A stretch of DNA of 64,000 nt from Planctomycetota bacterium (lineage in GTDB: Bacteria > Planctomycetota > Phycisphaerae > Phycisphaerales > SM1A02): positions 186,001-250,000 of the forward strand of contig JACZRS010000001.1 in NCBI GenBank assembly GCA_022574595.1. The letters are read 5' to 3'. Positions 1-64,000 of the stretch are shown one piece after another. The notes beneath the pieces are model-generated. The model saw only the letters and a list, made by a program, of their open reading frames with translations, searched no databases and was not told the DNA's origin. A program made the position numbers and the translations under genes. The first letter of the stretch is position 1, and the number at the start of each line of letters is the position of its first letter.

Positions 1-114
1 ATCGCTGATGCTGTGCTGTACCTCGCCGATGCCTCGTGGGTGACCGGCGTGATTTTACCGGTTGATGGGGGTGTCGCAGCTGGAGGCGATGGCAAAGCTA
101 GTGTTACCGCATAA
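1..114 (+). CDS. C-terminal end of a short-chain dehydrogenase/reductase (partial)
   Basis: The frame is open from the left edge to a TAA stop and encodes about 37 residues. The stretch SWVTGVILPVDGG is the typical C-terminal signature of classical SDR oxidoreductases (the x-G-x-x-L-x-V-DGG strand near the tetramer interface). The catalytic Tyr-x-x-x-Lys and the NAD(P)-binding GxxxGxG lie outside the window, so substrate and cofactor cannot be judged. A hairpin terminator follows within 20 bases, so it probably ends its own transcript. Confidence 0.75.
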   Translation: MADAVLYLADASWVTGVILPVDGGVAAGGDGKASVTA

Positions 115-130
115 TGACTGAACATATGAA

Positions 131-161
131 AACTTCCGCTTGCCGGAAGCTTATTTTATTA
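131..161 (+). terminator. Intrinsic terminator-like hairpin after the SDR gene
   Basis: CTTCCG pairs with CGGAAG across a five-base loop (stem 133-149) and is followed by the T-rich run CTTATTTTATT. It separates the SDR gene from the alpha/beta hydrolase. Confidence 0.6.
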
Positions 162-189
162 TTTACGTAAGCACTTAAGGAGTTAAGCA

Positions 190-1278
190 ATGAAAACCTC
201 AACTAACAATATCAAAAAACATGCGCTGGTTCTTTCAATCGCACTTTTAGTCGTAGCATTGTCGTTGTCCTTAAACATCGAACAGACTGCGACTGCAATA
301 CAGGCTACTGAAAACCAGGAAGCCGGCAATAAAAGTCATCTTCAAGTGAAGTACCGCTCGATCGAAATCGATGGCGTGGACATCTTCTACCGTGAAGCAG
401 GGCGTGCCGATGCGCCTACGATCCTTCTCCTGCACGGTTTTCCGACATCATCGCATATGTTCCGCAATCTGATTCCTCAACTTGCGGATGAATTTCATCT
501 GGTTGCCCCTGATTATCCTGGTTATGGCAACAGTTCGATGCCGAGCGTTGACGAGTTTGATTACACTTTCGATCACTTCGCGGAGCTTATTGACAAATTC
601 ACAGAGAAGCTCGGTCTCGACAAATACAGCCTTTACCTGATGGATTACGGTGCACCGGTGGGATTCAGGTTGGCAACCAAGCACCCCGAGCGCGTCCAGT
701 CGCTCATCATTCAGAATGGCAATGCCTACATCGAGGGGATCGATAATGATTTCTGGGAGCCCATCAAGGAATACTGGAAAGATCGCTCTGCTATCAACAA
801 GGGACTCGACAACGATTGGTGGAAGAATGTTAAGGCCGCTTACAATAAGCCGAATATGTCAAACGAAGAGGCGCTGGGCTTCCTAGTGACGCTGGGCGCA
901 ACTCAGTGGCAGTACACCAACGGCGTTCGTAATAAGGAAACGATCAGCCCCGACAATTGGCACGTTACCCAGAGACTGCTGGATCGACCAGGCAATGCGG
1001 AAATTCAACTGCAAATGTTCTACGATTACGGCAGCAATCCCCCGCTCTACCCAAGTTGGCAAGATTATTTTCGCAAGTATCAGCCGCCAACACTTATCGT
1101 TTGGGGCGCTAATGATGAAATATTCCCAGCCGCGGGCGCTCATCCATATAAGCGTGACCTAAAGGATTTGGAGTTTCACCTACTAGATACGGGTCATTTT
1201 GCGCTCGAAGAAGAAGGCCAGGTGATCGCTGAACTTATGCGATCGTTCTTGCAACGAAAAGTGCAAATAAAGCAATGA
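190..1278 (+). CDS. Exported alpha/beta hydrolase, haloalkane dehalogenase / epoxide hydrolase type
   Basis: A 362-residue protein with a hydrophobic N-terminal export segment (about residues 12-30), so it probably acts outside the cytoplasm. The alpha/beta-hydrolase fold is clear: the oxyanion-hole motif HGFP at 82-85, a nucleophile elbow MDYGAPVG with Asp152 in place of Ser, an acid in WGANDE (Asp309) and the catalytic His336 in TGHF. An Asp nucleophile is characteristic of haloalkane dehalogenases, epoxide hydrolases and fluoroacetate dehalogenases, so hydrolysis through a covalent aspartyl ester is inferred; the substrate is unknown. A good AAGGAG ribosome site (177-182) supports this start. 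The last bases overlap the start of a 23-codon reading frame. Confidence 0.85.
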
Positions 1279-1346
1279 ACAAGATATCGGTGGTTGTTGC
1301 CTGCGCTTGGCTATTGTTGCTAAGTGCAGGCATTCCATCGATTTGA
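1275..1346 (+). pseudogene. 23-codon signal-peptide-like ORF, possible gene stub
   Basis: The ATG overlaps the stop codon of the upstream hydrolase (ATGA), the usual sign of translational coupling. The 23 residues read as a basic start followed by a hydrophobic core ([19 protein letters not shown]) and stop at TGA just before the next gene. This looks like the export signal of a secreted protein whose body has been lost, or a very small membrane peptide. Nothing homologous can be named. Confidence 0.3.
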
Positions 1347-1356
1347 GGCTAGAACA

Positions 1357-1971
1357 ATGAAATTAGAATCACGTCAATTTGTTAGCGATATCGCATTTAC
1401 TCCCGCTGTTAAAGATGTACAAAGCCGACTCCGATCGCGCAACGGTTATGCGAATATGGAGCAAGGCAGTGGGTGGGCTAACAAGATCACAGATGATCTT
1501 CGCAGCTTCATCGCACAGCGCGATTCGTTCTATCTCGGCACTGCAAATGTTGATGGTCAGCCTTACATTCAACATCGCGGCGGACCCTTGGGCTTTCTGA
1601 AGGTAATTGACGAATCGACACTCGCAATTGCTGATTTTAAAGGCAATCAACAATACATATCGCTAGGCAACTTGAGTGAGAACAATCAAGCTTTTATCTT
1701 CCTCATGGATTACGCCAATCAGCGTCGTGTTAAAATCTGGGGTACTGCTGAAGTGGTTGAAGATGATCCAGCTCTACTTAAACAATTAACTGATCCCGAA
1801 TATGGTGGCCGCCCCCAGCAAGCGTTCGTGTTTCATGTCGAGGCATGGGATGTCAATTGCCCTCAACACATTCCACGGCTTTATTCGCAAGCGCAGATTG
1901 CTTCGCAAGTGCAGAGCCTTCAAAACCAAGTCGCGGAGTTAGAAGCGGATAATCAACGTTTACGCAGATAG
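1357..1971 (+). CDS. Pyridoxamine 5'-phosphate oxidase-family (PNPOx-like) flavoprotein
   Basis: A 204-residue protein of the FMN-binding split-barrel type. The core (about residues 50-150) contains the typical run of strands: DSFYLGTANVDGQPYIQHRG, then LAIADFKGN, AFIFLMDY and RVKIWGTAEVVED. Such proteins bind FMN, F420 or haem, and the specific reaction cannot be told from sequence. The C-terminal 25 residues (SQVQSLQNQVAELEADNQRL) form a short leucine-heptad coiled coil, probably for oligomerisation. The start was chosen at ATG 1357, which follows GAGG; a GTG at 1324 would add 11 unconvincing residues. Confidence 0.8.
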   Translation: MKLESRQFVSDIAFTPAVKDVQSRLRSRNGYANMEQGSGWANKITDDLRSFIAQRDSFYLGTANVDGQPYIQHRGGPLGFLKVIDESTLAIADFKGNQQYISLGNLSENNQAFIFLMDYANQRRVKIWGTAEVVEDDPALLKQLTDPEYGGRPQQAFVFHVEAWDVNCPQHIPRLYSQAQIASQVQSLQNQVAELEADNQRLRR

Positions 1972-1998
1972 AAATAACAATTCGTGATGAATTGTTAC

Positions 1999-2351
1999 TC
2001 ATGTAGCGTACTCCTCGGCTCCCATCAGATGTAGTGAAACGTAAGGCTCGATGCCTACTACCCAGGAATCGTGGCCGGGGTCGTTTTGAATACTTCGCCG
2101 GGGTTGAGTGTGATTTCACGGCCATCATCCATTTTAACCGCAACGCTACCGCTCAGCACTACGCCGACATGGGCAACATCACAGCTCGACTTGCCGAGTT
2201 CAGGCCCGACGTGCTTAGACCACACCCAGCCCGGTTCGTAGGTGGCGCGGCCGAGCGTCATGCCGGCGACATTGATAAGCTCGAAGATCCCCTTAGTGAA
2301 AACTCGCTTCTCATCCGGAGTATCAAATGGCTTAATCCTACATTCAGACAT
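1999..2351 (-). pseudogene. Cupin-domain protein interrupted by a one-base frameshift
   Basis: The first 90 codons encode a small cupin-fold protein (GMTLGRATYEPGWVWSKHVG, then HVGVVLSGSVAVKMDDG and NPGEVF). The frame then leaves the family and stops at 2058. Reading on in the next frame restores the expected ending (GHDSWVVG, EPYVSLHLMGAEEYA) up to a TGA at 1999. One missing base in the G4 run at 2077-2080 explains the break and gives a 117-residue protein, about the usual length of such cupins. It is either a true pseudogene or a homopolymer sequencing error. It is divergent from the DinB-like gene. Confidence 0.7.
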
Positions 2352-2424
2352 TAATGATCTCCTTATCAGAAGTGATCAGTACAATAGTATTGCATATTCA
2401 CATAATGTGCATTATTCTATAGCA

Positions 2425-2898
2425 ATGAATAATGATCTCCGATTTCTTCGACACATGCTGGCTGTGATTGCATATCGTGGTGGGAAGGTATTGCGCCATG
2501 CGCCTGATGGGTTTGGCATAACGCGAGTTCGGGAAGATACGCGAAGTGCGGTTGAGATACTATCGCATATTAATGATACTTTGCAGTGGGGATTAACGGC
2601 AGTACAAGGTAAGCAAGAGTGGCAGGAGCAGGCGCATGGTGAGTGGCCAGCTCAGGTTGATCGGTTCTTTGATGTACTTAAGCGATTTGATGAAGCGTTA
2701 AAATCGACTGATGAATTGCCTTGTTCGGCAGAACGTTTGATTGCAGGACCACTGGCGGATTCGCTCACACATATTGGGCAGCTTTCGACACTTCGCAAGC
2801 TTGCAGGCTCAGCGGTATTGGGAGAGAACTACTTTGTTGCAGACATTGAAATTGGCAAAGTTGGGCGAGATCAGGCCGCTCCGAAGCGTGAGTCTTAG
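2425..2898 (+). CDS. DinB-like four-helix protein
   Basis: A 157-residue, mostly helical protein. DTRSAVEILSHINDTLQWGL near the middle of the N-terminal half and LADSLTHIGQLSTLRKL near the C-terminus resemble DinB/YfiT metalloproteins, in which spaced histidines in a four-helix bundle bind a divalent metal and activate thiols for transferase reactions. The start at ATG 2425 begins the recognisable domain (MNNDLRFLRHML); the open frame extends 61 codons upstream but that part crosses the divergent cupin promoter. The shared intergenic region is only 73 bp. The specific function is unknown. Confidence 0.7.
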   Translation: MNNDLRFLRHMLAVIAYRGGKVLRHAPDGFGITRVREDTRSAVEILSHINDTLQWGLTAVQGKQEWQEQAHGEWPAQVDRFFDVLKRFDEALKSTDELPCSAERLIAGPLADSLTHIGQLSTLRKLAGSAVLGENYFVADIEIGKVGRDQAAPKRES

Positions 2899-3032
2899 TA
2901 AATGGTGAAGCTCGCGACTGGCGACAGTTTACGCCTATATTTTCTTATTAAATAAATAATCAATTGTGGATCATCTTTGTGGCTTTGGCTCCTAAACTAG
3001 ATTCAAAGCTGCCTATTGGAGGATCATGGAAA

Positions 3033-6000
3033 ATGTGTAATCGCCAGTTTCGCAATCTAATTTTTCTGATAGCTGTTGTTGGTTGCTGCTCATCAATAGC
3101 GTCTGCTCAAGAAGTTGTAGTGCATGAGCTTTCGGTGAAGCTTCAACCGGATGCACATCATATTTCAGTTACAGATCAAATTACTCTGCCAAAGAATATG
3201 CGCGCGGGTGTTATTGAGTTCACGCTTAATGCAGCTTTGACTATTAGCGATAGTTCGCCGAGCATTTTGAAGATTGCATCAGAAGATGAACAGATTGCGC
3301 GCTACAAATTAACTTCGTTGCCAAGTGATGGCATTGTAAGAATTACTTATAGCGGTGCGTTTGATTTTGGCCTGTCCGATCAAAAAGAGCAATACACAAG
3401 AGGTTTTCGTGAAACCATTGGCACTATTGCGCCGGTTGGTGTGTTTTTAGATGGCGGTAGCGCTTGGGTGCCTAAGTTTAGCGATGAGCTTATTCGTTTT
3501 ACCGTTAATGTACAGCAGCCAGAGGATTGGCACATAATTAGCCAAGGTAATGGAACATCTAGAGATGAAAACGGTAACGCACTTTGGGAATCAGGGGGAT
3601 TGCTTGAGCAAGTTTATCTCGTAGGCGGGCCATTGGTTGTTGCAAAAGATAACGCGGGGGCTGTAGAAACACTTGTCTATCTACACGAGCAGGATGATGT
3701 GCTTACGAAAAAATATCTGGATGCAACAGCGCAGTACTTGGAAATGTACAGGCAACTGTTAGGTCCATACCCATATAAGAAATTCGCACTTGTCGAAAAC
3801 TTCTGGGAAACGGGTTACGGCATGCCTTCGTTTACATTGCTTGGCGAACAGGTGATTCGTTTTCCATTTATCCTTCATTCCTCCTACCCGCACGAAATAC
3901 TACATAACTGGTGGGGGAACTCGGTATTTGTGGATTATGAAAGTGGCAATTGGTGCGAAGGCTTAACCGCGTATATGGCTGACCATTTAATCCAGGAGCA
4001 GCGCGGTTTAGCAGTTAATTACAGAAGATCAACATTACAAAAATATCGCAACTATGTGCGCGATGGGCTGGATTTTCCGTTATCTGAATTTCGTTCACGA
4101 CATAGCGCTGCAACCGAAGCTGTCGGGTATGGCAAAGCGCTGATGATGTTTCACATGCTGCGCAGAAAAGTTGGTGATGATGCGTTTCGCTCAGCTTTTG
4201 CTAGCTTTTATAGAAAGAACCGAGGCAAGCGCGCTAGCTTTAGTGATATCCAAGCTGCGTTTGATTCGGTTACTGATAGCGATCACAGCAAATTCTTTGA
4301 TCAATGGGTTAACCGTGTTGGCGCGCCATCACTTGTATTAAACGATATCACAGTTAAAGAAGATGGCGATGGTTTTGTAATTCATGGTTCAATCGATCAA
4401 GTTCAGGAAATTGATCCTTTCATGCTCGATGTACCGCTTCATGTTCAAACTCAAAGCGGAATGGAAACTGCGGTCGTAACAACCAATCAAAGAAAACAAT
4501 CGTTTGACATAAGCGTTAATTCTCAGCCTCTATCTATTGCTGCCGATCCGATGTTTGATTTGTTTCGTCAGCTTGATCCTAGAGAAACGCCGGCATCTAT
4601 AGGGCAAATCTTTGGCGATCCACAGGTTCTTGCAGTATTGCCAAGCGGTGCAACTGAAACTGAAATCGAAGGCTATCGCGAGTTAATGCAAGGTTGGCAA
4701 ACTGATGTACACAATGTCGAGATTACTTCGGATTCAAAGATAGAAACACTTCCAAGCGATCGCGCAGTTTGGCTGCTAGGAATTAATAATAAATTCGCTA
4801 ATGAACTCGCATCTTTAGATGAAAACGTAAATGTTAATAACGATGCGTTAACCATAGCAGGCGAAGAAGTGCTTAACGCGGATCACTGCACAGTCATTAT
4901 TTGGCGCAACCCTAACAACATGAATAAAGCCATCGGCTGGATCACGGTTAACCCTGCTGATGCGTTTGCGGGCATGGCCCGTAAGCTGCCACATTACGGC
5001 AAATATTCTTACTTGGCATTTGAGGGCAGTGAACCAACCAATACTGTTAAGGGGCAATGGGATACAACCAATTCGCCTTTGGTTGTTGATTTGCGAATGG
5101 ATAAGAGTGAGCGTTTACCTGCGTTAGCTAAAATATCGCGCCACGCGCTTGCAACGCTTCCGCCGACGTTTTCGCGCAAGGAAATTGCAAAGCACGTCAA
5201 TTGGCTTGCGTCATCTGAAAGAGCTGGCCGAGGGCTAGGCACGCAAGGGCTAGATGAATCTGCGCTGTACATAGCGCAGGTAATGGAAGATGCAGGTTTA
5301 GAACCCGGCGGTGATAACGGTTCTTGGTTTCAGCAGTTTACGGTTTCAGATGGGCCTAATAATGCGCCAGCCCCGGCAATGAATGTAATAGGAGTATTGC
5401 CCGGGACTAACGTGGATTGGTCCCAGCAATCGGTCATCCTTAGTGCGCATTACGATCATTTAGGATTAGGTTGGCCAGACAATCACGCAGGTGATGTTGG
5501 TAAGATTCATCCAGGCGCGGATGATAATGCCAGCGGCGTTGCAGTAATGCTGGAACTTGCAAAGAATCTCGTAGCAGAAGAAGGCGGGTCTCGAAACCTG
5601 GTGGTTATTGCGTTTTCAGCTGAAGAGTGCGGCCAAATCGGATCAAAATATTACGTGCAACACCCCCGATTCCCACTAAAAGAAATCCGTGGCGTAATAA
5701 ATCTCGATACGGTCGGGCGACTATTTGATGGAAAAGTATCAGTCCATGGCACAGCTACCGCAGATGAGTGGCAACACATCTTCCGAGGTAGCGGCTTCGT
5801 AACGGGAGTTGCAAGTAAAAACGTTCCAGGCGCAGCTGAGGGATCAGACCAGGCCAGCTTTATAGAAAAAGGAATCCCCGGCGTGCAGATATTTACGGGC
5901 GCGCATAGTGATTATCACAGACCTGGTGATACGCCAGACAAAATTGACGAAGCAGGCCTTGTAAAGATCGCAACGTTCGTAAAAGAAGCAGTTGTGTATA

Positions 6001-6347
6001 TGCTTGAGCGTGAGGAACCGTTAACTGTTCGCATCGAAGGCACATTAGCTGAAACTCAAACGCAACGAGCAGCAACTGGTGGACGGCGCGTGTCATTCGG
6101 AACTGTTCCGGACTTTCAATTCCAGGGCATGGGAGTAAAGATTGATTCGTTGGTTGCCGATTCGCCCGCAGAAAAAGCTGGGTTACTAGCTGGAGATATA
6201 CTCATTGAGCTTGATGGTAATGAAATTGCCAACCTTCGCGCATTTTCTAATTATTTAAAAACGTTAACGCCTGGCCAAAAAATTGTTGCTGTAGTTGACC
6301 GTAATGGAGAGAGAATCTCTGCTACTGTTATTGTAAAAGCGCGGTAA
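3033..6347 (+). CDS. Exported triple-domain peptidase: M1 aminopeptidase, M28 aminopeptidase, PDZ
   Basis: A 1104-residue protein with a cleavable signal peptide (about residues 1-26, ending SIASA). The first half is an M1-like gluzincin: HEILH at 287-291 and a glutamate in NWCEG at 309, only 17 residues after the second His instead of the usual 18. The second half is an M28 zinc aminopeptidase: SAHYDHLG (His806, Asp808), GADDNASG (Asp830, Asp831), the catalytic AEEC pair (Glu864, Glu865), LDTVGR, and HSDYHRPGDTPDKID. A PDZ domain (about 1028-1104, with SPAEKAGLLAGDILIELDG) closes the protein. It probably degrades peptides in the periplasm or at the surface. The start at ATG 3033 follows a strong GGAGG (3018-3022); the TTG at 2964 is less likely. 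Confidence 0.88.
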   Translation: MCNRQFRNLIFLIAVVGCCSSIASAQEVVVHELSVKLQPDAHHISVTDQITLPKNMRAGVIEFTLNAALTISDSSPSILKIASEDEQIARYKLTSLPSDGIVRITYSGAFDFGLSDQKEQYTRGFRETIGTIAPVGVFLDGGSAWVPKFSDELIRFTVNVQQPEDWHIISQGNGTSRDENGNALWESGGLLEQVYLVGGPLVVAKDNAGAVETLVYLHEQDDVLTKKYLDATAQYLEMYRQLLGPYPYKKFALVENFWETGYGMPSFTLLGEQVIRFPFILHSSYPHEILHNWWGNSVFVDYESGNWCEGLTAYMADHLIQEQRGLAVNYRRSTLQKYRNYVRDGLDFPLSEFRSRHSAATEAVGYGKALMMFHMLRRKVGDDAFRSAFASFYRKNRGKRASFSDIQAAFDSVTDSDHSKFFDQWVNRVGAPSLVLNDITVKEDGDGFVIHGSIDQVQEIDPFMLDVPLHVQTQSGMETAVVTTNQRKQSFDISVNSQPLSIAADPMFDLFRQLDPRETPASIGQIFGDPQVLAVLPSGATETEIEGYRELMQGWQTDVHNVEITSDSKIETLPSDRAVWLLGINNKFANELASLDENVNVNNDALTIAGEEVLNADHCTVIIWRNPNNMNKAIGWITVNPADAFAGMARKLPHYGKYSYLAFEGSEPTNTVKGQWDTTNSPLVVDLRMDKSERLPALAKISRHALATLPPTFSRKEIAKHVNWLASSERAGRGLGTQGLDESALYIAQVMEDAGLEPGGDNGSWFQQFTVSDGPNNAPAPAMNVIGVLPGTNVDWSQQSVILSAHYDHLGLGWPDNHAGDVGKIHPGADDNASGVAVMLELAKNLVAEEGGSRNLVVIAFSAEECGQIGSKYYVQHPRFPLKEIRGVINLDTVGRLFDGKVSVHGTATADEWQHIFRGSGFVTGVASKNVPGAAEGSDQASFIEKGIPGVQIFTGAHSDYHRPGDTPDKIDEAGLVKIATFVKEAVVYMLEREEPLTVRIEGTLAETQTQRAATGGRRVSFGTVPDFQFQGMGVKIDSLVADSPAEKAGLLAGDILIELDGNEIANLRAFSNYLKTLTPGQKIVAVVDRNGERISATVIVKAR

Positions 6348-6389
6348 GATGACATCGCTTATGCTCTATCCCACTAAGGCTAAACGCGA

Positions 6390-6995
6390 ATGGATGAGAA
6401 GGAAAAACCTGATGCAACTCCTTCAGACCCTTCGCAATGGGTAGATCGCCACAGTGATGCGCTGTTTGGTTACGCAATGTTGCAACTAGGTAATCAAGAA
6501 GAAGCTCAGGAACGTCTACAGGAAACTTTCCTCGCAGCTTTGCAAGCAAGGTCTACTTTCCGAGGAGAATCATCTGAACGCACCTGGTTAATGGGCATCT
6601 TAAAGCACAAAATTATCGACCAATTTCGTAGGCGAAAACGTGATTCTTCCTTGGCTGGTTCTGAAGAAGGCGAACTGGCTATGAAAAATATTTTTAGCGA
6701 TAAGGGTTATTGGAAGCATGAACATAAGCGCAATTGGGCTGACCATTTAGATTCACAGGCAGAATATGCGGAGTTCTTGCTTGCACTAGAGTTATGTTTG
6801 GCTAAATTGCCGGATCGCATGAGTAAAGCCTTTTCACTGCGAGAAATACAAGACCTAAAAGCTGATAGAATCTGTGAGATTCTTGGCATTTCCGCGACTA
6901 ACCTTTGGACGCTTCTGCATCGGGCCAGAGCTTTGCTTCGAGACTGTCTTGATCGAAATTGGTTCGGCCAACAGAAGCAGGGGCAACAAAAATGA
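6390..6995 (+). CDS. ECF-type RNA polymerase sigma factor
   Basis: A 201-residue group 4 sigma factor. Region 2 (about 20-85) contains LFGYAMLQLGNQEEAQERLQETFLAAL in two parts and the -10 recognition stretch FRGESSERTWLMGILKHK. Region 4 (about 140-190) has the helix-turn-helix ICEILGISATNLWTLLHRAR. The wording of these motifs matches the sigma-70 family catalogued as TIGR02943, usually coupled to a zinc anti-sigma factor. That partner follows here with a 4-nt overlap (ATGA), so the two are translationally coupled. The target regulon is not visible. It begins 42 bp after the peptidase gene. Confidence 0.9.
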   Translation: MDEKEKPDATPSDPSQWVDRHSDALFGYAMLQLGNQEEAQERLQETFLAALQARSTFRGESSERTWLMGILKHKIIDQFRRRKRDSSLAGSEEGELAMKNIFSDKGYWKHEHKRNWADHLDSQAEYAEFLLALELCLAKLPDRMSKAFSLREIQDLKADRICEILGISATNLWTLLHRARALLRDCLDRNWFGQQKQGQQK

Positions 6996-7285
6996 GCGCA
7001 TGGCAGGCGATTAAAAAAGTTCTCACCTTGCGGTGCCATGAATCATCACGGATTCTATCTGAAGCATCCGATGGCGAGCTATCTTTTATTGACAAACTTG
7101 CTTTGAGGGGGCACTTGCTGGTTTGCGGTCCTTGCAGAAAATACCAAAAACAATTGCGCAAATTGCGATCTTTAATCGAAAATGCCATGAAGAGCCTTGA
7201 GTCGGAAGAAAGCTTATTTAAAAGCAGGCTTTCTGATGATGTCAAAGCAAAAATGCAAGCGATAATTGATTCACATAATTCCTGA
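6992..7285 (+). CDS. Zinc-containing anti-sigma factor (ZAS / zf-HC2)
   Basis: A 97-residue protein with the Hx3Cx2C zinc motif (HLLVCGPC) and an upstream Cys in LRCHESS, as in ZAS-domain anti-sigma factors that bind and inhibit an ECF sigma factor. There is no membrane segment, so it should be a soluble, possibly redox- or zinc-responsive, inhibitor. It overlaps the sigma gene by four bases. A longer GTG start at 6959 would lie inside the sigma coding sequence and is not needed. Confidence 0.85.
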   Translation: MSAWQAIKKVLTLRCHESSRILSEASDGELSFIDKLALRGHLLVCGPCRKYQKQLRKLRSLIENAMKSLESEESLFKSRLSDDVKAKMQAIIDSHNS

Positions 7286-7550
7286 TTAGTGTGATTAAGG
7301 CACAAATAAAAAACTCACACTTTCTTGCAAGCGCAATCGGTCTGCTGCGACAAACTCCTCGACGCCCATAGTTACTGCACTTTGTCAGGTGGTCATCTAA
7401 TCACGAGTTGTGAATCTGCGCAGACTTTTAACTTTGGCCAAGACCAATTCTATCTTTCAACGTGCAATACAATAAAAGTTAACCCGCGAATTGTTCTCGG
7501 GTGCTGCATGACTTGATACAAATCGCATAATATGCGAGGAGACAAAGAAA
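7286..7550 (+). other. Intergenic region with no convincing gene
   Basis: A 63-codon frame at 7325-7516 has many Cys and no ribosome site or domain, and is judged spurious. A weak hairpin (CCCGCGAA with TTCTCGGG, 7484-7502) is the only structure seen. The promoter of the following secreted-protein gene probably lies here. Confidence 0.4.
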
Positions 7551-7904
7551 ATGTTTGATAAGTTTAGAATGCTGGCTGTAATTATGTCACTAGCCATTGG
7601 CTCTGTTTTCGTACTAACAGCTAGTAATGCAAGCGCCAATGGAAGAGGCGATGGCCCTGTAATTTATGTGACAAACCAAAACCTTTTTTATGATTCAATA
7701 GTGCTTACCGAGCTACCCCTAGAAGGCCCTTTTCAACAGTTACTAATGGGTGGACCGTCCGGCTTAATGACACAGTACGGCCCAGGTGATTTAGGCTATC
7801 TCGGAGGACGTTGGTGGCTCGATGTTAATGACAACGGCGAAATGGATGAAGATGACAACTACTTCATTTGCCCATTACTCGGTCCTGGTCGCGAAGAACC
7901 ATAA
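7551..7904 (+). CDS. Small secreted protein with an EF-hand-like acidic motif
   Basis: A 117-residue protein with a signal peptide (about 1-29, ending NASA). The mature part has a conserved-looking block (NQNLFYDSIVLTELP, GLMTQYGPGDLGYLGGRWW) and a calcium-loop-like DVNDNGEMDEDD followed by YFICPLLGPG. I recognise this as a conserved uncharacterised bacterial family but can give no function. A strong GAGGAG lies upstream. It sits downstream of the sigma/anti-sigma pair but is separated from it by 265 bp and ends at its own terminator. Confidence 0.7.
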   Translation: MFDKFRMLAVIMSLAIGSVFVLTASNASANGRGDGPVIYVTNQNLFYDSIVLTELPLEGPFQQLLMGGPSGLMTQYGPGDLGYLGGRWWLDVNDNGEMDEDDNYFICPLLGPGREEP

Positions 7905-7942
7905 TCAAAATCAACATCAGTAAAGCAAAGCAACCACAGTAA

Positions 7943-7980
7943 TAGCGCGAACGTTGACGCCTTCGCGCTATATTTCTTGT
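7943..7980 (+). terminator. Intrinsic terminator after the small secreted protein
   Basis: TAGCGCGAA (7943-7951) pairs perfectly with TTCGCGCTA (7962-7970) and is followed by the T-rich TATTTCTTGT. Confidence 0.65.
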
Positions 7981-8138
7981 ATTTAGTGGATTTTTTAGTT
8001 TTGAATTATTGAACCGCTGATCTTGCTTATTTGTGCAATCAGGAATGTCGCTGCGCCAGTTGGACACAAGTTAGCCAATTGATATACTCTGCTCTCCATC
8101 AATGTAATTGCGACTCATTCTCAATTAAGGATAGGCAG

Positions 8139-8936
8139 ATGTTTAACTTGGCCGAACCTAAATCACGTCATAAAGCCCTTACTCGCAACACCTTCTGTAT
8201 TGTTGTGTTTGTACTTCTTCTTGTTGGAGCTACAACTGCCAATGCTGGAGAGCGACGTTTCACCTTCACCTATGAAGCGGCTACACACGCTCCAGGCGAT
8301 GTTGAATATGAACAATGGATCACTTGGAAGACCGACAAGGACACCGATTCAGCCTTCGATCGAATTGATGTCCGACACGAACTCGAATTTGGCATTACAG
8401 ATGATTTTCAGTTGGCGCTATACCTTTCGGATTGGCGTTACCAACGCGGCAGTTCCGTTGGTGATGGCACAGAGTGGCGCGACGTGGCAATCGAACTAAT
8501 GTACAACATCTCCGACCCTGCAACAGAATCGATCGGCTTCACACTCTACGGCGAACTCAAAATCGGCGATGAATTGCTGGAACTCGAAGGTAAAATCATT
8601 GCCCAGAAAAACTTCGGCAAATGGGTTTTCGCCTACAACGCAACCATTGAAGCTGAATGGGAAGGTTCTAACTACAGCGAAGATAAGGGTGAATTTCAAC
8701 AAACCCTAGGCGGTAGCTACCAATTCTCACCGAAAATTTTCGCCGGCTTCGAACTATTACACGAAATCGAATACGACGATTGGGACACATGGGGCGATCA
8801 TCTTCTCTATGCAGGGCCGAACGCTTCTTATCGCGCAGATCAATGGTGGGTGACAGTTACGCCACTTTTTCAGCTAACAGATTCTGAAAGTGAAGCAAAC
8901 TTTCAGCTTCGACTTATTTTCGGGATTGATTTCTAA
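8139..8936 (+). CDS. Predicted outer-membrane beta-barrel protein
   Basis: A 265-residue protein with an N-terminal signal anchor or signal peptide (hydrophobic core IVVFVLLLVGA, cleavage after TANA) and then only alternating polar/aromatic strands such as FQLALYLSDWRYQ, IGFTLYGELKIG and WVFAYNATIEAEWEG. It ends in phenylalanine (LRLIFGIDF), the usual C-terminal signal for the outer-membrane barrel assembly machinery. I cannot name the family. ATG 8139 is preceded by AAGG at eight bases; the upstream in-frame extension has no such site. A monohaem lipoprotein follows after 26 bp and is probably co-transcribed. Confidence 0.75.
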   Translation: MFNLAEPKSRHKALTRNTFCIVVFVLLLVGATTANAGERRFTFTYEAATHAPGDVEYEQWITWKTDKDTDSAFDRIDVRHELEFGITDDFQLALYLSDWRYQRGSSVGDGTEWRDVAIELMYNISDPATESIGFTLYGELKIGDELLELEGKIIAQKNFGKWVFAYNATIEAEWEGSNYSEDKGEFQQTLGGSYQFSPKIFAGFELLHEIEYDDWDTWGDHLLYAGPNASYRADQWWVTVTPLFQLTDSESEANFQLRLIFGIDF

Positions 8937-8962
8937 AATCGTACAGCTTAAGAAAACGAAGA

Positions 8963-9295
8963 ATGTTACAACGAACCATCATTTTGGCGCTATTACTTTT
9001 TAGCTCGCTCATCTTGAGCTGCGCAACCATTGAGGAACTGGCTCCACTAGTCGATGAAGCAGCGGTGAATCTTGCGATATCAAGCGGCGTAGATCCTAGC
9101 ATGGCAGCACGGGGTCGTACGATCTATATCACCTCTTGCGTGCGTTGCCATAGCCCCGAGCCGGTCGCTGGCTACAACCTTGTGTATTGGCAAACCTACA
9201 TTCTGCCGAAAATGGCCAAGCGCAGCAAACTAAGTGAAACTGACACCCAAGCTCTCGAAGCATACATAAAGCTCACACTGCAAGCGGTAAAGTAG
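8963..9295 (+). CDS. Monohaem c-type cytochrome lipoprotein
   Basis: A 110-residue protein with a lipoprotein signal (LILSC, Cys20 to be lipidated) and one covalent haem site CVRCH. ILPKM downstream offers a methionine as the second axial ligand, giving a small class I cytochrome c fold. It should be tethered to a membrane facing the periplasm and carry single electrons. Its place directly behind the barrel gene suggests a shared job. The electron donor and acceptor are unknown. Confidence 0.82.
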   Translation: MLQRTIILALLLFSSLILSCATIEELAPLVDEAAVNLAISSGVDPSMAARGRTIYITSCVRCHSPEPVAGYNLVYWQTYILPKMAKRSKLSETDTQALEAYIKLTLQAVK

Positions 9296-9478
9296 CTATC
9301 AACTAGAAGAGATGACGGCATGCCCTGTCACCTGTCTCCTGAATCTATCATGAAAACGCGACCAATCCCGATCCCGATGGATTTGGGACAGGTGGAATCG
9401 GGACGGCTTTATAGCGCATGGCTCATCCCGCATCCCGCATCCCTCATGGCTCAAGTCTCAAGACTCAAGACTCAGGAC
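9296..9478 (+). repeat. Intergenic repeat region with inverted and short tandem repeats
   Basis: No gene. The stretch holds repeated ATCCCGAT units, a 16-base segment TGGAATCGGGACGGCT (9393-9408) that recurs inverted at 45021-45036, a tandem CATCCCG series (about 9428-9450), and a tandem CTCAAGA/CTCAGGA series (about 9452-9480). The composition differs from the neighbouring genes. Confidence 0.6.
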
Positions 9479-9931
9479 TCAGTTCCCTTCTTCTACATCA
9501 TATCCTGCTGCTTTCCAGCCGCTGAGGCCGCCGCGTAGAGTTTTGACATCTTCGTACCCTAGTTGCATTAGGCGTTTACTCATGGCATTAGCTTTGGGGT
9601 CGTTGTAAGTTGAGCCATATACAACTATCACCTCATATTTCTGAAGAATGTGGTGATCCTTTGCCACATTTTGAAAGGGTAGATTGACTGCACCGGGTAT
9701 GTGTCCCAGGCGAAAATCGCGCTCACTTCGCGGGTCAAGCCACACGCCAACCGTGGTTCCACCCAGTCCTAGCAGTTTGGATCGGCCTTGAACTATCGCC
9801 TGTGCATCGCCTGCGTTAATAAGCGAAATATCGCGGTCGCTAGTCTTATTAGAGCAGCCAAACAAGCTAGTGCTTACAGTTAGAATCAGCATAATCGCCA
9901 AAGTTTTACGGGCGTTAAAACCTGCGTTCAT
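9479..9931 (-). CDS. Rhodanese-like lipoprotein lacking the catalytic cysteine
   Basis: A 150-residue protein with a lipoprotein signal (SLFGC) and a rhodanese fold: WLDPRSERDFRLGHIPGAVN is the CH2A region and LRGGLSGWKAAGYDV the C-terminal helix motif. The active-site loop that should carry Cys reads VVYGSTYND, with no cysteine, so sulfur transfer is unlikely and a binding role is inferred. ATG 9931 follows GGAG at eight bases in the minus orientation; two further upstream starts are less favoured. It is divergent from the DsbD-alpha-like gene. Confidence 0.8.
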   Translation of the reverse strand: MNAGFNARKTLAIMLILTVSTSLFGCSNKTSDRDISLINAGDAQAIVQGRSKLLGLGGTTVGVWLDPRSERDFRLGHIPGAVNLPFQNVAKDHHILQKYEVIVVYGSTYNDPKANAMSKRLMQLGYEDVKTLRGGLSGWKAAGYDVEEGN

Positions 9932-10167
9932 TGCGTTTACTCCATCCATCAAATTATCACAGAATCCAAAAAAGTCCTTTATATTCAGCACTCAGCAAAA
10001 TAAGGGAACCAGGAACACCAAATGGTAGTCTATAATGATGAGCATTAAAATAGAAAATGCAATGACCTCCCCGGAACCACCAACAATCCCCAATAAACCT
10101 CGGGAATATAATGCCCTAATATGTGCCTCTTATAAGTAGATGATAAGTCGTTTTCAGGAGATTTGTC

Positions 10168-11127
10168 TTGTTTCCTATGTATTTTAAGTCAGTAGAATTG
10201 TTTAAGAAGGCCAACTTGGCGCACTGGCCATACGTCCTGTACGCTGCATATCTTGGGATATTTCTCCTTGGCTTTGGGGCAAGCGCAACAAGCCCCGCAC
10301 CGCCATCCGTATCGCCAACTGATTCTAAGAAACCAGCAGTAGCGTCAGCTGAGGAGTTAGCCAAGCTCCGCACGAAAATTGATATAAAGACAGTCCATCC
10401 CGGCCAAGCATTTAATTTGGTATTGATCTTTGATATTCAGCCGCAGTGGCATATTTATTGGAAGAATCCGGGCGAAGGAGCTCCTTCACCTGATGTTGTT
10501 GTCCAAGTGCCTGACGGTTTTAAGGTTGGCAAGATTCGTTGGCCTCGCCCTATCGAGATGGATTCACCATTTGGGCCTGAGTATGTTTATGAAAAACAAG
10601 CTGCCTTGTTTGTGCCGATTACTGCTCCTAAGAAACTTAGTGATGGGCAGATAGAGATCAAAGCCGATGTACGCTGGGCGGTTTGTAAACACATCTGTCT
10701 TTGGGGTTCTGATAAGCAAACATTAAAACTCGCAACATCATCATCCAGCAGAGAACTTAAAAGCAAGGATGCGCAGATTGATCCTGAAATTACAAAGTTG
10801 TCTAAGCGTTTACCCAAGCCACTAAAAAATTCCAAAGACACTGATAGCGCAGCAGCATCTTTTGACGGCTCAAAGTTGACAATAACAGGTCCAGCGCATG
10901 GGTTTAGCAGTGTTAAGTTCTTCCCTGGTTTTTCGCCTGGTGTTACCTACTCATGGTCACAGGCAATAATCCAGGATGGCCGATTTACATTAATTGTCGA
11001 TATCAAAATTAATCGACTAAATACGCTGAGCAAGCCTATCGTACTAGAGGGTTTGGTGGCTCTAGGTAGCAAACTTGATGATCCATCTTATGAATTTCAA
11101 GTTCCCGTTCCTAAACAATCGAGGTAG
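10168..11127 (+). CDS. DsbD N-terminal (alpha) domain-like protein
   Basis: A 319-residue protein with a hydrophobic N-terminal segment (about 20-40), then a Pro/Ser-rich linker and a domain resembling the periplasmic alpha domain of DsbD/ScsB: VHPGQAFNLVLIFDIQPQWH, IYWKNPGEGAPSP and VRWAVCKHICLWG. Cys173 and Cys177 form the CxxxC pair that relays disulfide exchange in that family. The membrane and thioredoxin-like domains of full DsbD are absent, so a partner must supply electrons. The TTG start has an AGGAG seven bases upstream; ATG 10177 is the alternative. A redoxin gene follows after 38 bp. Confidence 0.78.
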   Translation: MFPMYFKSVELFKKANLAHWPYVLYAAYLGIFLLGFGASATSPAPPSVSPTDSKKPAVASAEELAKLRTKIDIKTVHPGQAFNLVLIFDIQPQWHIYWKNPGEGAPSPDVVVQVPDGFKVGKIRWPRPIEMDSPFGPEYVYEKQAALFVPITAPKKLSDGQIEIKADVRWAVCKHICLWGSDKQTLKLATSSSSRELKSKDAQIDPEITKLSKRLPKPLKNSKDTDSAAASFDGSKLTITGPAHGFSSVKFFPGFSPGVTYSWSQAIIQDGRFTLIVDIKINRLNTLSKPIVLEGLVALGSKLDDPSYEFQVPVPKQSR

Positions 11128-11165
11128 TATTTCTTACTAATCAGAGATCTTGGGAGATTCGAAAC

Positions 11166-11798
11166 ATGAAAACTTTAGCAAAGAAATTTCATATCGTTGG
11201 CATTTGTGCGGTGCTTGTGTGCCTTACAGCTGCTATGGCAATAGATGACGAGGAAAAAGAGGAAGAAAAAGCCAAGCTAGGTGAAAAAGCGCCGGACTTT
11301 AAGCTTTTTGATACTAAAGATCAGCAGCGCAGCCTGTCGGATTACAAAGACAAAATCATTGTCTTGGAATGGACCAACCCCGAATGTGAATTTGTAAGCA
11401 ATATTTATCGAACCAAGGAAATGCAAAAGGCTTACAAAGATGTCAAGAAGATCGACAAGTCCATTGTCTGGCTGGCAATTAACAGTAGTTCAAAGACAAC
11501 AGCTGCGAAAAACAACTTCTGGATCCAAAAGTACAGCATTAAATACCCAATTCTTTTAGACCAAAATGGAGCGGTGGCAAAAACCTATAACGTTAGGCGT
11601 ACGCCTCACATGGTCGTCATTGATAATGAAGGTATTGTTCGATACCAAGGTGCAATCGACGATAACAATCTAATGCTCAAGAAGTCTGATGAAATAACTA
11701 ATTATGTTGCTAAAGCGGTGCAGCAAATTGTTGATGATGAAACCGTATCAACTGATACAACCAAAACATATGGGTGCGCCATCAAACAATCGCACTAA
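11166..11798 (+). CDS. Exported redoxin-domain protein (AhpC/TSA / thioredoxin-like)
   Basis: A 210-residue protein with a signal peptide, a very acidic linker (DDEEKEEEKA) and a redoxin domain: GEKAPDFKLFDTKDQQ, IIVLEWTNPECEFV and VRRTPHMVVIDNEG with the cis-Pro loop. Only Cys74 lies in the active-site loop (NPEC, no CxxC), as in 1-Cys-like redoxins; a second Cys204 is in the C-terminal YGCAIK motif, common in this family. It probably reduces peroxides or protein thiols outside the cytoplasm. It lies just behind the DsbD-alpha-like gene and could be its redox partner. GGGAG precedes the ATG. Confidence 0.82.
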   Translation: MKTLAKKFHIVGICAVLVCLTAAMAIDDEEKEEEKAKLGEKAPDFKLFDTKDQQRSLSDYKDKIIVLEWTNPECEFVSNIYRTKEMQKAYKDVKKIDKSIVWLAINSSSKTTAAKNNFWIQKYSIKYPILLDQNGAVAKTYNVRRTPHMVVIDNEGIVRYQGAIDDNNLMLKKSDEITNYVAKAVQQIVDDETVSTDTTKTYGCAIKQSH

Positions 11799-11851
11799 GA
11801 AAAATGCTTATGTTTGATTTGCTGTTTATTATCAGGTGACCAGTACAGTTG

Positions 11852-12964
11852 CTACTGCAAATTGACTGGCATTATCACATATGTGAAGTCTTTATCAGTG
11901 CGTAAAACGCCCGGTTTATTAGGGGCTTTAAGCTCCATGGTGATTTTCTCACTATTTACAACGTTTAGTGCATCAGTAATAAAACCTGGATTAAAGCCTA
12001 TTTCTAAAGGCTCACCTTGATAATCATCAAGCTTGACTTCAACGGTGGCCTCACCCATTTCCGGTGCGCGACTACTTAGGGTTAGCGAGTCATTTTCGAA
12101 GTGTAAGCGAACGCCTTTGGATTCTTCATTGGTGAGCAAAGCTGCTCTACGAATTGCGCTCGAAAGTGTTGTAGTGTCGAATGTGACTTTCTTGTCATGG
12201 TCACTTGGGATGACATCTTCAAAGGGCGGGAATGCACCCTCGACAAGACTGCTCGAAAGCACAGCAGCATCGGCACCTTCACCAACACTAAGTCGAATGC
12301 GATTGTCTTCAACTGCAATCCGAACAGTCGCTTCAGGATCGTCTAATAGTTTAGTAATGAGTTTCAGGGCTTTGCTGGGAATGATGCACGAAGTTGTATC
12401 TTCGCCAACCAGACATTCACCTTTTGCCATGGCTAAGCGCCTGCCATCTGTTGCTATAAGCCGCAGGTTACGTTTATTACGATCAAAAAGCACACCATTG
12501 ATTGCGTAGCGACTGTGTTCTGAAGCTGCAGCGAAAAGCGTTAGACCTATTAGCGATTGGAGTACACCTGCTGCGATTTCACAATCAATGGTTGCATCAT
12601 CAAAGTCCACGACTGGTGGAAACTCGCTGGGATCAAATCCAAAGATTTTAAAGTGTGCATCTGCACCGCGAATGTGCATAGTGTGATCTTCCATCTCCAG
12701 CGTAAGAGTTTGATCATCACAAGCGCGCACGATTTGCGTAATCTTGTCAGCTGGCACAAGGGCTTCGCCTGTTTGTTCTATCTCAACCTGTTCGACACCC
12801 ATTTTCAGTGCGACTTCAAGATCAGTTGCAGCTAACATCAACAAGCCATCCGCAGTAGAAAGCTTCAGGCAGCGCAAGACTGGCGTGGGTGTACGGTTTG
12901 GTACAACACTTCCAACAACATTTAGTGCATCAACTAATGCAGCACGATCACAAAGCACCTTCAT
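11852..12964 (-). CDS. dnaN: DNA polymerase III beta subunit (sliding clamp)
   Basis: A 370-residue protein of normal length that aligns over three clamp domains. It begins MKVLCDRAALVDALNVVGSV and has the diagnostic LIATDGRRLAMAK in the middle domain, and it ends TYVIMPVNLQ, equivalent to the MPM(R/N)L ending that closes the protein-binding pocket. The dimeric ring tethers polymerase and other factors to DNA. It is not next to dnaA, recF or gyrB here, unlike the common dnaA-dnaN arrangement, and no DnaA-box cluster was seen nearby. It is convergent with the redoxin gene. Confidence 0.95.
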   Translation of the reverse strand: MKVLCDRAALVDALNVVGSVVPNRTPTPVLRCLKLSTADGLLMLAATDLEVALKMGVEQVEIEQTGEALVPADKITQIVRACDDQTLTLEMEDHTMHIRGADAHFKIFGFDPSEFPPVVDFDDATIDCEIAAGVLQSLIGLTLFAAASEHSRYAINGVLFDRNKRNLRLIATDGRRLAMAKGECLVGEDTTSCIIPSKALKLITKLLDDPEATVRIAVEDNRIRLSVGEGADAAVLSSSLVEGAFPPFEDVIPSDHDKKVTFDTTTLSSAIRRAALLTNEESKGVRLHFENDSLTLSSRAPEMGEATVEVKLDDYQGEPLEIGFNPGFITDALNVVNSEKITMELKAPNKPGVLRTDKDFTYVIMPVNLQ

Positions 12965-13200
12965 CTGTTTTTAATCCCTTAATAATTAGTTTGGTTTTTT
13001 AATGCCTAAAAGTGTACCAATCGCAGCGATGTGCGTAAGAATATGCCAACAATCTGTCGATTGTGCAGGTAATTCGATGGATTTGGGATCCTTCTGGACA
13101 AAGAGGCATAGTTTGCTTATGGCCACAGTCCATGGGATACTCCCAAGTCATCGTTAAAAAAAGCAGTAATAGGCCGTCTATGTAGTAGGAAGGGTACTGA

Positions 13201-15165
13201 ATGTCGTTTGAAGCAGCAGTTCACGCAAAGGCAATACAACTTAATCACGCTAGTCTGGACATGTGCGCCACAGCTGGTAGTGGGCATCCAACCACAGCTT
13301 TAAGCCTGGGTCATATTGTGACGGTGCTGCTGTATCACAGCATGCGCTGGCTACCAGAGCACCCTCAATACCCAACTTCAGACCGCCTGGTGCTATCAGA
13401 AGGCCATGCTGTACCTTTGATATATGCTGCCCTGGCAGATTTAGGCACAGTCGTAGGTAGTGGAGCTTCATCGAGACCTTTGACGCAAGATGATCTTCAG
13501 ACCTTACGCGAAGCGGAATCTGTGCTGGATGGTCACCCAAGCCCTATGGAGGGTGTTACCTTCTTCGACGCAGCCACTGGATCGCTGGGCCAGGGGCTTT
13601 CTGTAGCCTGTGGCTTAGGTATAGCAGCTAAAAACGACGGCTTGGATCGACGTATTTACTGCATAATCGGCGATGGCGAATCTCGTGAAGGGCAAATACA
13701 CGAAGCTTTGGACTTCATGGCCGATCATAAATTGACCAATGTTCTGCCTATCTTCAACTGTAACGGCTATGGACAGGCGGACGCGGTTAGTCGCCAACAA
13801 TCGCCTGAAACAATGGTCAAGAAACTGGAAGCCTTCGGCTTTATGGTTGTCGATGTCGATGGACATAATCCAGAAGCTATCCAGAAAGCCATTGAACAAT
13901 TTGTGGATAACCAGCAATCGGATCAACCATTTGCATTAGTCGCTCGAACTGTCAAAGGCTGGGGCGTTGCATCTATGCAAGGTGGCGGGTGGCACGGAAA
14001 GCCAACAACTAAGGACGCATTGGACCAAGCGCATTCTGAACTGAACGCAACTGGTGTTGGACTGACTTCTGCTCTTGCGGGTGATGATCTGCGTATCTAC
14101 CCACCGGTTGAACATGCTAATCAACAGACAACTTCAAAAGACCCAATCAGCTTCAAGGAAGCATTAAATCTCTACGGCATGCAGAAGGTATTAGCAAGTG
14201 GAAAGCTGGCAACCAGAAAAGCCTATGGCTTGGCGCTTCAAGCAATCGGACACGCAAACTCGGATGTTTACGCACTGGATTGTGATGTCAGTAATTCAAC
14301 GTTTGCAGAAAACTTCGCCAAAGATGATGCACTTGCCAATCGATTTGTTGAATGCAAAATCGCGGAACAAAATATGTTCTCAGTTGCGGTCGGCCTCTCC
14401 GCTGGCGGCAAGGTCCCCTTCTGCTCAACTTTTGGGAAATTTGTAACTCGAGGTTACGACCAAATAGAAATGGCAATGAACTCAGGCGCTAACATAAAAA
14501 TTGTCGGAAGCCATTGCGGAGTATCTTTAGCAGCAGATGGACCAAGCCAAATGGCATTACCTGATGTTGCGTGGTTTAGAAGCTTATCAGCTGTAAAAGA
14601 CCATCGGGGCAACCCGGGGTGCTACGTCTTGCAACCAGCCGACGCTTACGCTGCTTATGCGCTTACTGTTGCCATGGCGGAATACCAAGGCGTTTGCTAC
14701 ATGAGAACAACCAGGCCGGAGGTCGAGTTTATCTATTCCCAAGATACCATCTTTAATCTAGGCGGGTTTGAAACCTTAACCGAAGGTAGAGACCTGTTAA
14801 TTGTTTCAGCGGGCTACATGCTGCACGAATGCAATAAAGCTCTTGATTCACTTGATAAAGCTGGAATTGATGCAACGCTTGTCGATTTATATTCGCTGCC
14901 GTTTGAAAGTGATTCATTGCTTGATATTGCCAACCAAAACGGCGGGAATATCCTGACCGTAGAAGATAACTATGGCGGAGGAATAGGTTCAGCAGTTGCC
15001 GATGCCGTTACAGATTCTGGCGATGCGTTCACTATCCAACAGATGTACGTTCGAAAGATCCCCAAATCTGCACGCAGCGAACAAGCAATACTAAAACTCT
15101 GCGGACTACATCACACAGATATCACCCGAACCGCAGCAGAAATGGTCGGCGTAGTAGCAGTCTAG
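13201..15165 (+). CDS. tkt: Transketolase
   Basis: A 654-residue single-chain enzyme of normal size. The N-terminal thiamine-diphosphate domain shows GSGHPTTALSLGHIVTVLLY and the GDGESREGQ motif that binds the Mg-diphosphate; the pyrimidine-binding domain contains VECKIAEQNMFSVAVGLSAG with the glutamate that activates the cofactor; the C-terminal domain contains LTVEDNYGGGIG. It moves two-carbon ketol units between sugar phosphates in the pentose phosphate pathway. A transaldolase lies at about 27 kb. AGGAAGG precedes the ATG. Its stop codon shares the palindrome CTAG with the stop of the convergent lipoprotein gene. Confidence 0.95.
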   Translation: MSFEAAVHAKAIQLNHASLDMCATAGSGHPTTALSLGHIVTVLLYHSMRWLPEHPQYPTSDRLVLSEGHAVPLIYAALADLGTVVGSGASSRPLTQDDLQTLREAESVLDGHPSPMEGVTFFDAATGSLGQGLSVACGLGIAAKNDGLDRRIYCIIGDGESREGQIHEALDFMADHKLTNVLPIFNCNGYGQADAVSRQQSPETMVKKLEAFGFMVVDVDGHNPEAIQKAIEQFVDNQQSDQPFALVARTVKGWGVASMQGGGWHGKPTTKDALDQAHSELNATGVGLTSALAGDDLRIYPPVEHANQQTTSKDPISFKEALNLYGMQKVLASGKLATRKAYGLALQAIGHANSDVYALDCDVSNSTFAENFAKDDALANRFVECKIAEQNMFSVAVGLSAGGKVPFCSTFGKFVTRGYDQIEMAMNSGANIKIVGSHCGVSLAADGPSQMALPDVAWFRSLSAVKDHRGNPGCYVLQPADAYAAYALTVAMAEYQGVCYMRTTRPEVEFIYSQDTIFNLGGFETLTEGRDLLIVSAGYMLHECNKALDSLDKAGIDATLVDLYSLPFESDSLLDIANQNGGNILTVEDNYGGGIGSAVADAVTDSGDAFTIQQMYVRKIPKSARSEQAILKLCGLHHTDITRTAAEMVGVVAV

Positions 15166-15779
15166 TTCATAATCTCAGCGGGAATAGATAGTGTCCACTG
15201 CGCTTGTGATTGTTGATCAACAACAGTTATTTGCTGGTCAGTAATTGCAAGCTCAAGCGCTTCATATCCACTTGGAAATGTTGAATTAGAATTTCGCTTT
15301 GATCGACCCTTAGTCTGTTGTATGCGGTATTGATCTAAAGCTGTATCATTACTAGATCCAACCACCCAAACTGGACTATCCAAATCGCCGGTTAATGCAA
15401 TCAGTCTTACATCTTTTACGCAGGGATCATCAAGCGGGATGTTTTTGAACTTGCCATCGTATTTAACGGTACCAACTAAGAAAATGTACCAGTTGTTTCC
15501 GTTAATAGTGCAGTGCGCCAGCAATAAGCCGTTCACATCTGTTTGTGAAGATGCAATTATGGGGATGCCACCACTCTTTGCGTTGATAAGCCTAAAGCTT
15601 TTTTGTGATGGCCTATCTTTGCTATTGACATTGCGCAGTGCGTTGTAATTGCCACCCGCTTGCTTGATGATGTATGACTCAACGGAAGTTTGCCATCTGC
15701 TTAATGGTTTAGTAGCTGAGCTGCATCCTGCAATTAAGCCTGCAAAGATCAATAATACGATAATTTGTAATCTTCTCAT
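15162..15779 (-). CDS. Putative lipoprotein of unknown function
   Basis: A 205-residue protein with a clear lipoprotein signal (LIFAGLIAGCSS, lipidated Cys19). The mature part is predicted mostly beta (SFRLINAKSGGIPIIASSQT, HCTINGNNWYIFLVGTVKYD) and has two further cysteines. I do not recognise a family. It is convergent with transketolase and overlaps it by four bases at the stop codons. It is 36 bp downstream of the ankyrin gene on the same strand, and may be part of that transcription unit. Confidence 0.65.
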   Translation of the reverse strand: MRRLQIIVLLIFAGLIAGCSSATKPLSRWQTSVESYIIKQAGGNYNALRNVNSKDRPSQKSFRLINAKSGGIPIIASSQTDVNGLLLAHCTINGNNWYIFLVGTVKYDGKFKNIPLDDPCVKDVRLIALTGDLDSPVWVVGSSNDTALDQYRIQQTKGRSKRNSNSTFPSGYEALELAITDQQITVVDQQSQAQWTLSIPAEIMN

Positions 15780-15815
15780 ACCTCTAATCTCACCCTTTCA
15801 CAATCATTAGAACAA

Positions 15816-17852
15816 CTAATTCATTTGCTGGCTTGCAATATTCTCTGAGCTGAACATCGCAGACATCATAAGGTTGACGCCTATTGAGTTTATAAAGTTT
15901 TTCTTCCTGGGCTTACGAACATCCTTGGTAAACATGCTAGTGTGTGGAACTCGTAAATACTCTGCTAATGATACATGACCAGCTTTCATTGCCTCGTGAA
16001 TTGGAGTTGAGCCATATCTATCCCCAGCGTTGCCAGATGCTCCTGCTTCAACAAGCAATTTAACAGATTCATAATGTCCGCTGCGTGCAGCATCATGAAG
16101 CGCGGTCCACCCAAACTCATCACTAGCGCCTAACGATGCGCTGCTTGCAATAAGAATCTCAGCTACCGCAGTTTGATTTCGGCTTACCGCAAAGTGAAGA
16201 GGAGTTGTCTGCAATTTTGCTATTGCGTTTACATTTGCACCATGCCCAAGCAGCATCTGCACCATTGCAACCTGTCCCCACATAGCTGCGCGATGCAGCG
16301 GTGTTTCATGAAGATTATCAACAGCATTAATGTCCGCAAACTTAGCGATTAACTTTTCAAAGGTTCTGAAATTCGGATACCGCGCCAGCCAATGAAGAGG
16401 CGTTCGCCCACGAGCATCCTTCGCGTTGACATCAGCATGATAATCAATAAGTGCATCTACAACATTGGGAAATTCAATGGCGCGGTGCAAAGCAGTTGCA
16501 CCTTGATCGTCAGGCGCATTAACCTTGGCGCCTCTTGAAAGTAGCAAACAAACCATATGCACATTGCCAGCTGAGGCAGCAACATGTAGTGCCGTTTCCA
16601 AAACAACACCCCTGCCCGCGATGGCTTGGCCAAGTGGTTGATCAACCGCCATTCCCTCCTCTAGCAGTTGCTTTACGCACTCCGTATTATCCTGATAAGC
16701 TGCCCAATAAAATGCTTTAATTGCAGAATTACCATCATCGCCTTGAGCCATTGGTGAGCCATAACAAGTATTACCAATTGTGATTAGTTCGTTATCAGTG
16801 CCTCGATGGCCATAATCTTCACCCCAAAGCGTAGTTAATTCTTGTAGGAGCTTGTCAAAATATTTGCGAGATCGAATCGCCCCATTATCGTCTGCGTACC
16901 ATCGTAGAATTCCTGCTGCGCGCTTCTTAACAGCCTTGCGAACAGCTTTTCGCATACCTGCTTCAAATTTGCTGGGGTTCAGCGCTTCATTAAAATGATC
17001 GCTAATAAAAATAGAAAAGAACCCTGAGTTTGGCCTCACATGGCTATTTAAGTGCCAATAGTTTTCCTTTAAAATAAGCATAGGCGGGCGCATCTCATCT
17101 TTAAGCTTAGCTTCCTGCGATAAATTTATATAGAACTTGAAACCACTGTAATTCGCTGCGAGATCTGCGTTGGAATACGCGCCTGCCGACATATATCCCA
17201 CCATACCGGTTTCACCAAACAGCAGTCCATTGGTTCCAACTCTTACAGCCTTTGCAATAGCCTCTTGTTTACTAGCGCCATTGCGCAAAGCTTTGCGATA
17301 GGCTTTGTAATAGTGGAAGCCCATATCTGTAAAATGTCCGATCTTGTCGGTACCAAGATATGTCCCGTTTACTTTCAAAGTCGAAGCATGCCAAATGCGA
17401 AATAACTGCCTTGGATCTAACGGGAAGTGAACCTTCTTATAGATATTGCGAAATTGTGTCTTGTACCCAATCATTTGGCCAGGGTACTTTTGCTTCATTT
17501 TCTTGTTCTTGGTTAATCGCTCAAGATTATGAATGAGCATATACGCAGTTTCAAACTCGTTAAATGTCGCTTTTGCGATTTCATCATGCGATTGAAGTTT
17601 CGCTATAAACTTTTCGCTGCGACCATTTAGAAGCGCTTTGTAAATACGCTCATTTATCTTGATTACCGCAGATTGAATCGTGTCGTGCATTAGCTCATCA
17701 AAGTATGGACCAAGCTCAGCAAAATCCCTTCCAACAGGAATAGTGAACTGATCAGTTTCGTGTGCGGAAGCTTGAGTGCTAATTGCTGCGGTAATTAGTA
17801 GGGGAATTAAGAGTCTGCGAAGCATGGGTCCGATTCTCCAATTGCGAATCAT
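15816..17852 (-). CDS. Exported ankyrin-repeat protein with a novel N-terminal region
   Basis: A 678-residue protein with a signal peptide (about 11-30, ending QASA). Residues about 31-400 form a region I cannot assign; it contains LGTDKIGHFTDMGFHYYKAY and GETGMVGYMSAGAYS. Residues about 415-650 hold six or seven ankyrin repeats (for example TALHVAASAGNVHMVCLLLS, TPLHRAAMWGQVAMVQMLLG, TALHDAARSGHYESVKLLVE). Ankyrin repeats usually bind other proteins. The start is only 11 bp after the upstream glycosyltransferase gene, so co-transcription is likely. An internal ATG at 17825, preceded by GGAG, is an equally plausible start. Confidence 0.75.
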   Translation of the reverse strand: MIRNWRIGPMLRRLLIPLLITAAISTQASAHETDQFTIPVGRDFAELGPYFDELMHDTIQSAVIKINERIYKALLNGRSEKFIAKLQSHDEIAKATFNEFETAYMLIHNLERLTKNKKMKQKYPGQMIGYKTQFRNIYKKVHFPLDPRQLFRIWHASTLKVNGTYLGTDKIGHFTDMGFHYYKAYRKALRNGASKQEAIAKAVRVGTNGLLFGETGMVGYMSAGAYSNADLAANYSGFKFYINLSQEAKLKDEMRPPMLILKENYWHLNSHVRPNSGFFSIFISDHFNEALNPSKFEAGMRKAVRKAVKKRAAGILRWYADDNGAIRSRKYFDKLLQELTTLWGEDYGHRGTDNELITIGNTCYGSPMAQGDDGNSAIKAFYWAAYQDNTECVKQLLEEGMAVDQPLGQAIAGRGVVLETALHVAASAGNVHMVCLLLSRGAKVNAPDDQGATALHRAIEFPNVVDALIDYHADVNAKDARGRTPLHWLARYPNFRTFEKLIAKFADINAVDNLHETPLHRAAMWGQVAMVQMLLGHGANVNAIAKLQTTPLHFAVSRNQTAVAEILIASSASLGASDEFGWTALHDAARSGHYESVKLLVEAGASGNAGDRYGSTPIHEAMKAGHVSLAEYLRVPHTSMFTKDVRKPRKKNFINSIGVNLMMSAMFSSENIASQQMN

Positions 17853-17863
17853 CTTTGGCTCGG

Positions 17864-19321
17864 CTAGAACTCCCCCTCAATGCCGATGGCGTTGGTGACC
17901 GCACTTACGGGCTCACTTGTTGGGCTACCAATTAGACCTAAATGAGCGGAAATGCGGTCCGCTAAATTTTCGACCGAGTAGTACGCTGCTACCTTTGGCC
18001 CTGCTTCAGAGAGTCGGCTGTGCAGATCGTCGTCTTTTATGATTCTTGTAATTTGGTCCGATAGATCTGAGGAATCCCACACATTAAAGTGCAAACCGCC
18101 TATTTCGCCCTCGGCCTGAATTGCGCTTGCAATCCCACCATAGTTCGGAACTATCACAGGTGTGCCATGCGCTAAAGCTTCAACCGGAACCATGCCGAAC
18201 GGCTCACGATGTATCGATGGATAAACGATGCAACGACTAGCAAAGAATAACGCAGTTCGCAATTCGTTAGGTATATGGTTACTCCACATGACCGGGCAGC
18301 GTAAATCCTCTGCGAGTTGTTTGCAGATTACGGAATACTGATTGCCGAATAAGGTTGGGCCGCAAATTGCAAGTTGAAATTCCACACCCTTGCTGCGCAT
18401 GATGTTTGCTGCGTATAAAAGCAGGTCAATACCCTTTTCCGTATCGCGTCGACCCAGGAAGCTGATTAAAGGTAAATTTGGCTTAAATTGGGGGAATTTA
18501 GCGGAAATTAGCTCGTTGGCGTTTGAGCTATCCGCAGTAACTTTATGGGGAATACCTGGGGGGATGGCGCGCAGATCAGCTTTAGCTACGCCGATATCTT
18601 CGACAACTCTGTCAGCGTAATCCTCACTTACCGCAATGGCTGGCCAATCTGAATCCGCAACAGTTTTAACCAGATGTTTGAATAGTTCCTGCTGCGTCTT
18701 TTTATCTTTTGCGAAATTTACATATAGCTCGTAGCCTTGAAATGTCACGAGATATTTTAGATTCTTAGCGCCAGCATCTCGCGCCGCAGCTGCCCATGGA
18801 CATAATATTGAGAGCATTGGAAGTAAATGTGTTACGCCGGATGTATTGAGTTCTTGAGCAAAGCGTTTGACAATACGACTATCATTTTCCACACCATTGC
18901 AAACACGATTTATCATTCCTTGCAAAACACTTTTAAGAATAGTCGGCCGTTTTTGCGCACTTCGAGCCCGATTCTTATCGTGAAAGAGTTTTGTGAAGAG
19001 CCGCCCCGCGCTATCTTTGATGTTGCTGCCATTGGAGCTTACATATCGAAAACCATGAAATAACCAACGCTGCTCAATAGCTGATCGAAGCGGCGCTTCC
19101 TTTTGCATATCCACCGCCCACCACACATGGACTTTATATCCACGATCACAAAGCTCATTTGCCAGGCGAATATCGCGCACTAGAGCCCCAGAAAGTGGTC
19201 CACCTAATAGGACAAAGCCAAAGACAGGTTGGTCGGTTGACTGCATATGTGTATGTTCGCATAAACGGACAAAATGTGAAAGCGCAGAAGAATGCCATGA
19301 GGAATGAGCCATTGTAGCCAT
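17864..19321 (-). CDS. GT4-type glycosyltransferase (GT-B fold)
   Basis: A 485-residue protein with the two Rossmann-like halves of GT-B enzymes. The N-terminal half starts at VFGFVLLGGPLSGALVRDIR; the C-terminal half has LISFLGRRDTEKGIDLLLYA and the donor-binding E-x7-E motif in HREPFGMVPVEALAHGTPVI. It should transfer a sugar from an activated nucleotide donor, probably to a surface glycan; the sugar is unknown. The start is uncertain because a strong hairpin lies two bases upstream; ATG 19246 (MQSTDQPVFGF) begins right before the domain and may be the true start. Confidence 0.82.
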   Translation of the reverse strand: MATMAHSSWHSSALSHFVRLCEHTHMQSTDQPVFGFVLLGGPLSGALVRDIRLANELCDRGYKVHVWWAVDMQKEAPLRSAIEQRWLFHGFRYVSSNGSNIKDSAGRLFTKLFHDKNRARSAQKRPTILKSVLQGMINRVCNGVENDSRIVKRFAQELNTSGVTHLLPMLSILCPWAAAARDAGAKNLKYLVTFQGYELYVNFAKDKKTQQELFKHLVKTVADSDWPAIAVSEDYADRVVEDIGVAKADLRAIPPGIPHKVTADSSNANELISAKFPQFKPNLPLISFLGRRDTEKGIDLLLYAANIMRSKGVEFQLAICGPTLFGNQYSVICKQLAEDLRCPVMWSNHIPNELRTALFFASRCIVYPSIHREPFGMVPVEALAHGTPVIVPNYGGIASAIQAEGEIGGLHFNVWDSSDLSDQITRIIKDDDLHSRLSEAGPKVAAYYSVENLADRISAHLGLIGSPTSEPVSAVTNAIGIEGEF

Positions 19322-19352
19322 TTAGCCCCGTGTGAATACACACGGGGCTTCT
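19322..19352. repeat. 11-bp perfect stem-loop of the TTAGCC repeat type
   Basis: AGCCCCGTGTG (19324-19334) and CACACGGGGCT (19339-19349) pair perfectly around an AATA loop. TTAGCC at one end matches other intergenic hairpins of this window (22.1 and 26.7 kb). It could act as a terminator (TTCTTTC follows on the plus strand) or as a REP-like element. Confidence 0.6.
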
Positions 19353-19523
19353 TTCGAACTAATCATTACATACACTTGTACGTACAAATCACCCTCAAGC
19401 AAGTTGTCCGCGATTGGAGTTCTTGAATCTACTGTTATACTGGTTTTATAGATAGCCGCGCAATCCTAATAATGATCACATTAGACAGTTGTGGTAGTTC
19501 TTTATTAGAGGCGAAATTTACTA

Positions 19524-20326
19524 ATGTGTGAAGTAAGAAATTCTCTAATATAATTAACTTCATTAAGGAAATAAAGGATGTACGTCAAACATGGGGCGCG
19601 CTCACGCTGAGAGACGACGCGGAGGTCTGGTTCCGAGGGGTCGCTTCTAAAACTCACGAACTTAAGCCTGGAGCTTATCGCTCTAGCAACTTTGACGAAG
19701 AGGAGCTTCTCGAGCGATTTAAACTCCGGGCAGTTACATACTTAGAACATGAACTCAGGTCTGACTGGGATTGGTATTTCCTGATGCAGCACTTTGGACT
19801 CCCAACAAGGCTGCTGGACTGGACTGAGAACCCACTTGCAGCGTTGTTTTTCGCGGCTTGGAAGTGGGACGGGAAAACCACACCCGTTGTTTGGATGATG
19901 GAAGCCGGTACATTAAACAAGATCACTACAGGTGTTGACGAAATGATCATTCCTGGAGGATCATTTTCTGAAAATTGGCTGCCTAATAAGTGCCATGGAG
20001 AGAAAGCGCAGTTATTCGTTTTCAAGGATGAACAATACGAAAACGCGAAGCCCCTAGCGATACTACCCAAGCACATCAATCGCCGTATTACCGCGCAACA
20101 GTCCGTGTTTACTGTTCACGGGATCGAGCAACATTGCATCTCATCAGTGTTTGGAGAAGCTGAAGGCAATGAAGGATTGCTATTGCAGTTTGAAATGAAT
20201 GGCTGTCAACGTAAGCAACTACTTGAAGAATTAGCAACACTAGGCATTAGCGAATCCTCATTGTTCCCTGAACTCTCTACGCTAGCTAATGACCTTAAAC
20301 GAGAGCTTGGTTTAGACACTGAATGA
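19524..20326 (+). CDS. FRG-domain protein, apparently frameshifted near its start
   Basis: The open frame from 19532 encodes an FRG domain: EVWFRGVASK, then WYFLMQHFGLPTRLLDWTEN and PLAALFFAAW. FRG proteins are uncharacterised; the name comes from the conserved Phe-Arg-Gly. In this frame there is no ATG, GTG or TTG before ATG 19784, which lies after the FRG motif. ATG 19524 is out of frame by one base; adding one A to the run at 19538-19540 joins it to the domain and gives a natural start (MCEVRKFSNIINFIKEI). So this is either a fresh pseudogene or a sequencing error. It stands alone between noncoding stretches. Confidence 0.7.
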
Positions 20327-20333
20327 TCGCTAG

Positions 20334-20396
20334 CTTGGTAGTGTTACAACTGATGATCTGCTCATCCTCTTCGCCAACTGGGGACCGTGTAAATAA
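20334..20396 (+). pseudogene. Relic of a dockerin-type C-terminal motif
   Basis: The only open stretch before a TAA reads LGSVTTDDLLILFANWGPCK. DDLLILFANWGPC closely resembles the conserved C-terminus of many planctomycete secreted proteins (D-x-x-DLLxLLAxWGPC, related to dockerin and EF-hand repeats). The frame is closed by TAG just upstream, so only the tail of a former gene remains. Confidence 0.5.
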
Positions 20397-20528
20397 AAAG
20401 CCGACGCCCATGGATAGCAATCCAGGGGTTTAATTAAGAAGAAGGCAGCAGGCACTAGCTGGGGTTGCAGTTTTCTGCTATGCTCAACCCAAGTGTAAAG
20501 GTTAATCCGGTGGGTGGGAGGCTATGCC
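20397..20528 (+). other. Noncoding stretch upstream of the membrane-protein pair
   Basis: No gene. AAGAAGGCAGCAGGCACTAG (20444-20463) resembles the right half of the composite intergenic repeat at 61.2 kb. GGGAGG at 20515-20520 is the ribosome site of the next gene. Confidence 0.45.
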
Positions 20529-21356
20529 ATGTGGAAGTGGATTAAACAGCTAGATGGGATACTCAGGGGTGATGCGACTCGCCTGCCGGCTTTGCGCGAA
20601 GGGCGCATCGATATGCCTGTCGGGGGTGTGGTGATCGTGGCGATCGGGCTGGCTGTAATTTATGGACTTTGTATGGGTGGGTTTGCAGTCATCCGAGCCG
20701 CCTGGCCAGAGCCGGGGGTAACGGTGGAAATGGCGGATGCATACAAGCAGATGCTGGCCAGTGCTGTGAAACTGCCGCTGCTGTTCTGTTTGACCTTATT
20801 GGTAACGTTTCCATCGCTTTATGTTTTTAATGCGCTGGTTGGGTCGCGGCTATCTACCTTGTCGGTAGCGCGACTGCTGGTTGCGATGATTGCTGTGATG
20901 ATGGCGGTCCTTGCTTCGCTTGGACCTATCGTGGTGTTCTTCTCGGTTAGCACAACCAGCTATCCATTTATGAAGCTATTAAATGTCGCTATGGCAACGA
21001 TCGCGGGTATTCTCGGGCTGGCATTCCTGCTGCGGACCTTGAGCCGCCTGGCCATGGTGCAGGATGCGATTGACTTCCCACCATCCGAATCGGTAACCGA
21101 GGGTGAGGATAAAGCAAAAGCGGACGAACAAAAGACCAGCAGCGCCTTGGATCAAATCGACTCCAACACTAACCAGAATGCGTCTGCTGTGTTTAAGATT
21201 TGGGTTTTGGTGTTCGCACTCGTTGGTGCGCAGATGAGTTGGGTGTTGCGCCCTTTCATTGGTAGTCCGGACTTGCCTTTCGAGTGGTTCCGCTCACGTG
21301 AAAAAAACTTCTTCATCGATGTGATCCGGTCCATCGGCGAATTGTTCGGAGCGTAG
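20529..21356 (+). CDS. Polytopic membrane protein, first of a tandem paralogous pair
   Basis: A 275-residue protein with about six hydrophobic segments and a charged linker between the fifth and sixth (SESVTEGEDKAKADEQKTSS). It is paralogous to the next gene: VGAQMSWVLRPFIGSPDLPF here matches VGIQMAWILRPFIGQPDVPT there, and both carry a KxPLL...SLYVFNALVG-like stretch. I do not recognise a characterised family. ATG 20529 has GGGAGG eight bases upstream and is preferred over GTG 20514. Only six bases separate it from its paralogue, so the two are co-transcribed and perhaps assemble together. Confidence 0.75.
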   Translation: MWKWIKQLDGILRGDATRLPALREGRIDMPVGGVVIVAIGLAVIYGLCMGGFAVIRAAWPEPGVTVEMADAYKQMLASAVKLPLLFCLTLLVTFPSLYVFNALVGSRLSTLSVARLLVAMIAVMMAVLASLGPIVVFFSVSTTSYPFMKLLNVAMATIAGILGLAFLLRTLSRLAMVQDAIDFPPSESVTEGEDKAKADEQKTSSALDQIDSNTNQNASAVFKIWVLVFALVGAQMSWVLRPFIGSPDLPFEWFRSREKNFFIDVIRSIGELFGA

Positions 21357-21362
21357 CATCCC

Positions 21363-22025
21363 ATGAAAGGACTGCTTTTAGTTGATGATGTGTTGCGGGC
21401 TCGACCCTGGCTTGTGCGCGGTGGCGATCATGTCCGGTGGCTACTAATTGTGGTGACGATTATGCTCGTGTTCGGCGCCTTGTATGGTGCTGTGATGGGC
21501 AGCTACAGTGGCGCACGTTATCAGCAGATACTGTATTCAGCTCTCAAGGTGCCACTGCTTCTCGCAGCGACGTTTGCCCTAAGCCTGCCTAGCTTTTTCG
21601 TACTTAACACCCTGTTCGGTCTTCGCGACGACTTCGCTGCATCGATAAGGGCGCTGGCTACGACGCAGGCGGGCCTGACCGTTGTTCTGGTGTCGTTTGC
21701 GCCTTTCACAGCATTGTGGTATGTGTCGTTCGGTGGCTACGACTCTGCGAAAATGTTCAACCTGCTCATGTTCGGTATCGCTTCCATAGCCGCTCAAGGA
21801 CTATTGCGCCGATTCTACCGCCCATTAATCCAAAGCAACCCGCACCACCGAATCATGATGTGGATATGGCTCGTCATCTACGCCTTCGTCGGCATTCAGA
21901 TGGCCTGGATTCTGCGTCCTTTCATAGGCCAGCCCGACGTGCCAACCACCTTCTTCCGCACTGAAGCGTGGGGCAACGCCTACGTCGAGGTGGCCCGAAC
22001 GTTATTGCGGTTATTGGGGTGGTGA
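21363..22025 (+). CDS. Polytopic membrane protein, second of a tandem paralogous pair
   Basis: A 220-residue protein with about six membrane segments. It has the same order of conserved blocks as its upstream neighbour: ALKVPLLLAATFALSLPSFF, FNLLMFGIASIAAQGLLR and the near-C-terminal WILRPFIGQPDVP. The acidic linker of the first copy is missing. The pair probably arose by tandem duplication. Function is unknown. The gene is followed by GC-rich repeat hairpins. Confidence 0.75.
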   Translation: MKGLLLVDDVLRARPWLVRGGDHVRWLLIVVTIMLVFGALYGAVMGSYSGARYQQILYSALKVPLLLAATFALSLPSFFVLNTLFGLRDDFAASIRALATTQAGLTVVLVSFAPFTALWYVSFGGYDSAKMFNLLMFGIASIAAQGLLRRFYRPLIQSNPHHRIMMWIWLVIYAFVGIQMAWILRPFIGQPDVPTTFFRTEAWGNAYVEVARTLLRLLGW

Positions 22026-22058
22026 ACAAGGTATCGTGCGCGGCATTAAAATGAACAC

Positions 22059-22086
22059 GTTTAGCCGTAGGGCTTGACCCTACGTC
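22059..22086 (+). repeat. GTTTAGCCG hairpin repeat, copy A
   Basis: CGTTTAGC precedes a perfect stem CGTAGGG / CCCTACG with loop CTTGA. The same flank and the same loop with a different paired stem occur at 61191. Confidence 0.7.
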
Positions 22087-22132
22087 GAGCGGGTGATAGC
22101 GCTGGATTGCATAAATACGCTTTGGCACGCTT

Positions 22133-22160
22133 GATCCCGGGTGAAACCCGGGGCTAATGG
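22133..22160 (-). repeat. CCATTAGCCCCGGG hairpin repeat, copy 1
   Basis: Read on the minus strand: CCATTAGCCCCGGG, loop TTTCA, CCCGGGATC. It differs by one base from the copy at 26689-26716. Confidence 0.75.
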
Positions 22161-22167
22161 CTGGCAG

Positions 22168-23172
22168 CTAAAATTCGCGTGAAATAACTGCACCGGCAAG
22201 GCTTTGCAGCAAATCGCGTGCAGGGCTGGGTTTAAGACATTCAAGCTGGGTTTTAGCTTCCTCAACAAGGTCAGAAGCGTGTTGCTGAGATTTTTCCACG
22301 GCTTTGCACTGGATCAAGCATCTTCGAAGATTTGCTGCATCGCGATTGGCAATAAGGGACAGCACCTCTTTACGTTTAATGTCATCTGCATCTGCCAGAC
22401 ATCGAATCAGCGGCAAAGTAAGTTTGCCTTCATCAAGATCCTTGCCCAGCGATTTGCCAACCACGCTTTCATCGCCTGTGATATCAAGAAGATCATCTTG
22501 AACTTGAAATGCGATTCCCAGCAAATTGCCGAAGTGCCTCATTTGGTTAGCAATCTTCTCATCATTACAAGAGAGGATAGCACCGAGATAGCAACTTTGG
22601 CCAATAAGCGATGCGGTCTTGCGCTGAACTATCTCAAAATAGGTTGCTTCATCAATATCGTAATCATCTCTGTGGTGAAGCTGAAGAAGTTCGCCCGCGC
22701 AAAGTGTGTTCGTCACCTCACCAAGCGCAATGTTAATAGCAGGATCGTAAATCGAAGAGCAGAGGTGAAACGCATTGGAGATCAAATAGTCGCCAAGCAT
22801 TACTGCGGTTTCATTGCCGCGAAGATGATTGAGTGTGACAACTTTTCTACGGATCTTAGCTTCATCAAGAACATCATCGTGAACCAGCGTGGCCATGTGA
22901 ATCATCTCGACCACGGCAGCTACAACCCTATGCTTATTCGTCAAGCTTGAAGCATCGTATGGCCCATTGCTCGCAGCCAAGCCCGAGAGCAATACAAGTG
23001 TTGGGCGCAGGCGTTTGCCTTGGTATTGTTCAATATGTTGGCAAAGTGCGTTTACCGCTGTGAGATCGCTGGCCAGCTGCCGCTCAAGAATGAGACCGAC
23101 TTCCTCGAGCTGTTCATCAATTACAACAGCAACCGGGAGCGAAGTGTCAACGAGATTCAACATACCTGCCAT
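22168..23172 (-). CDS. Polyprenyl diphosphate synthase (trans-isoprenyl diphosphate synthase)
   Basis: About 334 residues with the two aspartate-rich motifs of this family: LVHDDVLDEAKIRRK (first, with DDxxD-type spacing) and FQVQDDLLDITGD (second). GKRLRPTLVLLSG is the substrate diphosphate-binding motif. It extends an allylic diphosphate with isopentenyl units to give a long chain used for quinones or as a lipid carrier. Residues just before the first motif suggest a long-chain (octaprenyl or solanesyl) type, but product length cannot be fixed from sequence. The start was set at ATG 23172; ATG 23214 would add 14 hydrophobic residues. Confidence 0.9.
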   Translation of the reverse strand: MAGMLNLVDTSLPVAVVIDEQLEEVGLILERQLASDLTAVNALCQHIEQYQGKRLRPTLVLLSGLAASNGPYDASSLTNKHRVVAAVVEMIHMATLVHDDVLDEAKIRRKVVTLNHLRGNETAVMLGDYLISNAFHLCSSIYDPAINIALGEVTNTLCAGELLQLHHRDDYDIDEATYFEIVQRKTASLIGQSCYLGAILSCNDEKIANQMRHFGNLLGIAFQVQDDLLDITGDESVVGKSLGKDLDEGKLTLPLIRCLADADDIKRKEVLSLIANRDAANLRRCLIQCKAVEKSQQHASDLVEEAKTQLECLKPSPARDLLQSLAGAVISREF

Positions 23173-23327
23173 AAGAACGGATCCAGTGAGGCTAAAAAAA
23201 AATAAGTATGGCATGCATTATGGCATGCAAATCCGGTCGGGCCAATTGTAGTGGATGGCCGAAATCTTATCTTAGAAGTTGGCCATAAGGCTCTGGCGAT
23301 TCATTTAGGGGGCCTAAGCAGCCTACA

Positions 23328-23855
23328 TCAGAGCAGGAAGAATTTTCCTATTACTAAAGCAAGCTTTAGAACACAGATGATAATCGCTACTAAAGCACCT
23401 TCTGTCAGGTCAAAGTCGAATAGCCACACGATCATACCAGCAAGGATGATAGTTGCGACCAGCCCTGGAAACACGGTGAAATGCCAGCCGCCGCCAAGTA
23501 GCAGCAACACCACATCAAATACAGCTAAAGCGCTCGCCAATCGCAAGACCGCCAGTCCAATTGGTCCAAAGCCGCCTATCAAAATCTTAGCAGCAATGAG
23601 TAATGCCACCATTGATAGTAGTAAAGATAAGCCGAAACTGATAACGAAGAAACCAAGCACGCTGGCTGTTGTGACATCTTGTTCCCAGCCGCCGCTATTA
23701 GCAACTAAAAATAAGGAGAAAGGAAATGTAATCCCAAATATCACAAGTGGCTTGATATATTCGAAGCGCGATGACTGCCTGCTTGCTTCTCGCTCAAGCT
23801 GCAACACATCGTCTCGTTTAGTCTTAGAGAAACGTGGATCGTAAATCGGAGACAT
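23328..23855 (-). CDS. Five-helix membrane protein of unknown function
   Basis: A 175-residue protein beginning with a charged cytoplasmic part (MSPIYDPRFSKTKRDDVLQL, then EREASRQSSRFEY) followed by about five hydrophobic segments. The overall pattern resembles small Yip1-type membrane proteins, but no diagnostic motif was seen. ATG 23855 has AAGGGG upstream and is preferred over ATG 23879. Confidence 0.65.
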   Translation of the reverse strand: MSPIYDPRFSKTKRDDVLQLEREASRQSSRFEYIKPLVIFGITFPFSLFLVANSGGWEQDVTTASVLGFFVISFGLSLLLSMVALLIAAKILIGGFGPIGLAVLRLASALAVFDVVLLLLGGGWHFTVFPGLVATIILAGMIVWLFDFDLTEGALVAIIICVLKLALVIGKFFLL

Positions 23856-23980
23856 TTGAAACCCCTTCACAATTGTCATTTTTATTCACAAAGTTTCGAA
23901 TACGCAATTTAATAATAGCCGAGCTATTAAGCTGGTACTTGTCTTATGCAAGGCAATAAAAGACAAGTAAGGCGATGGCG

Positions 23981-24835
23981 CTACTTTTCAGCCACGATAT
24001 ATGCGATCCACCCTTCGCATGCCTCGCCAACGGTTTTTGGGGTGAATTCGCCATCTCCATCGCCATCTTCATCTGTACCTTCCCAGTAGATGGTAACGTT
24101 GTTGAATCCTACTTCTTCTAGCAGCTCTCTAAGTTCAGGCAGTGTCCAAAGTCGCCAATGGTATTCGAAGGCTTTATTCATAGCTGAACCATCAGGGAAT
24201 CGGAAGTGGATGTAGTTGGTAACGTCTCCGGTTATTGGATCATAGAAATGTTGATCCCAAACATAAGTAAAACCTTTGACTTTGCGATCTTCTTCAAGTT
24301 CTACGAATGAATCGCTTCCGCCATAGGCATCCAAAATGAAAATGCCATCGTCAACAAGTGAGGAGCGAACACGTTTGAAATACTTGCCCAGTAACGCTCG
24401 TGTCTTAAAAATGTAATAGCTGAAGTTCATCGCCAGCACGGACTCCACTTTTTTGGTTTTTACGGTAAGAACATCATCTTGGAGAATAGTTAATTGTTTG
24501 ATTTGCTTTTCATCTAATCGTTTGGCGATTCTTTCATGCGCGCATTTTAGTACGGCCGGATCGAAGTCCACACCGATGGCGGTGTTGTCTTCTCGTCGTT
24601 TTATCCACTCGCAAGATGTTGCTGCTGTGCCGCAGAAATCTTCGCGCACGTGTTGAGCCAGTCGTTTTCTGCGTTCTTTCCACACCTGATCAATGAAATC
24701 ACATTCCGCCTGCGTATCTTGAACGGAGTGTTCATAAAGGTCGTGCTTATCACTGGTTGCAGCGGTCAGTTGCAAACGATTCTTGCCCTTGGCTGGAATC
24801 TTTTTCTTCTTTTTCTTAGGATTCTTTCTGCTCAT
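23981..24835 (-). CDS. Class I SAM-dependent methyltransferase
   Basis: A 284-residue protein. After a lysine-rich N-terminus (NPKKKKKKIPAKGKNRLQL) comes a Rossmann methyltransferase core: VREDFCGTAATSCEWIK (SAM motif I, with Cys-Gly-Thr in place of the usual GxGxG), AIGVDFDPAVLK (acidic residue for the SAM ribose), VLAMNFSYYIFKT and GIFILDAYGGSDSF. The ending (ELLEEVGFNNVTIYWEGTDE) is usual for small-molecule or protein methyltransferases. Substrate unknown. The basic N-terminus could bind nucleic acid. Confidence 0.8.
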   Translation of the reverse strand: MSRKNPKKKKKKIPAKGKNRLQLTAATSDKHDLYEHSVQDTQAECDFIDQVWKERRKRLAQHVREDFCGTAATSCEWIKRREDNTAIGVDFDPAVLKCAHERIAKRLDEKQIKQLTILQDDVLTVKTKKVESVLAMNFSYYIFKTRALLGKYFKRVRSSLVDDGIFILDAYGGSDSFVELEEDRKVKGFTYVWDQHFYDPITGDVTNYIHFRFPDGSAMNKAFEYHWRLWTLPELRELLEEVGFNNVTIYWEGTDEDGDGDGEFTPKTVGEACEGWIAYIVAEK

Positions 24836-25291
24836 GGCGAGGTAGTGTAACCAAGCAATCGAGACTAGCTAGCGACTCGGCTCATGAGTTCTACCTTCAA
24901 GAAGGGTCATAAACTGAGGAGGAATTTCGTGATCGAGCTTATTTGCTACATGAACGTAATCCCACGCAGCGGATCAAGCCCGCCGGTCAAACAGACCTTC
25001 TCGATGCCACAGATCCGGTATGGACCGCGATGCCTTGATGCTTTTTTTCGCCCAATCACCCTTTAAAATGGCCTTGAAGGGAGTTTTTGGAAGGTCAGTG
25101 TATATCTGGGATTGTATGGCAGATTGAGGCTAGCCAAGATGGCTAATCTAGCCTACCATCCGCACAAATCATATTGATTTTGTCAGTGGGCGGAGCTATT
25201 TGAAACTCAGCACTGACAAGCCCGACGCAGGTCAACCCCGAGGATCCCGTTGAGCCCCTTTTTTTCCCGCTCGGGATACGGAATTTCAGTT
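24836..25291 (+). other. Long intergenic region, probable promoter and 5' leader of the RRM gene
   Basis: No gene was found. It carries a GATGCC-rich stretch (about 25009-25040) similar to one at 26880-26925, a weak CCCTT/AAGGG hairpin followed by AGTTTTT (25048-25075), and a C/T-rich segment (GAGCCCCTTTTTTTCCCGC) just before the RRM start. Long leaders are common for cold-regulated RNA-binding proteins, so leader control is possible but not shown. Confidence 0.4.
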
Positions 25292-25594
25292 GTGAAGATC
25301 TACGTAGGAAACTTGTCATTTGATATGACGGAAAACGAACTTCGCGATCTCTTTACAGAGTTCGGAGAAGTTGGCGATGTGAACTTGATCACCGATCGTG
25401 AAACAGGTCGACCCCGAGGGTTCGGCTTTGTGGAAGTTACCGATGATTCAGCCGCACGCGAAGCAATCGGCGCACTTGATGGTAAAGAAGTCATGTCGCG
25501 TCAACTAAAAGTCAACGAAGCCAAGCCTCGCACCGATCGTGGTGGCGGTGGTGGCGGCCGAGGTGGCGGTGGTGGCGGCGGACGTCGCTGGTAA
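25292..25594 (+). CDS. RRM-type RNA-binding protein with glycine-rich tail
   Basis: A 100-residue protein made of one RNA recognition motif: RNP2 KIYVGNLSFD at the start and RNP1 RPRGFGFVEV in the middle. A tail of Gly and Arg (GGGGGGRGGGGGGGRRW) follows. This is the layout of the bacterial/cyanobacterial Rbp family, which bind single-stranded RNA and are often cold-induced. The natural start is GTG 25292, giving MKIYVGN; a TTG 42 bases upstream would add an unrelated stretch. A strong terminator follows, so it is a single-gene transcript. Confidence 0.9.
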   Translation: MKIYVGNLSFDMTENELRDLFTEFGEVGDVNLITDRETGRPRGFGFVEVTDDSAAREAIGALDGKEVMSRQLKVNEAKPRTDRGGGGGGRGGGGGGGRRW

Positions 25595-25626
25595 ATCGCG
25601 AACGAAAAATGTGATTTACATCACAC

Positions 25627-25656
25627 AAGCCCAGGACTAAGTCCCGGGCTTTTTCT
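25627..25656 (+). terminator. Intrinsic terminator of the RRM gene
   Basis: AAGCCCAGGAC pairs with GTCCCGGGCTT (one A/C mismatch) around a three-base loop and is followed by TTTTTC. Confidence 0.85.
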
Positions 25657-25680
25657 ATTGGTGGGAAGTATGCAAAAGAA

Positions 25681-25711
25681 AACACGGCGTCCGGGGGCCG
25701 CCCGCTAAACG
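25681..25711 (+). repeat. 31-bp GC-rich repeat, copy 1
   Basis: AACACGGCG, one variable base, CCGGGGGCCGC, one variable base, CGCTAAACG. It matches 45953-45983 at 29 of 31 positions on the same strand. CGCTAAACG is the complement of the CGTTTAGC flank seen in the other repeats. Confidence 0.75.
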
Positions 25712-25714
25712 GGG

Positions 25715-26569
25715 TTATTCATCTAGCGGATCGTAAACATCATTGACGGTATACTTGGTTGCAGCGATGGAGATGCACAAGAACGCATCGGCGGCGGCTT
25801 GTTTGCCGTTGGGGTGATCGAACTCGGCTGCGAATATGTTGTCGGGCACAGCGCCGCTGCCGGGGTCGAATGTTGTTTGTTGTGGAAAGACAGTTTCCAA
25901 TGTTGTGACGTGACCATCTGCAAATGCGATATTGCCAACCCACTTATCGTAAGGTTTCGTGAATCTAAATACAGGTGAACGCAAGTATTGCGAAGGATCA
26001 AGGATGGTTTGATCGTATGCGCGTGTGCCAAGGATCGGTATGGAGTCTGAAATTTTAGATGAATGTAGTACATCACGCCGATCTCCTACAGCGGCCACAT
26101 GTGCGTATGAACCGTTTGCACCTATCTTAGGATCTTCGATATGCATGACAAACGAATCGTCCCAGTATGAACTATTAAAAGGTTCATATTTGCCGTGGTC
26201 GTAATCTTTATCTACCAGGACATGATCGCTTACTTCAATAGGGCTGACTAACAATTCTACATTTACATAGTGTCTCATGGTCATCAACGAATAGAGATTT
26301 GCTGAATGATTGAGCGTGTAATCTTCTTCTCCGCTTGCAGATGGAGGGGCAATGAGGCTGGGTACTGGAAATGGACCATTAAGCTCACGAGAGAAAACCA
26401 CCATTGATTGGCTAATCTGCTGGATTTGTGAGCCGTCTTTCAGAGAGATCATGTCTCTACGCAGTTGAGAAACCTTTACTAAGACTAAGGCAACAATGAT
26501 GATTAGCACTATCAATACAACGATGATTTCGATCTGTGTCATACCGCGAGCTTGGGTTTGCTGGCGCAT
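25715..26569 (-). CDS. Pseudopilin-like protein with prepilin cleavage signal and DGHV motif
   Basis: A 284-residue protein. Its N-terminus has the type IV prepilin signal: a short basic leader, then G-MTQIE with Glu at +5 and a long hydrophobic helix (IIVVLIVLIIIVALVLVKV). Prepilin peptidase should cut after the Gly. Near the C-terminus GNIAFADGHVTTLE is the DGHV-type motif common in planctomycete pseudopilin-like secreted proteins. It probably sits in the envelope, possibly with a type II secretion or pilus-like machine not seen in this window. The frame runs on upstream to 26692, but that part crosses intergenic repeats and is not coding. Confidence 0.8.
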   Translation of the reverse strand: MRQQTQARGMTQIEIIVVLIVLIIIVALVLVKVSQLRRDMISLKDGSQIQQISQSMVVFSRELNGPFPVPSLIAPPSASGEEDYTLNHSANLYSLMTMRHYVNVELLVSPIEVSDHVLVDKDYDHGKYEPFNSSYWDDSFVMHIEDPKIGANGSYAHVAAVGDRRDVLHSSKISDSIPILGTRAYDQTILDPSQYLRSPVFRFTKPYDKWVGNIAFADGHVTTLETVFPQQTTFDPGSGAVPDNIFAAEFDHPNGKQAAADAFLCISIAATKYTVNDVYDPLDE

Positions 26570-26924
26570 GTAATGTAATACGGGGTAGGTAGGGGGGTTG
26601 GTTCGGTGATTTTGTGTTTGTTTAATATGAGGGCGAAGATTACGCACGGGCGAGACGCCCGTACCACTTATGAGATTGTGCTGGGCAGCCATTAGCCCCG
26701 GGTTTTACCCGGGATCGCATGTGTTTAATCGCAAGTGCACACATTCCAACGCCCAATCCCGGCGGAGCCGGGTGCTAATGGTTGTAAGAGCTTTTACAAA
26801 ATGGAACAAATTTATCCACGAGTGCCAAGTGCCTTCTTCAAACGCTCCCCTGTCGGGTCGCGGCTAAACGGGTTTGCTTGATGCCACGATGCCTTGATCC
26901 CTTGATGCCTTGATGCCTTCTCCC
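26570..26924. repeat. Repeat-dense intergenic region
   Basis: No gene. It contains a GGGC-GAGAC-GCCC hairpin (26648-26660) of the widespread planctomycete type whose translation reads GTGVSPV; the second copy of the CCATTAGCCCCGGG hairpin (26689-26716); a GGCGGAGCC-type hairpin (26755-26773); a minus-strand composite repeat (26821-26872); and tandem TTGATGCC units (about 26878-26924). One TTATCCACG (26811-26819) is close to a DnaA box but isolated. Confidence 0.7.
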
Positions 26925-27596
26925 TCACGCCATTGCGGGTTCTTTTACCAATTGCGCTTTGGATTTTTCCCAGTCGGCCAAGAAGTTCTTGAGGCCGACA
27001 TCCGTTAATGGATGCTTGATCATTTGTTGAATGACTTTTAGTGGTGCGGTCGCAACATCGCTTCCCATCATCGCAGCTTGAACCATGTGCTGCGGATGGC
27101 GGATAGATGCGGTAAGGATCTTGGTTTTAAATCCGTAGTTATCGTAGATTACGCGGATCTGTTGAATGATCTCCATGCCATCGCCACCCACATCATCAAC
27201 GCGGCCAACGAAGGGGCTGATTAGAAACGCACCGGCCTTGGCTGCGAGGAGTGCTTGAAGCGGTTGAAAGCAAAGTGTCATGTTGACCCTTACTCCACGA
27301 TCAGAAAGCGTCTTGCAGGCTTTGATGCCTTCTTCGATACATGGAAATTTGATGACGATATTTTCTGCTATATCAATGAGCGGCTCCGCTTCTGCGATCA
27401 TGGCATCATGCTCAATAGAAACCACCTCGGCAGAGACCGGCCCTTTAACCACAGCGCAGATCTCTTTCATACGCTGCTTAAAAGGTACGCCTTCTTTGGC
27501 AATGAGGCTGGGGTTGGTGGTTACGCCATCAAGTACGCCTAGTGAGGCTGCGATCTTGATTTCATCGAGGTTTGCGGTGTCAACATAAATATCCAT
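26925..27596 (-). CDS. tal: Transaldolase / fructose-6-phosphate aldolase family enzyme
   Basis: A 223-residue enzyme of the short transaldolase (TalC/MipB, Fsa) subfamily. It begins MDIYVDTANLDEIK and has GVTTNPSLIAKEG; the Schiff-base lysine is in NIVIKFPCIEEGIKA; LISPFVGRVDDVGGDGM and ILTASIRHPQHM complete the barrel. It transfers dihydroxyacetone units in the pentose phosphate pathway and would work with the transketolase at 13.2 kb. Some members are aldolases for fructose 6-phosphate, and sequence alone does not separate the two. Confidence 0.92.
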   Translation of the reverse strand: MDIYVDTANLDEIKIAASLGVLDGVTTNPSLIAKEGVPFKQRMKEICAVVKGPVSAEVVSIEHDAMIAEAEPLIDIAENIVIKFPCIEEGIKACKTLSDRGVRVNMTLCFQPLQALLAAKAGAFLISPFVGRVDDVGGDGMEIIQQIRVIYDNYGFKTKILTASIRHPQHMVQAAMMGSDVATAPLKVIQQMIKHPLTDVGLKNFLADWEKSKAQLVKEPAMA

Positions 27597-27651
27597 ACGG
27601 ATAGTTTAGCCAGGAATTAGCTTGTGTGGAACTTTTTGGGTGTTATCCACT

Positions 27652-29064
27652 TTACTTACTGAACAACATCAAAAGCATAATAAAATTGGCTATTAGGCTC
27701 ATGATGATGATCACATAAAGGATGGTGGACTTTGTCCCATCCTGTGAAGTTGCCTGGGTTCTGGGTTTTGCGACTTTCACCGGGCCTGTCTTTTCCGAAG
27801 CCTTCAAAGCTGGGCCTATTGCGGACAGGTCAAAGCTCTTATGAGCGAAGTGGGGCGGTTGTCCTTTAGCGATCAGACGCAGATCCGTTAGCAGATCGAC
27901 CGCATTTTGATAGCGCTCAGCTGGAATCTTGGCCATCATCATTTCTATGACTTGTGCGCAGCCAGCGGTGACATTTGGCGTGATGTGGTCTGGCGGAATG
28001 AGTTCCGCCTTAAGGTGTTTGTGCATTACTGCAGAGGGATTCTTACCACCAAATGGGACTTTGCCCGTGACCATGTGATAGAAGGTTGCGCCTAAACCAT
28101 AGATATCCGCAGGCGGACCTATTTCGATTTCGCCACGGATTTGTTCGGGGCTGATGTAATAAGGCGTTCCATAGGCTCGGCCTGCCTCCGCCTCTGCTGC
28201 TTCCTTATCTGACATTGCACGCGCTAAACCAAGGTCAGCAAGTTTCACTACACCCTGTTTAGTTACCATTATGTTCTTTGGTTTGATATCACGGTGAACG
28301 AATCCGCGCTCATGAGCGTGATTCAATGCATAAGCAACTTGAGTTGTGACCTGGATTGCTTCACTAACTTTGATGCGTTTACCTTTTTTGATTCGATCAT
28401 AAATAGTCGGACCATCCACGTACTCCATAACGAAGTAGTGGTGATCACCCGCCTTTCCTACATCGACCGCTCCGACTATGTTTGGGTGGTTAAGTCTGGC
28501 TGCTGCTCTGCCTTCCTTGTAGAAGCGTTCAACGAACTTGGCGTTACCTGTGAATTTTTTAGGTAGTATCTTGATTGCTACGAGGCGATCCAAGCTGAGT
28601 TGTCGAGCAAGATAAACTGTGGCCATGGCACCGGAGCCGAGTTTCTTTTTTATTGTGTAGCCGGGGATTTGCTCGGTGGTCTTATTATCTTCGAATTCTG
28701 TTCTAAGCCGATCGAGTTGGCGGTTTGTTATGAAACCGTTGTCAACCATTAGATCCGCAAGCGTTCGAGGTTCATCAACCTCTGCGGATTCACGGAGCAT
28801 TGCGTCACATAGTTCGATTTCTTCAGATGTTGCAAGACCTGAGCGAACAACGAGTTTGCCTAGCATGGTGTCAAAGCCGCCGGTGGAAGTACCGCTTCCT
28901 GCAATGGCATCATCAGCTCCACTTTGTGCAGAGCCCGAAGATGCGCTTTGATCTGCTCCTACTGGCTGGGTGGATCCATCAGATGAATCGTCAAGAGAAA
29001 GTGGCTGTTCATCCTCTTGTGATGATATTGGATGCGATTTAGATTTTGGCCTTGATTTGCTCAC
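27652..29064 (-). CDS. PknB-type Ser/Thr protein kinase with PilB/GspE-like N-terminal domain
   Basis: A 470-residue protein. Residues 1-62 are Ser/Gly-rich and disordered. Residues about 65-127 (MLGKLVVRSGLATSEEIELC and LMVDNGFITNRQLDRLR) resemble the N-terminal domain of PilB/GspE ATPases, a known c-di-GMP or partner-binding module. The kinase domain follows: glycine loop GSGAMA (143-148), Lys165 in AIK, HRDIKPKN with Asp259, DLG at 277-279, and YGTPYYISPEQIRG. One membrane helix lies at the extreme C-terminus (ILYVIIIMSLIANFIMLLML), so the kinase faces the cytoplasm with no external sensor domain. All catalytic residues are present. Confidence 0.92.
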   Translation of the reverse strand: MSKSRPKSKSHPISSQEDEQPLSLDDSSDGSTQPVGADQSASSGSAQSGADDAIAGSGTSTGGFDTMLGKLVVRSGLATSEEIELCDAMLRESAEVDEPRTLADLMVDNGFITNRQLDRLRTEFEDNKTTEQIPGYTIKKKLGSGAMATVYLARQLSLDRLVAIKILPKKFTGNAKFVERFYKEGRAAARLNHPNIVGAVDVGKAGDHHYFVMEYVDGPTIYDRIKKGKRIKVSEAIQVTTQVAYALNHAHERGFVHRDIKPKNIMVTKQGVVKLADLGLARAMSDKEAAEAEAGRAYGTPYYISPEQIRGEIEIGPPADIYGLGATFYHMVTGKVPFGGKNPSAVMHKHLKAELIPPDHITPNVTAGCAQVIEMMMAKIPAERYQNAVDLLTDLRLIAKGQPPHFAHKSFDLSAIGPALKASEKTGPVKVAKPRTQATSQDGTKSTILYVIIIMSLIANFIMLLMLFSK

Positions 29065-29204
29065 GTATGCCTAGGCTGCCTTAGTTTTAGTGGGCTTTGT
29101 CAAGTAATACGCAATCCCCGGTAGCAAATGAAATCTGCACACAGGCTCAGCGATCGACTTGCCCCACTAATGAACGGAGATGATCCGCCCCTTACGGACC
29201 CCTC

Positions 29205-29248
29205 AAAAAACTCAAAAAACTACCACTGGGCATAACTTGCCCAAGTGG
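29205..29248 (-). terminator. Minus-strand terminator with long U-tract
   Basis: Read on the minus strand, CCACTTGGGCA and TGCCCAGTGG form a hairpin (29223-29248) followed by TAGTTTTTTGAGTTTTTT. It lies behind another terminator at 29304 and would stop read-through from the gene at 29.4-31.3 kb into the kinase gene. Confidence 0.65.
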
Positions 29249-29299
29249 AAGTCCTCACTATAACACCAATACGGGATGGTATATAAGGGGGTTCCATAC

Positions 29300-29325
29300 T
29301 GAAAAGAGGCCTTTGAAGGCCTCTT
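29300..29325 (-). terminator. Intrinsic terminator of the large secreted-protein gene
   Basis: AAGAGGCC pairs perfectly with GGCCTCTT around a six-base loop (29304-29325); on the minus strand the stem is followed by TTC after a short T run. It lies 32 bp after the stop codon at 29357. Confidence 0.75.
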
Positions 29326-29356
29326 GGATAACAAAATTTATTGCTTGGCTTAGGTG

Positions 29357-31315
29357 CTAATTCAGCGAAATAGTCACGTCAGCATCTTTTTGGCGAGTTT
29401 TTGTAGGCAATAGCTGCTCAAGGCCTGGATAGCCCTTGAATGTATCTTCGGGCAGCAATTCTTGGAGGCTTCTAAAGAAAGCTCGACTATGTAGTGCTGG
29501 AGCTTGGGGCTGTAACAATCGGATAAATGCATCCATTGCAGCTTCCCTCATCTCATTAGCGTTTTGCCTAGCCTTTTGTAATGCAGGAAGTAACACAGCC
29601 ACACCGACAAGTGCTACAAGTGGCGCACCGGAATTTCCTAACACACCTATACCGCCTGCAAGATTTACTAGAAACGAACGGTCCGCTTGAGTAGTAACGA
29701 TCATATCATTTCCATCAATGCGGTAAAATGAAGTTGATGCCTTTGCGCCTTTGAGCAAATCGTTAAATGAAGGCAGGATCAAGCCGGCATCTCGGGTTGC
29801 ATCACTGGGTGAACGCACGGCATTGCTGATAGCTGCGCAGATAAGACTTGTAAAGCCATATCCAGAACGAACCATGCGTGGCGTATCCATGAATGCAAAC
29901 TGCATCGAACCTTGCCAATTCTCGCCACCCATTTCCATAAATCTCGGGTTGTCAAGGATGCTTGGCTTATTTCCCTTAGCCTGTTCCATTGCTGCAACGA
30001 TTGCATGTGGTGTAAGTCCTGCAAAGAAATAATCGCCCGATACGCCAAAGCTAATTTCAAGCGGAATGGGCAAACCTGGGAATGTCAGCATTTTAAGTGC
30101 GTGACCTGCTACTTCGGCGTCGCGCAACTGCACATAGCCTTTAGCGTGCTCAACGCCAAGAGCGTTGATTGTCTCGCTTAATTTGTCAAGCGATGCGTTA
30201 AGTCCATCAGGGTTAGATAATTCAATAAACATGACAGAAGAAAAAAGTCCACCGCCACCGGTTGAATCTGACATGTAAAAACCCCAGGTTTCTCCCAGGT
30301 GATCAAAAAGATCGTTTCTCAGATGAAAACCGGTTTCTTCAGCCAACATTTCGATGGGGTCAATTTCCTCGCCCATCTGATCCATTTGTTGTGTAAACAT
30401 ATCAAGAAAAGCACTGAATTTAGCTTTTCCTGCTTCTGCTAAGGTTGCATCGGCAGGGATCATCTTCATGTGCGCGAGTGTTAAGGGTTCAGTGACAAGC
30501 GTTCCCTGGCGTGTTGCTGCTTGCACATATTTGCCAAATCGCATAATGCCATGCATTCTGTCATTGCCATGTCCCATTGCTGCGGTAATAGATCCAGCGT
30601 CTGGCCCCATAAGGCCGTACATTTCCAGCTGCTCTCTAATCATCTCCGCTTGTGGTCCCGCTCCCATTAGCAGCATTTCTGCTAATGGTCCAACCGCAGC
30701 TGCATCAAATTTCAGAGCCATGACTGGCCTAACACCCTCAGGTAAACCTAGCTCGGGCTTATTTGGCATCTCGGTATCAAGTTGATTAAGAGCAACAATC
30801 ACAGCCGGTGACTCTCCTTCCAACCATGGGCCGTAATAAAGCGGAACGCCTTCAAGATCGATCTCGCTAAAACCTTCCGCTTCATCAGATGGCATGCTTG
30901 GCATGGGAACCATTTGCATCATTTGGGCAAGACGAATTGCAAGCGCTTGGGCGCCTTCAGCATTACGCATAAAGTTAATCTGTGCATAAAACGGAGGACC
31001 AGCCTGTGGATCAGCGTCTTCTATCATTCCCGCACGAAGGAGCATTTGATTGGATAACAGGTCATAAACAAGCTGAATGGCCGGTACGGGAATCATGGGG
31101 TTATCTAGCTCAGCGGGCAACTCGCTAACACGATCATTGATCATGCGGAGAGCCTTAACCAACGCCAGGTCTTTATCATCAACCATCATCCGCTCTAACC
31201 CGCCGCTATATATGAGTAGAGCATCATCCGCAGTAGCTACGGGTGCAGCAAGTAGCGAAATGGCCAATGTCACAGAACCAGTCAAAACAGCGGTAAATTG
31301 GTGTTTACTGAGCAT
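29357..31315 (-). CDS. Large exported protein of unknown function (DUF3352-like appearance)
   Basis: A 652-residue protein with a signal peptide (cleavage about residue 29, ending VATA). The body is mixed alpha/beta and rich in Met and Leu (for example LAQMMQMVPMPSMPSDEAEG). Alternating strand-helix segments such as SVMFIELSNPDGLNASLDKL recall the DUF3352 family of exported proteins, but I am not sure of this. Near residues 565-600 a hydrophobic helix followed by VAVLLPALQKARQNANEMRE resembles the stem of planctomycete pseudopilins. A perfect AAGGAGG lies just upstream of the start, suggesting strong translation. Confidence 0.72.
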   Translation of the reverse strand: MLSKHQFTAVLTGSVTLAISLLAAPVATADDALLIYSGGLERMMVDDKDLALVKALRMINDRVSELPAELDNPMIPVPAIQLVYDLLSNQMLLRAGMIEDADPQAGPPFYAQINFMRNAEGAQALAIRLAQMMQMVPMPSMPSDEAEGFSEIDLEGVPLYYGPWLEGESPAVIVALNQLDTEMPNKPELGLPEGVRPVMALKFDAAAVGPLAEMLLMGAGPQAEMIREQLEMYGLMGPDAGSITAAMGHGNDRMHGIMRFGKYVQAATRQGTLVTEPLTLAHMKMIPADATLAEAGKAKFSAFLDMFTQQMDQMGEEIDPIEMLAEETGFHLRNDLFDHLGETWGFYMSDSTGGGGLFSSVMFIELSNPDGLNASLDKLSETINALGVEHAKGYVQLRDAEVAGHALKMLTFPGLPIPLEISFGVSGDYFFAGLTPHAIVAAMEQAKGNKPSILDNPRFMEMGGENWQGSMQFAFMDTPRMVRSGYGFTSLICAAISNAVRSPSDATRDAGLILPSFNDLLKGAKASTSFYRIDGNDMIVTTQADRSFLVNLAGGIGVLGNSGAPLVALVGVAVLLPALQKARQNANEMREAAMDAFIRLLQPQAPALHSRAFFRSLQELLPEDTFKGYPGLEQLLPTKTRQKDADVTISLN

Positions 31316-31427
31316 CTTAAGTGCCTCCTTTTTATAGAACGGGCATATCGCAATCTTTCGGCATGATAGCTCTATACTTTCAGTCAGAGCGAACTTTGAT
31401 CCTATTGAATAGCTTAGATTGTGATAT

Positions 31428-32558
31428 ATGGCTGACCCAAAGCGAATCCTGATAGTCCGCCCCAGCGCCCTAGGCGATGTTTGCCGTTCCGTACCCGTGC
31501 TGGTGAGCCTTAGAAAAGCCTATCCCAATGCCAGAATAGAGTGGCTGGTTCAGGATGGATTTGTTGACGCGATCAAAGCCCATCCAGCTTTGGATGAAGT
31601 TATCCCATTTCCACGTAAGCTCTTTGGCAGTTGGTGGAGAAACCCAATTGTTGCGTTTGCAATGCTGCGATGGTTTATAGCGTTAAGAAAACGAAGATAC
31701 GAGCTAGTTATAGATTTTCAAGCATTGGGTAGAAGTGGTTTTATTACTGCAATAACCGGGGCCAAGCGTCGAGTCGGTTATCAATCAGCACGTGAGATGG
31801 GCTGGATTGGCTACACAGTTAGGCATCCTGATTCGACTGCTATTCACACCGTAGATCGCATGCTGCATCTTATTGAATCAGAGGGACTTGAAGTTGTTAA
31901 AGACATGCAGCTTTATGTGAGTGGTGAAGATAAGAGATGGTGGCATAGCCAAGCTGAGGAATTGGGGATGTTAGACAAAACTTATGTGGTAATAGCGCCA
32001 ACAAGTCGCTGGGCCAGCAAGCGCTGGCCGGCGGAGCGCTGGGCGGAGTTACTTGAACCATTACTGGATCGATGCTTTGAGCGCATCATTATGATCGGCG
32101 CTCCCAACGAACGCAGGCAAGTGCTGGAAATAGTGCCAAGCAGCAGTTTCTGCGAAGAACGATTCATTGACCTGGTTGGTAAGGCAAGTATTAGTCAAAC
32201 CATGGCTGTGATTGAAAAGGCATCATTAGTAATCGCTAACGATTCCGCACCCTTGCATATGGCTGTTGGCTTTAATAAGCCTTGCATAGCGCTGTTTGGA
32301 CCAACTTCACCAGCGCGCGTAGGCCCTTATCAACGTTTGGATTCTGTATTAAGAGATAAAGCGTTAGAGCCACAAGTTGCTATTAATTTCAAAGACCCCC
32401 GGCTTGGTGATACGCTTATGAGGTCAATTAAAACCGAGGATGTACTTGAGCGAATAGATGCGTTCTTTGCAGACGGAAGAATTGTAGATGGCTCACATCA
32501 AGGTAGCGTTAATGCAGCGCATGATTTATCTGCGAAAGTTAAGGAGATCGTTGCTTGA
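31428..32558 (+). CDS. Glycosyltransferase family 9 (LPS heptosyltransferase-like)
   Basis: A 376-residue protein with the family 9 layout: RILIVRPSALGDVCRSVPVL at the start, an acceptor-binding N-terminal half, and a donor-binding half with VVIAPTSRWASKRWPAERWA, DLVGKASISQTMAVIEKASL, IANDSAPLHMAVGF and ALFGPTSPARVGPY. Family 9 enzymes (WaaC, WaaF, WaaQ) add heptose to the LPS core from ADP-heptose. The heptose activation enzyme HldE lies 2 kb downstream in the same operon, which supports that role. Its stop overlaps the TTG start of maf. Confidence 0.88.
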   Translation: MADPKRILIVRPSALGDVCRSVPVLVSLRKAYPNARIEWLVQDGFVDAIKAHPALDEVIPFPRKLFGSWWRNPIVAFAMLRWFIALRKRRYELVIDFQALGRSGFITAITGAKRRVGYQSAREMGWIGYTVRHPDSTAIHTVDRMLHLIESEGLEVVKDMQLYVSGEDKRWWHSQAEELGMLDKTYVVIAPTSRWASKRWPAERWAELLEPLLDRCFERIIMIGAPNERRQVLEIVPSSSFCEERFIDLVGKASISQTMAVIEKASLVIANDSAPLHMAVGFNKPCIALFGPTSPARVGPYQRLDSVLRDKALEPQVAINFKDPRLGDTLMRSIKTEDVLERIDAFFADGRIVDGSHQGSVNAAHDLSAKVKEIVA

Positions 32559-33169
32559 TCTTCCCTGCTCCGATTCGTTTAGCTAGTCGCTCACCAAGGC
32601 GTAAGTTACTTCTGGAAGAAGCGGGAATATCCGTAGTTGTGCAACCTCCACAAATAGATGATGGGAAATTGCAGGCAAAAAATGTTTCAGCGGAACATTG
32701 GGTGGCTGCGATGGCGCTGCTTAAAGCATTAGATGTTGCAAATACAATTCACTCAAAGGAAAAAACTAATGCAGGAACGGTTCTTGCTGCGGACACAGTT
32801 TGTGTACATCACGGAAAGATCCTTGGACAACCACGCGATGCAAACCATGCACGCAAAATGATCCACTCACTAAAAAATGCAGCTCATCGAACAATCAGCG
32901 GCGTCTGCCTCATTCGACTATGTGATGCGCAGCGAATATTGTTTATCGAGGAGACAACGGTCAAAATCGGCAACTTAAGTGATAGTGATATCGATCAGTA
33001 CATCCAGTCCAATGACTGGCAAGGAAAAGCGGGTGGCTATAACCTCATCGAGCGTGTTGAAAGTGGGTGGCCAATACTATGGGATGGCGATCCAACAACC
33101 GTTATGGGTTTACCTATGGATCGTTTATTGCCACTATTAAAACGAGATAGCAAGGGCATTCGCTCATGA
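32555..33169 (+). CDS. maf: Maf-family nucleotide pyrophosphatase
   Basis: A 204-residue protein of normal length. It has the Maf signature: RLASRSPRRKLLLEEAGI near the start, VLAADTVCVHHGKILGQP with the catalytic Asp, and KAGGYNLIERVESGWP, close to the KAG(A/G)Y motif. These enzymes hydrolyse non-canonical or modified nucleoside triphosphates. The start is TTG, within TTGA shared with the previous stop. The next gene overlaps by ATGA, so the whole unit is translationally coupled. Confidence 0.9.
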   Translation: MIFPAPIRLASRSPRRKLLLEEAGISVVVQPPQIDDGKLQAKNVSAEHWVAAMALLKALDVANTIHSKEKTNAGTVLAADTVCVHHGKILGQPRDANHARKMIHSLKNAAHRTISGVCLIRLCDAQRILFIEETTVKIGNLSDSDIDQYIQSNDWQGKAGGYNLIERVESGWPILWDGDPTTVMGLPMDRLLPLLKRDSKGIRS

Positions 33170-33546
33170 TCGTTGCAGCACTATTATCTTGGGTTTTGAC
33201 AGTTCCAACCTCTGCTGTGATTGCGGTTGCAATCTTGTGGTATTGGGTAGCGCTGGATAAGCCAGATGTTCCAGCTAGTCGACGACGAATTCGCCGGGCT
33301 TCAATGATTGTGTTGCTTGTTTCGCTGCCTGTATTTGTTCGAGCGCTTAGTTTTATCAGTCATCAATCCAACCCTAGCCAGTTTGTAATAATCTGGTCGA
33401 TGCTGCTGTTGCTTTTGCTGCTGTTAGTAATTACTGCAATTGCGGATGTTGTAAACACAATGAAGATTCACCAGGAGCAGCAACTTCAGGAGATGGCCAA
33501 GGCGGCTGCGGATATGTTGGCAAAAGCGCGCGAGGATGACCAATGA
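33166..33546 (+). CDS. Small three-helix membrane protein in the LPS operon
   Basis: A 126-residue protein with hydrophobic segments at about 5-27, 47-65 and 75-95, and a charged helical tail (MKIHQEQQLQEMAKAAADML). It overlaps maf by four bases upstream and lpxK by four bases downstream, so its production is tied to lipid A synthesis. No family is recognised. A role in envelope assembly is only inferred from position. Confidence 0.7.
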   Translation: MIVAALLSWVLTVPTSAVIAVAILWYWVALDKPDVPASRRRIRRASMIVLLVSLPVFVRALSFISHQSNPSQFVIIWSMLLLLLLLLVITAIADVVNTMKIHQEQQLQEMAKAAADMLAKAREDDQ

Positions 33547-34553
33547 GTGATCCATTGCCTGGTTACTTGAAACCGCTCACAATTCCTTTATCGGGATTGT
33601 ACTATTTAGCGGTCGCAGTCCGTAACGCACGATTTGATAAAGGTAAGGGCGTGACAAAGTTGTCTCTACCTGTCATATCAGTTGGCAATATTACAACCGG
33701 AGGAACGGGCAAGACTCCGATGGTTATGTGGATCACCCGGTTGCTAGTTGCGAATGGTCATAAGCCGGTAATTGCCATGCGTGGCTATGGTGCAACAGAA
33801 GATCAACAAAGCGATGAGCATGTGTTGTATGAAGAGTACCTAGCTGATGTGCCGGTACTCGCTGATGCAGACCGTATTAAAGTGATAAACTCCTACTTGC
33901 CGACACATCCTGAAATTAGTTGTGTGTTGCTTGATGATGGTTTTCAGCATAGATTTATTGCACGCGATCTTGATCTTGTATTGATCGATGACACTCAAAA
34001 TTCATTCAGTCAGCGATTGCTGCCTGCGGGCCATTTGCGTGAACCGTTAGCAAATCTGAAACGCGCAGATGCAGTAATAGTTACTCGAGCGGATCCTGAA
34101 ATAGAGGATAATGTTGCAGAAATCGAGCTATACCACGGCAAAAAACCCGTAGCTTGGTCGCAACATAAATGGACTGGGCTTGATATATATGACCCTGATC
34201 TCAATTCTAAAGACGTTAATTGGCTTAATGGCAAGGGTATTTTGACCATGCTGGGTGTGGGCAATCCTAAATCTATTTGCCAGCAAATCGAGGCATTCGG
34301 GGCTAAAGTGGCGGTAAACGTACCTGTAAGCGATCATCAAAAGTATTCAAACGCTAATATAAAAAAGGCAAAAGAACTTTGTATTTCTCTGGACGCAATG
34401 CTGGTTACAGCCAAAGATTGGGTCAAGCTCCGAGGATTGATAGATTGTAGAGATTGGCCGGTGCCTGTGGTTGTGCCTCAGCTTGATATTGAGTTTTTCA
34501 AAGGGGAAGAGCAATTGCAAGAGTTGATCCTCAATGCTGCTAGAATCAAGTAA
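33543..34553 (+). CDS. lpxK: Tetraacyldisaccharide 4'-kinase (lipid A synthesis)
   Basis: A 336-residue inner-membrane P-loop kinase of normal length. An amphipathic N-terminal segment (PLSGLYYLAVAVRNARF) is followed by VISVGNITTGGTGKTP, with the Walker A at 48-59, then MRGYG, LLDDGFQHR and LLPAGHLREPLANLKRAD, all diagnostic of LpxK. It phosphorylates the 4' position of the lipid A precursor to give lipid IVA. Its presence shows that this organism makes lipid A. ATGA overlap with the upstream gene; hldE follows after six bases. Confidence 0.95.
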   Translation: MSDPLPGYLKPLTIPLSGLYYLAVAVRNARFDKGKGVTKLSLPVISVGNITTGGTGKTPMVMWITRLLVANGHKPVIAMRGYGATEDQQSDEHVLYEEYLADVPVLADADRIKVINSYLPTHPEISCVLLDDGFQHRFIARDLDLVLIDDTQNSFSQRLLPAGHLREPLANLKRADAVIVTRADPEIEDNVAEIELYHGKKPVAWSQHKWTGLDIYDPDLNSKDVNWLNGKGILTMLGVGNPKSICQQIEAFGAKVAVNVPVSDHQKYSNANIKKAKELCISLDAMLVTAKDWVKLRGLIDCRDWPVPVVVPQLDIEFFKGEEQLQELILNAARIK

Positions 34554-34559
34554 TTAATA

Positions 34560-36059
34560 ATGTCTTCGCTTCTAAGTAATCTCGCTTCATACAAACCCTT
34601 CACCGCAATAGTGGTGGGGGACTTTATGCTGGACCAAAATATATATGGCGCAGCTGAAAGGTTAAGCCCCGATGCGCCTGTACCAATCCTTCATGCGTCG
34701 CGCTTTGAAGATAGGCCGGGCGGGGCAGCGAATGTTGCTTTATGTTTGATTGCTTTAAAAGCTAATGTAAAATGCTTTGGAGTTGTTGGCGATGATCGTG
34801 AAGGGCAAATTCTTAAAGAGCAGCTAACTAGCGAAAAGTGTGATATCAAAGGATTGCTGGAAGATACATCCAGGCCGACAACTGTAAAGCGAAATATGAT
34901 CGGTCTGGCGCAGCATCGACACCCACAAAAGATGTTCCGCTTGGATATGGAATCAACAGAACCGATCAGCGATGAACTAACGAAAGAATTGCTCGCACGT
35001 ATCGAAACACAAATAGATTCCGTTGATGTTGTTTGCCTGGAAGACTACGACAAAGGCGTTTGCACAGAATCGCTTTGCCAGGGAATTATTAAACTTTGCC
35101 GAGCTAAGAATATACCAGTTCTTGTTGATCCTGCATCAATTGTTGATTACACAAAGTATCACAATGCAACTGCAATAACCCCCAATAGGTCCGAAGCTGA
35201 AAAAGCCACTGGCGTTGGTACACCACTTGAAGCATCAAAGATTCACAATGCGGGATTAGCCAAGAAACTAATAAATGATCTTGACTTGGATGCAGTAGTT
35301 GTAACGCTTGATAAACATGGCGCACTATTAGAAGAGCGAGGGCAAGAGCCGATTTTGGTCCCGACCACCGAAAGATCGGTCTACGATGTTACCGGTGCGG
35401 GGGATATGGTTTTAGCCTCCTTAGCCGCAGCAATCGCAAATAATCTGACTTGGTTTGATGCGGTTACATTCGCCAACGCAGCAGCAGGACTTGCAGTTGA
35501 AGTGTTCGGCGTGCAGCCGATCCCATTTGCGCAAGTACAGCGAGAAATACTAAATCAAAGCAAAAAGTTAATTGGCAAAGTACGATCTATGGATGAACTG
35601 CTGATTGAACTTGCGGTACATAGACAGGCCGGCCACAAGATTGTACTTACCAATGGTTGCTTTGATGTTATTCACATCGGGCATTTGCAATATCTTAAAG
35701 AAGCTGGTCAATGTGGTGATGTGCTTGTGGTTGGTGTGAATTCAGATCAGCAGATTAGCAAATTAAAAGGCGAAGGTCGGCCAGTGTTTACCGAACCGGA
35801 GCGCCTTGAAATATTGTCCGAGTTTGAGTCGATTGATTACTTAACCGTTTTCGATGAACCCACGGCTCATGATTTGATACGTCAAATCAAGCCGGACATC
35901 TACGTCAAGGGCGGCGATTACAAGCCGCAGGAGATTGTAGAATTTGAGCTTCTTGAGAAGCAAAAGATTACTGTTCGTGTTCTAGCTCATCGCCCGGGGA
36001 TGGGCTCCACGGAAGTTATCGAGCGTTTTGTCAGTGCGGCCCGCCCTGCGGAGTCGTAA
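34560..36059 (+). CDS. hldE: Bifunctional heptose 7-phosphate kinase / heptose 1-phosphate adenylyltransferase
   Basis: A 499-residue fusion. The N-terminal half (about 1-330) is a PfkB-family sugar kinase (VVGDFMLDQNIYGAAERLSP, RPGGAANVALCL, YDVTGAGDMVLASLA with the catalytic Asp). The C-terminal part (about 345-490) is a nucleotidyltransferase (VLTNGCFDVIHIGHLQYLKE with HxGH, VYVKGGDY-type motif as IYVKGGDY). Together they give ADP-D-glycero-beta-D-manno-heptose after a phosphatase step by GmhB, not seen here; GmhA and HldD are also outside the window. It supplies donor for the upstream GT9 enzyme. Confidence 0.95.
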   Translation: MSSLLSNLASYKPFTAIVVGDFMLDQNIYGAAERLSPDAPVPILHASRFEDRPGGAANVALCLIALKANVKCFGVVGDDREGQILKEQLTSEKCDIKGLLEDTSRPTTVKRNMIGLAQHRHPQKMFRLDMESTEPISDELTKELLARIETQIDSVDVVCLEDYDKGVCTESLCQGIIKLCRAKNIPVLVDPASIVDYTKYHNATAITPNRSEAEKATGVGTPLEASKIHNAGLAKKLINDLDLDAVVVTLDKHGALLEERGQEPILVPTTERSVYDVTGAGDMVLASLAAAIANNLTWFDAVTFANAAAGLAVEVFGVQPIPFAQVQREILNQSKKLIGKVRSMDELLIELAVHRQAGHKIVLTNGCFDVIHIGHLQYLKEAGQCGDVLVVGVNSDQQISKLKGEGRPVFTEPERLEILSEFESIDYLTVFDEPTAHDLIRQIKPDIYVKGGDYKPQEIVEFELLEKQKITVRVLAHRPGMGSTEVIERFVSAARPAES

Positions 36060-36091
36060 TGCCTTCACCCTTACTGATATAGGGCCTGCGC

Positions 36092-36823
36092 ATGCTTCAC
36101 GTTGCTGTATTGTTAAAGCCATATCTTGATGCGGTACTTGACGGACGCAAGACTGTTGAGTGTCGACTGACAATCCAGCCGCGCGTTCCCTATGATGCAA
36201 TTGAACCTGGCGAGCGAATTTATTTTAAGCAATCAGCAGGTCCATACCGTGCCACCGCTCGAGCTGAACACATCATTTTTGAAAACGATCTCACGCCTAA
36301 ACGTGTAGCGCAATTGCAGCTAGATTACAATGATCTTGTTTGTGGCGAGCCACGCTTCTGGAACGCTAAACGCAACAGTCGATTTGCAACATTCATTTGG
36401 CTCAAGGATGTGCAGGCGATCGACACCGGACCAGCATTGCGTCCACTTCAAGGCGTTGCCTGGGTTAGGCTTGATGAAGTGCCCGTATGGAAAACTCCAA
36501 GGCCTGCCAACGATTCATTTCAAACCGAATTAACCCTGGGTAATTTGCAAAATAACTCAATCAATGTAAGAAAGATTGTCGATTGCTTTCCAAAGAATTC
36601 GATCGGCGGACCAACCAAGCTCGAGGCTGCGAATCCTCTAACGCTAATTCTTCATGATGGGCCTACCATCGAGACGGATATCGTGGGTTGTAAAGGAATT
36701 CTCAGATATCGCATTTGGGGAACATGGTTTAAAAAGCATGGAGCAAAGCCAGGCGATCGAATTGTGTTTACTCCAATTGATGAAACGACTTATTTCGTAG
36801 CAATAGCGCGCGGATCGGGCTGA
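36092..36823 (+). CDS. ASCH-domain protein with a second C-terminal domain
   Basis: A 243-residue protein. The N-terminal part contains LLKPYLDAVLDGRKTVECRL and EPGERIYFKQSAGPYRATAR, as in ASCH domains, a PUA-like fold that binds nucleic acid or modified nucleosides. The C-terminal 80 residues (TIETDIVGCKGILRYRIWG, then KKHGAKPGDRIVFTPIDETT) resemble small beta-barrel DNA-binding folds such as the EcoRII N-terminal/B3 type, which is a tentative reading. It starts 32 bp after hldE on the same strand and may be read with it. Confidence 0.7.
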   Translation: MLHVAVLLKPYLDAVLDGRKTVECRLTIQPRVPYDAIEPGERIYFKQSAGPYRATARAEHIIFENDLTPKRVAQLQLDYNDLVCGEPRFWNAKRNSRFATFIWLKDVQAIDTGPALRPLQGVAWVRLDEVPVWKTPRPANDSFQTELTLGNLQNNSINVRKIVDCFPKNSIGGPTKLEAANPLTLILHDGPTIETDIVGCKGILRYRIWGTWFKKHGAKPGDRIVFTPIDETTYFVAIARGSG

Positions 36824-36845
36824 AAACTCTGCCTACAATCTCGGC

Positions 36846-38084
36846 ATGAAATTTCGAGCATACAACGAAAACAGCGACAAGGCAGCAGCACACCGCATCT
36901 GGTATGAGTGTGGCTGGCTAAGAGAAGATGATACTGCAATGCTGGACACCTTCTTAAGTTGCACGCGCTCTCTTGTGGCACTGATTGATGATGAGCCGGA
37001 GTGTCTTGTGCAGACAGCTATGGGTACGGTTCGCTACCTGAAGGAAAATCTGCCTTGGGCCTGTGTTTTATCTGTTACCACTAGCAGAATTGCACGCAAA
37101 AAATCGTTCGCACTAAAACTTACCGTACAAGCAATCGCTGCGGATGTTGCGGAGGGTGCGATTGTCGCCGGCCTGGGAATGTTCGAGCAAGGCTATTACG
37201 ACCAGCTCGGCTTCGGTTCAGGTGGATACGTAAGAATGTTCGGCATCAATCCCGCAAAGCTAAAAGTCAAAGGCGCTTCCAGAGTTCCTAAACGCTTGAC
37301 CAAAGATGATTATGAAGCAATGGCTGCCAATCGTGTACGCTGCGCTACTTACCATGGCTCGGTAACTGCCGACTCACCACTAATTACTAGAGCTGCCATT
37401 GAAGAAGGTAGGAAAAGTGATTTTGGGCTAGGATTTACAGATGGGCCAAATGGTGAACTAACTCATCACCTATGGATGTATTTACGCGGAAAAATCGAGC
37501 ATGGACCTTATACCGTTGGATGGATGGCTTGGGAGACACGCGAGCAATTTCTTGAATTGTTAGGCCTAATAAAGAATCTCTCCGATCAAGTGCATCTGGT
37601 ATGGGTGCGTGAAACGCACAGCTTGCAATTGCAGGATCTCATAGAAAAGCCGTTTCAAAATAGGATGCTAACTGCAAATTCAGACTTTGATTGCAGAATG
37701 AGAGCTTGTGCGTTTTGGCAAATGCGAATTTGCGATTTGTCGAAGTGCTTGGAACAAACACATCTTAATTGTAGTTCGGACTTAAAGTTTAATTTGAAGC
37801 TCAGCGATCCTATCGAAAAACATCTGTCAAGTGATGCGCCTTGGCACGGAGTCGCAGGCGAGTATGTAGTAACGCTAGGCAAATCATCCGGCTGTGAGGC
37901 TGGTAGTGATGCAAGTTTGCCTACACTTAACGCATCAGTCGGAGCGTTTACCCGTCTATGGCTAGGCGTACGTCCCGCTACCGCACTCAACATTACCGAC
38001 GATCTTGAAGGTCCACAAGCATTACTTGAACAACTCGATGAGACAGTGCGCTTACCAGAACCCGAAACAGGCTGTGATTTCTAG
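36846..38084 (+). CDS. Eis-like GNAT N-acetyltransferase with SCP2-type C-terminus
   Basis: A 412-residue protein close to the length of Eis enzymes. The acetyl-CoA-binding region is LPWACVLSVTTSRIARKKSF and LKLTVQAIAADVAEGAIVAG, and LGMFEQGYYDQLGFGSGGYV is the strongly conserved Eis-like motif. A second degenerate GNAT domain and a sterol-carrier-like C-terminal domain (DPIEKHLSSDAPWHGVAGEY) follow. Such enzymes acetylate amines of proteins or small molecules, including aminoglycosides in some bacteria; the substrate here is unknown. Confidence 0.82.
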   Translation: MKFRAYNENSDKAAAHRIWYECGWLREDDTAMLDTFLSCTRSLVALIDDEPECLVQTAMGTVRYLKENLPWACVLSVTTSRIARKKSFALKLTVQAIAADVAEGAIVAGLGMFEQGYYDQLGFGSGGYVRMFGINPAKLKVKGASRVPKRLTKDDYEAMAANRVRCATYHGSVTADSPLITRAAIEEGRKSDFGLGFTDGPNGELTHHLWMYLRGKIEHGPYTVGWMAWETREQFLELLGLIKNLSDQVHLVWVRETHSLQLQDLIEKPFQNRMLTANSDFDCRMRACAFWQMRICDLSKCLEQTHLNCSSDLKFNLKLSDPIEKHLSSDAPWHGVAGEYVVTLGKSSGCEAGSDASLPTLNASVGAFTRLWLGVRPATALNITDDLEGPQALLEQLDETVRLPEPETGCDF

Positions 38085-38162
38085 AATTCCCATAATATTG
38101 TGCTCGCCTCGGTGAATATCAGAGAGTAGATTAAATGCAGCGTTACATCAAGGAGAGATCAA

Positions 38163-40463
38163 ATGCCCATACCAACGCGATCTTTTCGTTATTTCGTTCA
38201 ATTGATCATTAGTCTATCGCTAGCGATTTGTAGCGAAAATCTCTCAGCGGCCGAGCCGCCTGATGATCTTTCGCGCCTCTTGATCGATCTGCAAACAGCG
38301 GTACGTGAAACGAATTCCGAGGCAAAGATGATGGCAGCATTCAAGCTTGCTGATCTCGGCGATCGGCGCGCCATACCTGATCTCATTGGTATTATGGATG
38401 CTGATAATTCGGATGACACGATCTATGTGATTGGCCACATGTCACTTGCTCCATTGACCGGGATCCGCTTTGACTACACACATCACGGTCCTTGGTGGCG
38501 TAAATGGTGGAATACGAATTCCACGAATTATGACGAAAATGTTCGCGGCCAACCAATCCCTGATCTACCCAAGACCGAGCGCGGCAAAGCGTTTGCGGCC
38601 AATCCGCCCGATCCCGCTTCTATAGTCCTTGAACCGACCCTCGATGATTTGCTCAAACGTCTTGAGCAAGATGTTCATCAGGGTGATGAATTGCGCATCT
38701 CTCTAACTGCAAGTTGGATTGCAGAATATGAGGATCCGCACACAATTCCCGTGCTTATCAGCATTATCGATGCAGATAATTCTAAGCAGTCGATCAACAA
38801 CATCGGGCGTTTTGGGCTCGGGCCACTTACAGGCGTACGTCTGGACTACTCGCATCATGGTCCGTGGTGGCGAAAATGGTGGAAAGTGAATGCTGCGCTC
38901 TTTGACGAAGATGTTCGAAATCACCCGATCCTCGATCTGCCAAAGACGGAACACGGCAAAGAGTTTGCTTTAAATCCGCCTGATCCCGATTCGATCATTC
39001 TTGAGCCAACCCTTGATGACTTGCTCGCAAGGCTTGAGCACAATGTTCTTAAGGAAGATGGGTCACAGACCTCTCTGATTTCGCGGCTGATTGCAGAATT
39101 TGAGGATCCGCACGCAATTCCCGAGCTTATCAGCATTATTGATGCAGATAATTCTCAGCATACGATCTACAGAATCGGGCATTTTGGGCTCGGGCCACTT
39201 ACTGGCGTACGTTATGACTACTCGCATCATGGTTTGTGGTGGCGAAAATGGTGGATGGCGAATGCAGAGAGCTTTGATGAAGATGTTCGAAATCAACCGA
39301 TCCTCGATCTGCCAAAGACGGAACACGGTAAGGCATTTGCAACCAATCCGCCTGACCCCGATTCAATTATTCTTGAGCCGACCCTCGATGATTTGATGGC
39401 ACGTTTGGAACAAAACGTGAGCGATGGAGATATCGGAAGGATCGACACTACTGCAACTTGGATTGCGGAGTTTGAGAATCCTCGTGCTATCCCGATTCTG
39501 ATCGACCTCATAACAAGCGACAAAACCCATAACACATTCTACTGGATCGGGTGGTTTGGCTTGGGGCAGATCACAGGGATTCAATGGGATAAAACGCATG
39601 ATGGGCAATGGTGGCAGAAATGGTGGGAAGAAAATCGTGAAGAAGTCGAAATTAGAATTGCAGACGCTCGAAAAAAAGAACCGCCAAGCGGGAACTTGCG
39701 TGTTGTCAATCACGAACGGCCGCTCATACACGCTGAGGATGTTGTAGATATCCCAGCCGATGATCGACGCGCTCAAGACGATCCTTACAAGCGCTACATT
39801 CTCATTGGTGGTAGAGGTGATAAGCCCGCGCCGCCGGAGGGTTACAAGGTTCTGTTCGTCCTGCCCGGTGGGTCCGGTTCGCCCGATTTTCACCCGTTCA
39901 TAAAGCGCATCTATCGGCATGTCCTCTCCGATGAATACCTGCTTGTGCAAATAGTTGCACCAGAGTGGGATAGGCAGCAAGCACAAAACCAAGTTTGGCC
40001 GACCACTACAAATCCCCATCGGAGCATGAAATTTAGTACTGAGCAGTTCATCGATGCAGTCCTGGATGAGATCGACAAGGAATACGCAATAGACAAAAGG
40101 CATATCTTTATGCTAGCGTGGTCTTCAAGCGGACCTCCGACCTATGCTTTTGCGTTGCAGCAGAATACTCGCATGACGGGCGCGTTTGTTGCTATGTCTG
40201 TGTTTAAACCCGAGACGCTTCCGCCAATCGAGAATGCCAACGGTCTTGCGTTTTATATTCTTCACTCCCCGCAGGATTTCATTCCGATCAAATACGCTGA
40301 AGCAGCTCGTGATCAGTTGCGTGCATCAGGTGCGACTACCAAGTTGGCCACTTATGATGGTGGGCACGGTTGGCGTGGTGGTGTTTATCAGAAACTTCGA
40401 GACGGAATTCGTTGGCTGGAACAACAAGTTGCAGTCAAAGTCAATACTCAAGATGGCAGCTAG
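38163..40463 (+). CDS. Exported esterase with four tandem WWRKWW repeats
   Basis: A 766-residue protein with a signal peptide (about 1-29). Residues about 33-500 are four copies of a 124-residue unit (HEAT-like helices, then LTGVRLDYSHHGPWWRKWW and DLPKTEHGKEFALNPPDPDS). The unit EPTLDDL recurs at bases 38631, 39003 and 39375, exactly 372 apart. The C-terminal 220 residues form an alpha/beta-hydrolase: WSSSG with Ser655 as nucleophile, Asp705 in HSPQDF and His735 in GGHGW. This resembles PHB-depolymerase/feruloyl-esterase type enzymes. Substrate unknown. AAGGAGAG precedes the ATG. Confidence 0.82.
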   Translation: MPIPTRSFRYFVQLIISLSLAICSENLSAAEPPDDLSRLLIDLQTAVRETNSEAKMMAAFKLADLGDRRAIPDLIGIMDADNSDDTIYVIGHMSLAPLTGIRFDYTHHGPWWRKWWNTNSTNYDENVRGQPIPDLPKTERGKAFAANPPDPASIVLEPTLDDLLKRLEQDVHQGDELRISLTASWIAEYEDPHTIPVLISIIDADNSKQSINNIGRFGLGPLTGVRLDYSHHGPWWRKWWKVNAALFDEDVRNHPILDLPKTEHGKEFALNPPDPDSIILEPTLDDLLARLEHNVLKEDGSQTSLISRLIAEFEDPHAIPELISIIDADNSQHTIYRIGHFGLGPLTGVRYDYSHHGLWWRKWWMANAESFDEDVRNQPILDLPKTEHGKAFATNPPDPDSIILEPTLDDLMARLEQNVSDGDIGRIDTTATWIAEFENPRAIPILIDLITSDKTHNTFYWIGWFGLGQITGIQWDKTHDGQWWQKWWEENREEVEIRIADARKKEPPSGNLRVVNHERPLIHAEDVVDIPADDRRAQDDPYKRYILIGGRGDKPAPPEGYKVLFVLPGGSGSPDFHPFIKRIYRHVLSDEYLLVQIVAPEWDRQQAQNQVWPTTTNPHRSMKFSTEQFIDAVLDEIDKEYAIDKRHIFMLAWSSSGPPTYAFALQQNTRMTGAFVAMSVFKPETLPPIENANGLAFYILHSPQDFIPIKYAEAARDQLRASGATTKLATYDGGHGWRGGVYQKLRDGIRWLEQQVAVKVNTQDGS

Positions 40464-40465
40464 CC

Positions 40466-41680
40466 CTATACCTTCATGGCTTTTTCGACCGCTGCTATTG
40501 TCTTGGGGATTTTAGTTGACAGGTTCTTGCAGCCGTCTTTAGTAACGAGAATGTTGTCTTCAATACGCACACCGATTTTTTCCTTTGGGATATAAATGCC
40601 TGGCTCGATTGTTATTACCGCACCTGTTTTTAATGGGCTATCGGGGGTTATATCGTGGGTTTCGAGCCCTAGGTGATGGCCTATGCCGTGGATGTAATAG
40701 TCGCCGAAGCCTGCTTTGTTGATAATGTCGCGTGCAGCTTTATCAATCTTAGCAAAGGTTGCACCTGCTTTAACCGCTTTTATAGCAGCTAGCTCAGCTT
40801 TGAGAACTATTTCGTATATCTCGCGTTGTCGGTTGTTGAACTTGCCGTTTGCGGGGACGGTTCGTGTAATATCAGCTCCATAACCACCAAAGCTTGCGCC
40901 TGAATCGATGCATATCAGATCACCCTTTGTTATTTCTTGATCGTTTGCTTGATAGTGCAGAACGGTACTATTAATTCCCGAGCCACAAATTGAACCATAC
41001 GCTGGGCCACGTGAACCATTTGTGCGGTAACCATGTTCGAGCAGTTCCTGCACAGCAAATTCGTTTATGCCAGGCTTAACGCCTTTGAACATCGCAGTGT
41101 AGCCTACAGCTGTAATATCAATCGCACGTTGAATCAATGCGATTTCGTTTTTAGATTTCACCGCACGCATTTTTGCGACTGCTTCGGTTTGATCATCAAT
41201 CTTCACCCCCGGAATTCGCTCGGCGACTTTACGGAATACTTCTAAATCAGGCGAGATCGGCTGATCGAAGTTTGCTAATGGATGCAAGCATGCCACACGC
41301 CTTGAGCGCTTAGCCGCATCGTTTAGCCAGCGTCCAAGTGCATCAACTCTAAAAATCGTATTGATGCCGATCTTATCGCGAAGCTGCTTGTTGATTTCTA
41401 ATCGATAACCATCCCATTTTTCAACTTCGCGGTTTAGTGGCTCAAGTAAGAGCATCACTTGCCGTGAGGTTATTTTGTTTGTTGGATCTAGCAGCAATAT
41501 AGCGCCTGGTTCATCCACGATGCCCGTAAAATATTCAAAGTGTGGATGAGGACGAAAGCTATCGTGAAGCGGATCCGCTGGTTTTCCTGCAAAGATTAGG
41601 CCGACTGTACCTTTAAGGGTTGCAATTAACTTTGTCCGCCTTGATGCGTATTCAGAAAGTGGGATGCGATCAATGGGCAT
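40466..41680 (-). CDS. pepP: Xaa-Pro aminopeptidase (M24B, aminopeptidase P type)
   Basis: A 404-residue metallopeptidase. The N-terminal domain starts MPIDRIPLSEYASRR and contains FRPHPHFEYFTGI. The pita-bread catalytic domain shows all five metal ligands: ICIDSGASFGGYGADITR (two Asp), HGIGHHLGLETHD (His), ITIEPGIYIP (Glu) and VRIEDNILVT (Glu). It removes N-terminal residues preceding proline. It converges with the esterase gene with only two bases between the stops. Confidence 0.92.
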   Translation of the reverse strand: MPIDRIPLSEYASRRTKLIATLKGTVGLIFAGKPADPLHDSFRPHPHFEYFTGIVDEPGAILLLDPTNKITSRQVMLLLEPLNREVEKWDGYRLEINKQLRDKIGINTIFRVDALGRWLNDAAKRSRRVACLHPLANFDQPISPDLEVFRKVAERIPGVKIDDQTEAVAKMRAVKSKNEIALIQRAIDITAVGYTAMFKGVKPGINEFAVQELLEHGYRTNGSRGPAYGSICGSGINSTVLHYQANDQEITKGDLICIDSGASFGGYGADITRTVPANGKFNNRQREIYEIVLKAELAAIKAVKAGATFAKIDKAARDIINKAGFGDYYIHGIGHHLGLETHDITPDSPLKTGAVITIEPGIYIPKEKIGVRIEDNILVTKDGCKNLSTKIPKTIAAVEKAMKV

Positions 41681-41728
41681 TGATATTTCCTTGTCAGTTT
41701 CTAATTAGCGCTTAGTGTACGAGAAGAA

Positions 41729-41745
41729 CGCGACCAACGGTCGCG
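41729..41745 (-). terminator. Hairpin after the 2-hydroxyacid dehydrogenase gene
   Basis: CGCGACC and GGTCGCG pair perfectly around AAC. On the minus strand a pyrimidine run TTCTTCTC follows, so it may terminate the dehydrogenase transcript nine bases after its stop. Confidence 0.5.
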
Positions 41746-41753
41746 GCTTTATG

Positions 41754-42728
41754 CTAACTTTTATATTCAAACGGCACGGGTTTACCTGTTAAAGCTGCGA
41801 TCACGTTATCAACCGCAATTTGTGTCATCCAATTACGATCTTCATCAGTAGAACTTGCCCAATGTGGATATAAAAAGGCATTATCCGCTTCGACTAATCC
41901 CGGGTGTATTAATGGTTCGTTTTCAAACACATCAAGGCCGGCTGCGAATATCGCTTTACTTTGCAATGCTTTGACCAATGCCTCTTCATCCACAACAGCT
42001 CCACGTGCAGTATTAACTAGAACAGCGGTAGACTTCATCATCGCTAATCGATCTGCGTTTATTAGATGATGCGTTTCATCTGTAAGCGGACAATTTATTG
42101 ATACAAAATCCGTTTCTCTTAAACCATCTTCAAGCGAAACACGAATAGCATTGATTGGCTGCCCTTCAATGTCAGGATGTTGCGACCTTGCGTAATAAAG
42201 TATTCGCATATCCCATCCCAATGCCCGCCTAGCGACTGCACTACCAATTCGCCCCGGACCTATGATTAGTAGCGTTTTGCCAATAATTCTCTTGCCGGGC
42301 GGATCTAATGGGCGAACGCCTTTCCAGTTTCCACTTCGCGCTAAGTCCAGTCCTTGGCGCGCTCTTCTTGCAGCTGCTAGAAGTAGTAGCCAAGCAGCAT
42401 CTGCGGTCGGTTCCGTTACCGGATCGGGGGTATTACCAACAATAATCCCTCGCCTTGCTGCTTCAGCAAGATCAACATTGTCCACACCTACCGCATAGTT
42501 GCTGACAATAACTAGCTGCTCACCCGCAGCATCGAAAAACTCCGCATTGATATTTGTATCAAAGGGCGTATCGATAACCCCATGCGCACCAACTACAGCT
42601 TCAAGCAATTCACTTCGCGTTAACCCAACATCTTGCGGGTTAACCCAAACGTTATCAAAGCCTGCTTGGGAGAATTTATCGACCGGATCGCCCGGCAGGG
42701 GTCTTGTAATTACGATTCGCTTTGACAT
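41754..42728 (-). CDS. D-isomer-specific 2-hydroxyacid dehydrogenase
   Basis: A 324-residue NAD(P)-dependent dehydrogenase. The cofactor motif is LLIIGPGRIGSAVARRALG. The catalytic set is present: Arg in VNTARGAVVDEEAL, Glu in DVFENEPLIHPGL, and His in YPHWASST. The closest function by motif is glyoxylate/hydroxypyruvate reductase, but 3-phosphoglycerate, lactate or others are possible. It lies seven bases downstream of the next gene on the same strand, so the two form one unit. Confidence 0.9.
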   Translation of the reverse strand: MSKRIVITRPLPGDPVDKFSQAGFDNVWVNPQDVGLTRSELLEAVVGAHGVIDTPFDTNINAEFFDAAGEQLVIVSNYAVGVDNVDLAEAARRGIIVGNTPDPVTEPTADAAWLLLLAAARRARQGLDLARSGNWKGVRPLDPPGKRIIGKTLLIIGPGRIGSAVARRALGWDMRILYYARSQHPDIEGQPINAIRVSLEDGLRETDFVSINCPLTDETHHLINADRLAMMKSTAVLVNTARGAVVDEEALVKALQSKAIFAAGLDVFENEPLIHPGLVEADNAFLYPHWASSTDEDRNWMTQIAVDNVIAALTGKPVPFEYKS

Positions 42729-42734
42729 TGCAAC

Positions 42735-43376
42735 TCAGCTGTCACTTTCGCCAGGCTTGGTTGCTTTGTCTATCAATTCCTTAAGTACTCGCTGCACATC
42801 ATCAGCGGTTGGAATTGGCTGCGGCGCATCCAGGCGAAGTACATCAAAACGTCTGCGTACATCAAAGCCCAATGGGTCTACACCAACTAGATATGGGTCT
42901 GCGACTTCTGCATGGAAAATCACATCGCAAACACGTTTTAGATCCTCGCGATGCTCTGCGTTTACCTCTCGGCAAATCCGCGCTTCATCACCTGCTAATG
43001 GGTTAGGAGTGACCAGTGCTTCGCCGTCTATTACAGAATCGTGAAAGCGAACTGCATCGAGATCAAAGAATGCCCAGTAGACATCTTCAGGTTCGCCGTG
43101 ATATATTCGCCAACGATCGGTCAGCGCTCCATCAGGTCCATCAGCTTCAAACTCGGTTAGAGTAACCAGCAGCTCCATCGCACCATCTACGACCTCCGGC
43201 ACAAAAAGAACGGTCTCTTGTGCTTGTAGCATCGCAGTCATGACAGGCGCAACAATCCGCCCTGCTGGGCCAATCACATAGCGCAGCGGTCTATAATGCT
43301 CATCAAAACGCAAATCGCCTGTGGTTTGGCTCTTAAGAAACCTCTGAGCAGACTCGATGAGGTCTTGTTCATCCAT
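42735..43376 (-). CDS. HugZ-like PNPOx protein with DUF2470 C-terminal domain
   Basis: A 213-residue protein. The central part (MTAMLQAQETVLFVPEVVDG, GALTDRWRIYHGEPEDVYWA) looks like the split-barrel of HugZ-type haem-utilisation proteins, and the C-terminal part (VADPYLVGVDPLGFDVRRRF and PIPTADDVQRVLKELIDK) matches DUF2470, which accompanies that fold. Haem binding or degradation is possible but the key C-terminal His of HugZ was not identified. It overlaps nothing and probably heads a two-gene unit with the dehydrogenase. Confidence 0.65.
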   Translation of the reverse strand: MDEQDLIESAQRFLKSQTTGDLRFDEHYRPLRYVIGPAGRIVAPVMTAMLQAQETVLFVPEVVDGAMELLVTLTEFEADGPDGALTDRWRIYHGEPEDVYWAFFDLDAVRFHDSVIDGEALVTPNPLAGDEARICREVNAEHREDLKRVCDVIFHAEVADPYLVGVDPLGFDVRRRFDVLRLDAPQPIPTADDVQRVLKELIDKATKPGESDS

Positions 43377-43454
43377 AGCTGGATATGGTAACGGCTGATT
43401 CGCTGTGCGGGGGCAGCTACCTTTGATCGCTGTAAACCTTACTATGACCAGCAG

Positions 43455-45017
43455 ATGACGCTAATAGCAGTATCCATTTGGGTTGCAAGTGAGCCAGAGG
43501 TTGATGATGCGCTGGCAAAAGCGCGTCAAGCAGCTGAGGCTGGTGCTAGATTGGTCGAATGGCGCGTAGATGCGCTTGATGGTGATGGCGTAGATGTAAT
43601 CGCTGCGGCAATCAGACTGATCAAGGACTCGCCACTCCCTTGCATAATTACGCGCAGACCAACATCTGAAGGTGGCATGTGCAGTGAAACAGACATACAG
43701 CGCAGCGCGTTCTTTGGAGGCGTTGCTAATTCCGGTTACGCACCCAAATACCTTGACATTGAGCTTGCATCGTTTAGAGAAGACAAGTCACATTGGAGTA
43801 CGGCGCTTAGTAATGATGAAAAAGATGCGTCACTGATTTTGTCTTCGCATGATTTTGATGGGAGGCCGCGTGATCTTTTTCAGCGCATTGAAGAAATTAC
43901 CAACGAGCCTGCATGTGATGTAATAAAAATAGTATGGGCAGCAAGATCACTTCGCGATAATCTCGAGGCGTTTGATTTATTAACAGAACGAAAAAAACCA
44001 ATGATCGCGCTGTGTATGGGGCAGTTCGGTTTAATGAGCAGAGTTCTTGCGCCGAAGTTTGGCGGATTCTTGACGTTTGCGTGTATGGACAAAGATGATG
44101 CAACCGCAACAGGTCAGCCAACGATTAATGAGCTAATTGATCTGTATCGCTTTGACCAAATTGGGCTGGATACAAAGGTTTATGGCGTAATAGGTTGGCC
44201 AGTGGAACATTCGCTGAGCCCTAAGATTCATAATGCAGGTTTTTGTGCGCTTGGGCACGATGGGGTTTACCTGCCTATGCCCCTCCCACCGGAGTATGAA
44301 CATTTTAAGGCCACGGTTGGTTCGTTTGTAGATCACGAACGCTTGGATTTCCGGGGGGCCAGTGTGACTATTCCGCACAAGGAGAATCTGCTGAGATTTG
44401 TTTCCGAGCGAGGCGGAATGGTTGATCCGCTTGCTGAGAAAATTGGAGCTGCAAATACACTTGTTATAGATGATGATGGCGTAGTATCCTGTTTTAATAC
44501 TGATGCGCCCGCTGCGATTGAATCGCTTTGTGATGGTGCAGGTATTAAACATGAAGATTTAAAAAATCGGCGAATCGCAGTTATAGGTGCAGGCGGTGTT
44601 GCGCGAGCAGTGATTGCAGGCCTATGTGATGCAGATGCAAAGGTAACAATTTTTAATCGCACCCCCAGAAAAGCGGAAGCGTTAGCAGAGTTATTTCACG
44701 CTGAAGTTGGTGGCAAAACCCCGCTTGAGCTAGATAAGTTTGAAATATACATCAACTGCACATCACTAGGAATGGCAGGTGGCCCGGCTCCAGATCAATC
44801 ACCATTACCCCTTGATGCGCCGCTGGATAAAAACACAGTCGTTTTCGACACGGTTTACACACCTCAGCAAACCCCACTCATCAAGCAAGCTGAGGCTGCG
44901 GGCGCAAAAACAATTTCAGGCATAGAAATGTTTTTAAGGCAAGCATCCCTGCAGTTCGAGCGTTGGACATGCAAGGAAGCGCCAATGGAAGTGTTTCGCA
45001 AAGCTCTTAACAAATAA
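43455..45017 (+). CDS. aroDE: Bifunctional 3-dehydroquinate dehydratase / shikimate dehydrogenase
   Basis: A 520-residue fusion. Residues about 1-225 are a type I 3-dehydroquinase (GARLVEWRVDALDGDGVD, LSSHDFDGRP, CDVIKIVWAARS with Schiff-base Lys158, GFLTFACMD). Residues about 238-520 are a shikimate dehydrogenase (VYGVIGWPVEHSLSPKIHNA, SVTIPHKENLL with the catalytic Lys, AANTLV, NTDAPAAIESL, AVIGAGGVARAVIAGL, NRTPRKAEALA). It runs two consecutive steps of aromatic synthesis. The fusion is known in plants and a few bacterial phyla. aroC lies 2.4 kb downstream on the same strand. Confidence 0.94.
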   Translation: MTLIAVSIWVASEPEVDDALAKARQAAEAGARLVEWRVDALDGDGVDVIAAAIRLIKDSPLPCIITRRPTSEGGMCSETDIQRSAFFGGVANSGYAPKYLDIELASFREDKSHWSTALSNDEKDASLILSSHDFDGRPRDLFQRIEEITNEPACDVIKIVWAARSLRDNLEAFDLLTERKKPMIALCMGQFGLMSRVLAPKFGGFLTFACMDKDDATATGQPTINELIDLYRFDQIGLDTKVYGVIGWPVEHSLSPKIHNAGFCALGHDGVYLPMPLPPEYEHFKATVGSFVDHERLDFRGASVTIPHKENLLRFVSERGGMVDPLAEKIGAANTLVIDDDGVVSCFNTDAPAAIESLCDGAGIKHEDLKNRRIAVIGAGGVARAVIAGLCDADAKVTIFNRTPRKAEALAELFHAEVGGKTPLELDKFEIYINCTSLGMAGGPAPDQSPLPLDAPLDKNTVVFDTVYTPQQTPLIKQAEAAGAKTISGIEMFLRQASLQFERWTCKEAPMEVFRKALNK

Positions 45018-45020
45018 GCG

Positions 45021-45042
45021 AGCCGTCCCGATTCCATCGGGA
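45021..45042 (+). repeat. TCCCGAT hairpin repeat
   Basis: TCCCGAT and ATCGGGA pair perfectly around TCC (45026-45042). The 16 bases at 45021-45036 recur inverted at 9393-9408. Confidence 0.6.
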
Positions 45043-45084
45043 TCCCTGCCCGCGGTAAGCGCGCTAAACATGTAGTGACACACT

Positions 45085-45852
45085 ATGCGTCTACGTTTGG
45101 GACATGTTGTTTTCGCACTAATCATCGCTTCGATATTGAATCTTGCGATCGCGTGGTTGTGTGCGTATTACACATGGCCCGGCTATAACGGGACAATAGT
45201 TATTTCTGCGGATAAATTTGATAATGGAGCTGAGATAATAAAGGAGCGTTATCATGATTTAGCTGTCACTAAGTGGATCGATTTCGGCTTAACAGAGTTA
45301 GATGGGCTTGGCCCGTGGTACTTTTGGGATCCGGAGTATGAATTGGAGGATTGGACGCCGTCTGTACTGGCGGATAGTTTAGATGCGATCATAAACGAAA
45401 ATGCACCTAGTAAGAACTCTTTAGAACAAAACGATTTAAGATACCAATTAAACCAATTTTGGTACCGAAATGTCAAACTTCATAAGCGTATTGATGCTGG
45501 TTGGCCGATGCGTAGCTTTCAAGGATTTGTTAGCGGTGGTTGGTTAGATCCTAATGATCCGCGAAAACTGTTCCCGCTTCAGAGTGTCAGAGCATTCACG
45601 GTCGAGCGACAATTGAAAAACATAACAATAACACGCTACCTTCCTTATGGCCTTATTTGGTTTGGTTTGATTGTAAATACACTGGTCTATGCAATTTTGA
45701 TACTCGCGATTATGTGGATATTGCTTACTGTGCGCGCCATGCGGCGCCTTCGACGCAATCTATGTCCAAACTGCAAATACCCGATTGGTGTGTCGGAGGT
45801 TTGTACGGAATGTGGTTGTCCATTGTCGGTAGAAAAAATCGGGTGCCACTGA
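45085..45852 (+). CDS. Two-helix membrane protein with C-terminal zinc ribbon
   Basis: A 255-residue protein with membrane segments near residues 7-28 and 187-217, a mostly acidic external domain between them (YHDLAVTKWIDFGLTELDGL, RNVKLHKRIDAGWPMRSFQG), and a basic cytoplasmic tail ending in a zinc ribbon with CPNC and CTEC pairs. This tail (C-P-x-C-x-Y-P...C-x-E-C-G) is typical of planctomycete membrane proteins. The last codons (GCH-stop) lie inside the left arm of a 101-bp palindrome, so the natural C-terminus may have been changed by that element. Confidence 0.7.
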   Translation: MRLRLGHVVFALIIASILNLAIAWLCAYYTWPGYNGTIVISADKFDNGAEIIKERYHDLAVTKWIDFGLTELDGLGPWYFWDPEYELEDWTPSVLADSLDAIINENAPSKNSLEQNDLRYQLNQFWYRNVKLHKRIDAGWPMRSFQGFVSGGWLDPNDPRKLFPLQSVRAFTVERQLKNITITRYLPYGLIWFGLIVNTLVYAILILAIMWILLTVRAMRRLRRNLCPNCKYPIGVSEVCTECGCPLSVEKIGCH

Positions 45853-45941
45853 CAGCACAGCGCAGCGGAGTCGTCAGTGCGTTAGGAAGTTTGTTGTGCG
45901 AACTGCACCGACGACTCGAAGACTCGCTGTCGGTGGCACCC
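45841..45941. repeat. 101-bp imperfect long inverted repeat
   Basis: The outer arms GGGTGCCACTGACAGC (45841-45856) and GCTGTCGGTGGCACCC (45926-45941) pair at 15 of 16 positions. Inner arms GAGTCGTCAGTGC (45868-45880) and GCACCGACGACTC (45905-45917) pair at 12 of 13. The centre is about 24 bases. The left arm includes the stop codon of the upstream gene. Confidence 0.8.
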
Positions 45942-45952
45942 TAAACTTCAAA

Positions 45953-45983
45953 AACACGGCGGCCGGGGGCCGCTCGCTAAACG
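45953..45983 (+). repeat. 31-bp GC-rich repeat, copy 2
   Basis: Second copy of the element at 25681-25711, with two substitutions. It lies between the long palindrome and the end of hslU. Confidence 0.75.
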
Positions 45984-45988
45984 TTGCT

Positions 45989-47392
45989 TTACAACACAAA
46001 CTTGCTTAGATCTTCATCTTTCATTATTTCCGCCAGGCGTTCGCGCACGAAATCTGCGGTGATTTCGATTTTCTTATCAGCCTTCTTCATCTCAGGTGCA
46101 TCGAAACTTATTTGCTCAAAGACACATTCCATTATTGTCATCAAGCGACGCGCACCTATATTTTCCAGGTTGTTATTGGCTTCCGCAGCAAGCTCGGCCA
46201 TGGCGTCGATCGAATCATCAGCAAATTTGATCTTCAAGCCCTCCGTTGCCAGCATCGCCTCCTGCTGCATAGTTAAAGAAGCGTCTGGCTCAATGAGGAT
46301 TCGCTTAAAATCATCCTTATTAAGTGCATTTAGCTCAACACGAATAGGAAAGCGTCCTTGAAGTTCAGGCATCAAATCGCTAACCGAAGCACTATGAAAC
46401 GCACCGGCTGCGATAAAAAGAATCTGATCCGTATGCACTACACCATAACGCGTGCTAACAGCTGAGCCTTCAACGATGGGCAGCAAATCTCGCTGCACAC
46501 CCTGGCGACTGACGTCCGCAGAACCAGTTTTGCCTTCACCCGGCGAGGCGATCTTGTCAATCTCATCAAGAAACACGATGCCGGTCTGCTCGGTTCGCTC
46601 GACTGCTTGTTCGATAATTTTTTCTTTATCAATTAACTTTTCGGTTTCTTCTTCGAGCAATATGGTGCGAGCGCGCGCAACTGTAACTTTTCGCCGACGC
46701 GTCTTTGATGGAACCAGATTTTCCAACATTGAGCTTAACGCAGGGTCCATTTGATCTGGCCCCATCATGCCGATTATTGGGACTACTTGTTTTTCATCGA
46801 TGGTGATTTCGATCTCGCGATCCTCAAACACTCCTTGGCGCAGTTTTTCGGACATGCGTCTGCGCACAAGTTTGCGTGATTCTTCCTGCTGGGCTGCGGT
46901 TGTCGTTACAATTTCACCATCCGCATCGTTATCAAATACTGCAACCGGTTGAGGTACATCAATATGTGAGCCGATCGCTTCACCAAGTAGTAACGAAACC
47001 AGTCGTTCTTCGACTGCTGCTTCCGCTTGTTCGCGTACGGTTTCCGCGTGTTCGCTTCGGACCATATCAACTGCAAGTTCGAGCAGATCGCGGATCATTG
47101 ATTCAACATCGCGGCCGTGGTATCCGACCTCGGTATATTTACTGGCTTCGACTTTAATAAATGGAGCGTTAACCAGATTAGACAGGCGTCGAGCGATTTC
47201 GGTCTTGCCCACACCGGTTGGGCCTATCATTATTATATTCTTTGGTGCGACTTCTTTAGCCAGATCCGGATCAAGCTGTCTGCGTCGCCAACGGTTACGC
47301 ACAGCAACGGCAACCGCTCGTTTAGCATTATCCTGGCCGATGATGAATCGATCGAGTTGGGCGACAATCTCTCGTGGTGTTAGTTCTTTCAT
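45989..47392 (-). CDS. hslU: HslU ATPase subunit of the HslUV protease
   Basis: A 467-residue AAA+ ATPase. It starts MKELTPREIVAQLDRFIIGQ and shows Walker A MIGPTGVGKTEIARRL, the HslU landmark ASKYTEVGYHGRDVESMIRD, Walker B IVFLDEIDKIA, and GVQRDLLPIVEG. The C-terminal LSKFVL resembles the tail (usually DLSRYIL or similar) that docks into HslV and activates it. The motor unfolds proteins for the HslV peptidase. No hslV is adjacent, although hslV-hslU is the usual order. The start at ATG 47392 avoids a 13-codon extension into the aroC promoter; the shared divergent region is just 41 bp. Confidence 0.93.
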   Translation of the reverse strand: MKELTPREIVAQLDRFIIGQDNAKRAVAVAVRNRWRRRQLDPDLAKEVAPKNIIMIGPTGVGKTEIARRLSNLVNAPFIKVEASKYTEVGYHGRDVESMIRDLLELAVDMVRSEHAETVREQAEAAVEERLVSLLLGEAIGSHIDVPQPVAVFDNDADGEIVTTTAAQQEESRKLVRRRMSEKLRQGVFEDREIEITIDEKQVVPIIGMMGPDQMDPALSSMLENLVPSKTRRRKVTVARARTILLEEETEKLIDKEKIIEQAVERTEQTGIVFLDEIDKIASPGEGKTGSADVSRQGVQRDLLPIVEGSAVSTRYGVVHTDQILFIAAGAFHSASVSDLMPELQGRFPIRVELNALNKDDFKRILIEPDASLTMQQEAMLATEGLKIKFADDSIDAMAELAAEANNNLENIGARRLMTIMECVFEQISFDAPEMKKADKKIEITADFVRERLAEIMKDEDLSKFVL

Positions 47393-47433
47393 AGGTTTGT
47401 AATGATATGCAGCAAAATCGCTATCATGCACCT

Positions 47434-48651
47434 ATGGCCACACTTACTTATCACACAGCGGGGGAATCGCATGGGCCGGCGGTTACTTGCCTGATCTATG
47501 GGATGCCGGCCGGGTTGGTGCTGGATATACAGTTTATTAACAGTGAACTGACTCGGCGCCAGGGCGGTTACGGCCGAGGTGGACGACAAAAAATCGAGAA
47601 CGATAAGGTCACGTTCATCGGCGGAGTACGTCTGGGTAAAACCACAGGTGGGCCTGTTGCCTTGCAAATTCCAAATAAAGATAATCGCCTTGATGATCTA
47701 AAAAGAACACCTCCGGTATATCGCCCAAGGCCTGGCCATGCGGATCTTGCGGGTTCGGTGAAGTGGTTAACAACTGATTGCCGTAATTCCCTGGAAAGAG
47801 CAAGCGCGCGCGAGACGGCTGCTCGAACAGCTGCGGGCGCGGTCGCTCAATGTTTGCTTGGCGAATTTGGAATAGAAACGTTCGGTTTCGTTCGCGGCTT
47901 ACTCGATGCAAATACTGATATCCAATTAAATGAAAATAATCTATTAGAAGTAAAACACGCACGCAATCAATCTGAAGTTTATTGCCCAGATGAAAGTACA
48001 AGTAAAAAAATCATCGCACACATTCGCCAGGCCAAGATCGACAAGGACACTCTTGGCGGATTAGCGGAAGTACACGTTTTTGGTTGCCCGATTGGTTTAG
48101 GTTCTTGTGCGCACTGGGATGAAAAACTCGATGCACGCTTAGCCTTTGCGGTAATGAGTATTCAAGCATTTAAAGCGGTGGAGATTGGTTTAGGTAAAGA
48201 ATGCGCAACTCGGCCTGGCTCACAGGTACAGGATCCGATTGAATATGATGAATCAAAGCGCGGCCAACCCTCAGCTGGATTTGTGCGACCGAGCAATAAC
48301 GCAGGAGGTTTGGAAGGTGGCATGACAAACGGTCAGCCCATCGTTGTGCGCGGAACCATGAAACCTATTAGTACATTGCTGCAAGGTATGCCAAGTGTTG
48401 ATTTGAATACTAAGCAAGCAGAGCAAAGTACCTATGAACGATCTGATGTTTGTGCGCTACCGGCTGCGAGCGTGGTAATGCAGGGCGTTGTAGCATTAGA
48501 AGTAGCGCGAGCGTTTCTGGAAAAGTTCGGCGGCGACACTATGCACGAGTTGCACGCTAATTATGAGAATTACTTGGCGATGGTGCAGCGTTTACCTCTA
48601 GAAAAACCTATTGAAGCAGGTGATTTAGAGGCAGACCAGACCGAGGCGTAG
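47434..48651 (+). CDS. aroC: Chorismate synthase
   Basis: A 405-residue enzyme. It begins MATLTYHTAGESHGPAVTCL and has the family signatures GRGGRQKIENDKV, RPGHADLAGSVKW, RASARETAARTAAGAVAQCL and SNNAGGLEGGMTNGQPIVVR. It uses reduced FMN to make chorismate from EPSP, the last common step of aromatic synthesis. With the AroDE fusion upstream, three shikimate-pathway activities lie within 5 kb. The ATG at 47434 starts the conserved sequence; the in-frame ATG at 47407 would add nine residues inside the divergent promoter. Confidence 0.96.
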   Translation: MATLTYHTAGESHGPAVTCLIYGMPAGLVLDIQFINSELTRRQGGYGRGGRQKIENDKVTFIGGVRLGKTTGGPVALQIPNKDNRLDDLKRTPPVYRPRPGHADLAGSVKWLTTDCRNSLERASARETAARTAAGAVAQCLLGEFGIETFGFVRGLLDANTDIQLNENNLLEVKHARNQSEVYCPDESTSKKIIAHIRQAKIDKDTLGGLAEVHVFGCPIGLGSCAHWDEKLDARLAFAVMSIQAFKAVEIGLGKECATRPGSQVQDPIEYDESKRGQPSAGFVRPSNNAGGLEGGMTNGQPIVVRGTMKPISTLLQGMPSVDLNTKQAEQSTYERSDVCALPAASVVMQGVVALEVARAFLEKFGGDTMHELHANYENYLAMVQRLPLEKPIEAGDLEADQTEA

Positions 48652-48687
48652 ATGTAGCGAAGCGATTTGCGAGCATTGGGGTGGATC

Positions 48688-51438
48688 ATGGCGGACGATT
48701 ATCTGAGGCAGGCAATTAAAGCTCTGACAGAGCGCGTCGAACAGCTCGAGCGCGAGTTAGCTGAACTATCAACAAAGCCCAAGGCTGAACATACACCTGC
48801 TTTGGAAAAGCCGCCGCCGCAAACGACTAAAGCGCCGCCAACTGAACCCACACCACCACCACCACCTCCTCCACCAATACCACCGATTGCTGCACCAAAG
48901 CCTAAGGAGCCGATCTGGACCGAACCACCAGTGGCCAGCCCTATTTCTTATCAAAAACCACAGACTTCTTCGCCCGAAGAAACACCTGGTCGTTCGTTAG
49001 AACTTATCATTGGCAGACAGCTAGTTGCCTGGGTAGGCGCAATAATAATTCTTTTCGGCGTCGGTTATTTTGTGAAATATGCCTACGACGTGGGGTGGTT
49101 GACAAAGCTCACGCCACTTATGCGATGCTTATTCGCAGCAGGATTTGGGCTGGCATTGATCGGAGCTGGGGAATATGTGCTGAGGCGCCTCGGTCGTCTC
49201 GGTGCGGCTGGCCTTTTTAGCGCAGGAATCGGCACACTATATCTGACAGCCTACACAGCATTTCGGCTCGAAATTGTAGCGGAACTTGGTGGGCTATTTC
49301 TCCTGGGCATAGTAGCGATGATCGGCTTTGCGCTGACTTGGCGCACCAAAGCAATATCGATCGGTGTATTGAGTGTCCTGGGCGGTTACTTCAGCCCAAT
49401 GTTCCTTGGAGGACTCAACACCACGACAGTGGCGTTGCCACTGTACTTGACAATGCTGTTGGGAGTATCGCTCGGTCTTTCTGCGGTTTCGCCGAGGCCG
49501 TTTAGGGTGATGCGCTATGTTGCACTCATTTCGCATGCAATCATCGCACTAGTTTGGGTACTAATATCGCCAAGCGTAGTTTGGCAAATCGCGCTACCGT
49601 TCCTGACGGGTTGGTGGCTCATGATCACCGGCGAATTGATCTACGCAGCAATGCGTAGGCAGTCGCCAATCGCTAACGCAGTTGCCAGCTTGCTCACTAG
49701 CGCGTGGTTTGTAACGATTGGGTGTTGGGTGCTTTACAGATATATCCCAGCTGGCCCCGATTGGGCGGCGCTGTTTACTATTGCAATCGGTGCGGTTGCA
49801 GCAGCGGCAGCTGCACAGTTCGGTCCGAGTCTCGAAACACTAAAGCGTCCACCTACAAACGCGATTGAGAAGTTGGCAATAGCACTTTGGCTACAAGCAG
49901 GTGTGCTTCTAGCGGCAGCGATCGCTATGCAATTCGATGGATACGGCATGACGGTTGGTTGGCTGGCTGTGGGATTGGCATCAGTCGAATTATCAAGACG
50001 CTTGCCTTCACGCGGTATCGGAGTTTTTGGGTTGGTGGTAGGTACGCTTGCAGTAGTGCGGCTGGTTGCAATCGACTGGAACACGACAGCCATGAGTGCA
50101 TCAGTACTTACCTTTGGTGACTCCTTTGCAATTACCAAGAGATCACTGCTTGCGTTTGGCGCACTAATCTGTGTGTTTACAGCTGCACTTAGGCTTGATG
50201 ATCCAAAACGCGATTCCAAAGGCACTACAGCTTTGGTACTGCTCGTAATGGCAACCGTGGGGTGGATGGCTATTTGTCTCGAAGTTGCTGAGGATTTCTA
50301 CCAGACAATCGGATGGGTAATTGGTTCAGCGCTTTTACTTCTGGGCGGGCAACTTGGATTGCGAAAACGGTATGTTGGGGTGGGTGCATTACTGGTCGCT
50401 GCAGCAGCGCTTAAATGGTTAGTATTAGATGTACTTGAAGTTCGCAAAGAAAACGTATGGGATCCATTTGCAACATTGCTAGTGTTGAACCTTCAAGTGA
50501 TCGTTGCGGTGGTGATTGTTGGGATTGGTTGTTGGGCAACGAGAGCGATATCCAAGAGAGCGCATGCTAAATCATTGGGGCTGGAATCGCCGAAGGACGC
50601 TACATCGCCATGGTGGTATATCAATCCTGATTGGCAGTGGGCGCTAGCAGCGATCACTAGCTTTCTTCTCATTGCCATAAGCTTTGAGGCCGATCGCGCT
50701 ATCTCACGTTTTGAAAAGATTAAGCCTATAACGGATGCACTGCTATGGGATCCTGCGCTCCTTCGCAGTTTGTGGCTGACGCTTCTCTGGGGTGTTGGTG
50801 GAATTGCTATTACATTCGCATCTAAATTCGCAGCATGGCGAAACCTCTCGCAATTCGGCGCGGGGCTTGTCATTCTTAGCGCTATAGCTTGGCTAACGTT
50901 TGAAACTCTTGGATGGCGGATGTCAAATGGTCCTATCCCTACCCAGGTAATCGTCAATCTACAGTTTGGTGTTGGTGCAGGACTATTGGTATTACTCGCG
51001 GTATTGATGTGGCTGAATAAGAACGAAATTGCAGACAGCCAGCAAGCTAGAGAAATCAGAAAAATGATCGGGATTGTTGGATTGGCATTGATGGGCGCAA
51101 TAGTTTTGTGGTTAGGGAGTTTGGAGATTGATCGCTACTTCATCGAACGGATTAGTGCAAAACAAACGGGACTTAGCGTGTATTGGGCACTATTTGGAAT
51201 TGCAACAATTCTCATAGGTTTTATCCGGTCGGCTGCGCCTGCTCGCTATGTTGGACTTTCGCTATTTGGCATCACAGTCGCAAAGGTCTTCCTTGTTGAT
51301 ATGCCTCAAGCGAATGTAAGCCCGATTTACCGAGTAATTTCAGCGGTTATCGTCGGTTTGCTGATGCTGGCAACAAGCGTTGCTTATGCGAAGTTTGCCC
51401 CAAAACTAATGAATTCCGCACATAATGAAAAACAGTGA
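48688..51438 (+). CDS. DUF2339-family giant polytopic membrane protein
   Basis: A 916-residue protein. It has an N-terminal coiled coil (AIKALTERVEQLERELAELS), a proline-rich linker with long Pro runs (about residues 55-75), then more than twenty hydrophobic segments. The first membrane block contains GRQLVAWVGAIIILFGVGYF and LGVGYFVKYAYDVGW-like residues, and AAGLFSAGIGTLYLTAYTAF, the typical DUF2339 start. The function of the family is unknown; transport or lipid-linked roles have been guessed. ATG 48688 follows GGGGTGG. It is probably read from the aroC transcript, 36 bp behind it. Confidence 0.85.
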   Translation: MADDYLRQAIKALTERVEQLERELAELSTKPKAEHTPALEKPPPQTTKAPPTEPTPPPPPPPPIPPIAAPKPKEPIWTEPPVASPISYQKPQTSSPEETPGRSLELIIGRQLVAWVGAIIILFGVGYFVKYAYDVGWLTKLTPLMRCLFAAGFGLALIGAGEYVLRRLGRLGAAGLFSAGIGTLYLTAYTAFRLEIVAELGGLFLLGIVAMIGFALTWRTKAISIGVLSVLGGYFSPMFLGGLNTTTVALPLYLTMLLGVSLGLSAVSPRPFRVMRYVALISHAIIALVWVLISPSVVWQIALPFLTGWWLMITGELIYAAMRRQSPIANAVASLLTSAWFVTIGCWVLYRYIPAGPDWAALFTIAIGAVAAAAAAQFGPSLETLKRPPTNAIEKLAIALWLQAGVLLAAAIAMQFDGYGMTVGWLAVGLASVELSRRLPSRGIGVFGLVVGTLAVVRLVAIDWNTTAMSASVLTFGDSFAITKRSLLAFGALICVFTAALRLDDPKRDSKGTTALVLLVMATVGWMAICLEVAEDFYQTIGWVIGSALLLLGGQLGLRKRYVGVGALLVAAAALKWLVLDVLEVRKENVWDPFATLLVLNLQVIVAVVIVGIGCWATRAISKRAHAKSLGLESPKDATSPWWYINPDWQWALAAITSFLLIAISFEADRAISRFEKIKPITDALLWDPALLRSLWLTLLWGVGGIAITFASKFAAWRNLSQFGAGLVILSAIAWLTFETLGWRMSNGPIPTQVIVNLQFGVGAGLLVLLAVLMWLNKNEIADSQQAREIRKMIGIVGLALMGAIVLWLGSLEIDRYFIERISAKQTGLSVYWALFGIATILIGFIRSAAPARYVGLSLFGITVAKVFLVDMPQANVSPIYRVISAVIVGLLMLATSVAYAKFAPKLMNSAHNEKQ

Positions 51439-51445
51439 TCGTAGG

Positions 51446-52111
51446 CTAAAAAACCTCACCTGAGTCCAACAGATCGCGGATGGCTTGAGGTGAATCGTCA
51501 CTTAGCAACTGGCGTGCAGTCGTGCCGTCTTCAGTCTTAATGCCTTGATCGGCACCATGCTCAAGCAATAAAGTAGCAATCGCAACGTCGCCATGCTTGG
51601 CAGCAGCGTGAAGTGCGGTCCACCCGCCGTTTTGTGTGGTGTTTGGATCTGCTCCAGATTCAAGGAGGATTTGGATGATATCGGTAGATCGGCTTGCCGC
51701 AGCACTATGCAAGGCGAATACGCCTCCAAATGCAGTAACAGCGATATCAGTTTGTGCGCCGTGTTTCAAGAGAAGCCTAGCTGCATCAGTTTGGGAGAAG
51801 AAACACGCAAGGTGTAATGGTCGTGCACCATCTGCAGCTTGAGCATTCGCCAAAGTTGAATCGTTGTCAAGCAGGGATCGCAGTTTATTTATCTCGCCTG
51901 TGCCAGCAGCATCGAAAATGTCTAATTCTGGTTTCTTTGCAAGCAAGCATGCAGCAATATTTCGCTGCTGCTGATACAACGAAATGAGAATGGCAGAGAT
52001 GCCGTCTTTATTTCGTGCCGAGGCGAGGCTGAGATTCTCCGCAAGAAGTGAATTAACTCTTGAGAGATCACCGTTGCTAATAGCATCAAAGAATTTCGTT
52101 GTGTTTTCCAC
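51446..52111 (-). CDS. Cytoplasmic ankyrin-repeat protein
   Basis: A 221-residue protein composed almost wholly of ankyrin repeats, about six (ISALISLYQQQ-type cap, ARPLHLACFFSQTDAARLLL, FALHSAAASRSTDIIQILLE, TALHAAAKHGDVAIATLLLE). No signal peptide, so it is a cytoplasmic protein-binding scaffold. A GTG start at 52111 has GGAG eight bases upstream; a TTG two codons earlier is too close to that site. It converges with the DUF2339 gene. Confidence 0.82.
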   Translation of the reverse strand: MENTTKFFDAISNGDLSRVNSLLAENLSLASARNKDGISAILISLYQQQRNIAACLLAKKPELDIFDAAGTGEINKLRSLLDNDSTLANAQAADGARPLHLACFFSQTDAARLLLKHGAQTDIAVTAFGGVFALHSAAASRSTDIIQILLESGADPNTTQNGGWTALHAAAKHGDVAIATLLLEHGADQGIKTEDGTTARQLLSDDSPQAIRDLLDSGEVF

Positions 52112-52362
52112 GATCAATACTCCATAGTTTTATCAGTAACATATCACCGAAGCCAGGCAACGAAGATCAATACCACAGTCGTCACCCAAGCAAATCACCG
52201 AATCCTAGTACTGAAGCCAATCAAGAAATCTCTGTACCAAAGCCAACACCAAGCCGGGCACAAAACCATTGCCAGGCCCAACACATAAACCAACACCAGA
52301 ATCTCCCTCCACACTAAGAGAAAACAAGTAAACAAACCAGCAAACCAACAAATCAAAAAATA
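52112..52362 (+). other. A/C-rich intergenic region
   Basis: No gene. From about 52140 the plus strand is strongly A/C-biased with irregular CCAA, ACCGAA and AAGCCAA units (GAAGCCA, AACCAACA, CAAACCAGCA). It looks like a degenerate simple-sequence tract. It ends where the duplicated MarR promoter begins. Confidence 0.5.
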
Positions 52363-52413
52363 TGCCCTTGTGGCACTTGATTTAGTTAGTTAGCCTAACT
52401 AACTTAATTAGCA
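52363..52413 (+). promoter_or_regulatory. Upstream copy of the MarR promoter with palindromic operator
   Basis: TGTGGCACTTGATT (-35-like TTGATT 52377-52382) is followed by AGTTAGTTAG-C-CTAACTAACT (52384-52404), a perfect 10-bp-arm palindrome, nine bases before ATG 52414. It is a copy of the element before the intact MarR gene, 387 bases downstream. Confidence 0.75.
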
Positions 52414-52690
52414 ATGTCAAGCATGAAATCAAAGAGAGTGAGAGGAGCAGAAGAGATCTGGGACAGTGGCTGTAGCCATAGCAGCCAGAGCGGCAGCGCT
52501 AGCAAGGCTTGTAGTTGTATCAAGGGTAGCATGGCTTTCGCGGCACGAGTGGTACTGGAGTTCGCAAGGATAGCCGACAGGCGTTGCGGATCGTTTGTGC
52601 TTTACTGCCACACACTTGCTGTGAACAGCGAGCCAAGTCGATTCGCAAAGCCGAATCAGTCCAGCTCGGCTGTCCGCTCCCTTACACTCT
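52414..52690 (+). pseudogene. Decayed 5' copy of the downstream MarR gene
   Basis: The start reads MSSMKSKRVRGAEEIWDSG, matching MPRLKAKRVRGAEEAWDSG of the intact gene. Further on, GTTGCGGATCGTTTG and a 26-base stretch covering AAGCCGAATCAGTCCAGCTC recur in both copies. The offset is 387 bases at the start but 422 at that shared block, so a 35-base length difference has shifted the frame, and the homologous frame also has a TGA (CTG TGA at about 52612). Homology ends before the DNA-binding domain would be encoded. Confidence 0.75.
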
Positions 52691-52750
52691 CCCATCCCTC
52701 CTCTCTCTATCCCTCCCTTCACGTCTTCCACCATATCTCCACCACACCTT

Positions 52751-52800
52751 GTCCCTGTGGCACTTGACAAAGTTAGTTAGACTAACTAACTTAATTAGTA
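52751..52800 (+). promoter_or_regulatory. MarR promoter with palindromic operator (probable autorepression site)
   Basis: TTGACA (52764-52769), a perfect -35 box, is followed at once by AGTTAGTTAG-A-CTAACTAACT (52771-52791) with perfect 10-bp arms, ending nine bases before the ATG at 52801. A palindrome covering the spacer and -10 region is the usual site for a MarR dimer acting on its own gene. There is no ribosome site in the nine bases before the ATG, so the mRNA may be nearly leaderless. Confidence 0.75.
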
Positions 52801-53409
52801 ATGCCGAGATTGAAAGCTAAAAGGGTGAGAGGTGCAGAAGAGGCTTGGGATAGTGGCCATAGTGGAAGTGGTATCCGGAGTAGCCGTGGTAAAAGTGGTG
52901 ACAGTGGTAGAAGTGGCGGCTGTAAAAGAAGCGGCGACAGTGGTAGCAAAGGTAGCATTGGTAGTAAGGGAGGGCTTGGCGTTCGCAGAGCGATCCGCCA
53001 TGGTGTTGCGGATCGGTTGCACTCTGCTGCTATACATTTGCTGCGAACGGTGCGCCAAGTCGATACTCAAAGCCGAATCAGTCCAGCTCGGCTTTCTGCA
53101 TTATCTGTGCTTGTATTTGGTGGTCCGAGGTCGCTGCGAGAACTTGCCGATGCTGAGCAAGTTACGCCACCAACCATGAGCAAGATCGCTCAAGCATTAG
53201 AAGCTGACGGCTTCATCGTGAGAAAAGGTGACCGACTCGATCTAAGAACGATCCAACTTCGAGCAACTCCTAAAGGTAAAGCTATATTACAACGCGCCCG
53301 AAAACTGCGCATTGATTCGCTCGCAGCATTATTATCATCTACTTCAAAGAGTGAGCTAGCAATACTGCAGCAAGCAGCCCACATCATCGAACAAGCTGTG
53401 AATCGCTAG
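52801..53409 (+). CDS. MarR-family transcriptional regulator with Ser/Gly-rich N-terminal extension
   Basis: A 202-residue protein. Residues about 60-202 form a MarR winged helix: HLLRTVRQVDTQSRISPARL, ALSVLVFGGPRSLRELADAE, the recognition helix in VTPPTMSKIAQALEADGFIV, the wing RKGDRLDLRTIQLRATPKGK, and a C-terminal dimer helix. Residues about 17-56 are a simple-sequence tail of Ser, Gly, Lys and Arg encoded by AGTGGN-type repeats, unusual for this family. The duplicated palindromic operator upstream fits autoregulation. The target besides itself is unknown; the YVTN gene 170 bp downstream is a candidate. Confidence 0.85.
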   Translation: MPRLKAKRVRGAEEAWDSGHSGSGIRSSRGKSGDSGRSGGCKRSGDSGSKGSIGSKGGLGVRRAIRHGVADRLHSAAIHLLRTVRQVDTQSRISPARLSALSVLVFGGPRSLRELADAEQVTPPTMSKIAQALEADGFIVRKGDRLDLRTIQLRATPKGKAILQRARKLRIDSLAALLSSTSKSELAILQQAAHIIEQAVNR

Positions 53410-53579
53410 ATTATTAAGCCAAATTTACTTGCCCCACCTTGTTTCCAGTCACTATAAGCAATAATCCAACATACTTGACTGTTTAATTCTACAACTGGGT
53501 TATGTGTTGCTGTATGCTATGCAACAGAGAGTAGCCTATTCTTAAAGGCTCTCGTAGTTTAGCTCAGAAGGAGAAACAA

Positions 53580-54656
53580 GTGAAGATTTTCCAATTACCG
53601 AGTATTGCGTTATTTTTAGCATTTATTGTTGTAGGTATAGCACAAGGGCAAACAACAGCGCGTGCAACCTCTCAACCGGCTGCGGGCACCGGAACGCTGA
53701 TCGTTCTCAATAAAGATGGCGCTTCGGCTTCGATCATTGATCGGGTTGGTGGCAATGAAATCACGCGTATAGATACCGGCATCGGACCGCATGAAGTCGC
53801 GGTTTCGCCTGATGGCAAAATTGCTGTGGTAGGTAACTATGGTCAGCAGCAGCCCGGCCACACACTTACTGTGATTGATCTTACATCCCAAAATATCGTA
53901 AGAACTATTGACTTGGAAAAATACCATCGCCCACACGGGATCGTATTCATGCCTGATGGCAAGCATGTCGTAGTTACTGCTGAAGTCGAGCAGAAGCTGC
54001 TCGTTGTTAATATTGATTCGGGAATTGTTGAAAAGGCCATCGACACCAGCGCACGTACGAGCCACATGGTTGTACTTTCTCCAGATGCAAAGCGCGCTTA
54101 TGTATCGAACATCGGTTCTGGTTCGCTAACAGTAATTGATTTAGAAGCAGCTACGCGCATAAAAACCATCGAAACCGGCCAGGGAGCGGAAGGACTTGAT
54201 ATTTCTCCGGATGGATCGGAAGTATGGGTGGGTAATCGCGGTGCTGACACTATAAGTATCGTTAATACAGAGTCGTTAGAGGTTGTTGAGACGCTCAAGT
54301 GCGCTACATTCCCTATTCGACTGAAATTTACACCTGATGGCAAGCGCATTTTAATATCCAATGCGCGAAGCGGCGATGTTGCGATTTTTGATGTAAAGAA
54401 GCGAGCCGAGATTACGCGGATTGTAATGGCAAAGGATTGGAAGCCCCCATCCGGTAAGGAAGATTTGTTCAGGCAAGGACCTGTGCCGATCGGAATTATG
54501 ATTCCGCCCGATGGCAAACACGCATACGTTGCTAATACAAACGTTAATCTAGTAACAGTGATAGATTTGCAGACGTTAGAGATTATCAATCGACTCACAG
54601 CAGGTGCACGACCAGATGGACTAGGCTATTCACCATTGGTGTTGGGCAAAGAGTAA
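53580..54656 (+). CDS. Exported YVTN-type beta-propeller protein
   Basis: A 358-residue protein with a signal peptide (about 1-22) and about seven 40-residue beta-propeller blades, each with a VSPDGK/VANxx pattern (GPHEVAVSPDGKIAVVGNYG, TSHMVVLSPDAKRAYVSNIG, IGIMIPPDGKHAYVANTNVN). These proteins act as periplasmic or surface binding scaffolds, and some are lactonase-like. The GTG start has AAGGAG seven bases upstream. It lies 170 bp after the MarR gene with no terminator seen. Confidence 0.85.
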   Translation: MKIFQLPSIALFLAFIVVGIAQGQTTARATSQPAAGTGTLIVLNKDGASASIIDRVGGNEITRIDTGIGPHEVAVSPDGKIAVVGNYGQQQPGHTLTVIDLTSQNIVRTIDLEKYHRPHGIVFMPDGKHVVVTAEVEQKLLVVNIDSGIVEKAIDTSARTSHMVVLSPDAKRAYVSNIGSGSLTVIDLEAATRIKTIETGQGAEGLDISPDGSEVWVGNRGADTISIVNTESLEVVETLKCATFPIRLKFTPDGKRILISNARSGDVAIFDVKKRAEITRIVMAKDWKPPSGKEDLFRQGPVPIGIMIPPDGKHAYVANTNVNLVTVIDLQTLEIINRLTAGARPDGLGYSPLVLGKE

Positions 54657-54672
54657 CGCTGTGAATTTTCCA

Positions 54673-55032
54673 TTATCCCTCTGCATCTAGCTTAAATGCG
54701 TTTACGATTAGTGATTTCACGGCTGCATCCACATTTCCTGGGTCTTTGATCTTGATATGTTTTAGCTCGCTGCCTGCTATGTGCAAAATATCGTTGGGGT
54801 CTTCCAGCTCTTCGCCACGCGCGAACTCTATTTTAACGTGATCTTTAGCAGCTGAGATATAGCAAACTTCGCTATTTACAGAGTAGCAAGGCCGACCCCA
54901 AAGCAGTTGCTCATTGGCATGGGGTGAAATTTCATAGATCGTTATGCGCAGCTTTTCTGCACAAGCTTTTAACTTTGGTTGTAGAGATCTAAAATATGGA
55001 TCGACTTTGCTTAATGGTTTTGCTTTGGCCAT
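54673..55032 (-). CDS. DUF1801 (YdhG/iron-chaperone-like) protein
   Basis: A 119-residue protein of DUF1801, a small alpha/beta fold related to frataxin-like iron chaperones and to YdhG. Motifs include ITIYEISPHANEQLLWGRPC, YSVNSEVCYISAAKDHVKIE and FARGEELEDPNDILHIAGSE. Function is unproven. Its first 22 bases overlap the end of the glycosylase gene, so the two are co-translated. Confidence 0.8.
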   Translation of the reverse strand: MAKAKPLSKVDPYFRSLQPKLKACAEKLRITIYEISPHANEQLLWGRPCYSVNSEVCYISAAKDHVKIEFARGEELEDPNDILHIAGSELKHIKIKDPGNVDAAVKSLIVNAFKLDAEG

Positions 55033-56231
55033 GCTATGTTCTTTGCACCGACAAATGTCGCTAATGATTGGACCGCATTGGTTAATTCGGCTTGCCTGGC
55101 TTTAGTTGCTTTTATCTTTGGTTCCCACCACAAACCTTTAATTTCTAATTCTCCGCGATCTCGATGCAGTTTAGGATCGATTCGTCCAATTAACTTATCA
55201 CCTTCTAGGATTGTTAGAACGTAGTAGCCATAGATTCGTTTCGCAGCCGGCACGAATGCTTCAAATCTATAATCAAAGTTAAATAAACGCTTCGCTCGTT
55301 TTCGATCACGAAGTACCGGATCAAACGGATTGAGCAAACGAATCCCATCCGGAATCGGCTTGGCTTTAGTGAGGCGTTTTTTCCAATCTGGTGGCGCAAA
55401 GGATTTTATTGGTTTTGTCCCGTCGGCTGCTTCAACTTCCACTTCAATTATCTCGCCACGCTTTAGCGCGCTTTGGCACCAGGTTTTAACTATGTCAGGC
55501 TTAACCGCGTTAAAAAAAGCTGCGATCTCTGTAGGTGTTGCTATTACCATCCGTACAATTGCTTCTCGGCACGCCCAATCCAAATGCTCTCTTGCGTTTG
55601 GTTTGGGTTTACAAATAACAGCATCAGGTAAAACACGGTGGGGCAGATCGTATTCCTTGTGAAAGTATTTGCGTTTGTTAACTAGCAATTTTCCGGTGTG
55701 CCACAGAAATTCGAGCGCTGCTTTTGAAGGTTTCCACTGCCACCACGAACCCGATTGCCCTTTTGCAACATTTTCAAAATCGCGGGCCATGAGTGGCCCT
55801 TCTGCTTTAATGCGTTTTAGCACATGCTTAATCGCAAGGTCTGGCTTATCGCCCATGCGCTGTTTCCACCAGTTGTTGCCACGAATTTTCTTTTCATATC
55901 TCAGAAAGCGCAATTTCCAATAACAAAACCATTTGCTGGGAATTATGGATGCATCGTGTGTCCAATGTTCAAACACAGTCCTGCGCTTTTCTAATAGCTG
56001 CTGCAGAACTTTGCGATCATAAGCGGGCAACCTCGAAAACAGTGTTAGATGATGTGCACGCTCAAGAACGTTGATTGTATCAATCTGCACGTAGCCCAAT
56101 TGATCAATTAGCTTCATCAGGAGGCTTGGCGTTACTTTTTTATTATGGTTTAAACAAAGACCCTGGGCATCCAGGAGCAGATGCCTTGCGTCCTTGTAAC
56201 TAACTGTTTCATTTCCAGCAGCAGCAGGCAA
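55011..56231 (-). CDS. Winged-helix DNA glycosylase of the YcaQ/AlkX (HTH_42) family
   Basis: A 406-residue protein. The diagnostic LGYVQIDTINVLERAHHLTL contains the QxD catalytic motif (Gln49, Asp51) of the YcaQ/AlkX branch rather than the QxQ of AlkZ. FEHWTHDASIIPSKWFCYWK is the second family block, and GYYVLTILEGDKLIGRIDPK the third. YcaQ unhooks alkylated or cross-linked DNA bases. The start is TTG with AAGGA upstream. It leads a two-gene unit with the DUF1801 gene. Confidence 0.85.
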   Translation of the reverse strand: MPAAAGNETVSYKDARHLLLDAQGLCLNHNKKVTPSLLMKLIDQLGYVQIDTINVLERAHHLTLFSRLPAYDRKVLQQLLEKRRTVFEHWTHDASIIPSKWFCYWKLRFLRYEKKIRGNNWWKQRMGDKPDLAIKHVLKRIKAEGPLMARDFENVAKGQSGSWWQWKPSKAALEFLWHTGKLLVNKRKYFHKEYDLPHRVLPDAVICKPKPNAREHLDWACREAIVRMVIATPTEIAAFFNAVKPDIVKTWCQSALKRGEIIEVEVEAADGTKPIKSFAPPDWKKRLTKAKPIPDGIRLLNPFDPVLRDRKRAKRLFNFDYRFEAFVPAAKRIYGYYVLTILEGDKLIGRIDPKLHRDRGELEIKGLWWEPKIKATKARQAELTNAVQSLATFVGAKNIAWPKQNH

Positions 56232-56264
56232 TTGTGATGTGTTCCTTGGAACCAGCGCAAATTG

Positions 56265-56825
56265 TCATGGACTCTCTAGTTTCCAGGACCACTCACTAGA
56301 CTGTTTTTCACCATCTATTTCACCTTCGATGCGTCCATAGAGTCTATTGCCTTCGCGTCTGTAAAAAATACGCATTGGCGACTCTTTGTCACCGTTATAG
56401 AAAACTGCGCTTTGTTTGGTATATTTAGTTAAGCCGAAGGGCGTTGGTGGATATCTGCCTCTTGGAGCTGCGAAGTACACGATTCCCTTGGGGGTGACTT
56501 GTATACGCATGTATTCGAAGTTGACAATTTCGCCATCTATGATTGTGCGGTTCAAGCCGAACATCGTTCCGCCTGCTGATGGTGTCCATCGTTCTTCGCT
56601 GAGATCGTTTCCATCTTCATCAATCCAGTTTCCCACCATCCAGGACAGTTGGACTAGGCGATTGTCAGCCACTTTGATTGCGGTTGGTGACTTCGTTTCC
56701 TTAATAGCACCAGCAGGCTTGAAGCCTGTCGGCATCGGATCACAGCCGAGCAACGCTAAGCAAATACCCAGTAGGAACGTCACAAAGGTGAGTCTCATAG
56801 CCAATGTTTTATGGTCTTTCATCAA
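56265..56825 (-). CDS. DUF6265-type lipoprotein
   Basis: A 186-residue protein with a lipoprotein signal (LLGICLALLGC). The mature part holds VQLSWMVGNWIDEDGNDLSE, ERWTPSAGGTMFGLNRTIID and FEYMRIQVTPKGIVYFAAPR, a calycin-like beta domain known as DUF6265 and also seen in small secreted proteins of many bacteria. No activity is known. It lies 33 bp upstream of the glycosylase gene on the same strand. Confidence 0.78.
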   Translation of the reverse strand: MMKDHKTLAMRLTFVTFLLGICLALLGCDPMPTGFKPAGAIKETKSPTAIKVADNRLVQLSWMVGNWIDEDGNDLSEERWTPSAGGTMFGLNRTIIDGEIVNFEYMRIQVTPKGIVYFAAPRGRYPPTPFGLTKYTKQSAVFYNGDKESPMRIFYRREGNRLYGRIEGEIDGEKQSSEWSWKLESP

Positions 56826-56941
56826 TATGTGCCAACGTATAGAAAGTGAAAATGTTGCTTGAGAATAAGGAATACTGCCCCACTAGGGCTGTCTATCAAT
56901 GTTGTGACCACGTTTTCATCCATAAAAATGAGGAATTGACC

Positions 56942-57229
56942 ATGAAAAGCCATCAAACCTGGAAATTGCTGGCAGCAGCGTTAATAGTGGCCCTTTTTTA
57001 TATCGGCTCATCACTAAACCAACTATTGGGAGGAGAACCATTGACCCAGCAAGCCTTTGGCCAGGCGGGAGTGATAGGGCCAGCCATGACCATCGATGCT
57101 GAGGATACGCTGATTACCTCAAGTGCCGATGGCAGGACTTTATATATTTGGACCTTCGGCAGGCGCACGCTCAATGAGCAACGACTACCTGAGTTTCAAC
57201 GCGCTATACAAGTGTATTCAAAAAAATAA
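56942..57229 (+). CDS. Small exported or membrane-anchored protein
   Basis: A 95-residue protein with one hydrophobic N-terminal segment (LLAAALIVALFYIGSSL) followed by a short soluble part (AMTIDAEDTLITSSADGRTL, YIWTFGRRTL). The GxTLYIW part recalls a single beta-propeller strand set but is too short to assign. ATG 56942 has GAGGA upstream; the frame opens earlier but without a ribosome site. Convergent with the DnaB-N gene. Confidence 0.6.
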   Translation: MKSHQTWKLLAAALIVALFYIGSSLNQLLGGEPLTQQAFGQAGVIGPAMTIDAEDTLITSSADGRTLYIWTFGRRTLNEQRLPEFQRAIQVYSKK

Positions 57230-57257
57230 TTTCCTGGAAAATTCCCTGGCGATTGAA

Positions 57258-57731
57258 CTATTCGCCTGCTTGCTCTAGCTTGGCTAATCGCTCTTGTGAT
57301 CGCTTTATCACTGCGATGTACCCATCGGTGCTGTGGTAGGCATCATTTAAGCTGTCGGACATAGCATCTATCAAGTTACGCATATTGTGTTTGGACAGGA
57401 TGGTGTTTGCGTGTTCCTGGGCTTCTTTGAGATTTGGTTTTTCAAGTACAAGATTGCGCAAAGCAGTTTCGCCGCCTAGTGCATCGATCTTCCCATGTGC
57501 TTGTATAGCGTGAAATAAATCATTTGTGGTGGCCGGGCTATGCCTGTCGCAAAGCTCTATTATTGTTTCATACATCCGGGCATTTTCGAGACGGAAGAAA
57601 ACCTCACTACTTCCCAGGATTTCAGCCATGGGCTTTGCAAGTGAAGGGTCCGCAAGTATTGATCCTAATAGCACCTTTTCGGAGTGAATCGAGTAAGCGG
57701 GCACTTTTCTTGCGTGTGCGCGGGAAGTCAT
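57258..57731 (-). CDS. Stand-alone DnaB N-terminal domain protein
   Basis: A 157-residue protein that resembles only the N-terminal helical domain of the replicative helicase DnaB: SIHSEKVLLGSILADPSLAK, FFRLENARMYETIIELCDRH, ATTNDLFHAIQAHGKIDALG and TALRNLVLEKPNLKEAQEHA. In DnaB this domain forms the collar that binds primase and loader. The RecA-like ATPase domain with Walker motifs is absent, and no remnant lies behind the stop. It could act as a helicase regulator or a decoy for primase. No replication gene is adjacent. Confidence 0.75.
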   Translation of the reverse strand: MTSRAHARKVPAYSIHSEKVLLGSILADPSLAKPMAEILGSSEVFFRLENARMYETIIELCDRHSPATTNDLFHAIQAHGKIDALGGETALRNLVLEKPNLKEAQEHANTILSKHNMRNLIDAMSDSLNDAYHSTDGYIAVIKRSQERLAKLEQAGE

Positions 57732-57880
57732 GAGTGGTGAAGTCCTTGGTTAAGATCGCAGAAGATACCACAGTTTTAGGGCTAGCTGTGCTTATTTTCA
57801 AGGTAAATTGTTGATTGAGCGGTCGCGCGAAGCGGCAAGCCGCGGGAGAGGTCATTCTAGGGCAGGTTTGTGTAGGCCTG

Positions 57881-60064
57881 TTAATTATCTACTGGGTTTT
57901 CCCATCTCCAATCGTCGAAGATGCTGGCGATTAGAGAGGCGAGATCAGGGTCATATTCGATGAGCTCTTCTCGTGTGTTTACATGGTTGTGTATGCCGTT
58001 TGGCTCAATTGATTCGCGGTTGGAATCAAACCAGGATTGCACACCCTCAGCCCAATATTCCGAGTAATTTGTTGCTGCGTAGGTTTCGTTCCATAAGCCC
58101 TTATTCATTGCTGCTTCAAACAAGGCTCGAATTTTTTGGTCGAACGCCGGATCAACTTGCTTTAGACCAAGATGGATAGTGTGGGCAAATTCATGAATAA
58201 GTATTGATTCGCCATGATAACGATCACCATCGAAGCCGAGCAGGTTCTCTTCACCGCAGCTACATACTGGCCTTGAGATTGTCGCACCTAGACCGCGAGC
58301 GCGTTTGTCCCAATATTCCTTTGGGTCAAGATCGCTGTGTTCGGGGATATCCGTTGTAAGTTCGTCTTCGTGCATTACTGCAAAGCGCACGTTTATATTG
58401 ACGAGTGCTGTTGCAACATCCGGGCGCTTAAATAGCATGCCGTTAATAAGATCAGCCGCAACAACTAGGGCTTGATCTGAAACTTTTTCGGATGAAATGA
58501 TTGGAAGCCCGCTTGCGATAGTGTATTTTTTATAAAAAGGATCAAAGTCTTGCGATTGTGGCGGAGCATTTATAACAGGCGTTAGCACCAGTGAAACGTT
58601 GTCTGCAAATCCATCATTTGCGCCACTACCAACTTCAGATTCGAGAGTGATTCTTATTAAGCGTGTGTTTTTTGGAAGAGTTGAACTTGTTTCGCGCTTG
58701 AGAAGGCCGGTTAATTGCTCGCCTTCCCCGCCAAATTCCCATTTTCTATCTTTCAGCGTTACAGGCCCAATGATTGCTCTACCGATTTGTTGTTCAGCTT
58801 CATTAAGAAAGATTGCAGTAATGGTTGCCATGTCTCGTTGATCGGAAAAGCCGCCCAGCCATGCTGATAGTATGTACTTTACGCCGACGCCATCAATACT
58901 TTCCGCTAATGTATCAACGGAGATAGTCTGGGAAATACTGCAATCCCCTTTATCTGAGCCCGCAAAGAAATTATTGCCACGATTAACAGGCCCAGGAGAT
59001 TGGCTGGTTGGATAACCGTTGGGCGAACCATAAGTAATTACCGTCATAGTCCCCGTGTCGATCCACCCCGGCACGCCGAGGTTTACGCTGGCATCGTTAG
59101 TACCTGTTGAATATTCTGCATCGCCATTAAAAATAATGTTCTTGCCAAAGCGCGTTCGTGATCTTAAGCCACTGGATTTGCCATCTAATCCCCACGATGG
59201 TTCTATTTCTATACCCAGATGCGCTAAAGCTGAAACTGGAATATCTACAACATTTGGTGTTGGATAGATTTTACCGCGCGATGCTGCATGTCCACTTGCT
59301 ATATATGGAATAGTGCGGTGCTTTGGCTCATCTCGACCGTGTGCCCCATCTAGCGTTCCGCCATGATCTGTGCTAAGTAGTATCAGCCAATCTTCCATTG
59401 AGTAGGTGGGGCGATTTTCTATCGCATCAAGTAATTGCTTGATCTGAGCATCGACTTGCTGTATTTCAGCAATGTATTGTGGTGAGCTGGGGTGAAAGCC
59501 ATGGTTATGGCCGGCAATGTCAACATCCGCAAAATAAAAGAATGTTAAATCGGGATTCTCATTTTGAAGCACTCTAACCGCTTCAGCAACAAGTATGACA
59601 TCGCCATCGTCTTCGTAGTCGTGAGCAAATCGAAAATCTGCATTTTCATTAGTTGTTAAAAATTCATCCAAGGGCATCCAGCTCACAAACGACGCAGTAA
59701 CGAGATTAGGGTTAGCTTGCTTTGCGCGTGTGAAAAAATGAGGAAAGGCATCGAAATTTCGATTCTCAAAGGAATTGTCTGTTACGCCATGCTTAGCAGA
59801 CCACACGCCTGTTAGCATGCTGCTCCACCCGGGACCGCTGACGGTGTTTTTTCCTACCTTGGCTTGGCTGCTGTAGCATCCGTTTTCGATGAGGGTATCG
59901 ATGTTGGGGGTGTTTGCTTTTTGAAGTGCATCTGGTCGCAGGCCATCTATGCCGATTATTAGTACTTTTTTTGTTGGGTTGAGCGGGTTTGGTGTTTGGG
60001 CTATAGCCCGAAGCGGCAAGCCGCCTAGGAGCGCGATTGTTAATAACAACAATCCTCGATGCAT
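57881..60064 (-). CDS. Exported phosphodiesterase fused to a zincin metalloprotease
   Basis: A 727-residue protein with a signal peptide (about 1-22). The first 290 residues form an alkaline-phosphatase-superfamily phosphodiesterase: VLIIGIDGLRPDALQKANTP (metal Asp), VGKNTVSGPGWSSMLTGVWS (nucleophile Thr or Ser region), DVDIAGHNHGFH and LLSTDHGGTLDGAHGRDEPK (metal site). A beta-rich middle domain (about 300-480) follows. The C-terminal domain holds HEFAHTIH (HExxH zinc site) and, later, SEYWAEGVQSWFDS, the third ligand region of a zincin. GGAG lies eight bases before ATG 60064, so the four codons before it are probably not used. Confidence 0.8.
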   Translation of the reverse strand: MHRGLLLLTIALLGGLPLRAIAQTPNPLNPTKKVLIIGIDGLRPDALQKANTPNIDTLIENGCYSSQAKVGKNTVSGPGWSSMLTGVWSAKHGVTDNSFENRNFDAFPHFFTRAKQANPNLVTASFVSWMPLDEFLTTNENADFRFAHDYEDDGDVILVAEAVRVLQNENPDLTFFYFADVDIAGHNHGFHPSSPQYIAEIQQVDAQIKQLLDAIENRPTYSMEDWLILLSTDHGGTLDGAHGRDEPKHRTIPYIASGHAASRGKIYPTPNVVDIPVSALAHLGIEIEPSWGLDGKSSGLRSRTRFGKNIIFNGDAEYSTGTNDASVNLGVPGWIDTGTMTVITYGSPNGYPTSQSPGPVNRGNNFFAGSDKGDCSISQTISVDTLAESIDGVGVKYILSAWLGGFSDQRDMATITAIFLNEAEQQIGRAIIGPVTLKDRKWEFGGEGEQLTGLLKRETSSTLPKNTRLIRITLESEVGSGANDGFADNVSLVLTPVINAPPQSQDFDPFYKKYTIASGLPIISSEKVSDQALVVAADLINGMLFKRPDVATALVNINVRFAVMHEDELTTDIPEHSDLDPKEYWDKRARGLGATISRPVCSCGEENLLGFDGDRYHGESILIHEFAHTIHLGLKQVDPAFDQKIRALFEAAMNKGLWNETYAATNYSEYWAEGVQSWFDSNRESIEPNGIHNHVNTREELIEYDPDLASLIASIFDDWRWENPVDN

Positions 60065-60230
60065 TTGGTTCTCCATTGAATTTTGACTAGAAACAGATCA
60101 TACCAGCAAAATGCGGAAATTCAGTGAGTTAAATATCAGAGGAAATTCCGGGGGGCGGGTGACGTTGCTGTTTGCTCGATCATGCGTATCATGGGCGATT
60201 CACCATAAATTTATATAAGGAATCGCTTAA

Positions 60231-61181
60231 ATGCGGCGTGCTAAAATATCAGTTATTGGCGGTGGAAATGTTGGAGCCAGCTGCGCTCTGTGGGCAGCGA
60301 GCAAAGAACTAGGCGATATAGTTGTTCTGGATATACCTGATGCTGAGGGCATGGTTAAGGGCAAAATGCTCGATTTAGCTCAATGCTCGCCAATTGAAAG
60401 ATTTGATTCGAATATCGTGGGCACAGCTGACTACGCAGATACCGCAGGCTCGGATGTTGTGATCGTCACCGCAGGTATTCCGCGCAAGCCCGGCATGAGC
60501 CGCGACGATCTGATTCAAACCAATGTGAAGATCGTAAAGTCCGTAGCTGAGCATGTTGCCAAACATTCACCCGATGCGGTGATGATCATCGTTTCCAATC
60601 CGCTTGATGCGATGGTTTATACAGCCTGGAAAGCATCGGGCTTTGCCACCAATAAAATTGTGGGCCAGGCTGGTTGCCTGGATGTTGCGCGCTTTAGGAC
60701 GTTTATTGCTATGGAGTTAGGATGCTCGGTTGAGGATATTCAAGCGCTTCTACTAGGCGGCCACGGCGATGATATGGTTCCCCTGCCACGCTACACCTCG
60801 GTGCATGGAATTCCTGTATCGCAATTACTATCACAGGAAAAGATCAACGCATGTGTGGACCGCGCTAAAGCAGGCGGAGGCGAAATCGTCAAACTAATGG
60901 GGACAAGCGCTTACTACGCGCCTGCATCCGGTTCGGTAATGATGGCTGAGGCGATTATTAAAGATAAGAAACGCATCCTGCCCTGCGCAGGATACTGCGA
61001 TAGTGAATATGGTGTAGGCGGATATTTCGTCGGAGTGCCTTGCATACTAGGCGCAGGTGGCGTGGAAAAAGTAATCGAAATCGAGTTCGATGATTCCGAG
61101 CGCGCACTAATGAACGAGTCAATCAGCCACGTAAAAGATCTGGTAAAAATAGTTACTGAATCATTCCCCGAGTTGGCGTGA
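60231..61181 (+). CDS. mdh: Malate dehydrogenase
   Basis: A 316-residue NAD-dependent dehydrogenase of the LDH-like malate dehydrogenase group. KISVIGGGNVGASCALWAAS binds NAD; IVTAGIPRKPGMSRDDLIQT carries the malate-specific Arg; IVSNPLDAMVY, GCLDVARFRTFIAMELG and LLGGHGDDMVPL (catalytic His) complete the set. It oxidises malate to oxaloacetate in the citric acid cycle. An AAGGA lies before the ATG. It has its own unit; a repeat hairpin follows directly. Confidence 0.95.
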   Translation: MRRAKISVIGGGNVGASCALWAASKELGDIVVLDIPDAEGMVKGKMLDLAQCSPIERFDSNIVGTADYADTAGSDVVIVTAGIPRKPGMSRDDLIQTNVKIVKSVAEHVAKHSPDAVMIIVSNPLDAMVYTAWKASGFATNKIVGQAGCLDVARFRTFIAMELGCSVEDIQALLLGGHGDDMVPLPRYTSVHGIPVSQLLSQEKINACVDRAKAGGGEIVKLMGTSAYYAPASGSVMMAEAIIKDKKRILPCAGYCDSEYGVGGYFVGVPCILGAGGVEKVIEIEFDDSERALMNESISHVKDLVKIVTESFPELA

Positions 61182-61190
61182 AAAAACCAG

Positions 61191-61244
61191 TTTAGCCGGC
61201 GGGCTTGACCCGCTGCGTTTGGAAGAAGGCACTAGGCACTAAGC
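61191..61244 (+). repeat. GTTTAGCCG composite repeat, copy B
   Basis: GTTTAGCC, stem GCGGG / CCCGC with loop CTTGA, then GCGTTTGGAAGAAGGCACTA and GGCACTA. The right part recurs inverted at 26821-26847 and in part at 20444. Confidence 0.7.
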
Positions 61245-61279
61245 ATTAGTTAAGAAGTTTGTTCCGTTTTCTTCCTCAG

Positions 61280-62395
61280 TCAGTCACCCTCAGCTTCTTT
61301 TTTCTGCTTCTCCATCAGTTTGCGAAGCAGCTCTCTTACTGCCGTTTGAACACTAGCCCTATCGCCGTCATTCACAACGACTGCTGCGGCTGTTCCTTCG
61401 GCCAAATTGAAGGCCACTTCGGCATACCACATGGTGTTGGAGCCGTTATGCCAGCGCTTCTCAGGTTTGGTCACGACCCATCCCATTGCGTAATTGCCAC
61501 CAAGACTAGCTGTATGGAGGATGTTGTAACTCTCAGGACTCAAGAAGTCAGTGCGCTGGCTGGCATGAACTAGCAAGTACCGAGCCATGTCTGCCAAGGG
61601 CATATGCACTCGGCCGGCAGGACCGAGGGCTGCGGGATTATCCACGTTGAGGGGAACCGCCTTATCGACATCGGAAACCTTTTGATGCCCACGAGGCTGA
61701 TCAAATGGTTGCTTACCATTGGGTGCCCCGAATCCCGCGCCCGTGAGCTTGAGTGGTGTGAAGACCTCGCGCTTAATCAGGCTCTCCCACGACTCGCCTG
61801 TCGCGGCTTCGAGCATGGCGCCAACTACGATGTAGCCGTTGTTTGAATATGCGTACTTTGTTTCCTTAGGCCCGATCGGTGATTGCGAAAGGGCGATTCG
61901 AACCCACTTCAGCCGATCGCTGATCGGATCTTCCGGCGCCTGGCCAAATTCAGCGAAGCGTTTGATTGGTATGTTGGCTGCAAGCCCGCCGCGGTGCATC
62001 AAGAGGTGCCTGAACGTAACATCGCGATAGGCATCTTGCATCTGAGGCACTGACTTGCCGAGATGAGCATCGATAGTATCGTCCCAGGAGATGATGTCCT
62101 TTTCCACCAGCCGCGCTACGAGAGTCGCGGTCATGGATTTGGTGATCGACCCCCAATGCCACTTGTCCTTGGAGGTTACCACCGCATCGTTTCCGAAAAT
62201 GCGTACCCCGTCAACGGCCAATTCTGGCTCAACGCCGTTACGAATGACAACTAGTCCCAGTGCCGGGGCGTCCGCGTCTTGGCGCGCTTGGGCAGCTAAG
62301 GTTTCTAAATCCGATTTGTCTATAAAAGTTGGAAAGCTCGAAGGAACTGCCAAGAGAGATAGAGCAACGACTGCCGCAGTTTGTAGTTTGTTCAT
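61280..62395 (-). CDS. Exported beta-lactamase-family serine hydrolase
   Basis: A 371-residue protein with a hydrophobic export signal (about 1-22). It has the three motifs of class C beta-lactamase/penicillin-binding-protein-like enzymes: S-x-x-K in WGSITKSMTATL, Y-x-N in KYAYSNNGYIVVG, and H-x-G in RWHNGSNTMWY. Members act as D-aminopeptidases, esterases or beta-lactam hydrolases; the substrate is unknown. It stands alone between two intergenic repeats. Confidence 0.88.
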   Translation of the reverse strand: MNKLQTAAVVALSLLAVPSSFPTFIDKSDLETLAAQARQDADAPALGLVVIRNGVEPELAVDGVRIFGNDAVVTSKDKWHWGSITKSMTATLVARLVEKDIISWDDTIDAHLGKSVPQMQDAYRDVTFRHLLMHRGGLAANIPIKRFAEFGQAPEDPISDRLKWVRIALSQSPIGPKETKYAYSNNGYIVVGAMLEAATGESWESLIKREVFTPLKLTGAGFGAPNGKQPFDQPRGHQKVSDVDKAVPLNVDNPAALGPAGRVHMPLADMARYLLVHASQRTDFLSPESYNILHTASLGGNYAMGWVVTKPEKRWHNGSNTMWYAEVAFNLAEGTAAAVVVNDGDRASVQTAVRELLRKLMEKQKKEAEGD

Positions 62396-62438
62396 TACAT
62401 CTCTCTAATCAAGGGAACAAGGAATCGAGAAAAAAACC

Positions 62439-62477
62439 CGTTTAGCCGCGACCCAGAGGGAAGCGTTTGGAAGGGGT
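62439..62477 (+). repeat. GTTTAGCCG composite repeat, copy C (short)
   Basis: CGTTTAGCCGCGACCCAGA, GGG, then AAGCGTTTGGAAGGGG. It shares the left flank and the GCGTTTGGAAG part with copy B but has a poorer hairpin. Confidence 0.6.
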
Positions 62478-62543
62478 AGTATTATTACAATAAGAACCCT
62501 ACGGATTGCCCCCGGAAAATCCGTAGGCGTCGCGGGGTGAAAA

Positions 62544-63419
62544 CTATTCTAGCGCTGCGGCACCGCTGATTACTTCCATTAGCTCGGTAGTAATCTTTGC
62601 CTGGCGGGCGCGGTTGTATTTTCGTTTGAGATCCTTGCGGACATCGCTAGCGTTTTCGGTTGCGGATTTCATAGCAATCATCCGCATAATCTGCTCACTC
62701 ACAGATGCATCAAGGAACGCTTGATAAAGAGCGGTCTTAACTGTTAGTGGCAAGAGATCATCAAGAATTTCAGTGCTGGAAGGGCTGTAATCATAAAGCG
62801 CTTTTACTGCTGCGGTTTGAGCTTCACTCGAAGCCGCAGCTTGCAATGGGAGCAACTGCATAAGCTGCGGCATTTGCTTTGCGTTTGAAATAAACTGCAT
62901 ATACACAACGCGAATCGCATCGTACTTGCCTTGAGTAAACTCATCTACATAACGCTGCGCCAGCCTATCGATTTCTTCGTAGTCAGGCTTGTCGCCGAAG
63001 CTATGTTTTTCAGAAATTGGCACACGCTGAAATTCAAAGAAGCCCACGGCTTTTTTTCCTGAAGTTTCCAGATCCAGAGCGGTGCTTGATGACTTTAGTT
63101 TGCGAACCTGTTCCAAAGATTTACGGAGGATGTGACCGTTGAACGCACCACAGAAACCTCGATCGGAGCTTACGATCAGCAGGAGTTCTCGCTTAGGCGA
63201 TTCAGACGGGCCGTTAATCAGTGGATGTTGAATATCGCCCGCAGCTGCAACGACTTCACCCACAAGTTGCTTGACCTTCTCAGAATAAGGCTTGGCAGCC
63301 TTGGCGCGCTGCACCGCTGTGGTGAATTTTGCTGTTGCGATCATCTGCATCGTCTTGGTGATGCGCTGGATGGTGCCTACTGCAACGATTCGTTTTCGGA
63401 TTTCGCGTATTTGGGCCAT
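62544..63419 (-). CDS. atpG: ATP synthase gamma subunit
   Basis: A 291-residue protein of normal length. The N-terminal coiled coil starts AQIREIRKRIVAVGTIQRIT and KTMQMIATAKF; SSDRGFCGAFNGHILRK is the conserved central motif; the C-terminal coiled coil ends YNRARQAKITTELMEVISGA. Gamma is the rotating shaft of F1. The usual neighbours atpA (upstream) and atpD (downstream) are missing: a metallo-hydrolase lies upstream and a serine hydrolase downstream. Both coiled coils are intact, so it looks functional. Confidence 0.94.
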   Translation of the reverse strand: MAQIREIRKRIVAVGTIQRITKTMQMIATAKFTTAVQRAKAAKPYSEKVKQLVGEVVAAAGDIQHPLINGPSESPKRELLLIVSSDRGFCGAFNGHILRKSLEQVRKLKSSSTALDLETSGKKAVGFFEFQRVPISEKHSFGDKPDYEEIDRLAQRYVDEFTQGKYDAIRVVYMQFISNAKQMPQLMQLLPLQAAASSEAQTAAVKALYDYSPSSTEILDDLLPLTVKTALYQAFLDASVSEQIMRMIAMKSATENASDVRKDLKRKYNRARQAKITTELMEVISGAAALE

Positions 63420-63473
63420 GGGGCGGATAGTGTAGCGAGCAAAGGCCTGCTGGCCAAGGGGTTTTATAGATCG

Positions 63474-64000
63474 TTAGGCAATTACCAGCCCGTCATAAGA
63501 CAAGGCCATCCTATCGGGAAGCTTTTCATCGAGATCCGCATGGCAAATATCGTGGGTCATGTGGATAAAATACGTCTGCTGAGCCTCGATATTGGTGGCA
63601 GCCTCGATGGCCTGATCCACCGACATGTGGGTTGGATGCTTGCGATAGCGCAGCATGTCCAGGATTAAGGTGGCCAGCCCCGTAAGTTTCGGCCAGGTTT
63701 CAGTCGGCACACTCGATACATCAGTGCAGTATGCCAACGGCAAGGGCAAAGGCTGAACCTCAGCAATCTGTCCCTGGCCATCCAACGCTTCAATGCGAAA
63801 ACCCAAAATAGGTAAACGCCCATGAAAGAACCTAAGTGGAGTAAAGCGCAAATCAAAAAGATCAAATGGACGATCCGGCTCAATCACCTCAGCAATAAGA
63901 GTCGCAACAAACGAATCGTTAACGTTCTTTTCCTTTTCAAACACGTGTCGATAAACACGATATAGATGCTCAAAGGTATGCGTCTCTGCATACACAGTGA
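63474..64000 (-). CDS. MBL-fold metallo-hydrolase, PhnP-like (5' end outside window)
   Basis: The frame is open from the right edge to its stop and gives the last 175 residues of a metallo-beta-lactamase-fold protein. VYAETHTFEHLYRVYRHVFE, FRIEALDGQGQIAEV, LAYCTDVSSVPTETWPKLTG, LILDMLRYRKHPTHMSVDQA and YFIHMTHDICHADLDEKLPD match the C-terminal half of PhnP-like phosphodiesterases, with His ligands in THMS and THDICHAD. The HxHxDH motif lies beyond the window. It is 54 bp upstream of atpG on the same strand. Confidence 0.82.
   Translation of the reverse strand, partial: TVYAETHTFEHLYRVYRHVFEKEKNVNDSFVATLIAEVIEPDRPFDLFDLRFTPLRFFHGRLPILGFRIEALDGQGQIAEVQPLPLPLAYCTDVSSVPTETWPKLTGLATLILDMLRYRKHPTHMSVDQAIEAATNIEAQQTYFIHMTHDICHADLDEKLPDRMALSYDGLVIA

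Follow-up and report, generated by a model that had tools for sequence, protein, structure and literature searches.

In the usual layout of MarR regulation, one intergenic site represses both genes of a divergent pair (PMC4992311). Divergent MarR-target pairs with a shared palindromic operator include YvmB/PchR-yvmC in Bacillus subtilis (PMC4992311) and SlyA-ydhIJK (PMC6401476). The window analysed here, a stretch of 64,000 nucleotides, holds a locus with the elements common to both, namely a winged-helix MarR repressor, an intergenic palindrome, a divergent target, and predicted autorepression. It differs from them in that the target is an ankyrin-repeat gene, the operator-promoter is doubled, and the upstream copy of the regulator is evidently dead (Table 1). 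The sharing of an operator between a MarR gene and its divergent neighbour is an arrangement already known. For a doubled operator-promoter in which each copy has kept the opposite -35 box and the upstream one lies in a dead regulator gene, no description was found among the open-access papers covered.

Duplication-degeneration-complementation (subfunctionalisation) is a general evolutionary model for regulatory elements. The locus would be akin to it in that the copies appear to have lost different sub-elements of the ancestor, and together they would retain the ancestral output. The difference lies in what is divided, here two directions of one bacterial operator-promoter and not two coding paralogues, with one coding copy lost.

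Table 1. Features of the doubled MarR operator-promoter and its neighbours, in window positions.
Feature	Positions	Strand	Remarks
Ankyrin-repeat gene, divergent from MarR	51446-52117	-	Pfam Ank_2 2.7e-27; orthologue divergent from MarR in L040; related ankyrin genes in L041, L018, L020
A/C-rich spacer, 245 bp	52118-52362		74% A/C; single-copy in genome; between ankyrin gene and upstream operator
Decayed copy of MarR promoter, operator, and first ~100 codons	52363-52677	+	Blocks of 81% and 83% identity to 52750-53099; TGA; net 35-base difference
MarR-facing promoter-like element, upstream copy, weakened	52377-52405	+	TTGATT-N17-TAACTT
Upstream palindromic operator (predicted)	52384-52404		AGTTAGTTAG-C-CTAACTAACT; no upstream-lineage change relative to L040
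Ankyrin-facing promoter-like element, kept in upstream copy	52392-52420	-	TTGACA (52420-52415)-N17-TAGGCT (52397-52392); same in L040
Pyrimidine-rich stretch	52678-52749		84% C+T, 1% G; in the place expected for the DNA-binding half of the upstream copy
MarR-facing promoter-like element, working copy	52764-52792	+	TTGACA-N17-TAACTT
Downstream palindromic operator (predicted)	52771-52791		AGTTAGTTAG-A-CTAACTAACT; fills the spacer of the MarR promoter
Ankyrin-facing element position, downstream copy, -35 lost	52779-52807	-	TCGGCA-N17-TAGTCT
Intact MarR-family regulator, 202 aa, Ser/Gly-rich N-terminal extension	52801-53409	+	Pfam MarR 1e-06; orthologues aligned
YncE-like beta-propeller gene	53580-54656	+	Pfam YNCE 9.6e-23; syntenic with L040, 68% identical there

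The intact regulator lies above the curated Pfam cut-offs for PF01047 (29.0 bits; cut-off 24.6) and PF12802 (28.5 bits; cut-off 27), and these models place the winged helix-turn-helix of the MarR family in its product. The best solved-structure match by sequence is Rv0880 of Mycobacterium tuberculosis (PDB 4yif; residues 70-196, E 1.7e-10), a dimeric regulator of the same family in which the match reveals no counterpart of the window protein's Ser/Gly-rich N-terminal extension. This extension (52858-52995) comprises about 45 residues, is rich in Ser, Gly, Lys, and Arg, and contains short 9-base repeats. An Arg/Gly-rich extension is present in the orthologue of the relative L040, and the other six orthologues in the alignment have none; no further MarR orthologues were found in the order of G072. 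Another MarR regulator of M. tuberculosis, Rv2887, was considered as a parallel for the operator and rejected, as it binds a different, GC-rich site. Downstream, the YncE-like gene is a possible further target of the regulator.

The promoter, operator, and 5' part of the MarR gene occur twice in tandem. According to the earlier note, which was made from the window alone, the upstream copy resembles the first part of the MarR coding sequence and was destroyed by a 35-base length difference and a stop, and aligning the copies, a check it proposed, bears this out. Two blocks align, 52363-52470 with 52750-52857 (88/108 identical, 81%) and 52580-52677 with 53002-53099 (81/98 identical, 83%). A gap-rich low-complexity stretch separates them, and the offset between copies shifts from 387 to 422, a net 35 bases. 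One TGA lies in the second block of the upstream copy when it is read in the MarR frame. Homology runs to roughly codon 100 and takes in only the beginning of the Pfam MarR match (residues 94-150), and the upstream copy ends before nearly all of the DNA-binding domain; a remnant of the missing half was sought in the pyrimidine-rich stretch and no match was found. Judged by its sequence, the upstream gene copy is dead. An assembly duplication is unlikely, since the aligned blocks differ by 17-19%.

Both copies carry the palindrome AGTTAGTTAG-N-CTAACTAACT, with perfect 10-bp arms around one central base. As the earlier note had described, each palindrome ends nine bases before an ATG (52414 and 52801) and is preceded by a TTGA-type -35 box, which reads TTGATT upstream and TTGACA downstream. 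The chance expectation of such a palindrome is 0.00 in shuffles, even with three mismatches allowed. Its 17-base core has two sites only in the window's 4.09-Mb genome (<=2 mismatches), a copy number that rules out a dispersed repeat or mobile element. At <=1 mismatch the core is absent from the 396 other genomes of the class, and the window's own is the sole carrier of 397.

The palindrome is very probably the MarR operator, as the earlier note took it to be, on the basis that it is kept before orthologues and present before other MarR genes. The absence of the palindrome from orthologues had been named there as evidence against this role, and a comparison of relatives did not refute it. In three close orthologues (L040, L041, and L017), a palindrome of the TTAGTTAG-N-CTA type occupies the equivalent place in the promoter, straight after a TTGACN box and shortly 5' of the MarR start. 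These read AGTTAGTTAG-C-CTACATAACT in L040, whose MarR protein is 62% identical and comes from the same family, AATTAGTTAG-C-CTAACTAAAT in L041, and AGTTAGTTAG-G-CTAACTAAGC in L017. L018 carries TTAGTTTGAGAAACTAA at the corresponding position, and the more distant orthologues of L019 and L039 are preceded by TTAGC-type variants.

A scan for GTTAGTTAGNCTAACTAAC across 84,980 species genomes returned 16 exact matches. Seven lie 0-51 bases 5' of, or across the start of, Pfam-called MarR genes, and the equivalent gene of Lysinibacillus, truncated where its locus ends (L031), brings the total at MarR starts to 8/16; two others precede TetR genes. Enrichment at MarR starts was judged by inference against the small share of a genome that lies at MarR gene starts. 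Hosts of the matches include Methanosarcina, Lysinibacillus, Photobacterium, Clostridia, and Myxococcota, and this diversity indicates that the motif has been used repeatedly. The same palindrome also stands just 5' of a DUF1858 gene in a Chloroflexota genome (L033:6424-6442), which may be a regulated target, although no regulator was recognised beside it. A literature search on the operator sequence together with MarR found nothing relevant.

Comparison with relatives makes the ankyrin-repeat gene a probable second target of the regulator. Gene order in L040, ankyrin(-), MarR(+), YncE(+), is identical to that of the window, with a single MarR gene and a single operator, and this single-copy state is presumably ancestral. 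The operator lies 39 bp from the ankyrin start in L040, compared with 266 bp in the window, and the A/C-rich spacer of the window has no counterpart in the shorter gap. A divergent ankyrin-MarR pair with a palindrome between the genes is kept in L040, L041, L018, and L020. The palindrome of L020 (1439-1461) is a different but strong one in the same place, GATGCATAGA-GCG-TCTATGCATC, which suggests that operator and regulator may have changed together there. At a search threshold of E <= 1e-25, no ankyrin orthologue without MarR was found to serve as a palindrome control in 181 family genomes, the sole other match being in the genome of L040 itself. In L019 (1024-1407) and L039 (2474-2956), the gene divergent from MarR belongs to the glyoxalase superfamily and not to the ankyrin type; the target partner appears, from this gene content, to have been swapped.

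In the TTAG-type loci, promoter-like elements overlap the operator on both strands and are predicted to be in use. Towards MarR, L040, L041, L017, and L018 share TTGA(C/T)N-N16-17-TAnnnT, with the operator occupying the spacer, and on the opposite strand TTGACN-N16-18-TAnnnT also overlaps the operator in these four. The -10 boxes are weak on both strands, so a strict sigma-70 scan of 52000-53600 gave no match. A search for ankyrin-strand promoters covered the full intergenic region and the MarR start. Its best match overlaps the operator in L040 (shuffle P 0.094), L041 (P < 0.001), L018 (P 0.025), and the window, and no operator-overlapping match of this kind was found in L020. By itself, the score of the window's element is within chance expectation (shuffle P 0.17 locally, 0.33 over 337 nt); it is the sole candidate above 6/12 on the minus strand in 52105-52450. 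Its position is not conserved; measured from the operator centre, the element of L041, L017, and L018 is about 10 bp more distant than that of L040 and the window.

The two copies have lost different parts of this two-way arrangement. Relative to L040, the upstream copy matches the ankyrin-facing element exactly and its MarR-facing -35 box has become TTGATT, and the downstream copy retains the MarR-facing TTGACA and its ankyrin-facing -35 box has become TCGGCA. The pattern is complementary, with one direction weakened upstream and the other lost downstream, as read from one outgroup and few sites. Nine changes at 52372-52425 could be polarised with L040 as reference. Two belong to the upstream lineage, both in the MarR-facing -35 box. 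The other seven belong to the downstream lineage, and the ankyrin-facing -35 box accounts for two of these. From the operator through the ankyrin-facing -35 box (52384-52425), 0 upstream and 6 downstream changes contrast with 10 and 4 in the second coding block (Fisher p = 0.011), a comparison of small counts polarised mainly with one close relative. With L041 as outgroup, the second coding block gives 11 upstream and 3 downstream changes. Even the first codons of the dead upstream copy (ATGTCAAGCATG) match L040 exactly, and the living gene has diverged there. A whole-length relative-rate count was set aside because the low-complexity stretch is unalignable. TTGATT also occurs towards MarR in L018, so the upstream MarR-facing box may still work.

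We put at slightly better than even the odds that duplication of a two-way operator-promoter was followed by a division of its directions between the copies, in which the upstream one remained as the operator of the ankyrin gene. The ancestor would have had a divergent ankyrin-MarR pair with one palindromic operator overlapping both promoters, from which MarR would have repressed both itself and the ankyrin gene. Tandem duplication of the MarR gene with its operator-promoter in the lineage of the window would then have been followed by decay of the upstream MarR copy, including loss of its DNA-binding half. The upstream operator and ankyrin-facing -35 box are proposed to have been preserved through a continuing role at the divergent ankyrin gene, and the downstream copy would have specialised in MarR autorepression. 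Both operators are most likely bound by MarR, which would block its own promoter from the downstream site and, from the upstream site, the divergent promoter, thereby repressing the ankyrin gene. The ankyrin transcript would start about 270 nt before its start codon, in which case the 245-bp spacer would be its leader. Release of the repressor by a ligand is general for the MarR family, and a ligand presumably frees the regulator from both sites. To the fuller statement that the bidirectional operator-promoter was duplicated with the repressor gene, that complementary -35 loss split the directions, and that the dead repressor gene merely carries its neighbour's operator, we give an even chance.

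Sequence retention around the upstream operator bears on whether that copy could be a passive relic, functionless and with its operator intact by chance or through a duplication too young to have decayed further. The palindrome arms differ between copies at 0/20 positions and the remainder of block 1 at 20/88 (Fisher one-sided p = 0.010), in keeping with the earlier note's view that the second operator stayed intact beside a decayed gene. Among positions identical in L040 and the downstream copy, changes in the upstream copy number 0/30 from the operator to the -35 box and 10/59 in the second coding block (one-sided p = 0.012). Both contrasts, together with the lack of any other good promoter candidate on the ankyrin strand of the region, make a relic rather unlikely, even though the promoter block as a whole is similar between copies beyond the palindrome (44/51 identical) and the two alignment blocks have diverged about equally overall.

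Having recognised both repeats, the earlier note overlooked two points: the counterpart of the upstream copy is the presumed ancestral operator of a divergent ankyrin-MarR pair that is conserved, and the -35 box retained in each copy faces a different direction. Its own suggestion was that the regulator may act from both sites, 387 bp apart, in looped or cooperative autorepression; two MarR dimers would then act jointly on the MarR promoter. Two intact operators do lie on one DNA segment 5' of one gene, but the sequence gives no pointer to looping, orthologues have a single operator, the part weakened upstream is the MarR-facing -35 box, and -35 loss in a matched pattern would not be expected from such a model, which we consider improbable. 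A second MarR-regulated promoter or decoy, with the upstream copy driving a leader transcript or the frameshifted 117-aa ORF 52414-52767 or titrating MarR, is very improbable, since this ORF, although open from the conserved ATG, retaining KRVRGAEE-WDSG, and synonymous at 4/9 codon differences in the block, does not share the frame of the MarR core and matches no Pfam family, and the copy's own MarR-facing -35 box is weakened.

Partitioning of a two-way operator-promoter would make the locus an example of bacterial regulatory subfunctionalisation that is open to testing. A shared operator couples the levels of repressor and target, and duplication would uncouple them and let each gene tune its own promoter. 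Such a history would also show why a seemingly useless pseudogene can be partly retained. Beyond the window, the comparison defines a MarR-ankyrin divergent pair that is present in genomes from several families of one phylum.
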